Of a stretch of DNA of 64,000 bases, positions 1 through 64,000 are shown in pieces. Source of the DNA: Zoogloea sp. (GTDB lineage Bacteria > Pseudomonadota > Gammaproteobacteria > Burkholderiales > Rhodocyclaceae); the NCBI RefSeq assembly GCF_023150065.1, contig NZ_JAKLLN010000002.1:310001-374000 (forward strand), written 5' to 3'. The translations under genes were made by a program, and so were the position numbers. Numbering within the stretch: the stretch's first letter is position 1; each line of letters begins with the position of its first letter. The notes beneath the pieces were generated by a model that was not told the DNA's origin, searched no databases, and saw only the letters and a list, made by a program, of their open reading frames with translations.

Positions 1-420
1 GGGGTGACTGACCGGAAAGCCGATGATCAGCACGCGCTTGGCGTGGCTTTCGCGACAGGCGGGTTGGTCGAAGGGCGAGGGGGCGTCGCTGGCGAGTTCC
101 ACCCCCAGGGTGACCTGGTAGTGGTCACCCTGCACACCTTCCTGCAGGATGCGATGCTGCTGAACGCGTCCGGAAGATCTCACCATGACCTGATCGAAGG
201 CCATGGCCTGGCCGGATGTTCCGAGGCGGGCTTCGACCTGAAGCGCGGACTGTCGGCTGGCGTCCGCCAGGGCATTGCGGATCGCCTCCTCGCGGGCAGC
301 GGCGGTGCGCTCGCCATGGATCGGCGCCGAGCCTGTTGTGATCACGGGCTCGGCGGAGACGCCCGCGGCCGCCAGCAGCAGGGCGAAGACGGGCAGGTGG
401 TGGAGGAGGTGTCGTCCCAT
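1..420 (-). CDS. flgT: Flagellar assembly protein FlgT, N-terminal part (truncated by window edge)
   Basis: This reading frame starts at ATG 420 and runs off the left edge, so only about 140 residues are visible. A signal peptide (hydrophobic stretch about residues 8-22, likely cleavage after VSA at about 24) is followed by a FlgT-N-like domain containing AAAREEAIRNAL and a conserved DQ..V....GRV region. FlgT is a periplasmic H-ring component of the flagellar basal body in Vibrio and relatives. It begins 3 bases after the stop of a FlgP-like lipoprotein gene, so the two are surely co-transcribed. Assignment rests on motif recognition plus the flgP neighbour; the C-terminal domains cannot be checked here. 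Confidence 0.75.
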   Translation of the reverse strand, partial: MGRHLLHHLPVFALLLAAAGVSAEPVITTGSAPIHGERTAAAREEAIRNALADASRQSALQVEARLGTSGQAMAFDQVMVRSSGRVQQHRILQEGVQGDHYQVTLGVELASDAPSPFDQPACRESHAKRVLIIGFPVSHP

Positions 421-423
421 GCC

Positions 424-960
424 TTATTGCGGGGAGTAGTAATAGGCGCTGGGCTGAACGCAGCCGGAGACGCCGCAGTAGCCTTCGCTGGCAACGGGTG
501 GGGCGCACGGCGACTGTCCGGCACTGGCGATGCAGGAGAAGAAATGCGGGGTGAGGTCGAGTTCCACGGTGGCTTCGAAGTTGCCATCGGCGACGGCCGT
601 CATGTTCACCAGGCGTGCGCCCCGGATGAAGGCGTCAACGTAGGTCCGGATGTTGTCGTTCTGGGTGGCAAAGGACGATACCGCCGTGTTGCCCCACACG
701 CGGAAGCCATACACTTGCTCGGCCAGCGCCCGGTAGGCATCCACCCGGGCAGCCCGCATCGCCATGAGCTTTTGCTGGCCGAGGGTGTATTGGGAGGAGG
801 TGCTGCCCAGGGCGCCGTAGCCGACGGCGAGGACCTTCTGCGGAGCCATGACGGCGGAGCGGGGGGCGACCGGGGTGCAGCACGGCGCGGTGACAGTGGT
901 GCAGCCGCCCAGCAGAACAGACAGGGTGAGGCCAAGCGTGGCGAGTTTCAGGTGCGACAT
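424..960 (-). CDS. flgP: FlgP-like outer-membrane lipoprotein (LPP20 family)
   Basis: A 178-residue lipoprotein. The signal sequence ends in a lipobox, LLGGC, with the acylated Cys at about residue 20. The central region (AARVDAYRALAEQVYGF, then a conserved V....R.A..V.....DG.FEATVEL pattern) is typical of LPP20/FlgP proteins, which form the basal-body disk and H-ring-associated layer in polar flagellates. The ATG at 960 was chosen over the in-frame GTG at 963 because an AGGAG sits about 7 bases upstream. The protein ends with a Cys-rich tail (residues about 150-170) that is longer than expected. It is followed almost directly by flgT, and a sigma-28-like promoter lies upstream. Confidence 0.78.
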   Translation of the reverse strand: MSHLKLATLGLTLSVLLGGCTTVTAPCCTPVAPRSAVMAPQKVLAVGYGALGSTSSQYTLGQQKLMAMRAARVDAYRALAEQVYGFRVWGNTAVSSFATQNDNIRTYVDAFIRGARLVNMTAVADGNFEATVELDLTPHFFSCIASAGQSPCAPPVASEGYCGVSGCVQPSAYYYSPQ

Positions 961-993
961 CACTACTCTCCTTTGAATTTGTCGATTTTAATG

Positions 994-1020
994 ATTTCGA
1001 CAATAAAAAATAATTCTTTA
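994..1020 (-). promoter_or_regulatory. Candidate sigma-28 (FliA) promoter for flgP-flgT
   Basis: On the minus strand the sequence reads TAAAGAAT, exactly 11 bases, then GTCGAAAT. The enterobacterial FliA consensus is TAAAGTTT-N11-GCCGATAA, giving 6 of 8 and 5 of 8 matches with correct spacing. The -10 element ends 34 bases before the flgP ATG. The surrounding stretch is strikingly AT-rich for this genome. An inverted repeat (TTGTCGA at 979-985, TCGACAA at 997-1003) overlaps the -10 and could be an operator. Confidence 0.55.
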
Positions 1021-1119
1021 GAGAATTTGATGTATTTGCCTGGCGGACTGCCGCGAGGGCTGGCGTCCGCCTGCAATGCGGCCTAAGCTGAGACAGAGTG
1101 ATCAGATAAGTCAGATGTC

Positions 1120-1659
1120 ATGATGTGCGCCAATGTCAGTGCGAATGAAACGGGAAATCGAAGCTTCGTCCAGCCTCGCGGGTGGCGCTTGTTGGCCTGC
1201 GTGGGGCTTTTCATGGCGGCCGGACACGCGGCCGCAGTGAATAAGTGCATTGGTGCCGATGGCCGGATCACCTACACCGATGGGCCTTGCGGTGGCGCCG
1301 TGCGTGCCGAGCGGATCGAGACCCCGCCTCCCCTGAGCCGGGCCGAGCAGGCGGCAGCCATGTGGCGGAGCGAGCGCCTGGTGGGCGAGGCGCGGGCGCT
1401 GGACGCCCGGCGTGCCCGGGAGCAGGAGTTGCGGAGGCTGCAGGACGAGGAACTGCGCCAGCAGGAGGCGATGCGCCAGCGGCAGATCGAGCGTGAAGAG
1501 ACCGAGCACGCTGCCCGCATGGCTGCCGTGCCCATGTATGCCGCACCGATTTATCCGGTGTACCCCAGATATCGGCCGCCGATTGTTGTGCCGGTGCCGC
1601 TGAGGCCGCAAGCACCCCCCCCGGCGCCAGCCCAGATGCGGCCCTATCCCTTCCGTTAA
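1120..1659 (+). CDS. Exported DUF4124-domain protein with Arg/Glu-rich helix
   Basis: A 179-residue protein of unknown function. A hydrophobic segment at about residues 23-38 ending AAA looks like a signal peptide with an unusually long n-region, so the true start may lie downstream of the ATG used here. Immediately after it is the DUF4124 signature (KCIGADGRITYTDGPC, two Cys), seen in many proteobacterial periplasmic proteins. Residues about 75-130 form a charged Arg/Glu/Gln-rich, probably helical or coiled segment, and the tail is Pro/Tyr-rich (APIYPVYPRYRPP). The gene is convergent with the next one and their ends overlap by 4 bases. Confidence 0.7.
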   Translation: MMCANVSANETGNRSFVQPRGWRLLACVGLFMAAGHAAAVNKCIGADGRITYTDGPCGGAVRAERIETPPPLSRAEQAAAMWRSERLVGEARALDARRAREQELRRLQDEELRQQEAMRQRQIEREETEHAARMAAVPMYAAPIYPVYPRYRPPIVVPVPLRPQAPPPAPAQMRPYPFR

Positions 1660-2276
1660 GCCGGCAGATCTTCTTCCAGCACGATCACACGTATCGCGTG
1701 TTCGGTACGGACGGCCGCGCCGGTCAGTGCCTCCAGCGTCGCGCTGGCCCGCGGGGCCGGGAGGTGCTGCAGCACGATGAGGGTGGGGCGCCTGGGCTGC
1801 CAGGCTCGCAGGGAAGCCAGCCGGGCATCGTCCACCTCTTCCAGCCAGGCGTCGTCCCAGGGCGTGTTGCTGTTTGCGCCTGTCTCGCTGGGCACAAACC
1901 ATAGAACCGGTCTGAACTGCACGCCGACGCGATAGGCCAGCCCGCCCAGGCGGCTGCGATCATCCAACTGGTGATAGCCCGCCAGCCGGTAGCCGAAGTG
2001 GCGCACGGCGGGGGCCTGGCTGGCTGGCAGGTGAAGCGTGGTGAGGGGCTTCGGCGGGCGCGGCAGTTGCCACGGCAGGATGCTCGCGCCATTGCCGGCC
2101 CCATCGTGCACCCAGGCGTGGAGGCGGGGTGTCAGGGCCGGATCGGGGCTGTCGCCCGGTTGCAGGCGCAAGGGGCTGAGGGCTGCGTCGTCATAGCGCC
2201 GGCGCAGCCGTGACAGGCGTGGCCACAAGGCCACGAGGGACAGCCCGGCGAGCCCCGCCAGGGCGGCGCCTAACAT
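1656..2276 (-). CDS. Hypothetical protein with N-terminal membrane segment
   Basis: A 206-residue protein that I do not recognise. Residues 1-18 are hydrophobic (an anchor or uncleaved signal), followed by an Arg-rich stretch. The body has a conserved-looking core (FGYRLAGYHQLDD, then YRVGVQFRPVLWFVP) and a second half with LIVLQHLPAPR. Codon use matches its neighbours and the start overlaps the upstream methyltransferase stop by 7 bases, supporting translational coupling and a real gene. It is probably an inner-membrane-anchored periplasmic or cytoplasmic protein; no function can be assigned. Confidence 0.65.
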   Translation of the reverse strand: MLGAALAGLAGLSLVALWPRLSRLRRRYDDAALSPLRLQPGDSPDPALTPRLHAWVHDGAGNGASILPWQLPRPPKPLTTLHLPASQAPAVRHFGYRLAGYHQLDDRSRLGGLAYRVGVQFRPVLWFVPSETGANSNTPWDDAWLEEVDDARLASLRAWQPRRPTLIVLQHLPAPRASATLEALTGAAVRTEHAIRVIVLEEDLPA

Positions 2277-3136
2277 GCGAAGCGGCTCCGCAGTTCGGCG
2301 AGGTTGAGTTCATCCAGGATGGCTTCGATGCGCTCCATGGCGTTCTTGCGGGGCTGGCCGGTGCGGCGGGCGATGATCAGCTCGTTCTTCATGGAGTGCT
2401 CCCAGCCCACCAGCTCGGTCACCGTCACCTGGTAACCGTGGGCCTCCAGCTGCAGGCAGCGCAGGGCATTGGTGAGCTGGCTGCCGAACTCCCGGGTGTG
2501 GATGGGGTGGCGCCAGATCTCCGACAGCGGGGTCTTGCCGAAGCTGGCGTTCTTGTTCTGGCGCAGTACGCTGGCCACTTCGGCCTGGCAGCAGGGCACC
2601 AGCACCACGAAGCGGGCGTCCTTGGCAAAGGCAAACTGGATCGCGTCGTCGGTGGCGGTGTTGCAGGCGTGCAGCGCCGTGACCACGTCGAAGCGCTCGG
2701 GCAGCACCTCGGAGCGGGTCGATTCTTCAACGCTCACATCGAGAAAGCGCATGCGCGGAAACTCCAGCCGCTCGGCCAGCTCGCGGGAGCGCTGCACCAG
2801 CTCGGCCCGGGTCTCGATGCCGTAGAGGGTGCCGGCCTGCTTGTCCTTCAGGAACAGGTCGTAGAGGATGAAGCCCAGGTAGGACTTGCCAGCGCCGTGG
2901 TCGGCCAGGGTCAGATCGCCGGTGTCGGCCAGCACCTCGGCGAGCAGGGGCTCGATGAACTGGTAGAGGTGATAGACCTGCTTGAGCTTGCGCCGGCTGT
3001 CCTGGTTGAGCTGGCCGTCCCGGGTGAGGATGTGCAGCGCCTTGAGGAGCTCGATGGACTGGCCGGGGCGGATGTCGGGATGGACGGCGGGCTTGTCGGT
3101 GGGGTGGGCCCCGGCGGGGGGCTTATTCTTCGCCAT
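2270..3136 (-). CDS. Class I SAM-dependent methyltransferase
   Basis: A 288-residue protein with a Rossmann-type SAM-binding motif, LADHGAGKSYLGFILYDL, at about residues 75-95, followed by an acidic strand end (YGIETR) and a later VVTALHACNTATDDA motif. A conserved VPCCQAEV segment resembles the catalytic region of the METTL25/Methyltransf_32-type family. The ATG at 3136 follows an AAGAAG element and overlaps the stop of the upstream DUF1415 gene by 14 bases; a longer frame to 3187 would lie inside that gene and is unlikely. Substrate unknown: an RNA or protein target is plausible but unproven. Confidence 0.75.
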   Translation of the reverse strand: MAKNKPPAGAHPTDKPAVHPDIRPGQSIELLKALHILTRDGQLNQDSRRKLKQVYHLYQFIEPLLAEVLADTGDLTLADHGAGKSYLGFILYDLFLKDKQAGTLYGIETRAELVQRSRELAERLEFPRMRFLDVSVEESTRSEVLPERFDVVTALHACNTATDDAIQFAFAKDARFVVLVPCCQAEVASVLRQNKNASFGKTPLSEIWRHPIHTREFGSQLTNALRCLQLEAHGYQVTVTELVGWEHSMKNELIIARRTGQPRKNAMERIEAILDELNLAELRSRFAC

Positions 3137-3695
3137 GCTTCTTGCCGGCACCGGACTCCGACAGGCCCAGGGCCTTCCAGCCGGCAATGCCGAGCTTCTG
3201 CAGGGTTTCCATGTTGCGCTCGTAGATGTCCTCTGCCTCGGGGAAGGCCTCCACGGCCCGGTCGATGCTCGCTTCGCGGATCAGGTGGAGCGTGGGGTAG
3301 GGGGAGCGGTTGGTGTAGTTGGTGATGTCGTCCGGCTCGGTGCCCTCGAACTGGAAGTCCGGGTGGAAGCTGGCGATCTGCAGCACGCCCTCCAGCTCAT
3401 GCTCGGTGATGGCCTCGTCGGCAATCTCGAGCACGTCGTTGAAGAGCAGGAAGTCGGGGAAGAGGGTGGGGTGCACCAGCAGGGTGGTGTCGGTGACCTC
3501 GGGATCGACCTCGGCCAGGTGGTCGAGCTCCCGGTCCAGGTCTTCCAGGAAGCCGTCCAGGTGGCGGGCGTCGCTGACCACGATGCGGACCTGGTTCTTG
3601 ACGTAGACCGATTTGGCAAAGGGGCACAGGTTGAGGCCGATGACGGCCTTTTCGACCCATTCGCGGGTGGCGGCGATGACTTCTTCGTGATCCAT
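3123..3695 (-). CDS. DUF1415 family protein
   Basis: A 190-residue soluble protein matching the DUF1415 family common in beta- and gammaproteobacteria. The signature is near the N-terminus: TREWVEKAVIGLNLCPFAK, with a conserved Cys, then V.VSDA, TLLVHPTLFPDFLLFND and a conserved ASFHPDFQF. The C-terminus is charged. No biochemical function is established for the family. It is the first gene of a three-gene overlapping set (DUF1415, methyltransferase, membrane protein) transcribed leftward, and is divergent from the ylqF GTPase gene. Confidence 0.85.
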   Translation of the reverse strand: MDHEEVIAATREWVEKAVIGLNLCPFAKSVYVKNQVRIVVSDARHLDGFLEDLDRELDHLAEVDPEVTDTTLLVHPTLFPDFLLFNDVLEIADEAITEHELEGVLQIASFHPDFQFEGTEPDDITNYTNRSPYPTLHLIREASIDRAVEAFPEAEDIYERNMETLQKLGIAGWKALGLSESGAGKKHGEE

Positions 3696-3781
3696 GGTGC
3701 GGGGTTTCCGGCAGAGTTTCCTTCAAGAGGGCGACATTTTGCCCTGATAATGGCGGGCTTACATTGATTCAGCGCACGCCC

Positions 3782-4723
3782 ATGTCCATCCAGTGGTTTC
3801 CCGGTCACATGACTTCCGCCCGCAAGAAGGCGGCGGAGAGCATGGAGCGGATCGACGTCGTCATCGAGGTGCTCGATGCCCGCCTGCCCGAGGCCAGTTG
3901 CAACCCGATGATCCGGGAGCTGCGGGTGCATCGCCAGCGCCCCTGCCTGAAGATCCTCAACAAGGCCGACCTGGCCGATCCGGCGGTCACGGCCCAGTGG
4001 CTGGCCCACTTCAACGCCCAGAAAGGCGTGCATGCGGTGGCCTTGTCGTGCAAGAAGCAGGGCGACGTGGCCAAGGTGGTGGGCTTGTGCCGCCCTCTGG
4101 CGCCCCACCGCAACGATCGCCTCAAGCCCCTGCGCATGATGATCATGGGCATCCCCAACGTGGGCAAATCCACCCTGATGAACGCCCTGCTCAAGAAGCG
4201 GGTGGCCAAGGTGGGTGACGAGCCCGCCGTGACCAAGAGCCAGCAGGTGCTGGACCTGTCGCCCACGGCAACCCTCATCGATACCCCGGGCATGATGTGG
4301 CCCAAGATCGCCCATGACTCCGACGGCTACATGCTGGCGGCCAGCCACGCCATCGGCCGCAATGCGGTGATCGACGAGGCGGTGGCGAACTTCCTGGGGG
4401 ACGTGCTGCTGGCCCGCTACCCGGCGTTGCTGGCGGCGCGCTACAAGACCCCGGTGGAGGGGCTGGACGGGCCGGGGCTGGTCGAGGCGATTGCCCGGCG
4501 CCGGGGCTGTCTGCTGAAGGGTGGCGGGCTCGATATCGAGAAGGCCTCGCTCATCCTGCTCCAGGACTACCGGGACGGCGCCATCGGCCGGGTCAGCCTG
4601 GAGACGCCCGACAGCCGGGCCGCCATGCTGCTGGCCCACGCCGAAGCCGAGGCCGCAAAGCTCGCCGCCCGGGAGGCCGGGCTGGAAGAAGACCGGGAGA
4701 GCGACGCCGAGCGGGAGGAGTAA
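3782..4723 (+). CDS. ylqF: YlqF/RbgA-type ribosome biogenesis GTPase
   Basis: A 313-residue circularly permuted GTPase. It opens with the family hallmark IQWFPGHM. The G4 motif NKAD (residues about 60-63) precedes G1 GIPNVGKST (about 123-131) and G3 DTPGMMWP, which is the permuted order of the YlqF/YawG group. Members assist 50S subunit maturation. The ATG at 3782 was preferred to an upstream TTG at 3764 because homologues start at this methionine. The C-terminus ends in an acidic Glu/Arg-rich tail (about residues 285-313). It is convergent with the downstream methyltransferase gene. Confidence 0.9.
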   Translation: MSIQWFPGHMTSARKKAAESMERIDVVIEVLDARLPEASCNPMIRELRVHRQRPCLKILNKADLADPAVTAQWLAHFNAQKGVHAVALSCKKQGDVAKVVGLCRPLAPHRNDRLKPLRMMIMGIPNVGKSTLMNALLKKRVAKVGDEPAVTKSQQVLDLSPTATLIDTPGMMWPKIAHDSDGYMLAASHAIGRNAVIDEAVANFLGDVLLARYPALLAARYKTPVEGLDGPGLVEAIARRRGCLLKGGGLDIEKASLILLQDYRDGAIGRVSLETPDSRAAMLLAHAEAEAAKLAAREAGLEEDRESDAEREE

Positions 4724-4732
4724 GGGCGGCCC

Positions 4733-5755
4733 TTACACCCGCAGCAGCAGCGTCTTCAGGGGCGGGTTGCCGTCGCTGCTGGGGAAGTCCTCTTCAGGGG
4801 TGATCCACTCCAGCTCCCGCACTTCCCGGCCCGCTTTTTTGGCGCTGCGCACCAGCTGGTCTGACCACGCGTCGCGGCTCACCTGCGCCACGTTGTTGCA
4901 GCACACGAGGGTGCCGCCTTCACTGGTGCACAGCAGGGCGGGCTTGAACAGGGCCGGGTAGTCGTTGACCAGATCCACCACGCCAAAGGCGCTCTTGGCA
5001 TAACGCGGCGGATCAAGAAAGACCAGGTCGAAGCTGTGCTTCTCGAGGGGCGGGAAGGGCGGCAGGTGCTTGCCGCGCACCATCTTCGGCTGGCCGATGC
5101 CGGACAGCTGGCGCATGGCGGCAAAGGCGTCGCTCTTCACGAAGCGGGGCCGCGTGGCCAGGGTGTTGAGCCGGGCGTTGGCCTTGCCCACCGACAGGCT
5201 GGACTCGGCGAAGTCCACGTTCACCACATGCCGCGCGCCTGCCTTGGCTGCGGCGATACCCACGCCGCAAGTGTACGCAAAGACGTTCAGCAAGGACTTG
5301 CCCGGCGCCTCGGCCATGATGCGCCGGCGGGCGGCGCGCAGATCCAGGAAGAGCCACGGGTCTTGCCCGGCGTGGCGGGCCTGGACGTTGAACTTCACCC
5401 CCATCTCGGAGAACTCCCGCAGGGCTTCCGCCTTGGCCAGCTGTTCGGGGGGCAGCGGGTTGCTGACCCGGGAGTTGGCGTGGCTGCGGTCGTTGTAGAC
5501 CACGTCGGTGCCGGCAAAGGCACCCTGGTAGAAGGCCTCCACGGCGCTTTCGTCAGCCGCGGCCAGGGGGCCGTGGAAGCTCTGCACCAGGATCAGGCTG
5601 CCGTAACGGTCCACGGTCAGGCCCGGGCGGCCCTCGACGGTGCCATGGAACAGCCGGTAGGCGTCGGTGTCTTCGGCGTGGAGCCGGGCGATCAGGCCCT
5701 GGCGGGCCTCAAGGGCGCGGCCCAGGGCGGTGATCAGGGTGGGGGTGTCGGACAT
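4733..5755 (-). CDS. RlmI-like class I rRNA methyltransferase
   Basis: A 340-residue protein of the RlmI/RlmL C-terminal group. Residues about 1-140 contain the linker and beta region (RLFHGTVEGRPGLTVDRYG, then FNVQARHAGQDPWLFLDLR). The SAM-binding loop is NVFAYTCGVGIAAAKAG at about 155-172 and the catalytic motif IV is FLDPPRYAKS at about 250-259. It lacks an obvious N-terminal PUA domain, unlike E. coli RlmI (396 residues). It probably methylates a C5-cytosine or guanosine in 23S rRNA, but the exact site cannot be inferred. It lies 30 bases downstream of the mechanosensitive channel gene on the same strand. Confidence 0.78.
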   Translation of the reverse strand: MSDTPTLITALGRALEARQGLIARLHAEDTDAYRLFHGTVEGRPGLTVDRYGSLILVQSFHGPLAAADESAVEAFYQGAFAGTDVVYNDRSHANSRVSNPLPPEQLAKAEALREFSEMGVKFNVQARHAGQDPWLFLDLRAARRRIMAEAPGKSLLNVFAYTCGVGIAAAKAGARHVVNVDFAESSLSVGKANARLNTLATRPRFVKSDAFAAMRQLSGIGQPKMVRGKHLPPFPPLEKHSFDLVFLDPPRYAKSAFGVVDLVNDYPALFKPALLCTSEGGTLVCCNNVAQVSRDAWSDQLVRSAKKAGREVRELEWITPEEDFPSSDGNPPLKTLLLRV

Positions 5756-5785
5756 GTGCGGGTGTGCTTTCGTGAAGGGGCGGGC

Positions 5786-7300
5786 TTACAGCCCGAAGAA
5801 TTCGCGGATCTTCTTGCCCAGGGCGGCCACTTCGGAGCCCGGGCTGGTGGATGGGGTGGCGCGGCCCTCGGCGTGGCCCCGTTCCAGGGCCTGGAAGTGG
5901 GCGAGGCGCTGCTCCAGGATGGCCGAGATGCCCTCGGCCAGCTCCGGGCGGGCACGGATGATGTGCTCGAAGCCGGCCTTGTCGAGCCGGTAGGCCTCCA
6001 CGTCGGTGACGGCGATCACGGTGGCCCGGCGCGGGGCGCCGGTCATCAGGCCCAGTTCGCCAAAGACGCTGCCGGGGCCGCGTTTTTCCAGCAGGCGCTG
6101 GGGGCTGCCGTCGGGAGGCTGCCACCAAGCTTCGGCCTCGCCGCTGACGATGATGTAGAGCCAGTGGGCAATGGCGCCCTGGCGGGTGACGATGTCGCCG
6201 CGCGCAAAGGGGGCGTTGACCAGGCGGCCGGCCAGCTCGAGCTGCTCGGCCTCGGACAGGCGTGAGAACAGGTCGATCTGGGCGATGGCCTGCAGGCGGC
6301 GGTTGAGCTCCCGGGCGCGGACCTCGCCCCGGTGGGTTTCCCCTTCCTGGACCAGGTGGATGGTCTGGTCGCTGACAGCCAGGCGGATGCCTTCCCGCTG
6401 CAGGGCGGCCAGTACGTGATGGCGTACGTCGGAGTCGGTGGCTTCGTCGGGGCCGGGGTCGAGCAGCCAGTAGCGCAGCTGGTAACGCGCAAAGCCCGGG
6501 CCGAAGTCCACCAGCAGGCACTGGGGCGGGGGCTGGATGCTGACGTTGGGGATCTGTGCGGTCTGGATGTCGTGGAGCACGGCGGTGCTCACCCGGGCCG
6601 GGGGCACCGACAGGTCCACGTTGAAGGCGATGGTCCGGCGCTGGTTGGGCACCGCCTGACGGCTGTTGCAGATGACGGCGTAGCGGTTCTTCATCAGGTG
6701 GCTGTTGGGGATCACCACCCGCTCGCCGCTGCGGGTGACGATGGCGGTGTAGCGCCACTGGATGTCGCTGACCCGCCCGCCGATGTCGCCCATCTGGATC
6801 CAGTCGCCGATCTCCAGGGAGTTGTCCATCTGCAGCGCAAGCCCGCCCAGCAGGTTGCCCAGGGTGTCCTGCATCGAAATGGCCACCACGGCGGTGAGCA
6901 CGGCCGAGGTGGCAAAGAGGTGGGAAAACTCCACCCCGGCCAGGTTGAGGCGCAGGAAGGCCCAGGCGATGTAGCCGACGATCACCAGGATGTCGGCGAG
7001 GATGCCCGAGATGTACACCCGCATGCGCGGCAGCACCACGTTGAAGAGGGCCAGCCCCAGGTAGCGGATGACCGCCAGCCCTTCGCCGAACACGGCCATC
7101 TCGCGCAGCCAGCGCAGGGCGGCGGGCTGGACCTCGCCGGCCAGCACCCCGGCGAGCAGATCGCCCAGCAGGCAGGCGCTGAAGAACACGCCGGTATTCA
7201 TCAGGGAGCGGCGCCAGGCCTGCAGGGGGCGCAGGATGAGGGCGCCACTCACGATCATCAGCAGGATGGCGAAGGGCGCTTCTGGGCTGAGCAGGCTCAT
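5786..7300 (-). CDS. MscS-family channel with C-terminal cyclic-nucleotide-binding domain
   Basis: A 504-residue inner-membrane protein. The first 150 residues hold several transmembrane segments. The MscS pore and beta domain follow (AISMQDTLGNLLGGLALQ, then GRVSDIQWRYTAI and VVIPNSHLMKN, residues about 140-215). A cNMP-binding domain occupies about 345-465, including the phosphate-binding-cassette-like FGELGLMTGAPRRATV with its Arg. This matches the bCNG class of MscS proteins, in which ligand binding rather than tension alone is thought to gate the pore. A nucleotide cyclase gene lies about 4 kb away. A 13-base palindrome, AGGGTAATACCCT, is 36 bases upstream of the start. Confidence 0.88.
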   Translation of the reverse strand: MSLLSPEAPFAILLMIVSGALILRPLQAWRRSLMNTGVFFSACLLGDLLAGVLAGEVQPAALRWLREMAVFGEGLAVIRYLGLALFNVVLPRMRVYISGILADILVIVGYIAWAFLRLNLAGVEFSHLFATSAVLTAVVAISMQDTLGNLLGGLALQMDNSLEIGDWIQMGDIGGRVSDIQWRYTAIVTRSGERVVIPNSHLMKNRYAVICNSRQAVPNQRRTIAFNVDLSVPPARVSTAVLHDIQTAQIPNVSIQPPPQCLLVDFGPGFARYQLRYWLLDPGPDEATDSDVRHHVLAALQREGIRLAVSDQTIHLVQEGETHRGEVRARELNRRLQAIAQIDLFSRLSEAEQLELAGRLVNAPFARGDIVTRQGAIAHWLYIIVSGEAEAWWQPPDGSPQRLLEKRGPGSVFGELGLMTGAPRRATVIAVTDVEAYRLDKAGFEHIIRARPELAEGISAILEQRLAHFQALERGHAEGRATPSTSPGSEVAALGKKIREFFGL

Positions 7301-7406
7301 GACGGATCGGGCAGGCGGGCGGACTGCCGGCGAGTGAGGGTAATACCCTTAACGGACGGTGCCCGCCCGGATGAAGGGGCGGGCAGCGGCGCGGATTGCC
7401 GGCGGA

Positions 7407-7817
7407 TCAGAGCGCGGCGCGCAGGCGCTCGGCCATGGCGTCGAGGGCTTCGCGGCCGGGGGAGCTGGCGGGCCAGAAGGGCAGCAGCTTGTCGTCGGTG
7501 AAGCGCGGCAGCACGTGGATGTGGAAGTGGAAGACGGTCTGGCCACCGGCCACTTCGTTGGCCTGGAACAGAGTGACGCCGTCGCAGCCGGTGGCGGCCT
7601 TGACGGCCTTGGCGACCCGGGTGGTGGCCTGGAAGACCGCGGCGGCCTGGGTTTCGTCCAGATCGTAGATGTTGGCGACGTGGGCCTTGACGATGACCAG
7701 CGCGTGGCCCGGGTGGGCGGCGACGATGTTGAGGAAGGACAGGGTGTGTTCGTCCTCGTGGATCTTCGAGGCGGGCAGTTCGCCGCGTACGATGCGGCAG
7801 AAAACGCAGTCATCCAT
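7407..7817 (-). CDS. HIT-family (Hint-type) nucleotide hydrolase
   Basis: A 136-residue protein with the histidine-triad motif HFHIHVLPR at about residues 95-103 and an N-terminal CVFCRI zinc-type pair of cysteines, as in Hint and Fhit relatives. These enzymes hydrolyse AMP-linked phosphoramidates or dinucleoside polyphosphates in the cytoplasm. The length and architecture are normal for the family. It is downstream of the thioredoxin-like gene with a 21-base gap and probably belongs to the same leftward transcript. Confidence 0.9.
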   Translation of the reverse strand: MDDCVFCRIVRGELPASKIHEDEHTLSFLNIVAAHPGHALVIVKAHVANIYDLDETQAAAVFQATTRVAKAVKAATGCDGVTLFQANEVAGGQTVFHFHIHVLPRFTDDKLLPFWPASSPGREALDAMAERLRAAL

Positions 7818-7838
7818 GGGTGTGTCTCCTTATTGTTG

Positions 7839-8222
7839 TCAGGTGTGGCGGGCGGCCAGGGCGCGCCGCAGGTTGCGTTCGGTCTGCCAGCGCTGGCGCT
7901 CGGGGTCGGACCCGGCATGGTAGCGGCTCTCGTCCGGCGTCTGGGCATGAAAATTTTCCAGGGTCCGGCGCAGGATGTCGTGATGGGGCAGCAGGGTGCC
8001 GAAGAACAGCACGCTGTCGTGGCGCTGGATGAGCAGGGTGGGGAAGTTCTCCACGTCGTAGTCATCCACCAGCTCGGCGTCGTCCTCGATGTCCAGCCAC
8101 AGGAAGCGGGCCTTCGGAAACTGGGCGGCCATGGCGTCGAAGCCGGCCCGGTAGTCCCGGCAGGTGCCGCACCAGGCGGCGCACAGGCAGGCGACGAGAA
8201 ACTCTGAGGTGTCGGGGGTCAT
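7839..8222 (-). CDS. Thioredoxin-family protein with CGTC active site
   Basis: A 127-residue thioredoxin-fold protein. The redox motif AAWCGTCRDY is at about residues 13-22, followed by FPKARFLWLDIEDD and the cis-Pro region VENFPTLLIQ. There is no signal peptide, so it is cytoplasmic. The CGTC dipeptide differs from the CGPC of classical thioredoxin and suggests altered redox potential. The ATG at 8222 overlaps the preceding stop as ATGA; the longer frame to 8357 would lie inside the preceding gene. Confidence 0.85.
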   Translation of the reverse strand: MTPDTSEFLVACLCAAWCGTCRDYRAGFDAMAAQFPKARFLWLDIEDDAELVDDYDVENFPTLLIQRHDSVLFFGTLLPHHDILRRTLENFHAQTPDESRYHAGSDPERQRWQTERNLRRALAARHT

Positions 8223-8476
8223 GGTGCAGTGGGAGCAGGCGGAGCAGAGGCATCCGCGACAGGGGCCGGGCGCGCCAGGGCCACCCAGATGACCCACTGG
8301 CCGCAGGCATTGCGGGGGCCCCGGCGCAGGGAGTTGTGCCAGGGGCCGTCCTGGCACAGGCCGCGGTCATTGTCTTTGTCGTAGTCCACGGTGTCGGGCT
8401 CGGCTCCCGGGGTGCGCTCGCCGCCCCAGCGGTTGCAGCTCAGGCAGCGACGCCGCTCGACCGACTGGGTGGCCAT
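8219..8476 (-). CDS. Small Cys-rich conserved hypothetical protein
   Basis: An 85-residue protein. It has a CLSCNRWGG pair near the N-terminus (about residues 11-19), a DYDKDNDRGLC segment and a further Cys in a GPRNACGQWVIW segment, giving four cysteines that could bind a metal or form disulfides. The C-terminus is Pro/Ala-rich. Its stop overlaps the start of the thioredoxin-like gene by 4 bases, so a joint role in thiol chemistry is possible. Function unknown; the coupling and motif-like composition are the reasons to treat it as real. Confidence 0.6.
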   Translation of the reverse strand: MATQSVERRRCLSCNRWGGERTPGAEPDTVDYDKDNDRGLCQDGPWHNSLRRGPRNACGQWVIWVALARPAPVADASAPPAPTAP

Positions 8477-8480
8477 GGGG

Positions 8481-9140
8481 TCAGTGCCGGAGCGGGGCCC
8501 GCAGGCTGTCGAAGCGCGCCGGAGCGACGTACTGGAAGAGCTCGCGTCCCTTGCTGTCGAGGACCACGTCCAGCCCCTTGGTGGGGTAGAGGAAGTGTTC
8601 CAGGTTTTCGCCGACGCGGATGCGTTCGGCGGGCTGGCCGAAACGTTCCAGGATTACGGCCTCGTCGAGCTGGGCGCTGGGGATGAAGGCGATGGCGCGG
8701 ATGGGCGCGGCCAGGGCCCGGGCCCGATCGGCTTCGGCCAGGGTGGCCTTGCGGGTGGTGCTCTGCATGTATTCGGTCTTGGGGGCGCGTTCGCGCATGC
8801 CCTCGATGACGTCCTGGGGCAGGTCGGCGGTGACGATCATCTTGCCGGCCACGAAGCCCAGGGTGAGGGTTTCGTAGTAGCCCTCGACGTTGCCGGCCTC
8901 GGTGGGGGTGGCGACGATGGCCAGCTCCATCTCCCGGCCAAAGCGGGCGCGGGCGTCGGTGAGGGTGCTCTTGCCCAGGGTCAGGTCGAACACCCGGGAT
9001 TCTCCCCCGGGCAGGGTCTCGATCTGCCAGGGCAGGCCGGAGGTGGGCACGGCCTTGGGGTCGAAGTTGAGGAACTGCCAGACGACGGGCCCGACCAGCA
9101 CGGCGAGGCCGAGCAGGGTGATGGCGATGGCTTTTTTCAT
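8481..9140 (-). CDS. Membrane-anchored conserved hypothetical protein
   Basis: A 219-residue protein starting with a clear signal anchor (KKAIAITLLGLAVLVGPVVW). The remainder looks periplasmic and folded: LPWQIETLPGGESRVFDLTLG, then FGREMELAIVATPTEAGNVEGYYE split over residues about 65-95, and a C-terminal LDVVLDSKGRELFQYV. I recognise no domain. The Gly-rich F.L.LG.S pattern recalls outer-membrane-assembly lipoproteins of the SmpA/BamE type, but this is only a resemblance. It sits 4 bases downstream of rlhA. Confidence 0.65.
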   Translation of the reverse strand: MKKAIAITLLGLAVLVGPVVWQFLNFDPKAVPTSGLPWQIETLPGGESRVFDLTLGKSTLTDARARFGREMELAIVATPTEAGNVEGYYETLTLGFVAGKMIVTADLPQDVIEGMRERAPKTEYMQSTTRKATLAEADRARALAAPIRAIAFIPSAQLDEAVILERFGQPAERIRVGENLEHFLYPTKGLDVVLDSKGRELFQYVAPARFDSLRAPLRH

Positions 9141-9144
9141 CAGG

Positions 9145-11082
9145 TCAATGGGGAGCGTGGAAGTGGTCGGGGACCTTGGCGTGGAAGGTCACCGGCTGGG
9201 CGGGCATGTCCAGCACCGACTGGCGGATGCGGCCCACCACGTGCATCTCGCAGCGCTTGCAGTCGAAGCGCAGGGTGAGCTTTTCCTTGCCGTTGATCAG
9301 GGTCATGGGGTCGGGCTTGATGCCCTTCACTTCCTTGGGACACAGGTTGAAGCTGTAGCGCAGGCAGTGCTTGGTGATCATCAGCGAGGCGTCGTCGGTG
9401 TGCTCGTTGGCCTCGTAGGCCGCTTCGATCAGGTCGACGCCGTGGCGGTGATAGAAATCCCGGGCCTTCTGGTTGAGGACGTTGGCGAGGTAGGAGAGCT
9501 CGGTCTGCGGGTAGGGCACGGGGGGCTCGACGGCGGTGCGGGGCAGGAGCGGCGGAAGGGCTGCGATCCGGGCTGCCTCCAGGCGTTCGGCGGCGTCGCG
9601 GCGCAGGGCGTTGACGGCGCCGGCCGGCAGAAACCAGGCCTGGCTGAGCTGCAGCTCGACCTTGCGGGCGTTGAAAATGGTGGCGCCGAGCTTGGCCAGG
9701 TTGTCACGCAGGCCGCCGAGGGCCCGCTCGGTGTCCTTGGCGGCTTCCCGGGCGTGGGTGAGCTCGGCCGAGGCCGAGATGCCGGTCTCGTCGGTGAGGG
9801 TCAGGCGGAAGCCGTCGGGGGTCTCGGTGAGCAGGGCGTCCACGTCGATACGGCGCTCGGCGGACTTCTTCTCGAGCATCTTCTCGAACTCGTGGTCCCG
9901 GTTGCGGGACAGGCCGGTGCCGGGGAAGAGGTCGGCGGGCAGGGGGTCGGCGGTGTGGATGCGGAAATCCTCACCGATCTTTTCGGCCCGGTTGACCCGC
10001 AGGCCCACCAGCTCGCCCTTGCGGTCGTAGAAGCTGAGGCCGTCACCGTTGTGCAGCTCGACGGCGCTGGTGGTGTCGAAATGGCGGCGCTGCTTGCCGT
10101 CCAGGCGGATCACGCTGCCCACGGGCTCGCCGACGAACTTGGGCGAATCGAAGGCGCCGATGTCGGCGGTCCGGCCATTGACGAAGTAGTCGGTGGCACC
10201 CCGGTTGAAGGTCTTGTCGGCCAGGGGCGTGAACAGGAAGGTGCTGCGCCCGGCGGAGGTGCGGGAATATTCGGGGGCATCGTCCATGATGCCGTCGAGG
10301 ATCTGGCGGTAGTGGGCGGTGATGTTCTTGACGTAGGCCATGTCCTTGTAGCGGCCTTCGATCTTGAAGCTGGAAATGCCCGCGTCGGCCAGGGCGCGGA
10401 TGTTGGCGCTCTGGTTGTTGTCCTTCATGGACAGCAGGTGCTGGTTGCTGGCCACCAGGTTGCCGTCCTTGTCCGACAGGTCGTAGGGCAGGCGGCAGGC
10501 CTGGGAGCACTCGCCCCGGTTGGCGCTGCGGCCGGTGTGGGCGTGGCTGATGTAGCACTGGCCGGAGAAGGCCACGCACAGGGCGCCGTGGATGAAGAAC
10601 TCGAGGGTGCAGTCGGTGGCGGCGGCCACCTTCTTGATCTCGGTGAGGGTCATCTCCCGGGCCAGCACGATCTGGGAGAAGCCCACGTCCTGCAGGAAGC
10701 GCGCCTTTTCGGGGTGGCGGATGTCGGTCTGGGTGCTGGCGTGGAGCTGGATGGGCGGCAGGTCGAGCTCGAGCAGGCCCATGTCCTGCACGATCAGGGC
10801 GTCGGCACCGGCTTCGTGGAGCTGGCGGATGAGCTGCACGGCGCTGTCGATCTCGGCGTCGTGCAGGATGGTGTTGCAGGTGACGAAGACCCGCGCCCCG
10901 AAGCGGTGGGCGTGGCGCGCGAGGCGCTCGATGTCGGCCACCGTGTTCTCGGCGTTGGCCCGGGCGCCAAAGGCGGGGCCGCCGATATACACGGCGTCGG
11001 CGCCGTGATTGACCGCCTCGATGCCGATGTCCGCGTTGCGGGCGGGCGCGAGGAGTTCAAGTTGCTTGCGGGAATGGCTCAT
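9145..11082 (-). CDS. rlhA: RlhA-type U32 peptidase-family protein (23S rRNA hydroxycytidine synthase)
   Basis: A 645-residue protein with an N-terminal U32 domain (ELLAPARNADIGIEAVNHGADAVYIGG split across residues 9-36) and the conserved EFFIHGALCVAFSGQCYIS and NRGECSQACRLPY segments with metal-binding cysteines. The second half matches the DUF3656/collagenase-like extension of E. coli RlhA (YdcP, 653 residues), which hydroxylates C2501 of 23S rRNA. The end carries a further Cys cluster (FDCKRCEMHV). Length and architecture fit RlhA rather than the shorter TrhP (YegQ), although U32 paralogues are hard to separate by eye. Confidence 0.8.
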   Translation of the reverse strand: MSHSRKQLELLAPARNADIGIEAVNHGADAVYIGGPAFGARANAENTVADIERLARHAHRFGARVFVTCNTILHDAEIDSAVQLIRQLHEAGADALIVQDMGLLELDLPPIQLHASTQTDIRHPEKARFLQDVGFSQIVLAREMTLTEIKKVAAATDCTLEFFIHGALCVAFSGQCYISHAHTGRSANRGECSQACRLPYDLSDKDGNLVASNQHLLSMKDNNQSANIRALADAGISSFKIEGRYKDMAYVKNITAHYRQILDGIMDDAPEYSRTSAGRSTFLFTPLADKTFNRGATDYFVNGRTADIGAFDSPKFVGEPVGSVIRLDGKQRRHFDTTSAVELHNGDGLSFYDRKGELVGLRVNRAEKIGEDFRIHTADPLPADLFPGTGLSRNRDHEFEKMLEKKSAERRIDVDALLTETPDGFRLTLTDETGISASAELTHAREAAKDTERALGGLRDNLAKLGATIFNARKVELQLSQAWFLPAGAVNALRRDAAERLEAARIAALPPLLPRTAVEPPVPYPQTELSYLANVLNQKARDFYHRHGVDLIEAAYEANEHTDDASLMITKHCLRYSFNLCPKEVKGIKPDPMTLINGKEKLTLRFDCKRCEMHVVGRIRQSVLDMPAQPVTFHAKVPDHFHAPH

Positions 11083-11242
11083 GGTGATGCTCTCGGGGGT
11101 GGGTGTGCGGCTCGGTCGGCCGCTTGCAACCCTGCATTATCCCCGGTCGCGGGGGGAGCGTCGACCATGGCCGGCAAAGCAAGGCCTGGCGCGGGGCGGA
11201 GGCGTGGGACAATCGGGGTCTTACTCATACATGGGCCGAAAC

Positions 11243-11446
11243 ATGGAATCCCGACTGATGGAAATCGAGATCAAGCTTGCCCTGACCGAAGACCTGGTGG
11301 ATACCCTCAACCTCACGGTGCACCGCCAGCAGGAGCAGATCGACGCCCTGCAGCGCCAGCTGCTGGCCCTGGCGCGGCAGGTTCAGGCCGCCTCGCCAGC
11401 GGCGGAATCCCGCGATCTGCGGGATGAGATCCCGCCCCACTATTGA
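11243..11446 (+). CDS. slyX: SlyX protein
   Basis: A 67-residue protein composed of one coiled coil with heptads (IEIKLALTEDLVDTLN, then QQEQIDALQRQL) and the diagnostic C-terminal PPHY of SlyX. An upstream in-frame ATG at 11231 is also possible. SlyX is a small cytoplasmic protein of unknown function that is widespread in proteobacteria. It is convergent with the downstream cyclase gene, 12 bases apart. Confidence 0.85.
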   Translation: MESRLMEIEIKLALTEDLVDTLNLTVHRQQEQIDALQRQLLALARQVQAASPAAESRDLRDEIPPHY

Positions 11447-11458
11447 GCGGGGCGGGGC

Positions 11459-12736
11459 TCAGGCGGCCTTTGTGCCGCGTCGTTGGCTGGCCGGGGCGAC
11501 GCCCAGAATGCGCGGGCTGCGCAGCTGATACACGGGAACGTAGCCCTTGCCCTTGAGCAGCAGCAGCAGGGGGCTGGCAAAGACGAAGCGGTTGCGCAGG
11601 CGCTCGAACATCTGCCCGTCGCACTGGATGACGCTGGGCTCGCCTTCGGTACAGAGGCGATAGGCCAGGTTGACGGTGTCGCCCCACAGGTCGTAGATGA
11701 ACTTCCCCCGTCCCACCACGCCGGCCACCACCGGGCCGGAGGCGATGCCGATGCGCAGTTCGAGGGCCAGGCCGTCGGTGATGGCCGGGTCACGCAGGGT
11801 GGATTGCATGGCAATGGCCAGGGACGCGGCCGCGGCGTGAGGCTCCCGCGGGTGGGCGTTGAGCCCGCCGGCCACCATGTAGCCGTCGCCGATGGTCTTG
11901 ATGCGCTCCAGGCCGCGCTCCTCGGTGAGTTCGTCGAAACGGCAGAAGATCCGGTTGAGCAGCGCGAAGACCTTCTTCGGCGGCATGTCGCTGGCGATGC
12001 GGGTGTAATTGACGATGTCGGCGAACATCACCACCACTTCGGGGTGTCCGTCGGCAATCGTTCCGGATTGCTCCTTCAGGCGTGCGGCGATGGGGGCTGG
12101 CAGGATGTTGAGGAGCAGGCGCTCGGAGCGCTCCTGCTCGCGGCGCAGCTGGCGGTGGGCGGCGGCCAGACGGGCGCGGGTCTTGCCCCGTTGGCGTAAC
12201 GCAAAACGCAGCAGCGGGTACAGCACGCCGGACACCAGGGTGACGTGGAGCGCCATGAACACGGGGCTGCCGGCCTGCGGGCCGACGCCGGCAGACAGGG
12301 CGGTGAGCCCCAGAAAGCCGATGAACCACAGGTTGGAGGCGGCATTGCCGACGGTGAGCAAGGCACAGGCCGGGGCAATGACTGCCCACAGGGCCAGGCC
12401 CGAGGTGGCCGGCGTGGGGGGCAGGCTGACCAGGTTGAGCAGCGGAAACACCAGCATCAGCCCGAGCTGGCTGCTCCGGTAGCGGGCGAAGCGCCGATGC
12501 CGGGGGAAGAGCGCGTAGTTGAGTAGGACCAGCAGCGGTACAGGGGTGGCGGGCGCGGCGGAGAAGGCGTTGTCGAGTTGATGGCCGATGAAGAGCCAGA
12601 GCAGGGCGGCGGGCCCGAACAGCAGGCTGGCCAGATTGAGCAGCGAGAGGCGCAGGCGCCGCTCTTCATCGTCCTCCGGGCGTACGCCGGCATGGATCAG
12701 GCGGCTGAGGAGGGCAAGGGACCGGATGACCGGCAT
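11459..12736 (-). CDS. Membrane-bound class III adenylate/guanylate cyclase
   Basis: A 425-residue protein. Residues about 30-190 contain five or six hydrophobic segments resembling a MASE-type sensor, then a coiled linker (LAAAHRQLRREQERSERLLLN) leads to the class III catalytic domain. VVVMFADIVNYT has the first metal-binding Asp, IKTIGDGYMVAGG the second, and LRIGIASGPVVAGVVG with DLWGDTVNLAYRL completes the active site. It probably makes cAMP; substrate choice cannot be settled by eye. The start at 12736 was chosen as the first Met before the hydrophobic region. It may supply ligand for the nearby cNMP-domain MscS channel. Confidence 0.88.
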   Translation of the reverse strand: MPVIRSLALLSRLIHAGVRPEDDEERRLRLSLLNLASLLFGPAALLWLFIGHQLDNAFSAAPATPVPLLVLLNYALFPRHRRFARYRSSQLGLMLVFPLLNLVSLPPTPATSGLALWAVIAPACALLTVGNAASNLWFIGFLGLTALSAGVGPQAGSPVFMALHVTLVSGVLYPLLRFALRQRGKTRARLAAAHRQLRREQERSERLLLNILPAPIAARLKEQSGTIADGHPEVVVMFADIVNYTRIASDMPPKKVFALLNRIFCRFDELTEERGLERIKTIGDGYMVAGGLNAHPREPHAAAASLAIAMQSTLRDPAITDGLALELRIGIASGPVVAGVVGRGKFIYDLWGDTVNLAYRLCTEGEPSVIQCDGQMFERLRNRFVFASPLLLLLKGKGYVPVYQLRSPRILGVAPASQRRGTKAA

Positions 12737-12832
12737 GGCATGACACGCGGTGATTGAACCGGCCCGAGTGTCATGCCCCCGGGCGACGGGGGTCAAGGCT
12801 GGCTGGCACCCGGTGTGTGGAAATTTGTGTCT

Positions 12833-13543
12833 TCAGGGCAGGCGCCCGGCGCCGATCAGGCGGTGGGCGATGAGGTTGGGGGAGATCCAGCTGACCCGGT
12901 CGTCAAAGGCACCGCCCGGTGCGCCGGGGTTTTCGGACAGGCCCCGGCTGACGAACAGGCGGGCGCCGGCGTCGGTGTTGCGGGCTTCGTCGCTGCCGGG
13001 CACGGGTGGGGGCTGCAGGCTGCCATCGGCTGCGACCGCGCCCAGACCATTGGGACCGTGGGACAGGATGACCACCGGGGTGAGGCCGCCGGTGGTGGTG
13101 AGCTTGAGCTCCGTACCGTCCAGATTGCGGGTGACGAGTTCGATGCTGCCGTCGTCCACGCTGGTGATGCTGCGGGTGTAGGCGGGGGTGATGGCGTAGC
13201 GCAGGCGGTGGGACCATCCATCCACGCCGTGGATGCCGAGGGTGGCCCAGGGCAGCAGGCCCGCATGCCGGGCACAGCTGCCGCCACTGCGATCTTCGGT
13301 GCCATCCTGCGGACCTTTGGCGGGGCAGGGAAAGTGGCCCTTGCGCAGGGCATAGCCGAGCAGGGTGTCACGGGCTTCGTCGAGGGCGTCGTCGGTGGCC
13401 CGCTCGGCCCGCCGGGCAAGGTGGCTGGACAATCCGGTGGCAAGGCTGCCGGCAAGCAGGCTGAGGATGAGCAGTACCACCGCCATTTCGATGAGGGTGA
13501 AGCCGGGGCTGGCACGGGAGGGCAGGTCTGGACTCTTCGGCAT
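12833..13543 (-). CDS. Type II secretion/type IV pilin-like protein with prepilin leader
   Basis: A 236-residue protein with a classic prepilin peptidase site, SPGFTLIEMAVVLLILSLL, at about residues 12-30: cleavage after Gly and Glu at mature position 5. The globular part contains HFPCPAKGPQDGTED with a Cys and a conserved LLPWATLGI segment, then beta-rich sequence. It is the third gene of a leftward set with two other pilus-like proteins. It may be a minor pilin or pseudopilin of an unusual system, since no secretion ATPase or secretin gene is visible in the window. Confidence 0.75.
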   Translation of the reverse strand: MPKSPDLPSRASPGFTLIEMAVVLLILSLLAGSLATGLSSHLARRAERATDDALDEARDTLLGYALRKGHFPCPAKGPQDGTEDRSGGSCARHAGLLPWATLGIHGVDGWSHRLRYAITPAYTRSITSVDDGSIELVTRNLDGTELKLTTTGGLTPVVILSHGPNGLGAVAADGSLQPPPVPGSDEARNTDAGARLFVSRGLSENPGAPGGAFDDRVSWISPNLIAHRLIGAGRLP

Positions 13544-13572
13544 CGCAGGCTCGAGGCAGATTCAGGGCAGAT

Positions 13573-14766
13573 TCAGGGCAAACAAAGGGCCACGTCAGCG
13601 GCGGCCGGCTGGCGGCGGGCGGCAAAGGGGAGGGTGATCTGCGTCGGCAACGCACCGAGTTGGCCGGTGCTGAGGGCGGCCAGGGTGCTGTCTTCGAGGT
13701 AGGCGTCGATGCCCTGCTGCTCAGGGGGGCCGAGCCGGCGCTGGGTGGGCTGGCGTTCCCCGGCAAAGATGAGGGCGCCGCGGCAGCGTTGACCGGCCCC
13801 CGCCAGGCAGGCGGTGCCGCTGCTGCAGCGGGCATAGCGCACCATCCCGGCCCAGTTGGCGGCGGGATCGCGCAGATCGGCGTTGCGACAGGGGCCTTGC
13901 AGCCTGTCGAGGGCGGGCAGGCGCCCCAGGTCGACGGGGCCGTGGACCTGGCTGCCGATCGGGCTGGGCAGCTTGCTGGTGAGCGCGCAGTCGGCCAGGG
14001 ACTGGAAGACCTTCTGCAGATGTGAGGCGTAGCTGGCGCGGCCTTTCAGCTGGAGATAGATGTCCGCGGTATCGATGGCCACCATGCGATCGTTGCCGTC
14101 GGGGGAACTGGTGGCGACGTCGATGGGCCCGGTGCCGGCGGTGGTGACGATGCTCTCGAGGTAGGCGTCGATGCGGCGGGCTTCCGGGTCACCGCCGCAG
14201 CGCCCGGGGCCAGGGCTGCGCTGCTGGCCGGCGAGGGGGCGGCCGGGGGCGATGATCAGGGCGGCAGCCAGGCCGGCCTGGTCACCGGGCAGGGCGATCA
14301 CCCGGGCGTCGCCGTCCAGCAGGCGGAAGCTGCCGGTGTTGTCCCAGGTGACGGTGTCGGCCTTGGGATTGTTCTTGAACGCCCCGGATACGGCGTACCA
14401 CAGGCACTCGCCGCTGCCGTCGCGCAGGTCGGGCAGGTTGAGGGTGAGGTAGGGCAGACGGCCGACGCTGACCTGCCCCTGGCCGCCGCAGGTTTCCGAC
14501 GAGCCGTCGCCATCCAGATCGGGGCAGGGCAGGTAGCCGAAGTCGGCGTTGGGGTGTTCCTTGTTGCGGTAGTTGGCGGCAAAGCCGAGCAGGGCCTCCC
14601 GTGCCACCTGCAGGGCCTGGTCGGTGCGGCGGTCGGCGGCGAGCTGGCGGGCGGCCCGGTCGGCTGGGCTGTCCTGCCCTGAGAGCAGCCAGCCCAGCCC
14701 GCCCAGGGAGAGCAGCAGGACGAGGGCGGGCAGGATCATGCCCCGCTGACGGTGGCGGGTGGTCAC
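13573..14766 (-). CDS. Hypothetical pilus-associated membrane-anchored protein
   Basis: A 397-residue protein with an N-terminal RGMILPALVLLLSLGGLGWLL anchor (split here as a hydrophobic segment at about 8-28), recalling PilX-like minor pilins. The rest is rich in Cys pairs: FGYLPCPDLDGDGSSETCG, SGECLWYAVSG and several later Cys, suggesting a disulfide-bonded exported domain. The phrase GYLPCPDLDGDG echoes HFPCPAKGPQDG of the downstream pilin-like protein, so the two may share a fold. It overlaps the upstream 111-residue gene by 4 bases. No named family recognised. Confidence 0.65.
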   Translation of the reverse strand: MTTRHRQRGMILPALVLLLSLGGLGWLLSGQDSPADRAARQLAADRRTDQALQVAREALLGFAANYRNKEHPNADFGYLPCPDLDGDGSSETCGGQGQVSVGRLPYLTLNLPDLRDGSGECLWYAVSGAFKNNPKADTVTWDNTGSFRLLDGDARVIALPGDQAGLAAALIIAPGRPLAGQQRSPGPGRCGGDPEARRIDAYLESIVTTAGTGPIDVATSSPDGNDRMVAIDTADIYLQLKGRASYASHLQKVFQSLADCALTSKLPSPIGSQVHGPVDLGRLPALDRLQGPCRNADLRDPAANWAGMVRYARCSSGTACLAGAGQRCRGALIFAGERQPTQRRLGPPEQQGIDAYLEDSTLAALSTGQLGALPTQITLPFAARRQPAAADVALCLP

Positions 14767-15098
14767 GGTGCGTCGGGGGGCGGGATGCCTACCCGAAGGC
14801 GGTGTCGGCGGCCGTCAGCGCCCCGCACCAGGGCGCTCGCGTCCTCGATGCGGACCTGTTCGGGCCGGGCGATGGTGGCCTGCCCGTCAAGGAACAGGGT
14901 GGGTGCGCCGGCGCTGCGGGTAATGATGCCGTCGAGCCGTGGCGGCGGTGACGGCGGAGGGGTGTCGACTGGCTTCTGGTTCGTAGGGATGCGCTCGGCC
15001 GGGGCGAAGAAGAGCCGACCCAGAGGGGCGGCCTGCAGCGCAGTGGCCACAGGGAAGCTGAGCAGGACGAGGCCTGTCCGTATCGATTTGAATGTCAT
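14763..15098 (-). CDS. Small exported protein with LGRLFFAPAER motif
   Basis: A 111-residue protein. The signal peptide covers about residues 1-23 (cleavage near LQA-AP), and the mature protein begins with LGRLFFAPAER, a motif I associate with small proteins of type IV pilus and MSHA-like clusters. A Pro-rich linker (DTPPPSPPP) is followed by a compact C-terminal domain. It is the first gene of the three-gene pilin-like operon and shares a 4-base overlap with the next gene, which supports a structural role in the same envelope complex. Confidence 0.6.
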   Translation of the reverse strand: MTFKSIRTGLVLLSFPVATALQAAPLGRLFFAPAERIPTNQKPVDTPPPSPPPRLDGIITRSAGAPTLFLDGQATIARPEQVRIEDASALVRGADGRRHRLRVGIPPPDAP

Positions 15099-15143
15099 TT
15101 CGATACGAATTTAGCATAAACAGGCTCCCCCGGGCCGGGGTGT

Positions 15144-16889
15144 TCAGGGGGCGGAGATAACCCGGTTCTTGCCGGAGCGTTTGGCGATGTACATGGCCTT
15201 GTCAGCCCGGTCGATGGCGTCTTCGGGTGTTTCGCTGTCACGCAACTCGGCCACGCCGGCGCTGAAGGTGATCAGCAGCTTCTGCTGGCGGGCCATGAAG
15301 AAGCGCTTGGTGAGGGCCCGCTGGAGTCGAACCATGGTGGCGACGGCGCTGTCGAGGCCCGTGTCGGGAAGCAGGATGACGAACTCTTCACCGCCGTAAC
15401 GCGCCACCGAATCCTGGGGCCGGACGTTGTCGCGGACGACCTCGACCAGGTGCTGGAGGGCTTCGTCACCGGTCTGGTGGCCGTGGTTGTCGTTGATCTG
15501 CTTGAAGTTGTCCACGTCGAGCAGACCCAGGCACAGGCCGGTGCCCCGGCGCCGGGCCAGGGCTGTCTCGCGGGACAGGGCTTCGTCCAGCCCCTTGCGG
15601 TTGAGAACGCCGGTGAGGGGGTCGTGGCGGATCAGCTCGCTGGTCTGCTCGAGTTCGGACTGCAGTCTGCTGATCTCGCTGTTGGCATCGTGGACCCGGG
15701 CCTGCAGCTCATGGAGCTGTTCGCGGGAGCGCCGGGTGGATTCCTGCACGGTGCGGGTTTCGCGCATGACTTCCGCAATCACGTCGGTCAGCTCGGTGAT
15801 GTCGGCTGCGCCGACGATGCGTTCGGCGCACTTCTCGATCTTGTCGTGATAATCCCCGGTGGATTCCGAGAAATCGCCCAGGCGGTCCACGAAGCGGGCC
15901 AGCATTTCCTTCAGGCGGGCCTGGGCATCGCTGAGCTCGGACTTGAGGGCTCCCTGCCGGCTGATCACGTCGCGCAGTCTGCTCTCGAGTTCGCCGAGGA
16001 TGCGCACATCCAGGGGGTGGTCAAACATCTCTCCCATCAGCACGATCTGGCCGTGCAGCCAGCGGTCGTCCACCACGAGCTCGCTGATGTTCTCGAGGAT
16101 CAGGTGCAGTACCCGCTGCAAGGCCTCACGCAGGGCATGCTGATCTTCCGCGGCCCAGTCGAGGCTGGCACGCAGGCGGTCGAGGCGCTCGCGCAGGGGC
16201 GCGGGCATCTGGCTGGAGCGGATCGCATCGGCCAGGGCTTCGGCTTCGCCGGCGAGTTCGGGGTCGCTGGTCCGGATCTGGGCGGCAAGGCTGGCCAGCA
16301 GCGTGGCCAGCATGTCGGCAAAGGCATGATCGACGCTGGCGTTGCCAGCGGTAGCACTGGTCTCGGTGGCTTCGGCAGGGGCCGCGGTGGGCGCGTTGCC
16401 GGGAAGCTCCTCTTCACTGTTGCGGGACCAGGCGCGGAGCAGGCCCTGCAGGCGTTCATGGAGTTTCTCCGGGTTGTTGCCGGAGGCGCTGAGGACGCGA
16501 TCGAGCATGTCCCGTTTGCGGGCCTGGGTCAGGCCAGCCTGGCGTCGGTCCCACTCGGCGATCAGGTCGCGCAGCAGCGTTCCCCAGTTGAGATCCAGCT
16601 GCTCGCTGCGGGTGAAGCCGTCGGCGAGCACGCTGCGCAGCCCGGCCCAGTCGGACTGGGCGACGGCGCTTTCGAAGTCGCGGACGAGGCGCAGGGATTC
16701 GTGGTTGTTGCGGGGCAGGGCGGCGGCGATCAGCTTGAGCGCGCGTTCGGGAAAGACGTCTTCGGCCACCGAGCCGGCAATCTCGTGGTAGAGCGCACGA
16801 TAGTTGTCCGGGGTCGGCGCGATCCGCCGCAGCGCGAGCTGGCGCAGGGTTTCGCGTGCGACTTCCGAAGGCTGGCTGGTGTCGGTCAT
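15144..16889 (-). CDS. Diguanylate cyclase (GGDEF) with long helical N-terminal region
   Basis: A 581-residue protein. The N-terminus (PSEVARETLRQLALRRIAPTPDNY in pieces from residue 7) is a conserved start seen in a family of betaproteobacterial GGDEF proteins. Residues about 60-400 are helical and Leu/Arg/Glu-rich with no transmembrane segment. The catalytic domain (about 410-580) has RHDPLTGVLNRKGL, DVDNFKQINDNHGH and the active-site GGEEF at about 499-503. It therefore probably synthesises c-di-GMP in the cytoplasm. The ATG at 16889 was chosen for match to the family N-terminus; the frame is open to 17060. Confidence 0.88.
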   Translation of the reverse strand: MTDTSQPSEVARETLRQLALRRIAPTPDNYRALYHEIAGSVAEDVFPERALKLIAAALPRNNHESLRLVRDFESAVAQSDWAGLRSVLADGFTRSEQLDLNWGTLLRDLIAEWDRRQAGLTQARKRDMLDRVLSASGNNPEKLHERLQGLLRAWSRNSEEELPGNAPTAAPAEATETSATAGNASVDHAFADMLATLLASLAAQIRTSDPELAGEAEALADAIRSSQMPAPLRERLDRLRASLDWAAEDQHALREALQRVLHLILENISELVVDDRWLHGQIVLMGEMFDHPLDVRILGELESRLRDVISRQGALKSELSDAQARLKEMLARFVDRLGDFSESTGDYHDKIEKCAERIVGAADITELTDVIAEVMRETRTVQESTRRSREQLHELQARVHDANSEISRLQSELEQTSELIRHDPLTGVLNRKGLDEALSRETALARRRGTGLCLGLLDVDNFKQINDNHGHQTGDEALQHLVEVVRDNVRPQDSVARYGGEEFVILLPDTGLDSAVATMVRLQRALTKRFFMARQQKLLITFSAGVAELRDSETPEDAIDRADKAMYIAKRSGKNRVISAP

Positions 16890-17102
16890 TTTGGGGCGGC
16901 GCGGGGCTGGGAAGCGTTGAATCATCCGGCGTCCTGCTGTGAAACGATGCCGTGCAGGCTCACAAACGGCTCTTGGGAAAATCCTTCTGGATATCGGCGA
17001 TTCGGCTCCCGGCTTGAGCCCCACGGCCGGCCAAAGCGGAAAAAAATGCCTGGTACGCATTGCAGGGGGAAGAGGCCCCGGCGAGGAAGTGTCCGGTGGG
17101 GC

Positions 17103-17744
17103 CTACTCGGCAAGGCCGTGCTTGAGACCGTAATGGGTCAGCTCGGCGTTGTTGCGCAGGTGCATCTTTTCGAGCAGCCGGGCGCGATAGACGCTGACCG
17201 TCTTGACGCTCAGGTTCAGGGCCTCGGCGATCTCGGTGGGCGTCTTGCCCGAGGCGATCATGCACAGGGTCTGGTATTCCCGGTCGGAGAGCTTCTCGTG
17301 GGCCGGGCGCTCGGTGTCCTCGCCGATGGCATTGGCCAGCTCCTCGGCCAGGGAGGGGCTGACGTATTTCTTGCCGCTGGCCACCTGGCGGATGGCGGTG
17401 ACGAGCAGGTCGGGGGCGCTCTGCTTGGTCAGATAGCCCGCCGCGCCGGCCTTGAGGGCGCGGATGGCGTACTGTTCCTCGGGGTACATGCTGAGGATCA
17501 GCACGGGCAGGCGCGGGAATTCCTTCTTGATCAGCTTGAGGGCGTCGATGCCGTTGCGGTCGGGCATGGAGACGTCCATCAATACCACGTCCCATTCGCC
17601 GCCGCGCACCATCTGGACGGCCTGGACGCCGTTCTCGGCCTCGCCGGAGACGGTAAGGTCGGGGGTGTCGGAGAGGATCTGGCGCAGGCCCTGCCGGACG
17701 ATGGCGTGGTCGTCGGCGATCAGGACGCGGATGGGCTTGCTCAT
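17103..17744 (-). CDS. LuxR/NarL-type response regulator
   Basis: A 213-residue response regulator. The receiver has the acidic pair DDH (residues 11-13), phospho-acceptor Asp57 (VVLMDVSMP) and the conserved Lys in YLTKQ. The C-terminal HTH is of the LuxR type (LSDREYQTLCMIASGKT, then IAEALNLSVKTVSVYRARL). The gene starts inside the stop of the upstream kinase gene (ATGA overlap at 17741-17744), so the two form an obligate pair. The output target is unknown. Confidence 0.9.
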   Translation of the reverse strand: MSKPIRVLIADDHAIVRQGLRQILSDTPDLTVSGEAENGVQAVQMVRGGEWDVVLMDVSMPDRNGIDALKLIKKEFPRLPVLILSMYPEEQYAIRALKAGAAGYLTKQSAPDLLVTAIRQVASGKKYVSPSLAEELANAIGEDTERPAHEKLSDREYQTLCMIASGKTPTEIAEALNLSVKTVSVYRARLLEKMHLRNNAELTHYGLKHGLAE

Positions 17745-19303
17745 CGTGGGCTACTCCTGTTGTTGTTATAAGGCTCTTCGGCCTGGGCCGGCAGAACCGG
17801 CGCACGTAGCATGAGCCGGGTACCGTGGGGTTCGACCGGGCTCAGCTCCAGGCGTCCGCTCAGGCTGCTCATGCGCTCCCGGATTCCCCTGAGGCCGAAG
17901 GAGCGGGGCTTCTGCAGGTCGGCGGCAGCCAGGCCGCAACCATCGTCGGCAATCTCCAGCACCACCTCGTCGCCCTCCTGCATCAGCCGCACATTCACCT
18001 CGCTTGCCCGGGCATGCTTGCTGACATTGGTCAGGGCTTCCTGAAAGATGCGGAACAGGGCCAGAGCCGTATCGTAGTCCGGGTCGAGGTCGTGATCGGT
18101 GCAGAGAATGTTACAAGTGATGCCGGTGCGCTGGGCGAAGTCCTCCCCCTGGCTTTCGATCGCCGCGGCAAGGCCGAAATCCTTGAGGATGCCGGGGCGC
18201 AGTTCGCGGGTCACGCGGCCGACGGTGGCAATGGCATCGTCCACCATGCGACCCACGTTGCGGGCCCGCTCCCGGGCCTGGGCGAGCTGGGTGTCGAGCT
18301 TGGATTCGAGCAGGGACATCTCGAACTTCATGGCCACCAGGGTGCCGCCGAGCACATCGTGAACGTCCCGGGCGATGCGCTCCCGCTCGTCCTCCTTGAT
18401 GCGCTGCAGGTGGTTGGAGAGGGCCGCCAGCTGGCTGCGGGATTCACGCAAGTCGGCCTCCACGTGCTTGCTGTGGGTGATGTTCCACATCACGCCTTCC
18501 CACACCACCTTGCCGCACTCGGACAGGCGGGGAGAGCTGCGCAGGTTGATCCATTTCTGCTCGCCGGTGGGCAGCTGGATGCGCCCTTCCCAGTTGAGGG
18601 TGGACAGGTTGTCGGCCGAGCTGGTGGCCGCATCGATGAAGCCGGGCAGGTCCTCGTCGAGCAGCCAGGTGAGCCAGCCGGCCGAGCCGCCGATGAGCTC
18701 CTCGGCCGGCGCGCCGAAGAGCATCGCTGCGGCTTCGCTGAGATACTGGAAACCCAGGGTGCGCTCCGGGGTGTAACCCATCTGGAAGACCACCCCGGGA
18801 ATGTTGTCGGTGAGCGCCCGCAGGCGCGCCTCGCTCTGGCGCAGGGTGTGTTCGGCGCGGCGTTTCTCGCGGCGGTTGCAGACTTCACGCAGCTCCCGCT
18901 CTACGGCCGGGATCAGGCGCTCCAGCTTGTTCTTGCTGAGGTAGTCGTGGGCGCCGGCACGCATGGCTGCGATCGCCTCGTCTTCCTGCATGACCCCCGA
19001 GACAATGATGAAGGGCAGGTCGAGGGCCAGCTCACGGGTCAGGCAAAGGGCACCCTGGGCGCTGAAACCCGGCAGATTGTGATCGCACAGGATCAGATCC
19101 CAGGGCTCCCGCTCCAGCGCTTCGCGCATATCGGCCGCGGAGGCCACCCGACGGAAGGTGGGCGCATAGCCCGCATTGCGGAAGTGATGCAGGATCAACA
19201 GGACATCGTTCTCCGAGTCCTCGATGAAAAGCAGGCGGATCGGCGGTTTGCCGGGGCTTTCCGGGCTCTCCAGGGGGGCGTCCGGCTTGATGGCAGGGGG
19301 CAT
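17741..19303 (-). CDS. Receiver-PAS-histidine kinase of NarX/DesK class
   Basis: A 520-residue soluble sensor. An N-terminal receiver (about 22-140) has Asp74 in LILCDHNLPGF, a PAS domain follows (about 160-285), then HisKA_3 with the phospho-acceptor His315 in ERIARDVHDVLGGTL and an HATPase domain (ALTNVSKHA N-box; DDGCGL; FGLRGIRERM). It lacks transmembrane segments. Having the receiver in front of the sensor suggests it is itself controlled by another kinase or by cross-talk. It is coupled to the LuxR-type regulator gene by a 4-base overlap. Confidence 0.88.
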   Translation of the reverse strand: MPPAIKPDAPLESPESPGKPPIRLLFIEDSENDVLLILHHFRNAGYAPTFRRVASAADMREALEREPWDLILCDHNLPGFSAQGALCLTRELALDLPFIIVSGVMQEDEAIAAMRAGAHDYLSKNKLERLIPAVERELREVCNRREKRRAEHTLRQSEARLRALTDNIPGVVFQMGYTPERTLGFQYLSEAAAMLFGAPAEELIGGSAGWLTWLLDEDLPGFIDAATSSADNLSTLNWEGRIQLPTGEQKWINLRSSPRLSECGKVVWEGVMWNITHSKHVEADLRESRSQLAALSNHLQRIKEDERERIARDVHDVLGGTLVAMKFEMSLLESKLDTQLAQARERARNVGRMVDDAIATVGRVTRELRPGILKDFGLAAAIESQGEDFAQRTGITCNILCTDHDLDPDYDTALALFRIFQEALTNVSKHARASEVNVRLMQEGDEVVLEIADDGCGLAAADLQKPRSFGLRGIRERMSSLSGRLELSPVEPHGTRLMLRAPVLPAQAEEPYNNNRSSPR

Positions 19304-19340
19304 GCGCGTCAGGAAGGCTGCGTGAAAGGGTCGGTTTGTT

Positions 19341-19346
19341 TATAAT
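19341..19346 (+). promoter_or_regulatory. Candidate -10 box of tRNA-Thr promoter
   Basis: A perfect TATAAT lies 103 bases before tRNA-Thr on the plus strand. It is followed by a GC-rich discriminator (CCGGCCCTCGC), a typical feature of stringently controlled stable-RNA promoters. No convincing -35 hexamer is seen 17 bases upstream. Confidence 0.4.
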
Positions 19347-19448
19347 CCGGCCCTCGCTCGGGCCTGCGCCTCCTTCAAGGATAGTGCAGGCAAGCCTTTT
19401 CCGTCCATGCGCATGCATCACGTCAAAGGCCGCCAGCACCCCGGCAAG

Positions 19449-19522
19449 GCCCCCTTAGTTAAGTGGTATAACAGTTGACTTGTAATCATCAGTTGGCGGT
19501 TCGATTCCGTCAGGGGGCACCA
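19449..19522 (+). tRNA. tRNA-Thr (anticodon TGT)
   Basis: The acceptor stem GCCCCCT (19449-19455) pairs with AGGGGGC (19512-19518), the T-arm contains GGTTCGATTCC, and the CCA end is encoded. The anticodon loop CTTGTAA gives TGT (Thr). One T-T mismatch is apparent in the anticodon stem. It is followed directly by a strong hairpin terminator. Confidence 0.93.
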
Positions 19523-19530
19523 GAATGATC

Positions 19531-19570
19531 AGCATGAGGGCCAACCCGCAAGGGTTGGCCCTCATGCTTT
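19531..19570 (+). terminator. Rho-independent-type terminator after tRNA-Thr
   Basis: A perfect 17-bp inverted repeat (19531-19547 with 19552-19568) encloses a GCAA tetraloop. Only a short T run (TTT) follows the stem, so termination efficiency is uncertain, but position and stability support the call. Confidence 0.75.
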
Positions 19571-19601
19571 GAGTGTCTGCAGCCGGATCCGAAAAAAGAG
19601 C

Positions 19602-19630
19602 TTGGTGTTTCTGCAAATTGCGCATAGTAT
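19602..19630 (+). promoter_or_regulatory. Sigma-70-type promoter of tRNA-fMet
   Basis: TTGGTG and TAGTAT are separated by exactly 17 bases, and the -10 ends 14 bases before the mature tRNA. Each hexamer deviates modestly from TTGACA/TATAAT. Position between the tRNA-Thr terminator and tRNA-fMet supports an independent transcription unit. Confidence 0.6.
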
Positions 19631-19644
19631 TCGCCCCCTCCAGA

Positions 19645-19721
<77 letters not shown>

Positions 19722-19728
19722 GATTCAG

Positions 19729-19766
19729 AAAAAAGGCCCGATCACTCAGGTGATCGGGCCTTTTTT
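19729..19766. terminator. Bidirectional terminator between tRNA-fMet and glpQ
   Basis: GGCCCGATCAC (19735-19745) and its complement (19750-19760) form an 11-bp stem with a TCAG loop, flanked by A6 on the left and T6 on the right. It should terminate the tRNA transcript rightward and the glpQ transcript leftward. Confidence 0.9.
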
Positions 19767-19802
19767 CCTCTGCGCCCAGCATGGGCGCACGCCGGCAAGT
19801 GC

Positions 19803-20951
19803 TCAGCGCATCCCGCGAACCGCCGCCACGCCGGTGGCCGGGAAGTCGGTGAACACGCCGTCGATACCCAGGCGCATGTAGTACTGCATCTCCTCCTTCG
19901 GGTCCTTGAAGCCGTAGCCGCTGGCGTCGTCGCGGAAGGTCCAGGTATGCACCAGCAGGCCTTTCTGGTGGGCCAGTTCGATGACGCCGGTGCTGCCGTC
20001 CACCCGGCGGTCGTTGATGCTCAGGGTGGTGTCGCCGGTGCGCTCGACATTGTCATTCACGGTCTTCACCAGGTAGGGCTTCCACGGGCCGACTGCGTCG
20101 GCGTAGGTCTTGATGAAATCCAGGCCCGAGGAGGTGAGCAGGTCGGCGAAGCTGCGGCTGTCGTTCTTGAGCACGAAGTCGTAGGGCTTGTGGTACGGGG
20201 CGACCAGGGACATGCTGCCGTCGTTCTTGACGTCGTCGGCGTCGATCAGCTGGACCAGCTTGATGTTGGTTTTGGTGTTGAGGTATTGCAGGTTGCTGAC
20301 CTCGAAGGACTGGATGAACACCGGGGCGCTGGCCACGTTGCCATAGGCGGCGTGGAGGGTGGTGAGCAGCTTGTTTTCGAACACGTTGGCGCCGAACTGC
20401 AGTTCGTTGGCGTGGAAGCTGGAGTGCTTGATCTCCGGGTAGATGCCGACGCTGCGGCCCAGTCGGCTGCCCTCTGTCTTGGTCAGGGCTATGACCTCGT
20501 CCAGGGTCGGGATGCCGAACAAGCCGTTGTAGGCCTGGGAGCGGTCGGCGCGGGCCTGGACGGCGCGCAGGGTTCGGATCTCGGCCAGGGTGAAGTCGCT
20601 GGCGAAGAACGCGGTGGTGGGTATGCCGTCCACGTTGCGGGTTGTCTTGCGGGATTCGGGGAACTTGATGGCCACGTCGGTGGTGCCGTCGAGCATGGGC
20701 TCGTGGCGGGCGATCATCACGCCGTCCCTGGTCAGCACCAGGTCGGGCTCGATGTAGTCGGCGCCCTGTTCGATGGCGGCCTTGTAGGATTCCAGGGTGT
20801 GTTCGGGCAGGGTGCCCGATGAGCCCCGGTGCCCGATCACCAGCGGGGCGTCGCCGGACAGGGTCTTGAATGCGGGGTCGTCGTTGTCGCTGCCGCCGCA
20901 GGCCTGGAGGAGGGCGAGCGACAGCAGCGGGACGAGGGCTTTGATCTTCAT
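19803..20951 (-). CDS. glpQ: Glycerophosphodiester phosphodiesterase lipoprotein
   Basis: A 382-residue GDPD-domain protein. The N-terminus is a lipoprotein signal with lipobox LLQAC (Cys18) followed by a Gly/Ser/Asp-rich linker. Catalytic and metal residues are present: GHRGSSGTLPEHT (His41, Arg42, Glu50), EPD (Glu68, Asp70) and ARHEP (His83). It hydrolyses glycerophosphodiesters to an alcohol and glycerol-3-phosphate, probably anchored to a periplasm-facing membrane. The start was set at ATG 20951 for the signal peptide, with GGAG about 7 bases upstream. Length agrees with periplasmic GlpQ. It is a single-gene unit ending at the shared terminator. Confidence 0.92.
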   Translation of the reverse strand: MKIKALVPLLSLALLQACGGSDNDDPAFKTLSGDAPLVIGHRGSSGTLPEHTLESYKAAIEQGADYIEPDLVLTRDGVMIARHEPMLDGTTDVAIKFPESRKTTRNVDGIPTTAFFASDFTLAEIRTLRAVQARADRSQAYNGLFGIPTLDEVIALTKTEGSRLGRSVGIYPEIKHSSFHANELQFGANVFENKLLTTLHAAYGNVASAPVFIQSFEVSNLQYLNTKTNIKLVQLIDADDVKNDGSMSLVAPYHKPYDFVLKNDSRSFADLLTSSGLDFIKTYADAVGPWKPYLVKTVNDNVERTGDTTLSINDRRVDGSTGVIELAHQKGLLVHTWTFRDDASGYGFKDPKEEMQYYMRLGIDGVFTDFPATGVAAVRGMR

Positions 20952-21047
20952 GGAGGGCTCCAGGGAAAGAATGCGGGTGGCGTGTTGCGGAATGCCCCGC
21001 ACTGTATTCCCCGGCCATTAAGCTGGCATGACCGTTCCTGGAGGGTT

Positions 21048-22184
21048 TCAGGCCTGTTCAAGGGCCCGGGCGATCACCATGCGCTGGATGTCGGAGGTCC
21101 CCTCGTAGATCTGGCAGACCCGCACGTCCCGGTAGAGGCGCTCCACCGGGTAGTCGGCGATGTAGCCAGCACCGCCGTGGATCTGGATGGCGTCGGAGCA
21201 CACCTTCTCGGCCATCTCGGTGGCGAACAGCTTGGCCATCGACGCTTCCTTCAGGCAGGGCTGTCCGGCGTCCTTCAGGCTAGCGGCGTGCAGCGTGAGC
21301 TGGCGGGCGGCTTCGACGCGGGTGGCCATGTCGGCCAGACGGAAGGCCACTGCCTGGTGTTCGATCAGGGCCTGGCCGAAGGACTGGCGCTCCTTTGCAT
21401 AGGCAGTGGCTGCCTCCAGTGCAGCCCGGGCCATGCCGATGGCCTGGGCGGCGACGCCGATGCGTCCGGGCTCCAGGCTGGAGAGGGCGATGCGGTAGCC
21501 GTCGCCTTCCTTGCCCAGGAGGTGGTCTGCGGGGATGCGGCAGTCCTCAAAGAGGACCTGCGCGGTGTCCGAGGCGTGCTGTCCCATCTTGTCCTCCACC
21601 CGCCCGACGATGTAGCCCGGGGTGGAGGTGGGCACCAGGAAGGCCGAGATGCCCCTCTTGCCGGCTGCTTTGTCGGTGACGGCGATGACGATGGCGAGCT
21701 GGGCGTTCTTGCCCGTGGTGATGAACTGCTTGACCCCGTTGAGCACCCAGTGGTCGCCGTCGCGGGTGGCCGTGGTGCGGATGGCCGCGGCATCGGAGCC
21801 CACGTGGGGTTCGGTGAGGCAGAAGCAGCCCAGCCATTCGCCGCTGGCCAGGCGCCGCAGGTAGCGCTCCTTCTGCGCCTGCGTGCCGTAGTTCAGCGTG
21901 ATGCCGCAGGGCAGGGAGTTCTGTACGCAGGCCACGGTGGAGGTGGCCGAATCGCCGGCGGCGATCTCCTCGATGATGAGCACCAGCGAGACGTAGTCCA
22001 GTCCGGCCCCGTCCCATTCCTCGGGCACCACGATTCCCAGGCCGCCAAGGGCGGCGAGTTCCTTGAGTGCTTCGGCCGGGAAGCGCCGGGTCCGGTCCCA
22101 TTCGCCGGCGAAGGGGGCCAGGCGCGCCTGCGCGAAATCGCGCAGGGTGCGCCGGATCATTTCCTGTTCCGGGGTGAGGATCAT
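21048..22184 (-). CDS. Acyl-CoA dehydrogenase
   Basis: A 378-residue flavoenzyme with standard family motifs: CFCLTEPHVGSDAAAIRT (flavin region), QSFGQALIEHQAV, QIHGGAGYIADYPVERLYRD and a C-terminal YEGTSDIQR carrying the probable catalytic Glu at about 366. It oxidises an acyl-CoA to the 2,3-enoyl-CoA; a short- or branched-chain substrate is plausible but not readable from sequence. It starts 13 bases after the thiolase stop, so the pair is one operon for fatty-acid or ketone-body-type degradation. The ATG at 22184 was chosen to match the family N-terminus (LTPEQEMIRRTLRDFA). Confidence 0.92.
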   Translation of the reverse strand: MILTPEQEMIRRTLRDFAQARLAPFAGEWDRTRRFPAEALKELAALGGLGIVVPEEWDGAGLDYVSLVLIIEEIAAGDSATSTVACVQNSLPCGITLNYGTQAQKERYLRRLASGEWLGCFCLTEPHVGSDAAAIRTTATRDGDHWVLNGVKQFITTGKNAQLAIVIAVTDKAAGKRGISAFLVPTSTPGYIVGRVEDKMGQHASDTAQVLFEDCRIPADHLLGKEGDGYRIALSSLEPGRIGVAAQAIGMARAALEAATAYAKERQSFGQALIEHQAVAFRLADMATRVEAARQLTLHAASLKDAGQPCLKEASMAKLFATEMAEKVCSDAIQIHGGAGYIADYPVERLYRDVRVCQIYEGTSDIQRMVIARALEQA

Positions 22185-22197
22185 GGCCGGGCTCCCG

Positions 22198-23376
22198 TCA
22201 CAGGACTTCGATGGCCATGGCCGTGGCCTCGCCACCGCCGATGCACAGGCTGGCCAGCCCGCGTCGCAGGCCCCGGGCGCGCAGGGCGTGGATCAGGGTG
22301 ACGAGGATGCGCGCGCCGGTGGCGCCCACCGGATGGCCCATGGCACAGGCCCCGCCGTTCACATTGACCACCTCGGCCGGCAGCCCCAGCTCGTCCATGG
22401 CCAGCAGGGTCACCACGGCGAAGGCCTCGTTGATCTCGAACAGATCCACGTCACCGACTGCCCAGCCGGCCCGTTCGAGGGCACGGCGGATGGCCGGCGC
22501 CGGCGCAGTGGGAAAGCGGCTGGGTGCCTGGGCGTGGGTGGCGTGGGAGAGGATGCGGGCCAGGGGCGCGATGCCCCGCCGCCGCGCTTCCGATTCACGC
22601 ATCATCACCAGGGCTGCGGCGCCATCGGAGATGGACGAGGCGTTGGCCGGGGTGATCGAGCCGTCCCTGGTGAAGGCCGGCTTGAGTTTGGGGATCTTGG
22701 CGATGTCGCAGGTGCCGGGCGTCTCGTCGTCGCTGATGCGCTGCTCGCCCTGGCGGCCGGCGATGCTCACCGGCACGATCTCGTCGCGAAAGGCCCCGCT
22801 GGCCACCGCATGCTGGGCCCGGCGCACCGATTCGGCGGCGTAGGCGTCCTGGCGTTCCCGGGCGATGCCGAACTCGGCTGCCGCCTGGTCGGCAAAGTAG
22901 CCCATCAGCTTGCCTTCGTAGGCGTCCTCCAGACCATCCAGGAACATGTGGTCGAAGGCCTGGCCGTGGCCCAGGCGGTAGCCGCTCCGGGCGCGGGTCA
23001 GCACGTAGGGGGCGTTGGACATGGACTCCATGCCGCCAGCCAGGCCCACGCTGCAGCTGCCGGCCAGCAGCATGTCATGGACGAGCATGGTGGCCTTCAT
23101 GCCCGAGCCGCACATCTTGGTCAGCGTGGTGGCCGGCACCGATTCCGGCAGGCCGGCGCCGAGCACGGCCTGGCGGGCCGGCGCCTGCTTGAGGCCGGCC
23201 ATCAGGCAGCAGCCGAACACGGCCTCATCCACATCCTGGCCGAGGCCTTCGAGGCCGCTGAGAGCACCACGGATGGCCGCGCTGGCCAGCTGGGGGGCGC
23301 TGAGGGGCGTGAGGCAGCCCTGGAAGGCGCCGATGGGGGTACGGCGGGCCGCTACGATCACGACGGGATCTGTCAT
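22198..23376 (-). CDS. Acetyl-CoA C-acyltransferase (thiolase)
   Basis: A 392-residue thiolase. The nucleophile is Cys89 in TLTKMCGSGMKA; NEAF, GGACAMGHPVGATGA (His) and the C-terminal CIGGGEA (second Cys) complete the active site. It catalyses thiolytic cleavage of 3-ketoacyl-CoA or the reverse condensation. The ATG at 23376 has AGGAG 7 bases upstream. It is first in an operon with the acyl-CoA dehydrogenase and is transcribed divergently from an AraC-family regulator about 135 bases away, which is likely its controller. Confidence 0.93.
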   Translation of the reverse strand: MTDPVVIVAARRTPIGAFQGCLTPLSAPQLASAAIRGALSGLEGLGQDVDEAVFGCCLMAGLKQAPARQAVLGAGLPESVPATTLTKMCGSGMKATMLVHDMLLAGSCSVGLAGGMESMSNAPYVLTRARSGYRLGHGQAFDHMFLDGLEDAYEGKLMGYFADQAAAEFGIARERQDAYAAESVRRAQHAVASGAFRDEIVPVSIAGRQGEQRISDDETPGTCDIAKIPKLKPAFTRDGSITPANASSISDGAAALVMMRESEARRRGIAPLARILSHATHAQAPSRFPTAPAPAIRRALERAGWAVGDVDLFEINEAFAVVTLLAMDELGLPAEVVNVNGGACAMGHPVGATGARILVTLIHALRARGLRRGLASLCIGGGEATAMAIEVL

Positions 23377-23510
23377 GGTGTTCTCCTGGTGCATTTGTTA
23401 TGAAGGGCGTGACGCGGCGTAGTCTAGAAACCCGGCGCCTGTCTTCCCACGCCAAAAACTCCCAAAATAAGTGAGCGGATTTACCACCCCGGCCGACCAG
23501 GAGGCGGCAT

Positions 23511-24536
23511 GTGACGATGGAGAAGGGCACCATATCGATCGATTTCGTACAGGAGGCGCTGTGGGTTGCCCGGCAGCGCGGGCTGGACATCGACGCCCTG
23601 GTGGCCGGCACCGGCCTGGCGCCGGAACTGCTGGAGATGCCCCAGGCGCGGGTCACGCCCGAGCAGTACGGTGCGCTCTGGCACGCCGTTGCCGACGCCA
23701 TGAACGACGAGTTCTTCGGCATGGACGCCCACCCCATGCGGCGGGGGAGCTTCGCCATCCTGTGCCATGCGCTGATCGACTGCCCGACGGTCGGTCGGGC
23801 CATCGAGCGTGCCCTGGGCTTCTTTGCCCTCGTTCTGGATGAGCTTTCCGGCCAGCTCCGGGTGAGCGGAGGCCGCGCCGAGGTGGTGCTGGCCGACCGG
23901 GCGCCACCTGGCCGCCTGTTCGCCCATGGCACCCTGTTCGTGATCCTGTACGGGGTGGCGTGCTGGCTGGCCGGGCGCCGTCTGCCGCTGATCGAGGTGC
24001 GCTTCTGCCAGGCCTGCCCGCCCAATCTGGCCGAGTACCGGCTGGTCTTCGGCACCACGCTGCGCTTCGGTGAGGCCGCCAGCGCGCTGGCCTTCGACGC
24101 CAGGCTGCTGAGCCTCCCGGTGATCCGCGACGCCGCCGCCCTGCGCACCTTCCTGCGCCAGGCGCCGGCCAACTTCCTGGTCAAATACCGCACCCAGGCC
24201 GGGGGCGTGGCGCGGATCCGGGGGCTGCTGTCGGAGCGCCCCCTGGCCGACTGGCCGGGCTTCGACGCGCTGGCGGCAGAGCTGCAGACCGCGCCGTCCA
24301 CCCTGCGCCGGCGCCTCGAGCGCGAGGGTTCGTCGTTTCAGGTCATCAAGGACGATCTGCGCCGTGACATGGCCATCGACCTGCTGTGCAACTCGACCCG
24401 CTCTGTCGATGACATCGGCTTTGCCCTCGGTTTTGCCGAGCACAGCGCCTTTTACCGGGCCTTTCGCCGCTGGACGGGGGCCAGCCCGGGGGAGTATCGC
24501 GGCAAAGCGTCACGCCCTGGCGGCCGATCGGGGTGA
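23511..24536 (+). CDS. AraC-family transcriptional regulator
   Basis: A 341-residue regulator. The N-terminal region (about 10-200) matches the Arabinose_bd/OruR-like ligand domain found in regulators of fatty-acid and amino-acid catabolism. The C-terminal double HTH contains STLRRRLEREGSSFQVIKDD and IGFALGFAEHSAFYRAFRRWTG (split at about 265-325). The start is taken as GTG 23511, which has a perfect AGGAGG 6 bases upstream; ATG 23517 in the same frame has poorer spacing. Divergent arrangement with the thiolase operon suggests it activates that operon in response to an acyl compound. Confidence 0.88.
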   Translation: MTMEKGTISIDFVQEALWVARQRGLDIDALVAGTGLAPELLEMPQARVTPEQYGALWHAVADAMNDEFFGMDAHPMRRGSFAILCHALIDCPTVGRAIERALGFFALVLDELSGQLRVSGGRAEVVLADRAPPGRLFAHGTLFVILYGVACWLAGRRLPLIEVRFCQACPPNLAEYRLVFGTTLRFGEAASALAFDARLLSLPVIRDAAALRTFLRQAPANFLVKYRTQAGGVARIRGLLSERPLADWPGFDALAAELQTAPSTLRRRLEREGSSFQVIKDDLRRDMAIDLLCNSTRSVDDIGFALGFAEHSAFYRAFRRWTGASPGEYRGKASRPGGRSG

Positions 24537-24806
24537 TGAGCCCGGGGAGGTCGGCCAGGGTGTCCGGGAAATCCCCGGAAAGGCGCGCCGATCCTTGCTC
24601 GTGCTCACGTCTGCTGCTCCCACGGACGGGCGGGAGAGTGTTATAAGTTGTTACGCGCCATCTGGGGCGCCGAGGGCCGCCTCCGGGGCGCTAAATGGTG
24701 CGGGGCGGCAGGTCGTAATGGTTGATGAGACCCCGCTCCCGGATTCGGGGGCTTGCAGGAGACGGTGCCCGGTGGCGGTGTGGAACGGGGGCCGGACAGA
24801 GCGGAC

Positions 24807-25967
24807 ATGGGATTCATGAATGAGCAGGCGGCCGCAGGCCATCGGGACGAACGCAAGACCATCCTGATCGTCGACGATACGAAGGAGAACCTCACCGTCC
24901 TGTCGGCGGTGCTGGGGGCCGAGTTTCGGGTGCGGGTGGCGAACTCCGGCGAGCGGGCGCTGAAATCGGTGCACATGGCACCGGTGCCCGACCTGATCCT
25001 GCTGGACGTGATGATGCCCGAGATGGACGGCTATGCCGTGCTCAAGGCCCTGCGCGACGACCCCGCCACGCGGGACATCCCGGTGATTTTCGTGACCGCC
25101 ATGAGTGCCGACGAGGACGAGGAGTTCGGCCTGGCGCTGGGCGCCGTGGACTACGTCACCAAGCCCATCCGGGCGGCCATCCTGCAGGCGCGGGTGCGCA
25201 CCCACCTTGAGCTGAAGGGGGCCCGTGACGTGCTCTCGAATCAGAACGCCTACCTCGAATGCGAGGTGCAAAGGCGCATGCGCGAGAACGAGCTGATCAA
25301 GGCCATCAGCCTGAATGCCCTTGCTGCCCTGGCCGAGAAGCGCGACAACGAAACCGGCAACCACCTGCATCGCACCCAAGCCTATATCGAAGCCCTGATG
25401 CACCACCTCGAGCGTCACCCCGACTTTAGTCCGCAGCTCGATCCGCTGACCCAGGAACTGATCGCCAAGGCCGCGCCCCTCCACGACATCGGCAAGGTCG
25501 GCATCCCCGATGCCATCCTCCTCAAGCCCGGCCGGCTGACGCCGGCAGAGTTCGAGATCATGAAGACCCACAGCCAGATCGGCGCCGATGCCCTGGGCGA
25601 CGCCATCGAGCGGGTGCTGGGCCGGGAGGCCGCCCGCCCCGATGCCCGTGAGGCCTCGGGCCGTTCGCTGGCCTTTCTGGAAACTGCCCGGCAGATTGCG
25701 CTCTGCCATCACGAACGATGGGACGGCACGGGATACCCGGATGGCATTGTGGGTGAGGCCATCCCCCTGCCGGGCCGCCTCATGGCGATCGCCGACGTCT
25801 ACGATGCCCTTTCATGCAAGCGCCATTACAAGGAGGCCTTTGCCCCCGAGCGGGTGCGGGCGATGATGGTGGAAGGGCGGGGCAGCCATTTCGACCCCCG
25901 TCTGCTGGATGCCTTTCTTCAGCTTGAGGATGTATTTCTGGGCATTGCGGAGCAATATCGGGACTAG
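24807..25967 (+). CDS. HD-GYP response regulator (predicted c-di-GMP phosphodiesterase)
   Basis: A 386-residue protein of RpfG type. The receiver (about 17-140) has Asp67 in LILLDVMMPEMDG. A helical linker joins the HD-GYP domain, where HDIGKVGIPD (HD and K), HHERWDGTGYPDG (GYP) and IADVYDAL are all present, so it should be active. Start choice is uncertain: ATG 24807 or 24816. It is followed 8 bases later by a periplasmic phosphatase gene and then a hybrid kinase, forming a signalling operon. The preceding 270 bases (24537-24806) hold no gene I can support. Confidence 0.9.
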   Translation: MGFMNEQAAAGHRDERKTILIVDDTKENLTVLSAVLGAEFRVRVANSGERALKSVHMAPVPDLILLDVMMPEMDGYAVLKALRDDPATRDIPVIFVTAMSADEDEEFGLALGAVDYVTKPIRAAILQARVRTHLELKGARDVLSNQNAYLECEVQRRMRENELIKAISLNALAALAEKRDNETGNHLHRTQAYIEALMHHLERHPDFSPQLDPLTQELIAKAAPLHDIGKVGIPDAILLKPGRLTPAEFEIMKTHSQIGADALGDAIERVLGREAARPDAREASGRSLAFLETARQIALCHHERWDGTGYPDGIVGEAIPLPGRLMAIADVYDALSCKRHYKEAFAPERVRAMMVEGRGSHFDPRLLDAFLQLEDVFLGIAEQYRD

Positions 25968-25975
25968 ACCAAAAA

Positions 25976-26608
25976 ATGACGATGAGAACCTTCGCCTCCC
26001 TGCTGGTGGCCCTGCTGGTATGCCTGCCGGCTGCCCGGGCCCAGACATCCGCACCCTTTGTAGAGCGGCTGCTCACCCGCGAGCAGTTCAGAAAGCTCGA
26101 CGATGGCGGTTTCGTGATCTACATGCGCCACGGCAAGACCGACCCGACCCGCCCCGATCAGCCCGAGCCGAAGTTCGACGACTGCAGCACCCAGCGTCCG
26201 CTCAACGACGAAGGCCGCAAGATGGCCGCCGACATCGGCAGATCCCTCCGCCAGGCGCGGATCCCCATTGCCGACATCTACGTCAGCCCCATGTGCCGTA
26301 CCCGGGAGTCCGCGCAGCTGGTGTTCGGGCGTGAGGCCCGGGTGATCGTGGTGGATGAGCTCTTCTCGTCCACCAACCAGACCAGCGAGCAGAAGAAGCC
26401 GATCATCGAGGCCACCCGCCGGCTCATGTCCGCCCCCGTCTCCCCGGGCAGGAACCGCTTCATCCTGGCCCATGCGCCCAACCTGGCCGACACCATGGGC
26501 TACTTCCCGAAGATGGAGGGCACCGTGGTGATCTTCATTCCCCAGGGCAGCGGCTTTGAATACGTGGGCAGCATCCGCCCCGACATGTGGCCTGAACTGC
26601 TGCGATAG
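25976..26608 (+). CDS. Periplasmic histidine phosphatase-family protein
   Basis: A 210-residue exported protein. The signal peptide covers about 1-22 (ARA/Q). The phosphohistidine motif YMRHGKT lies at residues 50-56 (Arg51, His52, Gly53). The second His is in FILAHAPNLADTMG (about 165), where typical family members have GH, and a conserved SPMCRTRESA follows. Such proteins include SixA-like and acid-phosphatase relatives. It is sandwiched with 8- and 3-base gaps between an HD-GYP regulator and a hybrid kinase, so a role in dephosphorylating or sensing a ligand for that kinase is possible. Confidence 0.8.
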   Translation: MTMRTFASLLVALLVCLPAARAQTSAPFVERLLTREQFRKLDDGGFVIYMRHGKTDPTRPDQPEPKFDDCSTQRPLNDEGRKMAADIGRSLRQARIPIADIYVSPMCRTRESAQLVFGREARVIVVDELFSSTNQTSEQKKPIIEATRRLMSAPVSPGRNRFILAHAPNLADTMGYFPKMEGTVVIFIPQGSGFEYVGSIRPDMWPELLR

Positions 26609-26611
26609 ATC

Positions 26612-30874
<4,263 letters not shown>

Positions 30875-31011
30875 TTGAAATCCCGAGGGAGAATTCGTCT
30901 TCCCCCTCCCTGACGCCGCGGCAAACCTGGAACCGGCGGGATCCGGGTGAGCCTGACGGGCTCAAACGTCATTCTTTTCCGGCAATCCACCTCGCATTTG
31001 CTGCAAAGCAT

Positions 31012-31027
31012 CTAAACCATCGTCTAA
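31012..31027 (+). promoter_or_regulatory. TodT/TmoT-box-like site in the tmoA promoter region
   Basis: In the 297-base gap before tmoA (30875-31171) lies CTAAAC-CATC-GTCTAA, an imperfect palindrome close to the ATAAAC-N4-GTTTAT boxes bound by TodT in Pseudomonas putida. A possible -10 (TATAAC) is at 31049-31054, which would centre the box near -41. No second full copy was found by eye. It is 160 bases upstream of the tmoA ATG and is the best candidate TmoT operator. Confidence 0.5.
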
Positions 31028-31171
31028 TATCCCGCCCCCTCGATTCCTTATAACTTTCCCCCACACGGTTGAAACGCCCAGTGCCTTCAACCGGCAGATC
31101 CGGCAGCCCATGAGCGGCCGGGCGAAGGGGGAGCTGCAGGGCTCCTGCATCCCGTTATGAAGGAGACATCG

Positions 31172-32677
31172 ATGGCTGTACTCAATCGGATGGACTGGTA
31201 TGACCTGGCCCGATCCACCAACTGGACACCCAGATACGTCACCGAGGACGAACTGTTTCCGCCCAAGCTGTCGGGCGAATTCGGTCTGCCCCTGAGTGCC
31301 TGGGAAAGCTACGACGAGCCCTACAAGCAGACCTATCCGGAATACGTGAAGGTCCAGCGCGAGAAGGACGCTGGGGCCTATTCGGTGAAGGCGGCCCTGG
31401 AGCGCAGCCGGATTTTCGAGAATGCCGACCCGGGCTGGAAGTCGGTGATGAAGGCCCACTACGGCGCCATCGCCCGGGGCGAATACGCCGCGGCCAGCGC
31501 CGAGGCGCGGATGATGCGTTTCTCCAAGGCCCCGGGCATGCGCAACATGTCCACTCTGGGGTGCATGGACGAGATCCGTCACGGCCAGATGCAGCTGTAT
31601 TTCCCCCACGAGCACGTGTCCAAGGACCGGCAGATGGACTGGGCCTTCAAGGCCTACGATACCAACGAGTGGGCGATGATCGCCGCCCGCCATTTCTTCG
31701 ACGACATCATGATGACCCGGGACGCTATCAGCGTCTCCATCATGCTGACCTTCAGCTTCGAGACCGGCTTCACCAACATGCAGTTCCTGGGGCTGGCGGC
31801 GGACGCGGCCGAGGCCGGTGACCACACCTTCGCCAACCTGATCTCCAGCATCCAGACCGACGAGTCGCGCCATGCCCAGATCGGCGGCCCGGCCCTCAAG
31901 CTGCTCATCGAGAACGGTCACAAGGCCGAGGCCCAGAAGCGGGTGGACATCGCCGTGTGGGGCGCCTGGAAGCTGTTCTCGGTGCTCACCGGTCCGATCA
32001 TGGACTATTACACCCCCCTGGAGCACCGCAAGCAGTCCTTCAAGGAGTTCATGGAGGAGTGGATCGTCGCCCAGTTCGAGCGCGCCCTCACCGACATGGG
32101 CCTGGAGCTGCCCTGGTACTGGGACATCTTCCTGAAGGACATCGCCCAGACCCACCACGGCATGCACCTGGGCTCCTACTACTGGCGCCCGACCCTGTGG
32201 TGGAACCCGGCCGCCGGCATCACCCCCGACGAGCGCGCCTGGCTGGAAGAGAAGTACCCCGGCTGGAACGACACCTGGGGCCAGTGCTGGGACGTGTTCA
32301 TCGACAACGTGGTGGACGGCAACATGGCCAAGGCCTACCCGGAGACGCTGCCCTACGTGTGCAACATGTGCCAGCTGCCCATCCTGGGTGTGCCGGGCAA
32401 GGGCTGGGACGTGAAGGACTACCCGCTGGAGTACAAGGGCCGGCTGTACCACTTCGGCTCCGAGGTGGATCGCTGGGTCTTCGAGCAGGAGCCCGAGCGC
32501 TACGCCGGCCACCTCTCCATCGTCGACCGCTTCCTGGCCGGGATGATCCAGCCCATGAACCTGGAGGGCGCCCTCCAGTACATGAACCTCGCCCCCGGCG
32601 AGATCGGTGACGACGCCCACAACTACGCCTGGGCCGAGATCTACCGCGCACTACGCGAGACCCGCAAGGCCAGTTGA
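31172..32677 (+). CDS. tmoA: Toluene/benzene monooxygenase alpha (diiron hydroxylase large) subunit
   Basis: A 501-residue subunit carrying the active site. All six carboxylate/His diiron ligands fall exactly at toluene-4-monooxygenase numbering: Glu104, Glu134, His137, Glu197, Glu231 and His234. Pocket positions Ile100, Gly103, Ala107, Phe176, Thr201 and Phe205 also align. With TmoE and TmoB it makes the hydroxylase that inserts oxygen into an aromatic ring. The ATG at 31172 follows GAAGGAG. It is first of tmoABCDEF, identical in order to the T4MO and Tbu clusters. Regiospecificity (ortho, meta or para) cannot be stated from sequence. Confidence 0.95.
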   Translation: MAVLNRMDWYDLARSTNWTPRYVTEDELFPPKLSGEFGLPLSAWESYDEPYKQTYPEYVKVQREKDAGAYSVKAALERSRIFENADPGWKSVMKAHYGAIARGEYAAASAEARMMRFSKAPGMRNMSTLGCMDEIRHGQMQLYFPHEHVSKDRQMDWAFKAYDTNEWAMIAARHFFDDIMMTRDAISVSIMLTFSFETGFTNMQFLGLAADAAEAGDHTFANLISSIQTDESRHAQIGGPALKLLIENGHKAEAQKRVDIAVWGAWKLFSVLTGPIMDYYTPLEHRKQSFKEFMEEWIVAQFERALTDMGLELPWYWDIFLKDIAQTHHGMHLGSYYWRPTLWWNPAAGITPDERAWLEEKYPGWNDTWGQCWDVFIDNVVDGNMAKAYPETLPYVCNMCQLPILGVPGKGWDVKDYPLEYKGRLYHFGSEVDRWVFEQEPERYAGHLSIVDRFLAGMIQPMNLEGALQYMNLAPGEIGDDAHNYAWAEIYRALRETRKAS

Positions 32678-32747
32678 CCCCCACTTCCTGTCGTACCGCC
32701 CGGCCCGTGTGCCGGGTGGCGCATCACCCTATAAGGAGACCGCCGTC

Positions 32748-33014
32748 ATGGCCTTGTTCCCCCTGACCTCCAATTTCGAGGGCGACTTCGTTCTGCAACT
32801 GCTGCCCGTGGATACGGAGAACACCATGGACGAGGTGGCCGCCGCCGCCGCCGTCCATTCCGTCGGCCGCCGCGTGCGCGACCGCCCGGGTCACATCCTG
32901 CGCGTCCGTCTGCACGGCAGCACCGAGCTGCTGCCGCGCAACCTGAAGGTGGCCGATGCCGGCTTCCGGCCCACCGAGACCCTGGACATCGTCTGGCAGG
33001 CGCCGGGCGCCTGA
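32748..33014 (+). CDS. tmoB: Toluene monooxygenase gamma (small hydroxylase) subunit
   Basis: An 88-residue protein with the ubiquitin-like gamma-subunit fold pattern: LFPLTSNFEGDFVLQLLPVD at the N-terminus, then VGRRVRDRPGHILRVR. Length matches TmoB/TbuU (about 85). The ATG at 32748 has AAGGAG 10 bases upstream. It stabilises the hydroxylase dimer. It lies 70 bases downstream of tmoA within the same operon. Confidence 0.92.
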   Translation: MALFPLTSNFEGDFVLQLLPVDTENTMDEVAAAAAVHSVGRRVRDRPGHILRVRLHGSTELLPRNLKVADAGFRPTETLDIVWQAPGA

Positions 33015-33038
33015 GCCCGGCCGGCGAAGGAGACATCC

Positions 33039-33374
33039 ATGAGCTTCACCAAGGTATGCACCCTCGACGACGTGTGGGAAGGCGAGATGGCCCCCTTCAC
33101 CGTCAACGGCCACGAGGTTCTGCTGGTCTGCGCCGAGGGCGGCGAGATCAAGGCCTTCCAGGGCATCTGCCCGCACCAGGACATTGCCCTGGCGGAAGGC
33201 AGGTTTGACGGCAAGAAGGTGATCTGCCGCGCCCACCTGTGGCAGTTCGACGCCAGCAACGGCAAGGGCATCAACCCCGACGACTGCGCCCTGGCCAGCT
33301 ACCCCATCCGCGTGGATGGCGAAGATGTGCTCATCAGCACCGAGGGGGTCGAGCCCCTGTTTGCCCACAGCTGA
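33039..33374 (+). CDS. tmoC: Toluene monooxygenase Rieske-type ferredoxin
   Basis: A 111-residue soluble [2Fe-2S] Rieske ferredoxin. Ligands are Cys44-His46 (ICPHQD) and Cys63-His66 (VICRAHLWQFD), one position off T4moC. It carries electrons from the reductase TmoF to the diiron hydroxylase. The length is typical and an AAGGAGAC ribosome-binding site precedes the start. It is third gene of the operon. Confidence 0.95.
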   Translation: MSFTKVCTLDDVWEGEMAPFTVNGHEVLLVCAEGGEIKAFQGICPHQDIALAEGRFDGKKVICRAHLWQFDASNGKGINPDDCALASYPIRVDGEDVLISTEGVEPLFAHS

Positions 33375-33426
33375 CCCCACCCCGGGCCGGTCGCCTCCGG
33401 GCCCGGTCATCGCAAAGGAGACACCC

Positions 33427-33741
33427 ATGAGCACTGCAGCATCCGGGCAGGCCTATCACAACAACCTGGTGGGGCCGGTGATGCGCGCCGGCGACCTCGC
33501 CCACGCCGTCATCGAAGCCGCCCGCACCGACAACCCGGGCAAGGAGATCTTCGTGGACGACAAGCGGGCCTACATCCGCATCCACGCCGAGCAGGAAATG
33601 ATCCTGCGCCAGGCCACCATTGAAGAAGAGCTGGGTCGCCCCTTCCGCATGAACGATCTGGAGGTGGACCTGAGCTCCTTCGCCGGCCAGATCGAGAGCC
33701 GTGACGACTCGGTGCGCTTCTACTTCACCAAGAAGCTCTGA
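33427..33741 (+). CDS. tmoD: Toluene monooxygenase effector (coupling) protein
   Basis: A 104-residue cofactor-less effector of the MmoB/DmpM family. VGPVMRAGDLAHAVIEAA near the N-terminus and a conserved YIRIHAEQEMILRQATIEEELGRPF (in pieces at about 55-80) are diagnostic. It binds the hydroxylase and tunes turnover and regiospecificity. The ATG at 33427 has an AAAGGAG upstream; the frame is open further 5' but overlaps tmoC and is unlikely. Confidence 0.93.
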   Translation: MSTAASGQAYHNNLVGPVMRAGDLAHAVIEAARTDNPGKEIFVDDKRAYIRIHAEQEMILRQATIEEELGRPFRMNDLEVDLSSFAGQIESRDDSVRFYFTKKL

Positions 33742-33782
33742 GCGCCACCTGCCCCCTACAAGAACGACACGAGGAGACACCC

Positions 33783-34769
33783 ATGTCCGAGATTCAAGTG
33801 CTGAAGCCCCAGAAGACCTGGAGCCACCTGGCCGCCCGGCGCCGCAAGCCCAGCGAGTACGAGATCGTCAGCGCCAACCTGCACTACAACGACCGCGACC
33901 CGAACTCGCCCTACGAGCTCGACCCGGGCATGTTCATGAACGAGTGGTACAAGAGGAACACCTTCGCCACCGCCCTCAAGCACGAAGACTGGAACGCCTT
34001 CCGCGACCCGGACGAGGTGGTGTATCGCACCTACAACCTGATGCAGGACGGCCAGGAGACCTACGTCTTCAGCCTCTTCGACCAGTTCAACCAGCGCGAG
34101 CACGACAAGGCCCTGGACCCGCGCTGGGCCGGCACCCTGGCGCGCCTGTATACCCCGGCCCGCTACCTCTTCCACACCCTGCAGATGGCCTCCGCCTACG
34201 TGGGCCAGGTGTCGCCGGCCAGCACGCTCACCAACTGCAACTACTTCCAGATGGCCGACAGCCTGCGCTGGGTCAGCCACACCGCCTACCGCACCCGGGA
34301 GCTCTCCCTCGCCTTCCCCGACAAGGGCTTCGCCCGGGACGAGCGCAGCTACTGGGAGGAAGACCCGGCCTGGCAGGGCTTCCGTGAGCTGATGGAGCGG
34401 GCGCTCACCGTGTGGGACTGGGGCGAGGCCATCACCGTGCTCAGCCTGGTGGTCAAGCCGGCGGTGGAGGAGGCGGTGTTGCGCCGCCTGGGCGAGGCCG
34501 GCCGCCACAACGGTGACACCCTGCTGGGCTTGGTCACCGACGCCCAGCTCATCGACGTGGCCCGCCATCGCCGCTGGACCGCCGCCTTTGTGGCGATGGC
34601 CGTCCAGACTCCGGGCAACCTGGAGCAGATGCGCGCCTGGATCGCCAAGTGGGAGCCCCTGGCCGACCGGGCCATCGAGGCCTACTGCAACGCCTTGCTC
34701 GACGTGCCGGACGCCGCCGCTGCCGCCAAGGCCGCCACCCGCGACCTGCGCCGCGGAGTGGGGCTCTGA
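33783..34769 (+). CDS. tmoE: Toluene monooxygenase beta subunit
   Basis: A 328-residue hydroxylase subunit with the ferritin-like fold but no diiron ligands. KTWSHLAARRRKPSEYEIVS at the N-terminus and LYTPARYLFHTLQMASAYVGQ with NCNYFQMADSLRWVSHTAYR are typical of TmoE/TbuA2. Length matches T4moE (about 327). It supports alpha-subunit assembly. A GAGGAGAC element lies just upstream of the ATG. Confidence 0.94.
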   Translation: MSEIQVLKPQKTWSHLAARRRKPSEYEIVSANLHYNDRDPNSPYELDPGMFMNEWYKRNTFATALKHEDWNAFRDPDEVVYRTYNLMQDGQETYVFSLFDQFNQREHDKALDPRWAGTLARLYTPARYLFHTLQMASAYVGQVSPASTLTNCNYFQMADSLRWVSHTAYRTRELSLAFPDKGFARDERSYWEEDPAWQGFRELMERALTVWDWGEAITVLSLVVKPAVEEAVLRRLGEAGRHNGDTLLGLVTDAQLIDVARHRRWTAAFVAMAVQTPGNLEQMRAWIAKWEPLADRAIEAYCNALLDVPDAAAAAKAATRDLRRGVGL

Positions 34770-34831
34770 GACCTTTGCCGAAGGCGCTGGCCGCAGTCCT
34801 GAGGGCTGCGGAGTGGCGCCGGAGAGACAGC

Positions 34832-35845
34832 ATGAGCGATCCAGTCATCCATAACGAACGGGACGGCAGCCGCTTCACCCAGCTGCCCGGCGACACCCTG
34901 CTGCGGGCGGGGTTGCGGGCCGGCGTCGGCCTGTCCTACGAATGCAACTCGGGGGGCTGCGGGGGCTGCAAGTTCGAGCTGCTGCACGGCGAGGTCGAGA
35001 CCCTGTGGCCCGAGGCGCCGGGCCTCGGCGAGCGCGACCGGCGCCGCGGCCGGCACCTGGCCTGCCAGTGCCGGGCCCTTGGCGATGTGTCCATCAAGCT
35101 GGCGACGGGGCCGGAGTACGTGCCCCCCATCCGCCCCCGGCGGCGTCGGGCGGTGCTCACCGGCAGCACCGACATCACCCACGATCTGCGGGAGTTCCGC
35201 TTCAAGGTGGAGGGGGCGGCAGACTTTCTGCCCGGGCAGTACGCCATGCTCGACCTGCCCGGGGTGGCGGCGTCCCGCGCCTATTCGCTATCGAACATTC
35301 CCAACGCGGACGGGGAGTGGCATTTCCAGATCCGCCGGGTGGCGGGCGGGCAGGGCACGGCCGCGCTCTTCGACAGCCTGGTGCCGGGGGCGGAGTTGGG
35401 CCTGGACGGCCCTTACGGCGTGGCCTGGCTGCGCCCCGACTCGCCCCGGGATCTGGTGTGTGTGGCCGGCGGTTCCGGGCTGGCGCCAATGATCTCCATT
35501 GCCCGCGGGGCGGTGGCGGCGGGCATGCTCGCCACCCGGCGGCTGCATTTCTTTTACGGCGCACGGGAGCCCCGTGACGTGTGCGGCGAGTCGATGCTGG
35601 CCGCGCTCGAGGGCTTCGGTGAGCACATCGTCTATTGCCCGGTGGTCTCCTCCCCGGGCGTAGAGGGCTGGGCGGGTGTCACGGGTTTTGTGCACACCCG
35701 CCTTCCCCCGGCCCTGGCGGCGCCCCTGGCGGATTACGAGTTCTATTTTGCCGGCCCGCCGCCCATGACCCAGGCGCTCCAGGAGATGCTGATGGTGGAG
35801 TACCAGGTGCCTTTCGAGCAGATCCATTTCGATCGATTCTTTTGA
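34832..35845 (+). CDS. tmoF: Toluene monooxygenase NADH-ferredoxin reductase
   Basis: A 337-residue reductase. The N-terminal plant-type [2Fe-2S] domain has Cys38, Cys43, Cys46 and Cys78 (YECNSGGCGGCKF, then LACQC). The FAD domain contains AYSLSN with the RxYS-like pattern, and the NAD domain contains VAGGSGLAPMISIARG and FYGAREPRD, ending FDRFF. It transfers electrons from NADH to TmoC. The ATG at 34832 was selected with GGAGAG about 6 bases upstream. Spacing to tmoE is 62 bases. Confidence 0.94.
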   Translation: MSDPVIHNERDGSRFTQLPGDTLLRAGLRAGVGLSYECNSGGCGGCKFELLHGEVETLWPEAPGLGERDRRRGRHLACQCRALGDVSIKLATGPEYVPPIRPRRRRAVLTGSTDITHDLREFRFKVEGAADFLPGQYAMLDLPGVAASRAYSLSNIPNADGEWHFQIRRVAGGQGTAALFDSLVPGAELGLDGPYGVAWLRPDSPRDLVCVAGGSGLAPMISIARGAVAAGMLATRRLHFFYGAREPRDVCGESMLAALEGFGEHIVYCPVVSSPGVEGWAGVTGFVHTRLPPALAAPLADYEFYFAGPPPMTQALQEMLMVEYQVPFEQIHFDRFF

Positions 35846-35875
35846 GGTTCCGCGAGGAACGGTGTGGAGACAAGA

Positions 35876-37279
35876 ATGAAAAAAAGACAAGGGAAGGGAC
35901 AACACCTGCCGCGGCAGGCCATGGGGGGCGCCGTGCTGGCGCTGGCCGTTGCCGCCGCCGGCACGGCCCACGCCACCGACGTGTTCCGCCTGGAGGGCTT
36001 CGGCGCCATCTCCCGGGGCATGGGCGGCGTGGCCACGGCCCTGGACGTGGGGCCGGCCGGCATGATGACCAATCCGGCCACCCTGTCGCTGATGCAGGCC
36101 GACAACGCCGCCCAGATCGGCCTCGACCTGGTCACCACCGACATCGACGTCACCAACCGGAGCACCGGCGAGCACGTCCACTCGGCCAATCATGGCAGCA
36201 ACCGTGGCCCCTATTACGCGCCCCAGGCGGCCTTCACCCGGCGCATGGGGGCATGGACCTTCGGCCTCGGCGCCTTTGCCCAGGGCGGGCTGGGCACCGA
36301 GTACGGGCGCAACAGCTTCCTGTCCCGGGCGACGGGGGGCGTGGACACCGGCCTCGACAACTCCAGCCGCCTGCTGGTGCTCAACATCCCTCTGGCGGCG
36401 AGCTTCCGGGCCTCCGAAGCGCTGACCATCGGCGGCGGCGTCGATGCCGTGTGGCAGGGCCTCAACCTCAACCTGCTGCTCGGCGCCGACCAGGTGGGCA
36501 GCCTGATCGGGGCCTCCCGGGTGTCCGGCTCCCTGCTGCCGGTGCTGGGCGGCCTGCCCGACCTGCGCGGCGCCCACTTCAGCCTGACCCGCAACTCGCC
36601 CCTGGCCAGCGGCGTGAATGCCTGGGGTTACACCGGGCGCATCGGCATGACCTACGCCCTGTCGCCGGCCACGCGTCTGGGGGCCGCCTACACCACCCGC
36701 AGCCGCATGGCGGACATGGAGGGCCGGGCCACCCTGACGGCCATCGATGGCGTGGTCGGGCAGGTGCCCCTGGGGGGCAAGATCCGCCTCCGCGATTTCC
36801 AGATGCCGGCGGTCTTCAACCTGGGGCTCAGCCATCGGGTCAACGACCAGCTCACCCTGGCGGCGGACGTGTCGCGGGTCTTCTGGTCCTTCGTGATGAA
36901 GGACATCAAGGTGGGCTTTGTGGCCGACGGCGGCGGCGACCTGAACATCCTGCTGCCCCAGAACTACAAGGATCAGACCGTCCTGGCCATGGGCGCGGCC
37001 TGGCAGATGGACAGCCGCTGGACGCTGCGTGGCGGCCTGCGCCTGGCCCAGCAGGCCCTGTCGTCCTCGACCCTGTTCGCGGTGATCCCGGCCACGCCGC
37101 GCAAGCATGTGTCGGTGGGGGTGGGCTACGCGGTGTCGCCCAGCTCGACAGTGGATTTCGCCTGGTCCCACGCCTTCCAGGAGAACATGAACAACTTCAG
37201 CCAACCCAACACCTCGGCCCCCATCCGGGTCAGCCACGCCCAGGACAACGCGACGCTGGTGTACACCTACCGCTTCTGA
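35876..37279 (+). CDS. tbuX: TodX/TbuX-type outer-membrane hydrocarbon channel (FadL family)
   Basis: A 467-residue outer-membrane beta-barrel. The signal peptide ends AHA at about 34, followed by the FadL-type N-terminus with GFGAISRGMGGVATAL and NPATLSLM, which forms the plug/hatch in this family. It ends with an aromatic residue (YTYRF), as needed for barrel insertion. Such proteins pass toluene and other hydrophobic compounds through the outer membrane. The ATG at 35876 (GGAGAC upstream) was chosen over GTG 35864. It belongs to the tmo transcript, 30 bases after tmoF. Confidence 0.92.
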   Translation: MKKRQGKGQHLPRQAMGGAVLALAVAAAGTAHATDVFRLEGFGAISRGMGGVATALDVGPAGMMTNPATLSLMQADNAAQIGLDLVTTDIDVTNRSTGEHVHSANHGSNRGPYYAPQAAFTRRMGAWTFGLGAFAQGGLGTEYGRNSFLSRATGGVDTGLDNSSRLLVLNIPLAASFRASEALTIGGGVDAVWQGLNLNLLLGADQVGSLIGASRVSGSLLPVLGGLPDLRGAHFSLTRNSPLASGVNAWGYTGRIGMTYALSPATRLGAAYTTRSRMADMEGRATLTAIDGVVGQVPLGGKIRLRDFQMPAVFNLGLSHRVNDQLTLAADVSRVFWSFVMKDIKVGFVADGGGDLNILLPQNYKDQTVLAMGAAWQMDSRWTLRGGLRLAQQALSSSTLFAVIPATPRKHVSVGVGYAVSPSSTVDFAWSHAFQENMNNFSQPNTSAPIRVSHAQDNATLVYTYRF

Positions 37280-37370
37280 GGGGGCATCCTTGGGGCGAGG
37301 AGGGCTCCTCCCGCCACCGTCATGCACTGGGTCTGCGGCCGTTTCCCGGAGGCCCGCCAAGGAAAACAGG

Positions 37371-40265
37371 ATGAATCCCGACGACGATATCTGCAGGGTG
37401 GCCCGGCGTACCTCGGTGCGCGGGGTGGTGATCGAGGCTGGCGATGCGCGGGACGTGCGGCGGCAGAAGATGGCGCGGATCATCCTCGACTCCATGTACC
37501 AGTTCCTGGGCCTGCTGGATCTGGACGGGACGGTGCTGGAGATCAACCAGGCGGCCCTCGACGGTGCCGGCCTGGGCCTGGAGGACGTGATCGGCAGGCC
37601 CTTCTGGGAGGCGCGCTGGTGGGAGGTGTCGGAAGAGGTGCGCCACCGGGTGCGGGAGATGATCGGCAAGGCCCGCACCGGCCAGTTCGTGCGCTGCGAT
37701 TTTGAAGTCTTCGGCGACCTCCAGGGCAGCCGCACCATCGTCATCGACTTCTCCCTGACGCCCATTCTCGACGACGAGGGCCAGGTCGCCTTCCTGTTGC
37801 CCGAGGGGCGCAACATCACCGAGAAGATCGCCGGCAACGCCGAGCTGTCGCGCAAGAACAGCGAACTGCAGGGGGCCCTCGAGCAGCTCAAGGAGCTCGA
37901 CGGCTACAAGACCCGTTTCTTTGCCAACGTGAGCCACGAGCTGCGCACCCCCCTGGCCTTGATCCTCGGGCCGGTGGATCAGCTCATCAAGGACAGCACG
38001 GCCCTGGGCGAGCGCGAGCGTTTCCGCCTGGCGGCCATCCAGCGCAATGCCCGCAGCCTGCTGCAGCAGGTGAACAACCTGCTGGATCTGGCCCGCATCG
38101 ATGCCGACCGGATGCCCATGGCCTACGTGCATGCCGACCTGGTGGCCCTGGTACGGGAGATCGCCGCGGGCTTCGAGGCCGCGGCCGAGGACCGGCACAT
38201 CAGCCTGGGCCTGCGCGGCGAGGACGAGCTCTACGCCGAGGTGGACCGGGCCAAGTTTGTGCGGGTGCTGGTCAATCTGATCTCCAACGCTTTCAAGTTC
38301 ACCCCGGCCGGGGGGCGCATCGCCTGCCAGATCGAGCGGGTGAAGGGAGGGCGTGTGCTGATTGGCGTGCAGGACACCGGCCCCGGTGTGCCCGACGCCA
38401 TGAAGCCCCACATCTTCGACCGCTTCACCCAGGGCAGTGACGACCCGGAGGCGGGGGGCAGCGGCCTCGGGCTGAACATCGTCAAGGAGTTCGTGGACCT
38501 GCACCGGGGCACCGTGGTGGTGGTGGATGCGCCGGGTGGCGGTGCGCTCTTCCAGGTGGAGCTGCCGGCCCGGGCGCCGGATGGGGCCTATGTGCGCAGC
38601 GGCGGGGGGCGGGATGCAGCAGCCCTGTCGGATCTGGCGGTCCCCATCGGGCCGGAGCTCCCCCACCCCGGCGAGGAGGCGTTTCATCCGGGCAAGCCGA
38701 AGGTGCTGGTGGCCGAGGACAACCCGGACCTGCGCCTGTTTCTGTATGACGTGCTGGCCGACGAGTACAACGTGATCCTGCGGGAGGACGGCGAGTCGGC
38801 CTTCCAGGCGGCCATCGCCGATCCGCCCGACCTCATCATCACCGACCTGATGATGCCGCGCTGGGGCGGCGAGCGCTTCGTCCGCTCCCTGGGAGACCAG
38901 CCGGACTTCCCCCGCGTGCCGGTGCTGGTGCTGTCGGCCCGGGCCGACGACGCCCTGCGTGAGAACCTGCTCGAACACCTGGTGCAGGATTACCTCACCA
39001 AGCCCTTCTCGGCCCAGGAGCTGCGGGCCCGGGCGCGCAACCTGGTGGCGGTGAAGCGCACCGTGGACATCCTGCAGCGGGAACTCAACTCCCAGGCCTC
39101 GGACATCCTCGAGCTCACCGCCGGCCTGGTGGCCAGCCGCAAGTCCCTGCAGCGCAGCTTCACCGCCCTGCAGGTGTCCGACCGGCGCTGGCAGGGCCTG
39201 TGCGAGAACACCGCGGTGGGGATCGCCCTGGCCGACCGGGACGGCAAGATCCTCTCCGCCAACCCGGCCCTGCAGCGCATGCTGGGCTACACGCGGGATG
39301 ACATCGTCGGCGTCTCCCTGGTGGAACTCACCGCGCCCTCCGAAAGGGGCATCACACAGCGCAATGTGCATGGCCTGTTCGACGGGGATTTCCCCAGTTA
39401 CACGGTGCAGAAGCGCTACGAGAAGCGGAACGGCGGTTTTCTGTGGGCCAGCGTGTGTGCCTCGCGCATCCCCGCCATGGCCGAGGACGGCCCCATGCTG
39501 GCGGTGATCGTCGAGGACATCACCCCACGCATGGAGGCCGAGCGCTCCCTGGCCGCCACCCGCGTCGAGCTGACCCGGGTGGCGCGCTTTACCGCCATGG
39601 GCGAGCTGGTGGCGTCCATCGCCCACGAGATCAACCAGCCCCTGGCGGCGGTGATCACCAACACCCAGGCGGCGCGGCGCTGGCTGTCCCACGACGAGCC
39701 CAACCTGGTCGAGGTGGCGGCCGCGCTGCAGCGGGTCAATCGCGACGCGAGCCTGGCCGGCGAGGTGATCTCGCGCATCCGGGGCTTTCTGCGGGCCGGC
39801 GAGATCCACCGGGTGGCGGTGGATCTGCCGCGCATCGTCGGTGAGGTGCTGCAGATGCTGCAGATGGTGCTGACCGAGGCGGGGGTGCAGGTGAGCGTGC
39901 ACATTCCCCAACCCCCGCCGCACCTGATCGCGGATGCGGTGCAGTTGCAGCAGGTGATCCTGAATCTCATCGTCAACGCCGTCGACGCCATGCGCGAGCA
40001 GCCCGGCCCGGAGCGCACCCTGCACATCGCCGTGGCGGCCGACCCGGTGGGGGGCACGGTGTTCTCGGTGCGGGACAGCGGGCCGGGGATTGCCGCGGAT
40101 GCGGGGGCGCGCATGTTCGAAGCCTTCTACTCCACCAAGCCGGATGGCCTGGGCATGGGGCTGGCCATCAGCCGCAGCATTGTCGAGAACCACGGTGGGC
40201 GCCTGTGGCTGGAGCGGGACGAGGGCCCCGGCGCATGTTTCAAGTTCACCATCCCCGATAGCTGA
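37371..40265 (+). CDS. tmoS: TmoS/TodS-type double sensor kinase for aromatic hydrocarbons
   Basis: A 964-residue soluble kinase with the rare TodS order: PAS1 (about 35-150), HK1 with His189 (NVSHELRTPLAL), receiver with Asp492 (IITDLMMPRWGG), PAS2 (about 605-720) and HK2 with His752 (IAHEINQPLAAV). Both HATPase domains keep DTGPGV/DSGPGI and GLGL/GMGLA glycine boxes. TodS is 978 residues with His190 and His757, close to these. An N-terminal bZIP, described for some homologues, is not obvious here. In the family, toluene binds PAS1 and triggers phosphorelay to the response regulator. It follows the transport gene by 91 bases. Confidence 0.93.
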   Translation: MNPDDDICRVARRTSVRGVVIEAGDARDVRRQKMARIILDSMYQFLGLLDLDGTVLEINQAALDGAGLGLEDVIGRPFWEARWWEVSEEVRHRVREMIGKARTGQFVRCDFEVFGDLQGSRTIVIDFSLTPILDDEGQVAFLLPEGRNITEKIAGNAELSRKNSELQGALEQLKELDGYKTRFFANVSHELRTPLALILGPVDQLIKDSTALGERERFRLAAIQRNARSLLQQVNNLLDLARIDADRMPMAYVHADLVALVREIAAGFEAAAEDRHISLGLRGEDELYAEVDRAKFVRVLVNLISNAFKFTPAGGRIACQIERVKGGRVLIGVQDTGPGVPDAMKPHIFDRFTQGSDDPEAGGSGLGLNIVKEFVDLHRGTVVVVDAPGGGALFQVELPARAPDGAYVRSGGGRDAAALSDLAVPIGPELPHPGEEAFHPGKPKVLVAEDNPDLRLFLYDVLADEYNVILREDGESAFQAAIADPPDLIITDLMMPRWGGERFVRSLGDQPDFPRVPVLVLSARADDALRENLLEHLVQDYLTKPFSAQELRARARNLVAVKRTVDILQRELNSQASDILELTAGLVASRKSLQRSFTALQVSDRRWQGLCENTAVGIALADRDGKILSANPALQRMLGYTRDDIVGVSLVELTAPSERGITQRNVHGLFDGDFPSYTVQKRYEKRNGGFLWASVCASRIPAMAEDGPMLAVIVEDITPRMEAERSLAATRVELTRVARFTAMGELVASIAHEINQPLAAVITNTQAARRWLSHDEPNLVEVAAALQRVNRDASLAGEVISRIRGFLRAGEIHRVAVDLPRIVGEVLQMLQMVLTEAGVQVSVHIPQPPPHLIADAVQLQQVILNLIVNAVDAMREQPGPERTLHIAVAADPVGGTVFSVRDSGPGIAADAGARMFEAFYSTKPDGLGMGLAISRSIVENHGGRLWLERDEGPGACFKFTIPDS

Positions 40266-40307
40266 AGCCCGGACCGCGGGCACACCTCGTCACGAAAGGA
40301 GAAACGT

Positions 40308-40349
40308 ATGGAAGGAATGCAGCAGCCAGGAGGTGCCCGTGGCGGATAG
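40308..40349 (+). CDS. Putative 13-codon upstream ORF overlapping the tmoT start
   Basis: ATG 40308 has a strong AAAGGAG 7 bases upstream and encodes MEGMQQPGGARGG before TAG at 40347-40349. It overlaps the GTG start of tmoT (40339) by 11 bases in another frame and contains the tmoT Shine-Dalgarno sequence. Ribosomes finishing this peptide would end next to the tmoT start, so it may couple or throttle tmoT translation. A frameshift or decayed start is the alternative. Confidence 0.45.
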   Translation: MEGMQQPGGARGG

Positions 40350-40965
40350 CCTGGAGAGGGTGTATGTGGTGGATGACGACCTCTCGGTGCGTGAGGCGCT
40401 CAGCAGCCTGATCCGCTCGGTGGGGCTGCAGGTGGAGACCTTCCCGTCGGCCGCGGCCTTTCTCGAGGCCCCGCGGGAGCCCCGGGTGGCCTGCCTGATC
40501 CTCGATGTGCGCATGCCCGGGCTCAGCGGGCTGGAGCTGCAGGCCCAGCTGGCCCAGTCGGGCGCCTCCCTTCCGATCATCTTCATTACCGGCCACGGGG
40601 ACATTCCCATGGCCGTGCGAGCCATCAAGAAAGGCGCGGTCGAGTTTCTGGCCAAGCCCTTTCGCGACGAGGACCTGCTGGCGGCCATCCATGGCGCCCT
40701 GGAGCAGGCGCGCAGCACCCTGCAGGCAGAGAGCGAGATCGGCGAGATCCGCCGCCGTCACGGGCTGCTCACCGGCCGCGAGAAGGAGGTGATCGCCTAC
40801 ATGGTGAAGGGGGCGCTCAACAAGCAGGCCGCCGCCGAACTCGGTGTCTCCGAGATGACGGTGAAGGTGCACCGCCACAACATCATGCACAAGATGGGGG
40901 TGAGCACCCTGCCGGATCTCGTCCGCATGGTCGAGCGCCTGCAGGCGGCGGGCGAGGGGGGCTGA
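40339..40965 (+). CDS. tmoT: TmoT/TodT-type response regulator
   Basis: A 208-residue FixJ-family regulator. The receiver starts RVYVVDDDLSVREAL, with phospho-acceptor Asp56 (LILDVRMPG) and TGHGDIPMAVRAIK. The LuxR-type HTH (LTGREKEVIAYMVKG, then QAAAELGVSEMTVKVHRHNIMHKMG) is at about 145-195. Alignment with TodT supports GTG 40339 as the start, with AGGAGG 5 bases upstream. It is the likely activator of the tmoA promoter. The gene lies 73 bases after tmoS and may be translated by coupling to the short upstream ORF. Confidence 0.92.
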   Translation: MADSLERVYVVDDDLSVREALSSLIRSVGLQVETFPSAAAFLEAPREPRVACLILDVRMPGLSGLELQAQLAQSGASLPIIFITGHGDIPMAVRAIKKGAVEFLAKPFRDEDLLAAIHGALEQARSTLQAESEIGEIRRRHGLLTGREKEVIAYMVKGALNKQAAAELGVSEMTVKVHRHNIMHKMGVSTLPDLVRMVERLQAAGEGG

Positions 40966-41026
40966 TCCACAGCTCAGGGGCCCGGGCCTACGTCGGATTG
41001 CGTATGGGGTGTGATCGGGTGTGGAT

Positions 41027-41053
41027 GTATGATCAATTTAATTTTTATCATAC
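41027..41053 (+). promoter_or_regulatory. NikR-like palindromic operator before a TonB-dependent receptor
   Basis: GTATGAT, 13 bases, ATCATAC: a perfect 7-bp inverted repeat in an AT-rich island ending 10 bases before the receptor ATG. E. coli NikR binds GTATGA-N16-TCATAC; here the hexamer cores are identical but the spacer is 15. A nickel-responsive operator is the leading reading. Confidence 0.5.
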
Positions 41054-41063
41054 GTGCACCAGA

Positions 41064-43172
41064 ATGAAACCCACCCATCAGACTCCCGTGCCCTTCAATA
41101 CCCCCGTTTGTCCGCGGGCGCTGGCCTTGGCCAGTGTGTTCGTGGCGGGCCAGGCGTTTGCCCAGGGGGCGGGCGGCGAGGTGCCAACCCTGGCCGACGT
41201 GGTGGTCACGGGCAATTACCAGAACGCAGTTGGCAGCACTGACGCAGCCAGTGAAGGCGTGGTGACCCGCAAGCTGCTGCAGGGCCGCCCGACCCTGCGC
41301 CCCGCCGAGGTGCTGGAGTTCGTGCCCGGCGTGATCGTGTCCCAGCACAGCGGCGACGGCAAGGCCAACCAGTACTACCTGCGCGGTTTCAACCTGGACC
41401 ACGGCACCGACTTTGCCACCCACCTGGACGGCATGCCGGTGAACATGCCCACCCATGCCCACGGCCAGGGCTACACCGATCTCAACTTCCTGATCCCCGA
41501 GCTGCTCCAGTCCATCCATTACCGCAAGGGCTTGTATGCGGCCGAGGACGGGGATTTCAGCTCCGCCGGCTCTGCCCGTCTGAATCTCGTCGACAGCCTG
41601 CCCAAGGGCCTGGCGTCGGTCACGATTGGCGAGCGGCAGTTCACCCGTGGCCTGGTGGCCAAGTCGGTGGATCTGAATGCCGGCACCTTGCTGTACGCGC
41701 TGGAAGGGGCCTACAACAACGGGCCCTGGCAGAACCCTGAGAACTACCGCCGCGTGAATGGCGTGCTGCGCTACAGCCTGGCCGAGGGCGGCACCCGGCA
41801 CAGCCTCACTGCGATGGCCTACACCTCCCACTGGCACAGCACCGACCAGGTGCCACAGCGGGCCATCGACGGTGGCCTGATCGGCCGCTACGGCACCCTC
41901 GACCCGTCGGACCAGGGCAAGACCAGCCGCTACAGCCTGTCGTGGCAGATGCTGCGGCAGATGGACGATGGCGAGTGGGCGGCCAATGCCTATTTCATCC
42001 GCTCGCGCCTCGCCCTGTTCTCCAACTTCACCTACTTCCTCGACAACCCGGTGGATGGGGACCAGTTCGAACAGGCCGAGTCGCGCAACGTGATGGGCGG
42101 CAGCCTCAGCCGCCTGTGGAAGGGCAGCCTCGGCGGGCTGGCGAGCAACACCACCCTTGGCGCCCAGTGGCGCCGGGACAGCCTGAGCCCGGTGGGGCTG
42201 TACACGGCGAGGGACGGGGTCCGCACAGGTGTCACCCAGCAGAGCCGGGTGCAGCAGAACAGCGTCGGCCTGTTCGCCCAGAACGAGACGCGCTGGCTGC
42301 CCTGGCTGCGCAGCGTGGCCGGCCTGCGTGCCGACCGGAGCAGCGTGGACGTGACCAGCAATATCGACGCCAACAGTGGGGAGCGTACCGCCTGGATCAA
42401 CAGCCCCAAGCTATCGCTGATCTTCGGGCCCTGGGAGAAGAGCGAGGTCTTCCTCAACTGGGGCTACGGCTTTCACAGTAATGACGCCCGCGGCATGACC
42501 GCAAGGGTGACGGCCAAGACAGGCGAGGCCATCGACCCGGCGATCCCGCTGGTGCGTACCAAGGGCCGCGAGATCGGCTTCCGCAGCGAATGGTTGCCGG
42601 GGCTGCAGAGTTCCGTGGCCCTGTGGCAGCTGGATATGGCCTCCGAGCTGGTCTTTGTGGGTGATGCGGGTGAGACCGAGGCCGCCGGCGCATCCCGGCG
42701 CCATGGGGTGGAGTTCAACAACCACTATGTGGCCGCGCCCTGGTTGATCCTGGATGCGGATCTGGCCCTCTCCCGGGCCCGTTTCCGGCAGCCCCAGGGC
42801 GACGCGCCGAATGCCGGCCGCCACGTGCCCGGCGCGGTGCAGAAAGTGCTGTCGGCCGGCGTCACGGTGACCGACCTGGGCCCCTGGTTCGGGCAGCTCC
42901 AGGTCCGCTACTTCGGGCCGCGCCCCCTCATCGAGGACAACAGCGTGCGCTCCAGGGCCAGCACCCTGACCTACGCCCGGGTCGGCTACCGGATCAACGC
43001 CGACACCCGGCTGTCCCTGGACGCCTTCAACCTGTTCAACCGCAAGGTGAGCGACATCGACTACAACTACACCTCACGCCTGCAAGGCGAAGCCGCGGAA
43101 GGCGTCAGTGGCATCCATTCCCACCCGGCCGAGCCCCGTACGGTGAGGGTGACGCTGAGCATGAACTTCTAA
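41064..43172 (+). CDS. TonB-dependent outer-membrane receptor (candidate nickel or metallophore uptake)
   Basis: A 702-residue receptor. The signal peptide ends about residue 33 (AFAQ), a TonB-box-like ADVVVTG follows, then the plug with RPAEVLEFVPGVIVSQHSG, YYLRGFNLDHGTDFA and an unusual His-rich PTHAHGQGY. The barrel ends in a canonical C-terminal MNF. It transports a scarce compound across the outer membrane using TonB energy. The NikR-like operator directly upstream makes nickel or a nickel complex the best guess. The ATG at 41064 was chosen for the signal peptide. No inner-membrane transporter for the substrate is adjacent. Confidence 0.88.
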   Translation: MKPTHQTPVPFNTPVCPRALALASVFVAGQAFAQGAGGEVPTLADVVVTGNYQNAVGSTDAASEGVVTRKLLQGRPTLRPAEVLEFVPGVIVSQHSGDGKANQYYLRGFNLDHGTDFATHLDGMPVNMPTHAHGQGYTDLNFLIPELLQSIHYRKGLYAAEDGDFSSAGSARLNLVDSLPKGLASVTIGERQFTRGLVAKSVDLNAGTLLYALEGAYNNGPWQNPENYRRVNGVLRYSLAEGGTRHSLTAMAYTSHWHSTDQVPQRAIDGGLIGRYGTLDPSDQGKTSRYSLSWQMLRQMDDGEWAANAYFIRSRLALFSNFTYFLDNPVDGDQFEQAESRNVMGGSLSRLWKGSLGGLASNTTLGAQWRRDSLSPVGLYTARDGVRTGVTQQSRVQQNSVGLFAQNETRWLPWLRSVAGLRADRSSVDVTSNIDANSGERTAWINSPKLSLIFGPWEKSEVFLNWGYGFHSNDARGMTARVTAKTGEAIDPAIPLVRTKGREIGFRSEWLPGLQSSVALWQLDMASELVFVGDAGETEAAGASRRHGVEFNNHYVAAPWLILDADLALSRARFRQPQGDAPNAGRHVPGAVQKVLSAGVTVTDLGPWFGQLQVRYFGPRPLIEDNSVRSRASTLTYARVGYRINADTRLSLDAFNLFNRKVSDIDYNYTSRLQGEAAEGVSGIHSHPAEPRTVRVTLSMNF

Positions 43173-43372
43173 GCGCTTTGCGGCATGTGCTCGGTAGCGT
43201 TGTGGACCGAATTCACTGGGCGCAGGGCGTGTTCGTTTCAGGCCTGGCCTGTTGGTTGTGCGACAACTCGCCACATTCCTCGCGGTGGCAGACTTCGTTA
43301 AGGTCGGCGCCTTTGGGCTGCCCTCCTGACGGATTCAAGAGGCAGCCCTCGACTTTGACATTTGGGGGTTCC

Positions 43373-45538
43373 ATGGCGCATGAAAGAACGGATTTGTCTG
43401 CAGTTCGCAGGGTGCTGGGGAGGACGGCTATTGCGACCTTGATTGGCAGCTGTTTTTCTAGCGCTTTCGCGCAGGAGGCAGCCCAGCTGGGCACGATTGA
43501 TGTCCGGGCTGCCCGTGAATACGACTACGTGGTGAAGTCGGTCAGCGCAGGGACTCGTACCGACACCCCGGTTGAGCACATTCCCCAGTCCATCGTGAGC
43601 GTGCCGCGGGCCATGATCGAGGATCAGGGTTCGAGAACGCTCTCCGATGTGCTGCGCAATGTCAGCAATGTGTCCCTTGTCGATGCACGCGACGCCAACA
43701 ACGTGGTGTTCAAGATCCGCGGCTTTCATTCCGCGACGGTTGTGGATGGCGTCGCCATGAAGGGGAACTTCACGAATCACGAAAGTCTGGTCAACGTGGA
43801 GCAGGTCGATGTGGTGAAGGGCCCGTCGGGCGCTCTCTTTGGCGGCCAGGGGGTGGGCGGCTACGAAACCACCGGGGGCATCGTCGCCATCACCACCGTC
43901 GAACCGTCGCAGGAGGTCGTGCGGAAGCTCGGCTTCAAGCTGGGTTCCTACGGCGAGAAGGGGACCAACTTCGATGTCAATCAGCCTTTGAGTCCGGTGC
44001 TGGCCTTCCGGATGACGGGAGAGTGGTCTGACAGCGACAGCGAGACTGAGCGTGTCTTCTTCAAGAAGCGCGCCCTGTTCCCGAGCCTGGCCTGGACCCC
44101 CAGTGCCGACACCAAGGTGGTGCTGAGGCTGCGCTACCTGGACAACACAACCCTCGATTACAGCGGTCTGCCGACAAACGGCACGCTCAACACCGCTACC
44201 TACACCCTGCCCAGGCGCACCAATATTGCCGCCGCCCATCTGCCGGACACGACCAACACCTCCAAGGGCGTCAATCTTCAGTGGCAGCAACGAGTCAATG
44301 AGATCTGGAGCTTCTCGCTGCTCACCGCCTACAACGAGGTGAAGCTGGATCAGCGGGGAACCTGGCTGGTGGACTCCACAAGCATGATGGGCTGTATGGA
44401 TTTCGGCAGCGCCACGCCTACCATCAACACCCTGTGCGGGGCTCGCATGTGGGCCCACCTGAAGACCAGCACCGTGTCTCCCAGCCTGACCGGCAAGCTG
44501 CAGTTTGGTGAGGCGAAGCACACCGTGAACCTGGGCTTCGACTACGAGAACACCCGCGACAACGAGTTCATGATCTATTCGAACGGGATTGGCGTGGTGT
44601 CCTTTGACAACGTGGATCTGACCAACCCGTTGTATCCCGCCTGGTCGGAGCCCGTTGCGCCGGCGACACCGGATCAGCGCAACCGCTATTTGTCGAAGGT
44701 GGCCTACATCCAGGATCAGATCGATGTGGGCCGCTGGCATTTCCTGGGCAGCCTGCGGCATTCGCAGATCAAGGTGAACGACGTCAATCCGTCCTGGGGC
44801 ATCAACAATGTCAGTGACAACGCCAAGATCACGCCGCGTGTGGGCGCTGTCTATGAGTTCACGCCCAAAGTATCCCTGTTTGCCGGCTACGGTGAAGGCA
44901 TGAAGGTGCCCGCTTTCTCGATTTTCTCTACGCCGCCCAAGCCCGAGGAGTCGACGCAGACCGAGGTGGGTATCCGCCTGAAAGACCTGGCGGGCGTCAC
45001 GGCCACCCTGGCCTGGTTCGATCTGACCCGTAAGAACGTGGCCATCGGCGATCCGGCCAATCCGGGGTTCTCCATCCAGGCGGGTAAGCAGCGCTCCAAG
45101 GGGGTCGATCTGGACCTCCGGTGGCAGGCCAGCCCGGCGTGGGCCTGGATTGCCACTTTCACGTCACAGACGGCAGAAATCACCGAGGACAGTAATGCCG
45201 CCCTGGTGGGCAAGCAGCTGTTCAACGTGCCCGAACAGTCGGCCCGCCTCGCGACGCGCTATGACTTCCGCTCGGGCGATCTCACGGGGCTCGGTCTGGG
45301 CCTGGGCGTGACCCACCATTCCAGGCTGCCGGGCAACTCAACCAATACCTTCTTCACTCCCGAAACCAGCGTTTGGGATGCACAGATCTCCTATGCCCTG
45401 TGGAAGGCGCGCCTTGGCCTGAATGTCCTCAATCTGACCGACAAGAAGTACTACGTCCCGTCTGCCTATTTCGTTGGCGGTCAGGTGACCCCAGCCCTGC
45501 CGAGGACGATCACGGCGACGCTCAATCTCGCATTTTGA
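43373..45538 (+). CDS. TonB-dependent siderophore-type receptor
   Basis: A 721-residue receptor in the FhuA/FpvA-like class. Features: signal peptide to about residue 33 (AFAQ), TonB-box-like LGTIDVRA, plug with IPQSIVSVPRAMIEDQG and TLSDVLRNVSNVSLVD, VKGPSGALFGGQGVGG, and a barrel ending LNLAF. The ATG at 43373 is preceded by a GGGGG run; the frame is open 195 bases further upstream but lacks a signal peptide there. The 200-base gap before it contains a GTTGT-GCG-ACAAC palindrome (43255-43267). Substrate unknown; iron-siderophore, copper or other chelate are all possible given the MbnP/MbnH cluster next door. Confidence 0.88.
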   Translation: MAHERTDLSAVRRVLGRTAIATLIGSCFSSAFAQEAAQLGTIDVRAAREYDYVVKSVSAGTRTDTPVEHIPQSIVSVPRAMIEDQGSRTLSDVLRNVSNVSLVDARDANNVVFKIRGFHSATVVDGVAMKGNFTNHESLVNVEQVDVVKGPSGALFGGQGVGGYETTGGIVAITTVEPSQEVVRKLGFKLGSYGEKGTNFDVNQPLSPVLAFRMTGEWSDSDSETERVFFKKRALFPSLAWTPSADTKVVLRLRYLDNTTLDYSGLPTNGTLNTATYTLPRRTNIAAAHLPDTTNTSKGVNLQWQQRVNEIWSFSLLTAYNEVKLDQRGTWLVDSTSMMGCMDFGSATPTINTLCGARMWAHLKTSTVSPSLTGKLQFGEAKHTVNLGFDYENTRDNEFMIYSNGIGVVSFDNVDLTNPLYPAWSEPVAPATPDQRNRYLSKVAYIQDQIDVGRWHFLGSLRHSQIKVNDVNPSWGINNVSDNAKITPRVGAVYEFTPKVSLFAGYGEGMKVPAFSIFSTPPKPEESTQTEVGIRLKDLAGVTATLAWFDLTRKNVAIGDPANPGFSIQAGKQRSKGVDLDLRWQASPAWAWIATFTSQTAEITEDSNAALVGKQLFNVPEQSARLATRYDFRSGDLTGLGLGLGVTHHSRLPGNSTNTFFTPETSVWDAQISYALWKARLGLNVLNLTDKKYYVPSAYFVGGQVTPALPRTITATLNLAF

Positions 45539-45571
45539 GTCGGGTCGGGGCACAGGCCGGCACACTGAACA

Positions 45572-45609
45572 CGCCTCCGGCACCGGGCGACCCCCCGGTG
45601 CCGGAGGCG
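45572..45609. terminator. Strong hairpin between convergent receptor and porin genes
   Basis: A perfect 16-bp GC-rich inverted repeat (45572-45587 with 45594-45609) with a 6-base loop lies 34 bases after the receptor stop, between convergent genes. There is no T-tract on either side, so it may stop RNA polymerase poorly or act as a 3' stabilising structure. Confidence 0.6.
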
Positions 45610-45652
45610 ATCCGGTCTTGCATGCCTGTCTTGGTTATGGATAGCGAAGTCC

Positions 45653-46841
45653 TTACAGCAGCCCTTTGGCAAAGGTGAACTGGTAGCGCAGCAAGTAGAC
45701 GTTGTTGTCTGTCGTGCCGTCCCGCTCCCGGTGCCATTCGGCGGTGATGCGGTGGCCGTCGAGGGGGCGCCATTTGACGACCGCGCCGAGGCTGGTGGGG
45801 TTCCTGTCGGCATCGGTGAGGCCGGTCTGGGTGGCGACAAGGCCGGCGTTGACGCCGGCCAGGTGGTGGCGGCCCACCAGGCGTTCGGCGCGGCCGATGA
45901 CTTCCCAGCCGGGGGCGAGCTGCCAGCCCACATCCACCCAGCCGCCGTTGAGCTTGCCGGTATAGGCGGGGGCGCCGTTGATGCTGTCGAGGCGGCCCTC
46001 CTCGCGCTTGTACCACCACTCGGCCCCTACCCACAGGGGGCTGTTGACGGGGGCCCAGCGGGCCGCCAGGGAGAGGAGCTGGGCGGTGCCGTCGAAGCAC
46101 ACCCGGTCGGTGGTGATGCGGGTGCAGCTGGGTACGCTGTGGGTATGGCCCACGTTGCCGGTGGTCACCAGCGCCCGGCCGTCGGCATTGACATTGGCGT
46201 AGCCGGCCTCCAGCTGCAGCGCTTCCTTCTTCCAGCCGGCCCGGGCGGTGAGCAGCTTGAAGCCGCCGGCATCGGCGCCGGGGAAGCTCTGGTTGCGCCA
46301 GGCGCCAAGGCCCAGCGACCAGCCGGCCGGGTGATTCCAGTCGCTGCGGACACCGTCGGCGCGCCAGTAATCGTTCACCGCGCCGCGCATGGCCAGGGGC
46401 GAGATGCCGAAGTCCCGGGCATGGGTGTGGATGGGGTTGAGCAGGCCCAGGGGCAACAGCTGGCGGCCGACCCGCAGGGTGGCCAGGTGGTCGTGGGCCG
46501 GCGCGATGCGCCCTTCGAGCCAGGCTTCCTCGGTGTGGTTGCTGCTGTCCGGGCCGCCGTGGTGCGCCACTTTCAGGAAGCCGCGCAAGGCGTCGCTGAA
46601 GCGGGCGCGCAGGGCGATCTCGGCGTAGTCGAGCCCGTCGCGACGTTCGTCGGCCCGGGGGCTGCCGGCTTCGAGCACGCCGGGCAGGCGTGGGGCAGGG
46701 TAGGGCTCATCCGCATGCAGGGACATCAGCCCGAAGCCGCCGGAGAGGCTCAGGCGGTCTTCTGCAGGGGCCGCCGTTTCGTGGGCGGCAGCGTGGCCCG
46801 CGAGGGCCAGGAGGAGAGAGGGCAGCAGCAGGGCGGCAGGC

Positions 46842-46861
<20 letters not shown>
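45653..46861 (-). CDS. Outer-membrane beta-barrel (porin-like) protein of the MbnP/MbnH cluster
   Basis: A 402-residue protein. The signal peptide ends around residue 27 (GHAAAH). It then shows alternating aromatic/polar strands with many Trp and Tyr, typical of a beta-barrel, for example VGAEWWYKREEG and HRITAEWHRERDG, ending in a strand YLLRYQFTF. It contains His-rich segments (HHGG, HTHARD, GHTHS) that could bind metal. ATG 46861 overlaps the mbnH stop by 20 bases, so expression is coupled. It probably lets a substrate or metal cross the outer membrane for the MbnP/MbnH system. No exact family recognised. Confidence 0.7.
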
Positions 46862-47987
<1,126 letters not shown>

Positions 47988-47994
47988 GGGGCGC

Positions 47995-49170
<1,176 letters not shown>

Positions 49171-49193
49171 CGTGGGATATCTTTCCGGTCGGC

Positions 49194-50831
49194 TTACTTC
49201 GCCTTCACGGCAAAGACCTTCTGGGTGGCACCGCCGTTGATGGGCAGGCCGGTGGGCAGGTCGATCTGCAGGGCCTGGAAGGTGCCCGGGCATTCCGGAT
49301 CGGTGGTGCCGGACATGCAGCCCGCCGCGCCGCCGCCTTCGTAGCTCAGGTCGGAGTTCTTGAACAGCTCGGCCAGGTCGAGGACGATCTTCTGAGTGCT
49401 GGGGTTGAAGGCCGCGAAGGAGAAGTCCATGCGGTTGGGGTTGGTACAGGCGGTCACGACGCCCTTGGTGGGGTCGCCCTTGCAGCCGGTGGAGCCCAGG
49501 TGCACGTTCCAGGTGGTCGTGGTGGTGCCGTCCGGGCGAGCGATCGGGGTGTCGGGCACGTACTCGATCTTCATGAACTTGCGGCCAGCCTGCCAGGACC
49601 AGGCCATCGCCGAGCTGGTCAGGATCTCGGGGGTGGTGGTGGCCGTGGTGTTGCTGTGGTTCAGGGAGACCTTGTCGGCATCGGCAGACTTGACCGGAAC
49701 GCCCACACTGAAGGTGGCGCCCACGTAGGTGCCCGGGGGGACCTTGCCGGTGAGGGTGGTGTAGGTGGCGGCGGTGCCGGTGCTGGTGGGGCACTTGCCG
49801 GTGGCGTCTTCGAAGTCGATCAGGGCCACGTCACGGGCCTGGTTGGCATTGGCGTCGAGGGTCACGGGAACCGTATTGCCCTGGGCATCGATGAGCAGCA
49901 CGTTGGTGACGTAGAAGCGCAGATCCTTCACCTGGCCGGCGGTGGCCTTGGTGCCCAGACCGGTCAGGGGAACGCCGCAGGAGACCGCCTGGCCACCGGC
50001 GGTGACGCCGAACTCGATGCTGACCGCCTGGGTGGCGGCGGCGGTGCTGCCCTTTTCGAAGGCAACAATCTTCTTGAGCGTGTTGGGGCTGTCGGCGGCG
50101 ACAACGCCGGCGGTGGTGAAGGTGGGGTTGGCGGTGTCGGCCGAGGTGGCCTTCTGCACCGTGAGGGCGTCTTCCGCCTGGGCCAGCAGGACCTTCTGCA
50201 CGGCCTTGGCGTTGCTGTCGGACTTCAGGCCGTCATAGCCGGACTGCAGGGACCTGGCCACCACCTTGGCGGCTTCATGGGCGCGGGCATGGCGACCGGC
50301 GGCGGTGGCATCGGCCTGGGTGGCGCTGCCCTTGCCGGCGATGTAGTCGCTGAACAGGCTGACCGTGGTGTCGGTGATGCCGAGGAGGTTCTTGACCGCG
50401 CTCTCTGCGCTGTCCACCGTCGCACCGGCAGCGACCTTCTGCTGGACCAGGGTGGTGAGGGGGCTCACGAAGCCGCCCTTGCCGGCGGGAGCGGACAGGA
50501 AGTAAGGCTTGCCGACGGTGCCGGTCGGGTTGTCGCTGTCCACGGCGGTGGCCGGAACCAGGACCAGGACCGGGTACTTGTTTTCGTCGCCGGCGGTGAG
50601 ATCACTCAGGGTGTACTTGCCACCGTCGGTGGTGGTGGTGCTCGGTTCGTTGCTGTCGCAGGCGCCATTGGTGTTGATGTCCAGGCACACCGTCGCACCT
50701 TTCAGGTAGCCATCGGCAACTGTGCCGGACAGGGATGACTTGCTGGAGCCACCGCCACCGCCGCCGCCACAGGCTGCGAGGAGGGCGGATGCGAGGACAG
50801 TCAGGGCAAACAGGGAGGCGTGCTTGGGCAT
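49194..50831 (-). CDS. mbnP: MbnP-family metal-binding lipoprotein with extra N-terminal domain
   Basis: A 545-residue lipoprotein (lipobox LLAAC, Cys21, then Gly7). Residues about 35-165 resemble a carboxypeptidase-regulatory/SdrD-B-like domain (SGTVADGYLKGATVCLD, NTNGACD) and about 165-260 are helical. The MbnP domain covers about 265-545: DLRFYVTNVLLID, ALIDFED, SSAMAWSWQAGRKFMK, WNVHLGSTGC and a Cys-rich end, with Cys285, 347, 450, 462, 505 and 514. Characterised MbnP binds copper after a Trp is converted to kynurenine; Trp411, 413 and 441 are candidates here. Typical MbnP proteins are about 300 residues or less, so the fusion is unusual. Promoter presumably in the 111-base gap before it. 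Confidence 0.85.
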   Translation of the reverse strand: MPKHASLFALTVLASALLAACGGGGGGGSSKSSLSGTVADGYLKGATVCLDINTNGACDSNEPSTTTTDGGKYTLSDLTAGDENKYPVLVLVPATAVDSDNPTGTVGKPYFLSAPAGKGGFVSPLTTLVQQKVAAGATVDSAESAVKNLLGITDTTVSLFSDYIAGKGSATQADATAAGRHARAHEAAKVVARSLQSGYDGLKSDSNAKAVQKVLLAQAEDALTVQKATSADTANPTFTTAGVVAADSPNTLKKIVAFEKGSTAAATQAVSIEFGVTAGGQAVSCGVPLTGLGTKATAGQVKDLRFYVTNVLLIDAQGNTVPVTLDANANQARDVALIDFEDATGKCPTSTGTAATYTTLTGKVPPGTYVGATFSVGVPVKSADADKVSLNHSNTTATTTPEILTSSAMAWSWQAGRKFMKIEYVPDTPIARPDGTTTTTWNVHLGSTGCKGDPTKGVVTACTNPNRMDFSFAAFNPSTQKIVLDLAELFKNSDLSYEGGGAAGCMSGTTDPECPGTFQALQIDLPTGLPINGGATQKVFAVKAK

Positions 50832-50942
50832 GGAGGATCCTTGGGCTGGTCAGAAGAATGACGGCGGATTTTCGGGGCGGACCGCGCCTCCATCAATGTG
50901 GCATGGTGTCGCATGAGTGGTTCGGAGGCGTCGCCATGGGTC

Positions 50943-51812
50943 TCAGAAATCGCGGGATGCTCGCTTTCGCGCCCGTCTGGCCGTGGCGAAGGCGGCTTCG
51001 CGCATGCCAGCAAACATGTCATTCAGGAATGCGGTGACGATGGGGGGCGCTTTCTCGGGGGAGCCGGCGTTGAAGCCCGGGTCGGGGTCGTATTCCAGGT
51101 AGAGCTGGATGGCCTCCGCATAGCTGCGGTTGCGCAGCTGGGCGACGAGGGCGAGGCCGAAGTCCAGCCCCGCCGTGACCCCGCCGCCGGTGATGCGGTT
51201 GCGGTCGGTGACGATGCGGCCGGGCGTGGGAATCGCCCCGAGTTCGGCGAGGACATCGCGGGTGGCCCAGTGGGAGGTGGCCCGGTAGCCGTCGAGGAGG
51301 CCGGCTGCGCCGAGAATCAGCGAGCCGGTGCATACACTGGTGACGAAGCGTGCGTTCGGTGCGGCCCGGGCCAGGAAATCCAGCACGGTGCTGTCTTCCA
51401 TCATCGTGAAGCTGCCTGGAACGCCCCCTGGCACAAACAGCACGTCGAGCTGTGTGGGGCATTGGCTGAAAGTGGTGGTGGGTTTGACCGGAATCAGGGC
51501 GGGGCCGCCTGAGCCATCGTTGCCCACCGGGTCCAGGTTCTTCCACAGCAGGTGGATGTCCCGGTTCATCAGCGCTTCGAACATGCTCAAGGGCCCCACC
51601 AGGTCCTGCAGGAACATGCCCGGATAGACGAGCATGCCGATGCTCAGCTTGGGGCCGCCGGTGAGCTCGGCGTAACGCAGCATGGCTTCCTGGTGATGGC
51701 GTTCGGCGGTTTCGGCCGTTACGGGCGCCGCGGCGTGGGAAGGTGCCGCCCCGGCCAGCACCCGGGCCAGGATGGAGAGGGCGGCGAGTCTGGTGAAGTC
51801 GCGACGATCCAT
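50943..51812 (-). CDS. Exported DJ-1/PfpI-family protein (isonitrile-hydratase-like)
   Basis: A 289-residue protein. The N-terminus RRDFTRLAALSILARVLAG resembles a Tat signal, which predicts periplasmic export and is unusual for DJ-1/PfpI proteins. The core has IGMLVYPGMFLQDLVGPLSMFEA, PGGVPGS and the nucleophile Cys161 in FVTSVCTGSLILGAAGLL with a following SHWATRDVL, as in isonitrile hydratase InhA. Possible reactions include isonitrile hydration, deglycase or chaperone activity; I cannot choose. It begins 10 bases after regA, so it is co-transcribed with regBA and leads into the mbnP cluster. Confidence 0.8.
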   Translation of the reverse strand: MDRRDFTRLAALSILARVLAGAAPSHAAAPVTAETAERHHQEAMLRYAELTGGPKLSIGMLVYPGMFLQDLVGPLSMFEALMNRDIHLLWKNLDPVGNDGSGGPALIPVKPTTTFSQCPTQLDVLFVPGGVPGSFTMMEDSTVLDFLARAAPNARFVTSVCTGSLILGAAGLLDGYRATSHWATRDVLAELGAIPTPGRIVTDRNRITGGGVTAGLDFGLALVAQLRNRSYAEAIQLYLEYDPDPGFNAGSPEKAPPIVTAFLNDMFAGMREAAFATARRARKRASRDF

Positions 51813-51822
51813 GGGCTTCCTT

Positions 51823-52389
51823 TCAGGGTTCCTGGGCCTGGGGGCGTCTCTTGCCGAGCTTGCGCTGCAGGGTGCGCCGGTGCATCTTCAGGGCTCGTGC
51901 CGTGGCGGTGATGTTGCCGCCGTTCTCGGCGAGGGCGCGCTGGATGTACTCCCATTCGAGGCCCTGCACGGTCATCCACTCTTCCGGTGCCTCGTCCTGG
52001 CCGGTGCTTGCCGTGGTGCCGAGCAGGGACGCGACGATCATGCCGATGCGGGCGGGTTTGGTGAGGTACTCGACGGCGCCGAGTTTCACGGCGTTCACCG
52101 CAGTGGCGATGCTGGCGTAGCCGGTCAGGACGACGAGCCGGGCATCGGGGGCCGCCTCAAGGATGGGCCCGATCAGCTTGAGGCCGGACTGCCCTCCCAG
52201 GTTGAGGTCCAGCAGGACGTAGGCGGGCCCGACCCTCAGCGCCAGCGCCAGGGCGTCGTCAGCGGCGCTGGCGACGTTAACGCTGAAGCCATGTTGCTGG
52301 AGCGCGCGCGACAGTACCCGCGCAAAAGCCTCGTCGTCCTCCACCAGCAGCAGCGACCCATGGGCCGGAACGGCGGTGCTTAGCTCCAT
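51823..52389 (-). CDS. regA: RegA/PrrA-type redox response regulator
   Basis: A 188-residue regulator. The receiver has LLLVEDDEAF (acidic residues 17-19), Asp61 in VLLDLNLGGQSG, Thr in LTGYAS and Lys in YLTKPA, all intact. The DNA-binding end is a Fis-type HTH, GGNITATARALKMHRRTLQR, nearly the RegA/ActR signature. RegA-type regulators control oxidases, hydrogenases and carbon or nitrogen fixation in response to redox state. Its start overlaps the regB end by 10 bases. The divergent cyd operon is a natural target. Confidence 0.9.
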   Translation of the reverse strand: MELSTAVPAHGSLLLVEDDEAFARVLSRALQQHGFSVNVASAADDALALALRVGPAYVLLDLNLGGQSGLKLIGPILEAAPDARLVVLTGYASIATAVNAVKLGAVEYLTKPARIGMIVASLLGTTASTGQDEAPEEWMTVQGLEWEYIQRALAENGGNITATARALKMHRRTLQRKLGKRRPQAQEP

Positions 52390-53642
52390 AGCAGGGCAGC
52401 CCTGGGCAGGTGGATGGCGACCGTCATGGGTCGGTCGGGATTGCCGCGGATGAGTAGATCCCCGCCAAGCAGCTCGATGGCGGTGCGGGCCACCTCATCG
52501 CGGATCTCGGGGTCGGCTTTGGCCCCGGTACGGTCGGCGGCTTGGCGGGGGTGGTCACTGCCGGCTTCCTCCAGTTCCACGATGACCTGTTCGGTCTCGG
52601 TGTGGGCGCGGATGACGAGCCCGGCCCCGGCCGTTTCATGCAGGCCTTCCAGGAGGCTCTGGATGGCGGTTTCCAGCCCGGAGTCGGGGCGGAGGCGGGT
52701 CTGCGCCAGGTGGGCATCCAGATCCAGGCTCACATCGATGGTCGGGTGGGTGCTCTGCCAGGCGGCCACCAGTCCTCGTGCCCACTGGTCGAAGGGCATG
52801 GTCTGGCGGGTCTCGCTGCGCCCTTGTCCAGCCCTGGCGGTGAGTTCGGTGAGGCTGCCCTTGCAGGTGGCCACCTGAGCCTGCATCAATTCGAGGTCGG
52901 CACGCAGGTTCTCGTTACCGCGGTGCTCGTGCAGCAGCCCGTCGATGAGGATCTGCAGGGTGCCCAGCGGCGTGCTCATCTGGTGGGCGGTGCCGGCGGC
53001 GAGGGTGCCCAGGAACACCAGCCAGCGGTTGCGCATGGCGGCTTCCCGTGCAGTCGAGAGGGCCATGTCCCGGTGGCGCACGGCCTGCATCATGCGCGAC
53101 ACGAACCACACCACCACGATGGCCGAGACCACGAATACGGTCCACATGCCGAGGCGGTTCAGTTGCTCGGCCACCTGGGGGTCGGGTACGTCCAGGGGGA
53201 CGTAGCGGAACCACAGGAAGGAATAGGTGGCCACCGAGGCGAAGCCGAAGAACCAGGCGTGCCAGGCCGGCAGGATCATGGCGCCGACGGCGGCCAGGGG
53301 CAGGAAGACGGAGATCAGCGGGTTGCCGGCGCCGCCGGAGTAATACACGAAGGCGCCCCAGCCGATGAGGTCGAAGCCCAGCTGGACCAGGGGCGCGAAC
53401 AGGGACAGGCGCACCAGACCCTTGGGGTCGAGCAGCAGGGCCAGGTGCAGGCAGACGTTCACGCTGGCCATGACGGCGGCCACGGCGAGAAGGGGGGCGA
53501 TGAACAGGGCTTCGCCGGCCAGCCATTGCCCGGCGATGGCCGCCAGGATCATGGAGATCACCGAGAACCAGCGCAGGCCGATCAGGCGCCGCAGGGAAAT
53601 GGTGGGCAAGGGATCAGGAAGGGGAAGGGGCGCCTCGCGCAT
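52380..53642 (-). CDS. regB: RegB/PrrB-type redox sensor with degenerate ATP-binding domain
   Basis: A 420-residue sensor with about six transmembrane segments (residues 28-180). It retains the quinone-binding heptapeptide-like GGAGNPL (103-109; consensus GGxxNPF), the H-box His220 (GTAHQMSTPLGT) and the redox Cys260 (VATCKGS), 40 residues apart exactly as in Rhodobacter RegB. The catalytic domain, however, lacks recognisable N, G1 and G2 boxes: HETA replaces NNA, EEAGSD replaces DDGxG, and no GLGLG is present. It may be a phosphatase or signal relay rather than a kinase. ATG 53642 has GGAGG about 11 bases upstream. Confidence 0.85.
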   Translation of the reverse strand: MREAPLPLPDPLPTISLRRLIGLRWFSVISMILAAIAGQWLAGEALFIAPLLAVAAVMASVNVCLHLALLLDPKGLVRLSLFAPLVQLGFDLIGWGAFVYYSGGAGNPLISVFLPLAAVGAMILPAWHAWFFGFASVATYSFLWFRYVPLDVPDPQVAEQLNRLGMWTVFVVSAIVVVWFVSRMMQAVRHRDMALSTAREAAMRNRWLVFLGTLAAGTAHQMSTPLGTLQILIDGLLHEHRGNENLRADLELMQAQVATCKGSLTELTARAGQGRSETRQTMPFDQWARGLVAAWQSTHPTIDVSLDLDAHLAQTRLRPDSGLETAIQSLLEGLHETAGAGLVIRAHTETEQVIVELEEAGSDHPRQAADRTGAKADPEIRDEVARTAIELLGGDLLIRGNPDRPMTVAIHLPRAALLWS

Positions 53643-53670
53643 CGGCGATCGGTCCTCCAGGCGGGGAGAC

Positions 53671-53697
53671 AAAAAAAGAGCCCTGGGGTAAGGGCTC
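53671..53697 (-). terminator. Terminator-like hairpin in the regB 5' leader
   Basis: On the minus strand GAGCCCT, loop TACCCC, AGGGCTC is followed by seven T, a canonical intrinsic terminator. It lies 29 bases before the regB ATG, so it would either end an unannotated upstream leftward transcript or attenuate regB expression. Confidence 0.75.
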
Positions 53698-53800
53698 GAA
53701 AATGAGGTGGCTCATCTGTTTCCGGAGAGCTGCGACGAATCCTAGGCGGCCTCCCGGTGGCGGGAAAGTGACCGATCGTCGCACCTGGTGCGGAGCCTGC

Positions 53801-53815
53801 GCGGCGATCCGTCGC
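53801..53815. promoter_or_regulatory. Candidate RegA-binding site in the regB-cydP region
   Basis: GCGGC-GATCC-GTCGC fits the published RegA/PrrA pattern GCGRC-N(3-10)-GYCGC exactly. Such degenerate GC-rich patterns occur by chance in a genome like this, so position between regB and cydP is the main support. Confidence 0.35.
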
Positions 53816-53962
53816 GCGACCATGGGTCACTTCTGTGCGCCCATCCCCTTGTCCAGAATCCGCCCCGTCCGACGCTCCAGGGCCCGGACAGTCCTCCCGC
53901 CGGGAGCGCTCCGCCAGGGCCTCCCGGCACCCTTTACGCTATCCCTGCGGGAGTTTCCCGAG

Positions 53963-54184
53963 ATGAAGTCCTTGCCGTTTCCGTCCAGCCGGCTGGCCCG
54001 GGACGTCACCCTCACCATCGCGGTCAAGCTGCTTCTGGTGGCCTGCCTGAAGTTCGCCTTCTTCAGTGAGCCCATGGACAAGGCCGAGGCCGCGCAGCGG
54101 ATTGCCGATCGCCTGTCGGGGCCTTCCGTGCCAGCGGGCGATGTGACACCGCCGTCATCCCATCCACATCCGGAGAAACCATGA
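53963..54184 (+). CDS. cydP: Cytochrome bd oxidase putative small subunit CydP
   Basis: A 73-residue protein. LARDVTLTIAVKLLLVACLKFAFFS (one transmembrane helix, about residues 12-36, given here in part) followed by EPMDK matches the CydP pattern of RDL...KL..L...FF..P. A His/Pro-rich tail follows. Its stop overlaps the cydA start (ATGA at 54181). It is probably an accessory transmembrane subunit; function is inferred from the family name and synteny. Confidence 0.8.
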   Translation: MKSLPFPSSRLARDVTLTIAVKLLLVACLKFAFFSEPMDKAEAAQRIADRLSGPSVPAGDVTPPSSHPHPEKP

Positions 54185-55716
54185 TCAACGAAACCGTCGT
54201 CGATCTGTCGCGGCTGCAGTTCGCCGCCACTGCGCTCTACCACTTCCTGTTCGTTCCTCTGACCCTTGGCCTGTCCTGGCTGCTGGTGATCATGGAGGCC
54301 GCCTACGTGATGAGCGGCAAGGAGATCTACAAGGACATGACCCGCTTCTGGGGCAAACTCTACGGCATCAACTTTGCACTGGGCGTCACCACCGGCATCA
54401 CCATGGAGTTCCAGTTCGGCACCAACTGGGCCTATTACTCCCATTACGTGGGTGACATCTTCGGGGCGCCCCTGGCCATCGAAGGGCTGATGGCCTTCTT
54501 CCTTGAATCGACCATGGTCGGTCTGTTCTTCTTTGGCTGGAATCGTCTGTCCAAGGCCGGCCACCTCACCGTCACCACCCTGATGGCCCTGGGCACCAAC
54601 CTGTCGGCGGTGCTGATCCTGATCGCCAACGGCTGGATGCAGGATCCGGTGGGGTCGGCCTTCAACCCGGTGACCATGCGCATGGAGCTGACCGACTTCG
54701 CCGCGCTGGTCTTCAACCCGGTGGCCCAGTCCAAATTCGTGCATACGGTGTCGGCCGGCTATGTGACCGGCTCCCTGTTCGTGCTCGGCATCTCGTCCTG
54801 GTATCTGCTCAAGGGGCAGCACGTGGAGTTCGCCCGTCGCTCCTTCCGCATCGCCGCGGCCTTCGGCCTGGCCGGCACGGCGTCGGTGATTGTGCTCGGT
54901 GACGAATCGGGTTACTCGGTGGGCGAGGCCCAGCGCTCCAAGCTGGCAGCCATCGAAGCCATGTGGGAGACCGAGCCGGCACCCGCGGGCTTCAATCTGA
55001 TCGCCATTCCCAACGAGGCCCGCCAGGCCAATGACTTCGAGCTGCGCATTCCCTATGTGCTGGGGCTGATCGCCACCCGTTCGACAACTGAAGTCGTCCC
55101 TGGCATCAAGGAGATCCGCGAGAACAACCGTCAGCGCATCGAGTCGGGCATCCAGGCGGTGATCGCCCTTGAGGGTATGCGCAAGAACCCGCAGGACGAG
55201 GCGGCGCGGGCTGCCTTCAAGGCCCACGAGAAGGATCTGGGCTACGGCCTGCTGGTGAAGAAGTACGTGCAGGACCCCCGTCAGGCCACGCCGGAGATCA
55301 TCCACAAGGCCGCCATGGATTCGGTGCCGCGCATCGCTCCCCTGTTCTGGAGCTTCCGGGTGATGGTCGGTCTGGGCATGGCCATGCTGGCCCTGATGGT
55401 GGTGGCCTTCTGGCACAGCGTGAAGGGCACGTTCCAGAACAAGCCCTGGCTGCTCAAATGGGCGCTTTATTCCATCCCCATGCCGTGGGTCGCCATCGAG
55501 GCCGGCTGGTTCGTTGCGGAATACGGTCGTCAGCCGTGGACGGTGTTCGGTGTGCTGCCTACTCACCTCTCGGCTTCCAGCCTGTCGGTGGAGAGCCTGT
55601 GGGGCTCCATCGCCGGCTTCGTCGGTTTCTATTCGCTGCTGCTCGTGGCGGAGATGTACCTGATGTTCAAGTACGCCCGTCTCGGCCCCTCCGTCCTGCA
55701 CGCCAAGACTGCCTGA
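54181..55716 (+). CDS. cydA: Cytochrome bd ubiquinol oxidase subunit I
   Basis: A 511-residue integral membrane protein with about nine helices. Heme b595/d ligand His21 is in ALYHFLFVPLT, the b558 ligand His in SKFVHTVSAGY, and the conserved Glu pair region is GVTTGITMEFQFGTNW to GAPLAIEGLMAFFLEST. The Q-loop is the long form: GDESGYSVGEAQRSKLAAIE and ALGLIATRS-like sequence, with DLGYGLLVKKY inserted as in E. coli CydA. It oxidises ubiquinol and reduces oxygen with high affinity. It is coupled to cydP and followed by cydB after 9 bases. Confidence 0.96.
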   Translation: MINETVVDLSRLQFAATALYHFLFVPLTLGLSWLLVIMEAAYVMSGKEIYKDMTRFWGKLYGINFALGVTTGITMEFQFGTNWAYYSHYVGDIFGAPLAIEGLMAFFLESTMVGLFFFGWNRLSKAGHLTVTTLMALGTNLSAVLILIANGWMQDPVGSAFNPVTMRMELTDFAALVFNPVAQSKFVHTVSAGYVTGSLFVLGISSWYLLKGQHVEFARRSFRIAAAFGLAGTASVIVLGDESGYSVGEAQRSKLAAIEAMWETEPAPAGFNLIAIPNEARQANDFELRIPYVLGLIATRSTTEVVPGIKEIRENNRQRIESGIQAVIALEGMRKNPQDEAARAAFKAHEKDLGYGLLVKKYVQDPRQATPEIIHKAAMDSVPRIAPLFWSFRVMVGLGMAMLALMVVAFWHSVKGTFQNKPWLLKWALYSIPMPWVAIEAGWFVAEYGRQPWTVFGVLPTHLSASSLSVESLWGSIAGFVGFYSLLLVAEMYLMFKYARLGPSVLHAKTA

Positions 55717-55725
55717 GGATCCATC

Positions 55726-56862
55726 ATGTTTGATTATGCAACCCTGAAACTGATCTGGTGGCTGCTGGTGGGCGTGCTGCTCATCGGTTTTGCCATCATG
55801 GATGGCCACGACATGGGCGTGGGCACGCTGCTGCCCTTTCTGGGCAAGGACGATACCGACCGCCGGGTGATGATCAACAGCGTCGCGCCCCACTGGGATG
55901 GCAACCAGGTGTGGTTCATCACCGCTGGCGGTGCCGTCTTCGCGGCCTGGCCCCTGGTGTATGCCACCGCCTTCTCCGGCCTTTACTGGGCCTTGCTGTT
56001 GGTGCTGTTTGCGCTGTTCTTCCGGCCAGTGGGCTTCGAGTACCGCTCGAAACTGCCCAACCCGGCCTGGCGGAAGGGCTGGGACTGGGGCCTGTTCGCC
56101 GGCAGTGCCGTGCCGGCCCTGGTGTTCGGGGTGGCCTTCGGCAACCTCTTCCAGGGCGTGCCCTTCGATCTGGACGACAGCATGCGCTCCACCTATTCAG
56201 GCTCCTTCTGGGCGCTGCTCAATCCCTTTGCCCTGCTCTGCGGTGTGGTGAGCCTCTCCCTGCTCACCCTGCAGGGGGCCACCTTTCTCTCCCATCGGGT
56301 CGAGGGGCCGCTGCAGCGGCGCACCATCCTGGCTGCCCGGGTATGCGGTGTCGTGCTGTTGGTGAGTTTTTCGCTGGCGGGCATGTGGGTGGCGCGGATG
56401 GAGGGCTATGTGCTGGAGTCCATCCCCGATGTGCGCGGCGTGCTGACCCCGCTGATGAAGGAGGTGGGCCGGGCGCCGGGGGGCTGGTTTGCCAACTTCA
56501 ACAACTTCCCGCAGCTGTGGATCATCCCTGTGCTGGCCTACGCCGGTGTGGGGGTGGTGCTGGCCAGCATCGGCAGCGGATGGACGCTGCTGTCCTTCGT
56601 GGCGTCCTCGGTGGCCTGCGTAAGCGTGATCCTGACCGCGGGCGTGGCCCTGTTCCCCTTCGTGCTGCCTTCGTCCACCCATCCGGACGTCAGCCTCACG
56701 GCCTGGGACGCCACCTCCAGCCAGCTCACCCTGACGGTGATGCTGTGGGTCGCCCTGATCTTCACCCCCATCGTTGTGGCCTACACCAGCTGGGCCTACC
56801 GGGTGATGGCCGGAAAGATCACCCGCGACTACATCGCGGCCAATGACAAGCAACTCTACTGA
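55726..56862 (+). CDS. cydB: Cytochrome bd ubiquinol oxidase subunit II
   Basis: A 378-residue membrane protein with about eight or nine helices. The family start is present (LIWWLLVGVLLIGFAIMDGHDMGVG in part), as are HWDGNQVWFITAGGAVFAAWP and the central VFGVAFGNLFQGVPF. A canonical GAGGAT ribosome-binding site precedes the ATG. With CydA and CydX it makes the low-oxygen terminal oxidase. Length equals E. coli CydB (379). Confidence 0.95.
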   Translation: MFDYATLKLIWWLLVGVLLIGFAIMDGHDMGVGTLLPFLGKDDTDRRVMINSVAPHWDGNQVWFITAGGAVFAAWPLVYATAFSGLYWALLLVLFALFFRPVGFEYRSKLPNPAWRKGWDWGLFAGSAVPALVFGVAFGNLFQGVPFDLDDSMRSTYSGSFWALLNPFALLCGVVSLSLLTLQGATFLSHRVEGPLQRRTILAARVCGVVLLVSFSLAGMWVARMEGYVLESIPDVRGVLTPLMKEVGRAPGGWFANFNNFPQLWIIPVLAYAGVGVVLASIGSGWTLLSFVASSVACVSVILTAGVALFPFVLPSSTHPDVSLTAWDATSSQLTLTVMLWVALIFTPIVVAYTSWAYRVMAGKITRDYIAANDKQLY

Positions 56863-56880
56863 CAATCAAAGGAAATCATC

Positions 56881-56970
56881 ATGTGGTATTTCACCTGGGT
56901 GCTGGGCTTGGGGTTCGCTGTTCTGCTGGCGTTGGTCAACGCCCTATGGCTGGAGGCGCAGGAGGAGTGA
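56881..56970 (+). CDS. cydX: Cytochrome bd oxidase small subunit CydX
   Basis: A 29-residue single-helix protein starting MWYFTWVLGLGFAV and ending LEAQEE, matching the CydX family (MWYFxWILG...E). AAGGAA lies 7 bases upstream of the ATG. It binds CydA and stabilises the oxidase. It follows cydB by 18 bases and completes the operon. It is below most ORF-length cut-offs but clear. Confidence 0.93.
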   Translation: MWYFTWVLGLGFAVLLALVNALWLEAQEE

Positions 56971-57098
56971 TGACACGGCGGGAGGGCGGGCCGGGGGCTC
57001 GCTCCCCGCAGCGGATGCGATCTCAATCGAAGCGAGTATTGAAGCCACGCGGAGTGGATATACTGCCTGCGGAATTTTAGCCATCCAGAGAGGTAGTC

Positions 57099-58088
57099 AT
57101 GCCCAAATTATGGTTCAGCAGGTATTGGTTCTTCCTTTGTTCGCTCTTCATCCTGATGGCTGGGTTTGCCGGCCCGGCCTCCGCCGAGTGGGGCGAAGGC
57201 GAGTACCGCATCATCAAGGCCCTGTATGGCACGCCCGACCGGCATATCGATGTGACTTCACGCCTCAAGGAGCTGGCCCAGCGGGACGAGCGCTTCCGCC
57301 TGGGTAACGGCGTGTTCGGCACCGATCCGGACAAGGGCCGCGTCAAGACCCTGCGCATCGAGGCGGTGAGCCCGTCCGGGCGCAACCGTACCTTCGAGTA
57401 CACCGAGGGCAGCTGGGTGGACGGTGCCCAGTTCCAGGGCTGGAGCAGCGGCAACTGGGGCGGTAACGACGATAACGGCGCGGGCTGGGGCGACCGGCCG
57501 GGCTACCGGGACCGGAACGAGGGCGAGTACCGCATCCTCCAGGCCCAGTACGGCACCGCCGAACGCAATGTGGATGTGACCCGCCGCCTGCGCGAGCTGG
57601 CCGGCCGGGACGAGCGTTTTCGACTGAGCAACAAGACCTTTGGCGTCGACCCCGACAAGGGCCGCGTGAAGGTGCTGCGCATCTACGCCGAGGGCCCCCG
57701 GGGCCAGCGCACCTTTGAATACACCGAGGGTAGCTGGGTGGATGGCGCCCAGTTTGCCGGCTGGTCCGGCGGCAGCTGGGGCAATGGTGGCTGGAATGGC
57801 GGCTGGGGCGGCTCGCGCCCGTCCTACAACGACAACAACCGTGATCGCGACCCGGATGGGCTGAAGATCCTGCGTGCCGAGTACGGCACCAACAACAAGC
57901 GCATCGACATCACCCATCGCCTCAGCCAGCGGGTCATCCTGAACCGCCTGACCGAGCGGGTGAATAACGACCTGGCCGGCAACGACCCGGCCCGTGACCA
58001 GGTCAAGCGCCTGTGGGTGACCTACAGCGTCGAAGGCCGCGAGATGCGCCGTGACGTGCGCGAAGGCCAGGTGCTGATCCTGCCATGA
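57099..58088 (+). CDS. Exported protein with three DUF3395-like repeats
   Basis: A 329-residue protein with a signal peptide (cleavage near ASA, about residue 29) and no known enzyme motif. Three tandem units each start with EGEYRI/DGLKIL then YGT and a DVT/DIT segment: about 34-113, 141-220 and 250-329. The first two end in identical FEYTEGSWVDGAQF. The third is the most DUF3395-like (VKRLWVTYSVEG...VREGQVLILP). Linkers are rich in Gly, Trp, Asn and Arg (GNGGWNGGWGGSRP). A structural or binding role outside the cytoplasm is likely. DUF3395 is otherwise best known from the C-terminus of DNAJC11-type proteins. No operon partner; terminator follows. Confidence 0.78.
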   Translation: MPKLWFSRYWFFLCSLFILMAGFAGPASAEWGEGEYRIIKALYGTPDRHIDVTSRLKELAQRDERFRLGNGVFGTDPDKGRVKTLRIEAVSPSGRNRTFEYTEGSWVDGAQFQGWSSGNWGGNDDNGAGWGDRPGYRDRNEGEYRILQAQYGTAERNVDVTRRLRELAGRDERFRLSNKTFGVDPDKGRVKVLRIYAEGPRGQRTFEYTEGSWVDGAQFAGWSGGSWGNGGWNGGWGGSRPSYNDNNRDRDPDGLKILRAEYGTNNKRIDITHRLSQRVILNRLTERVNNDLAGNDPARDQVKRLWVTYSVEGREMRRDVREGQVLILP

Positions 58089-58129
58089 TTGGCGTGTGAG
58101 GCTGGGCGGGGCGCTGCGGCGATCCTGCG

Positions 58130-58179
58130 CCGAAGATGCAAAACGGGCTCCGTAACTGGAGCCCGTTTTGCATCTTCGG
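58130..58179. terminator. Bidirectional terminator with 22-bp stem
   Basis: A perfect 22-bp inverted repeat (58130-58151 with 58158-58179) encloses a 6-base loop and contains AAAA/TTTT runs within the stem. It sits between convergent genes and should stop both transcripts. Confidence 0.85.
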
Positions 58180-58194
58180 CCGATCTGGCACAGT

Positions 58195-60333
58195 CTAGAA
58201 CCTCATCCGCAGCGACAGCTCGTAAGTGCGCGGGTTGGCGATCAGTGCCTGGGTGTTGCCGTAGGCCGATTCGGCATACAGCGCGTCGGTGGCGTTGCGG
58301 ATGCGCAAGCCCACATCGGTGGTCTTGCTGTATCGGTAGTCGGCCGACAGGTCCAGGGTGGTGTAGGACGGCAGTTGCAGGGTGTTGGCGTCGTTGATGT
58401 AGGCCTTGTCCACGTGTCTTGCCCAGGCGCCGAGGGTCAACGCGTTGATCGGCCTGTACTGGACACCCAGGTTGGCCAGCCAGCGCGGTACCAGGCGCGG
58501 CTGGTTGCCATTGAAGGACACCGGCGGGTTGCCCGCCGAGTAGTCGTCGTAGCGGGCATGGACGTAGGTGATGTTGCCGTCCACCTGCCACTGGCGAGTG
58601 GGGCGCAGGCCCAGGCTCAGCTCGAGGCCCCGGGACGACTGCTCACCGACCGCCAGCCGGTTGGTCGGGCGGGCCGGGTCGGGCACGAAGACATTGCGTT
58701 TCTGGATGTCGTAGGCCGCCGCCGTCCATTCACCCTTGCCGCCCCAGATGCCCTGTTTCAAGCCGATCTCGAACTGCTTGGCGGTGGTCAGGTCGAGCTG
58801 GCTCTGGTTGCGGTTCAGGACCACCAGGGAGCCGCCGGGCTCCACCGCGGTGGCGTAGGAGACATACACGGTGGTGTCCGGGCTGAGGTCATAGACGACC
58901 CCCGCGCGCCAGGAGTTGAAACTGTGTGCCTTGGATTCCTTCGGGGCGCCGGCCTGGTCAAAGTAGATCCAGTCGGTCTTGAAGTTGTCGTGCCGCGCGC
59001 CGCCCACCAGCTTGAGCTTGGACGTGAGGGACAGCTGGTCTTCGGCAAACACCGACCACTGTTCGATGGACACGTCCCGGGCCAGGGACTTGAAAACGTT
59101 GGTGCCGCTGCTCAGGCTGACGCTCGGCGGATTGTAGGCGTCGACGGGGGCTTCGGTTCCTGCCGGAAAGCCGTTTCGCCGGGTCTTGAAATCCGTCCGG
59201 TTGATGTCGGTGCCCACCACGAAGCGGTTGTCCATGCCGCCGAGCTTGCCCTTGAACAGGGCATCGAGACGGTTGCCGACCAGCTGGTGATCGTGATCCA
59301 GGTCGGCCCAAGTGTTGCGCCTCACGGTCGGCGTGGCGCCAGCGATGTAGGTGAAGTCATCCACGTCGCGCCAGTCGCGGAAGGAGTCGTAGTAGTAGGC
59401 CTGGTTGCGCACTTCCACATCCGGCGTCACCTGCCATTCGAGATTGGCCCGGAGCCAGGTGGTGTCGGACTTGTATTTGTTGTCGCTCAGGTTGTTGTAG
59501 TTGATGCGCCGCAGGGATCGGCTGATCCGGCCATTGACCAGCGGGGTGCCGTAGTACAGATCCTCCACGTCGTCGTGCAGCCGGTCGAGCTCCAGGGTCA
59601 GCTTGAGGGTGCTGCTCAGCTTGAACAGCAGCGACCCGGTGAAGCGGTCGAGTCCGGTCCGTTCGCCATGGACGTTGCTGCCGTAGTGGTTGGTGCTGAT
59701 GTCGGCCCGATAGGCCACGACATCGTCCTTGATCGCGCCGCCCGTGCCGGCATGCAGCCGGTGGCTGTTGTAGCTCGAAAAGGCGTAGTCCAGCTCGAAG
59801 GGCTGGGCGCTGAAGCTGGGCGCGCGGGAGATCAGGTTGATGGTCGCCCCGGTGCCGCCCTCGCCGTTGAGCACCGAGGCCGGCCCGCGCAGCACCTCGA
59901 TGCGGTCGTAGTTGGCGGTGTCGAGCACCCGGGACGAAAAGTTGGAGCTGCCCGGTACCCGCACGCCGTTGTAGAGCCAGGTGACGCCGTTTTCGATGAA
60001 GCCCCGCGCGGAGAAACCCACGTGTGATCCGCCCACCCGTCCGCCGGTCATGCCGGTGATCTTGCCCACCGCATCGACCATGGTGCGATCGCCCCGCTCC
60101 TGCATGGTCTCCTGGCTGATGACGTCGACGCTGGCGGGGATCTCCCGCAGGGTCGTACCCAGACGTGATCCGGTGCTGGCCGGCAGGTCCAGCGGGATGG
60201 CGCTCCTGTCCCGCTCGCCGCTGACGGAGATCGTCGACAGCTCTTTGGCTTCCTCGGCATGCGCTGCCTGGGCGCCCAGGGCTCCCAGAACTGCAAGGGC
60301 AATCGAAGCCGGCTTGAATCGATGGTGTTTCAT
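58195..60333 (-). CDS. TonB-dependent siderophore receptor (FhuE/FpvA-like)
   Basis: A 712-residue receptor. The signal peptide ends AHA at about 26, a TonB-box-like ELSTISVSG follows, and the plug shows TTLREIPASVDVISQETM and TMVDAVGKITGMTGG, RVPGSSNFSSRVLD and VLRGPASVLNGEGG. The barrel ends in SLRMRF. The closest resemblance is to coprogen/ferrioxamine-type receptors. The ATG at 60333 (AGGA upstream) gives a proper signal. It is divergent from another receptor, with a Fur-box-like sequence in the shared 241-base region. Confidence 0.9.
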   Translation of the reverse strand: MKHHRFKPASIALAVLGALGAQAAHAEEAKELSTISVSGERDRSAIPLDLPASTGSRLGTTLREIPASVDVISQETMQERGDRTMVDAVGKITGMTGGRVGGSHVGFSARGFIENGVTWLYNGVRVPGSSNFSSRVLDTANYDRIEVLRGPASVLNGEGGTGATINLISRAPSFSAQPFELDYAFSSYNSHRLHAGTGGAIKDDVVAYRADISTNHYGSNVHGERTGLDRFTGSLLFKLSSTLKLTLELDRLHDDVEDLYYGTPLVNGRISRSLRRINYNNLSDNKYKSDTTWLRANLEWQVTPDVEVRNQAYYYDSFRDWRDVDDFTYIAGATPTVRRNTWADLDHDHQLVGNRLDALFKGKLGGMDNRFVVGTDINRTDFKTRRNGFPAGTEAPVDAYNPPSVSLSSGTNVFKSLARDVSIEQWSVFAEDQLSLTSKLKLVGGARHDNFKTDWIYFDQAGAPKESKAHSFNSWRAGVVYDLSPDTTVYVSYATAVEPGGSLVVLNRNQSQLDLTTAKQFEIGLKQGIWGGKGEWTAAAYDIQKRNVFVPDPARPTNRLAVGEQSSRGLELSLGLRPTRQWQVDGNITYVHARYDDYSAGNPPVSFNGNQPRLVPRWLANLGVQYRPINALTLGAWARHVDKAYINDANTLQLPSYTTLDLSADYRYSKTTDVGLRIRNATDALYAESAYGNTQALIANPRTYELSLRMRF

Positions 60334-60504
60334 GCAAGAGTCCTGCTTTTTTTGTGTTGTGGTGGATGTCCGGCAGGCGCCATGCACGGCCGCCCTCCCA
60401 TGTTTGAAGCTGCGGGGCGGAGTGTGGCAGCGTGATCCTGAACGTCATTGCGACATAGTGTCGCGGCTGGGGCAGGGGAGTTGCAGGGTGCAATCAGGGT
60501 TTGA

Positions 60505-60523
60505 AATGAGAATCGGTATCATT
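60505..60523. promoter_or_regulatory. Fur-box-like operator between two divergent receptors
   Basis: AATGAGAATCGGTATCATT has AATGA/TCATT ends in perfect symmetry and differs at few positions from the AATGAGAAT-N-ATTCTCATT pattern of beta/gammaproteobacterial Fur boxes. It is 51 bases before the plus-strand receptor ATG and is nearer that gene than the minus-strand one. Iron-repressed expression is predicted. Confidence 0.7.
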
Positions 60524-60574
60524 TATATTCGCATCCTTTCGTCCGCCTGACCTCGTCCCGGAGCCTTCCGCACC

Positions 60575-62779
60575 ATGTCCCGATCCTTCCAGCCCCACCC
60601 CATCCACCTGGCCATCCTCCTGCTGGCCGCCGGCCCGGCCCTGGCCCAGGGCAGCCCCGAGGACGACGCCCTGACCCTCGCGCCGGTCAAGGTGCAGGCC
60701 AGCGCCGACGCGTCGGCCCAGGGCCTGCAGCCGGCCTATCCGGGCGGGCAGGTGGCCCGGGGCGGGCGGGTCGGGGTGCTGGGCCAGCGGGACAACATGG
60801 AGACGCCGTTCTCGGTGACCAGCTACACCAACGATCTGATCCAGGACCGTCAGGCCCGCAGCGTCGGCGAGGTGCTGCAGAACGACCCCGGCGTGCGCAT
60901 GGCCCGGGGTTTCGGCAATTTCCAGGAGTCCTACTTCATCCGCGGCTTCATCCTGGGCTCGGACGACGTGGCCTACAACGGCCTGTACAGCCTGCTGCCG
61001 CGCCAGTACATCGCCACCGAGCTGTTCGAGCGGGTGGAGCTGCTGCGCGGCGCGTCCACCTTTCTCAATGGCGTGACGCCGGGCAACGGCGGCCTGGGCG
61101 GTGCCATCAACCTGCTGCCCAAGCGCGCGCCCAACGAGCCGCTGACCCGCTTCACCACCGGGATCAGCGGCCGGGGCCAGGCCAGCCTGGCGGCCGATGT
61201 GGCCCGCCGCTTCGGGCCGGATGACCGCCTCGGTGTGCGCGTCAATGTGGCCCACCGGGACGGCGAGACGGCCATCGCCGACGAGAAGTCCAAGCTCAGC
61301 CTGGTGTCCCTGGGCGTCGACTGGCGCAGCCGTGACGTGCGCCTGTCCGCCGACCTGGGCTGGCAGGACAACCAGCTCAAGCAGACCCGCCCCAACGTGA
61401 CCCTGTCATCGGCGGTCACCAGCGTGCCCCGGGCGCCCGATGCCTCGGCCAACTTCGCCCAGCCCTGGTCCTTCTCGAACGAGCGCGACCTGTTTGGCAC
61501 CCTGCGCGGCGAGATTGACCTGTCGGCCGACCTCACCGCCTATGCCGCCTACGGCCTGCGCCGCAGCGACGAGGCCAATGCCCTGGCCAACCTCACCGTC
61601 AGCAACGGCAGCACCGGGGCGGGCAGCACCTACCGCTTCGACAACACCCGGGAAGACAAGGTGAACACCGGCGAGATCGGCCTGCGGGGCAAGCTGCGCA
61701 CGGGCTCGGTGGGGCATGAGTGGGTGCTCTCCGGCAGCTACTTCGAGCTGGAGAAGAAGAACGCCTACGCCATGGACTGGCGCAACACCCTGGCCACCAA
61801 TCTGTACACGCCCAGCAGCTACGCCCTGCCGGCCTTCAGCGCCAACACCCTGTATGGCAACCGGCTGGCCTCGCCGGCCCTCAACGGCGTGACCCGCCTG
61901 GTGAGCTACGCCATCGGCGATACCCTGTCGCTGCTCGACGACCGTCTGCTCGTCACCGCCGGCCTGCGTCATCAGCAGATCTACGCCCGCAGCTACGCCT
62001 ACAACACCGGCGTCGCCGGGAAGGCCTACGACGACAGCCGTGCCAGCCCGATCCTGGGGGCGGTGTACAAGCTCGACCGCCGGGTGTCGGTGTACGCCAA
62101 CTACATCGAGGGGCTGGTGCAGGGCGATACCGCGCCGACCTCCTCGGGGGGGACGGCCGTGCGCAACGCCGGTGACATGCTGTCGCCCTACGTCTCGCGC
62201 CAGAAAGAGGTGGGCGTGAAGTTCGACGCCGGGCGCCTGGGCATGGGCCTGGCGCTGTTCTCCACCGAGCGGCCGCGCGCCGTGCTGACCAGCGATGCTC
62301 GCTATGTGGCCGAGGGCAAGGACCGGCACCAGGGGCTGGAGTTCACCGTGTTCGGCGAGGCCACCCGGGGCCTGCGCGTGCTGGGCGGCCTGACCCTGCT
62401 CGACGCCGAGCAGCAGCAGACCGGCTCGGCCACCACCGACGGCAAGCGCGTCATCGGCGTGCCGCGCCAGCAGGCCAACCTGGGCCTGGAGTGGGATGTG
62501 CCGGGCGTGCGCGGGCTGGCCCTGGATGGCCGCGTGGTGCACACCGGCGCCACCTACGCCAACGCCACCAACAGCCTCAAAGTGGACGCCTGGACCCGCC
62601 TGGACGTGGGCGCCCGCTACCTCATGGAAGTCTCCAGCACCCCGGTCACCCTGCGTGCCCGCATCGACAACCTGATGGACAAGAACTACTGGGCCTCGGT
62701 GGGCGGCTACCCCGGTTCGGGCTACCTGGTGGCCAGCGGCCCGCGCACCCTGGCGCTGAGCGCCTCGGTGGACTTCTGA
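60575..62779 (+). CDS. TonB-dependent siderophore receptor
   Basis: A 734-residue receptor. The signal peptide ends ALAQ at about 25. The plug contains ETPFSVTSYTNDLIQDRQ, SVGEVLQNDPGVRMARG, SYFIRGFILGSD and VELLRGASTFLNGVTPGNGGLGG, and the barrel has IDNLMDKNYWASVGG with a C-terminal SASVDF. This set is typical of catecholate or hydroxamate siderophore receptors. A Fur-like box precedes it. It is the first gene of an operon with a PepSY membrane protein 18 bases downstream, a common iron-acquisition arrangement. Confidence 0.92.
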   Translation: MSRSFQPHPIHLAILLLAAGPALAQGSPEDDALTLAPVKVQASADASAQGLQPAYPGGQVARGGRVGVLGQRDNMETPFSVTSYTNDLIQDRQARSVGEVLQNDPGVRMARGFGNFQESYFIRGFILGSDDVAYNGLYSLLPRQYIATELFERVELLRGASTFLNGVTPGNGGLGGAINLLPKRAPNEPLTRFTTGISGRGQASLAADVARRFGPDDRLGVRVNVAHRDGETAIADEKSKLSLVSLGVDWRSRDVRLSADLGWQDNQLKQTRPNVTLSSAVTSVPRAPDASANFAQPWSFSNERDLFGTLRGEIDLSADLTAYAAYGLRRSDEANALANLTVSNGSTGAGSTYRFDNTREDKVNTGEIGLRGKLRTGSVGHEWVLSGSYFELEKKNAYAMDWRNTLATNLYTPSSYALPAFSANTLYGNRLASPALNGVTRLVSYAIGDTLSLLDDRLLVTAGLRHQQIYARSYAYNTGVAGKAYDDSRASPILGAVYKLDRRVSVYANYIEGLVQGDTAPTSSGGTAVRNAGDMLSPYVSRQKEVGVKFDAGRLGMGLALFSTERPRAVLTSDARYVAEGKDRHQGLEFTVFGEATRGLRVLGGLTLLDAEQQQTGSATTDGKRVIGVPRQQANLGLEWDVPGVRGLALDGRVVHTGATYANATNSLKVDAWTRLDVGARYLMEVSSTPVTLRARIDNLMDKNYWASVGGYPGSGYLVASGPRTLALSASVDF

Positions 62780-62797
62780 CGCCGCCGGAGCCTGTCC

Positions 62798-63952
62798 ATG
62801 TTCTCGTCCACCCGTGCCCTGCGCCGCTGGAGCTGGATCCACACCTGGAGCAGCCTGGTGTGCACGGCCTTCATGCTGCTCCTGTGCATCACCGGCCTGC
62901 CGCTGATCTTTCATCACGAGATCGGCCACTGGCTGGGCAACATCGTCGAGCCACCCGAGATGGCGGCAAATGCGCCCCGGGTGAGCATGGACCATGTGCT
63001 TGAGCAGGCTCAGGCGCGCTTCCCCGGCAAGGTGGTCAAGTTCGCCTCCCAGGAGGTGGACGACGACCGGGTGTGGTACGTGTCGTTGGCCGACGGGCTC
63101 GGGCGGGGCACCCATTTCAAGCAGGCGGCGGTGGACGCCCGCAGCGGCGAAGTGCTCAACGAGCCCCCTCTGGACAAGGGCTTCATGCACGTGATGTTCA
63201 AGCTCCACACCGACCTCTTTGCCGGCCTGCCGGGCATGCTCTTTCTGGGTTTCATGGGCATGCTGCTGGTGCTGTCCCTGGTGTCGGGCACCGTGCTCTA
63301 CGCGCCTTTCATGCGCAAGCTGCGCTTTGGCGAAGTGCGCAGCGAGCGCGGCCCCCGCATCAAATGGCTCGACATGCACAACGTCCAGGGCATCGTCACC
63401 CTGGTGTGGCTCACCGTGGTGGGCGCCACCGGAGTCATCAACACCTGGGCCGACCTGCTGGTGGACCACTGGAAGAACAACCAGCTGGCCGAAATGGTGT
63501 CCGCCTACCAGGCCCTGCCGCGCCCCGAAAAGCTCGGCTCCCTCGACACCGCCGTGCGCGCCGCCCTGGCCCAGGAGCCCGGCATGGCGATCAAGTTCAT
63601 CGCCTTTCCCGGCACCTCATTTACCAGCCCCCATCACTACGCCATCTTCATGCGCGGTGATTCGCCTCTCACCCAGCGCATCCTCAAGCCCGTGCTGGTG
63701 GACGCGGTGACCGGCAAGGTGACCGACAGCCGCGAGATGCCCTGGTACTTCTACATCCTCAAGCTCTCCCAGCCCCTGCACTTCGGGGACTACGGCGGGC
63801 TGCCGCTGCAGATCATCTGGGCGCTGCTGGATATCGCCAGCATCATCGTGCTGGGCAGCGGCCTCTACCTGTGGCTGGCCCGGCGCAAGCTGCGCGCTGC
63901 CCGGCTGGAGGCCCCGGGAAGCGGCACCGCCGTGGCGGAGGCCGCCCGATGA
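62798..63952 (+). CDS. PepSY-domain inner-membrane protein (PiuB-like iron-regulated)
   Basis: A 384-residue membrane protein of the PepSY_TM family. Helices are near residues 18-38 (TAFMLLLCITGLPLIF), 145-168 (LFLGFMGMLLVLSLVSG), 195-220 (IVTLVWLTVVGATGVI) and 340-365, with conserved His in HHEIGHWL and HTDLFAGLPG. Family members occur beside siderophore receptors and are thought to reduce or release iron in the periplasm. Its stop overlaps the next start as ATGA. Start choice ATG 62798. Confidence 0.88.
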   Translation: MFSSTRALRRWSWIHTWSSLVCTAFMLLLCITGLPLIFHHEIGHWLGNIVEPPEMAANAPRVSMDHVLEQAQARFPGKVVKFASQEVDDDRVWYVSLADGLGRGTHFKQAAVDARSGEVLNEPPLDKGFMHVMFKLHTDLFAGLPGMLFLGFMGMLLVLSLVSGTVLYAPFMRKLRFGEVRSERGPRIKWLDMHNVQGIVTLVWLTVVGATGVINTWADLLVDHWKNNQLAEMVSAYQALPRPEKLGSLDTAVRAALAQEPGMAIKFIAFPGTSFTSPHHYAIFMRGDSPLTQRILKPVLVDAVTGKVTDSREMPWYFYILKLSQPLHFGDYGGLPLQIIWALLDIASIIVLGSGLYLWLARRKLRAARLEAPGSGTAVAEAAR

Positions 63953-64000
63953 GGCGCACCGCCCGCCGTCCGGCATCCCAATCCCTATCTCTTTGGCGCT
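63949..64000 (+). CDS. Start of a further gene of the iron-uptake operon (truncated)
   Basis: An ATG at 63949 overlaps the PepSY gene stop by 4 bases and is open to the window edge (MRRTARRPASQSLSLWR). Receptor-PepSY operons often continue with small DUF3649/DUF3325 membrane proteins, which is the best guess, but 17 codons are too few to identify it. Confidence 0.45.
   Translation, partial: MRRTARRPASQSLSLWR

Follow-up and report, generated by a model that had tools for sequence, protein, structure and literature searches.

A putative histidine pseudokinase of the RegB family encoded beside cytochrome bd oxidase genes in Zoogloea

The window, the whole 64,000-nucleotide stretch of Zoogloea DNA that was analyzed, carries on its minus strand two overlapping genes of a two-component system. 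The first, regB2 (positions 52380 to 53642; 420 amino acids from ATG plus stop), encodes a RegB-family sensor with a motif-less catalytic domain, and its end is overlapped by the start codon of regA2 (51823 to 52389). RegA2 is a response regulator of the ActR/PrrA/RegA type, with Pfam Response_reg and HTH_8 matches above cut-off and an NCBIfam ActR/PrrA score of 167.7 bits, below the cut-off of 250. An earlier note, made from the letters of the sequence, described the receiver of this partner as intact, and D18/D19, the phospho-acceptor D61, T89, and K111 of its pocket are all present. Upstream of regB2 and divergently oriented, on the plus strand, lie cydP (53963 to 54184), encoding a putative small subunit of bd oxidase (NCBIfam NF045611, 37.9 bits, cut-off 29.6); cydA (54181 to 55716), encoding cytochrome bd oxidase subunit I (NCBIfam subunit I, 790 bits, below the cut-off of 968); and cydB (55726 to 56862), encoding subunit II (NCBIfam TIGR00203, 495 bits, cut-off 117.3). 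Downstream of regA2 is the gene of a DJ-1/PfpI-like protein (50943 to 51812) whose NCBIfam matches are all below cut-off; its N-terminus looks signal-like by eye, and it also adjoins regA2 in another Zoogloea genome, G022.

RegB2 keeps the sensing elements of RegB, all encoded on the minus strand. Its membrane domain (residues 26-181, positions 53100 to 53567) shows six hydrophobic segments in a hydropathy profile averaged across 14 relatives, in agreement with the six helices first proposed; the window sequence alone resolves fewer than six, and a full-length model has six N-terminal helices at low confidence (mean pLDDT 51). GGAGNPL was confirmed at residues 103-109 (53316 to 53336), with G103, G104, N107, P108, and L109 invariant in 14 of 14 RegB2 proteins, and we take this GGxxNP element to be the quinone-site motif of RegB. 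Equally invariant in the 14 proteins are H220 and T224 of the H-box core H220-Q221-M-S-T224 (52971 to 52985), where Thr224 occupies the H+4 position, four residues after His220, and Cys260 (52863 to 52865). The distance from His220 to Cys260 is exactly 40 residues, as the earlier note had claimed, a spacing presumably found in Rhodobacter capsulatus RegB as well. The counterpart of Cys260 in R. capsulatus RegB is the redox cysteine Cys265 (PMC9147068). A feature absent from the earlier note is the residue at H+1, which is Gln in RegB2 (AHQMSTP) and Glu in its canonical paralogue in this genome (AHELGTP). RegB2 scores 145.5 bits against the curated NCBIfam ActS/PrrB/RegB family, below its cut-off of 350.

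The N, D, and G boxes of ATP binding, which the earlier note had reported as lost from the C-terminal catalytic domain (residues 280-420, 52383 to 52805, minus strand), are absent. A Pfam scan found no HATPase_c in RegB2 at an E value of ≤10, in a search where HMMER filters discard most matches above about 0.1, and the only Pfam match is a sub-threshold HisKA (16.5 bits, cut-off 26.9); the genome's canonical RegB matches HATPase_c with 50.5 bits (cut-off 26.4). Alignment with intact RegB2 proteins places the former D-box at EEAGSD (residues 358-363, 52554 to 52571) and the former G-box with the helix that follows it, opposite the GMGIG region, at PEIRDEVARTAIELLGG (residues 378-394, 52461 to 52511), both as first located. 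LHETA, the first assignment for the N-box, is a few residues off: the position falls on E332-G333 within SLLEGLH (329-335), and it is LLEGLH (330-335, 52638 to 52655) that aligns with NLLDNA.

The motifs are gone, and the fold of the catalytic domain is apparently retained, as far as the model shows. The four motif-less tails align with seven intact RegB2 catalytic domains over 133 columns (hhalign, 99%, E 3e-18), which rules out replacement of the C-terminus by an unrelated domain. An AlphaFold2 model of residues 196-420, built from four alignment rows (mean pLDDT 71.8, pTM 0.58), predicts a HATPase_c-like fold whose helices and strands follow the order typical of that domain. Its pLDDT is below 50 at residues 363-376 (the lid), 272-278, and 212-222; this last stretch surrounds His220, and its low score counts against the explanation that we prefer below. 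Foldseek returned 342 matches at E ≤0.001, those listed being mostly histidine kinases and phytochromes, with DivL (4q20) and RetS (6dk7) among the best 50 of the 342 and with whole-chain TM scores of only 0.42 to 0.53; a search of solved structures with the RegB2 sequence gave one match (E 0.082). Frameshift or assembly error was rejected as an unlikely source of the loss, because inspection by eye shows none of the motifs in the other two same-strand frames and the loss recurs in three other genomes. The opposite strand carries a chance GLGVG in one frame.

Homologues with the same motif loss were found in three other Zoogloea genomes (G022, 84% identity; G010, 59%; G014, 55%). The ATP motifs are absent from all four full-length RegB2 proteins of the genus, one in each of four species, and the replacements of the Asn, Asp, and Gly motifs vary between the species. 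A canonical RegB-RegA pair, with boxes NNAAD, DRGPG, and GLGIG, is encoded on another contig of the window genome, and a RegB match was found in 23 of 23 Zoogloea genomes examined. Comparison of the four genomes, together with the selection analysis below, gives good support to the earlier view of RegB2 as a RegB-type sensor without an ATP-dependent kinase of its own; that it is the cell's own RegB is contradicted by the paralogue. An intact canonical RegB occurs in five of the six genomes with a motif-less or eroded RegB2 (the window genome G000, G022, G014, G405, and G784), and the sixth, G010, has a canonical RegA and a RegB match that breaks off close to the end of a contig. Since canonical RegB coexists with it, a source of phosphate exists beside the motif-less RegB2. 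Full-length RegA2 is limited to the window genome and G022 among the 23 Zoogloea genomes (≥305 bits; others ≤200). G010 and G014, whose assemblies are incomplete (89 and 88%), have RegB2 without a RegA2 match, their sole RegA being canonical. G004 holds only a remnant of both genes (the end of regB2 and the start of regA2, with the first 66 RegA2 residues), G016 a regB2 fragment at a contig end, and G010 a second regB2 fragment (C285) with a stop. The lack of RegA2 in G010 and G014 and the remnants in G004 indicate that the RegB2-RegA2 pair is dispensable.

In a tree of 38 rows, based on membrane and DHp columns only, the 14 RegB2 proteins lie on one side of a branch (support 100/98) and form a clade separate from canonical RegB. 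Four are from Zoogloea, nine from g86, another genus of the family (9 of its 76 genomes), and one from G066. When the 14-row profile was run against 385 genomes of the family, six RegB2 proteins scored ≥560 bits, all of them rows of the profile and high by construction, and the next match reached 413; among 300 genomes drawn from the order, no match exceeded 374 bits except the window RegB2 and that of G066, both of the same family. Outside Zoogloea, the motifs are intact in 8 of 10 proteins: all three boxes are present in G066, six g86 proteins combine the N, D, and G boxes with Glu at H+1 (G827, G814, G389, G786, G825, and G808, whose contig ends inside the catalytic domain), and G379 of g86 has the boxes with Gln at H+1. 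Also in g86, G405 has an N-box and a partial D-box but no G-box (HATPase_c 29.0, cut-off 26.4), and G784 has lost all three boxes, with no Pfam HATPase_c. G405 and G784 group together (100/100), with G379 adjoining (97/91), apart from the group of the window (100/100), and the best tree requires two changes, counting G405 as lost. The motif loss of G405 and G784 is perhaps independent of the loss in Zoogloea; a firm claim of two independent losses is weakened by the AU test, which does not reject a tree uniting all six eroded proteins (p=0.109).

Genes of cytochrome bd oxidase adjoin RegB2 in 11 of the 14 loci, ten head to head and that of G784 tail to tail. No cyd gene was found beside RegB2 in G014 (flanks of about 8.7 and 10 kb read) or in G814 (12 kb read), and the G825 genome yielded no CydA match. 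The locus of G825 (L170) nevertheless encodes RegB2 and RegA2 with intact boxes, and the pair can therefore have another target. In G014 (L024:3233-7790), regB2 lies between a TonB-dependent-receptor-like and a transglycosylase-like gene, both labeled by eye. One report describes binding of RegA to the regulatory region of cyd in Acidithiobacillus ferrooxidans and cites cydAB as a target of RegA in R. capsulatus (PMC5506826).

The H-box bears on which activity could survive. In the HisKA family, the acid at H+1 is described as needed for kinase activity only, and Thr or Asn at H+4 for phosphatase activity only (PMC3510030). Zoogloea RegB2 has lost the former and kept the latter as Thr224; H+1 is Gln in its four proteins and in G379 and acidic in G405 and G784. 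Gln221 is ruled out as proof of kinase loss and alone proves none, because Arg, Lys, or Ser stands at H+1 in 12 of 72 RegB H-boxes, and each of these 12 proteins has D- and G-boxes by pattern. The 72 are the parsable part of 82 rows, a nonrandom sample of best matches to RegB2 (10 rows did not parse). The 12 genes come from several genera (L138, L136, L137, L070, L157, L149, L144, L155, L159, L147, L143, and L151), and in the tree six of them fall among canonical RegB proteins. A DNA pattern for AH-Q, found in 18 of 399 genomes across the order, is not specific to RegB. Isolated DHp domains show phosphatase activity, greatly raised by the catalytic domain, and NtrB E140Q retained a phosphatase phenotype, in work that by its authors' account included no in vitro test (PMC3510030). 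The cbb3 oxidase is reported to inhibit PrrB by stimulating its phosphatase, an activity in which the membrane domain is important (PMC8399564). The ChrS pseudokinase ChrS_CA-fs apparently lost its phosphatase function (PMC9491836) and the phosphatase of DrBphP depends on ATP (PMC8292422), and from these precedents a RegB2 domain unable to bind ATP may be a poor phosphatase.

Between the window and G022, RegB2 has dN/dS values of 0.10 for the membrane domain, 0.11 for DHp, and 0.23 for the catalytic domain (bootstrap 0.14-0.36), the last of which shows that constraint persists in the motif-less domain; for canonical RegB, this pair of genomes yields 0.18, 0.11, and 0.28. The corresponding values are 0.27, 0.16, and 0.76 (0.50-1.08) for window versus G010 and 0.14, 0.19, and 0.51 (0.30-0.76) for G010 versus G014, and a second alignment raises the catalytic value to 0.91 for window versus G010 and 0.89 for window versus G014. 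By these comparisons, the sensor and DHp are held throughout the Zoogloea pairs (0.10-0.29 and 0.11-0.31), and the catalytic part is held between the window and G022, the most similar two, and is close to neutral over the deeper split. The near-neutral range of 0.76-0.91 between the window and G010 or G014 counts against a pseudokinase kept by selection. Faster change of the catalytic domain is weakened as a mark of motif loss: the ratio of catalytic dN to dN elsewhere is 2.8-5.3 in five eroded pairs, overlapping the 2.3-3.9 of seven pairs of intact RegB2 proteins (1.4-1.8 in five canonical pairs), since the RegB2 catalytic domain evolves fast anyway. Along the locus (window 51823-55716 versus L022), dS is 0.15 in cydA, 0.17 at the start of regB2, and 1.08 at its end, and falls beyond it to 0.67 in regA2 and 0.43 in the DJ-1/PfpI-like gene. 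This gradient, which we guess to reflect recombination near cydAB, calls for caution in comparing raw dN.

What, then, might RegB2 do? It keeps the sensor, the dimerization helices, His220, Thr224, and Cys260, and by sequence comparison the ATP motifs and the H+1 acid are gone. A fold kept by prediction, catalytic motifs lost, and a gene maintained are what a histidine pseudokinase would present, and possible partner genes, canonical RegB and RegA-type regulators, are present. We favor, with slightly better than even confidence, a reading of RegB2 as a naturally occurring histidine pseudokinase, a RegB duplicate located next to cytochrome bd genes, which probably tunes the signal of its sister sensor near a respiratory enzyme and sends none of its own. 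RegB2 would not autophosphorylate, its membrane domain and Cys260 would still read the quinol or oxidant state, and it would act on a RegA-type regulator phosphorylated by canonical RegB. Most likely it would strip phosphate from that regulator in a redox-dependent manner, because Thr224 is kept and the kinase residues are lost; otherwise it would pair with canonical RegB and shift the kinase/phosphatase balance of the latter. Through this regulator, it would control cydPAB as well as the regB2-regA2 genes themselves. The literature on HisKA, on cbb3 and PrrB, and on RegA and cyd points to redox-gated phosphatase activity, or else partnership with canonical RegB, as the likeliest role, and the phosphatase-only, allosteric, and borrowed-kinase options that the earlier note raised cannot be separated by sequence. 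In rough weights, a pseudokinase kept by selection is quite probable; given that, a phosphatase has about an even chance, an allosteric or heterodimeric role an appreciable minority share, and a phosphate acceptor in trans a small one.

Several other explanations were weighed. As a heterodimer partner, RegB2 would pair with canonical RegB via the DHp helices, lend it its sensor, and set its state without any catalysis of its own, a role that we regard as possible though rather doubtful. RegB2 would need such a partner in G010 and G014, where RegA2 was not found; however, RegA2 may be missing from these incomplete assemblies only. Precedents are reported for FasB-FasC (PMC12675982), for DivL-CckA and RetS-GacS (PMC12189002), and for ChrS-HrrS, whose native forms pair and whose truncated pseudokinase did not in a two-hybrid assay (PMC9491836). 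It is unlikely that RegB2 is instead a decaying relic, a duplicate on its way out whose frame is kept mainly by translation of regA2 coupled to the end of regB2. The overlap of the regA2 start with the regB2 stop and the debris in G004, G010, and G016 are consistent with decay, and the open frame is weak evidence, because the catalytic region stayed open in 12-38% of simulated neutral runs (substitution alone, three distances with 1,500 runs each). Decay is opposed by the low dN/dS of the membrane domain and DHp in the Zoogloea pairs, by the catalytic value of the closest pair, and by the frames of G010 and G014, which are open where no regA2 follows.

Quite unlikely is a borrowed kinase, in which canonical RegB would phosphorylate His220 in trans and the phosphate would then pass to RegA2. 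The invariance of His220 in the clade fits such a role, as does the acidic H+1 that G405 and G784 keep despite a degenerate catalytic domain, and FasC was proposed by its authors to be phosphorylated in this way (PMC12675982). The Gln at H+1 of the Zoogloea proteins and G379 speaks against it and makes kinase borrowing the least likely of the three options in Zoogloea, an argument weakened by the 12 box-bearing RegB proteins with a non-acidic H+1. An active kinase whose ATP pocket is unconventional is very improbable: the fold is predicted to be retained, but every one of the Asn, Asp, and Gly motifs is replaced, in ways that differ among the four species, and the lid at 363-376 is modeled with pLDDT below 50.

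If RegB2 is a pseudokinase, living species may record a stepwise conversion from a two-way kinase/phosphatase to a redox-gated modulator that works in one direction only, next to a single respiratory oxidase, with the kinase lost at least twice, a reading that we offer tentatively. The series would lead from intact proteins in the other genus through G379 (H+1 only) and the partial loss of G405 to the full loss of G784 and Zoogloea, and on to G010 and G014 without a regulator of their own.

RegB2 shares with RegB, PrrB, and ActS the membrane domain, GGxxNP, the H-box His, the redox Cys 40 residues later, and a neighboring RegA-type regulator; unlike them, it has no ATP motifs, carries Gln at H+1, and is a second copy besides a canonical pair, beside cydPAB. 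ChrS_CA-fs of Corynebacterium glutamicum is similarly a kinase-dead copy for which a paralogous system supplies phosphate, but it arose by a frameshift in laboratory evolution (PMC9491836), whereas RegB2 is natural, in frame throughout, and common to several species. DivL, RetS, and FasC likewise put a histidine-kinase fold to the service of partner regulation; they belong to other sensors and pathways, and quinone or Cys elements of the RegB type are not mentioned for them in the accounts cited above. DrBphP, a natural light-activated histidine phosphatase, also combines a non-acidic H+1 with a kept sensor, but its phosphatase requires ATP (PMC8292422) and RegB2 is without ATP motifs.

Histidine pseudokinases are thus already known; no RegB-family pseudokinase was found in the open-access literature among the matches listed, and the present case is apparently new among them. 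Few histidine pseudokinases are described in those matches, one of them made in the laboratory, and RegB2 offers a natural series from intact to motif-less proteins, mostly beside the same oxidase genes, for which a canonical paralogue provides a control within the same cells. It makes testable what a RegB sensor does without ATP, and whether redox input may act via phosphatase activity or via pairing.
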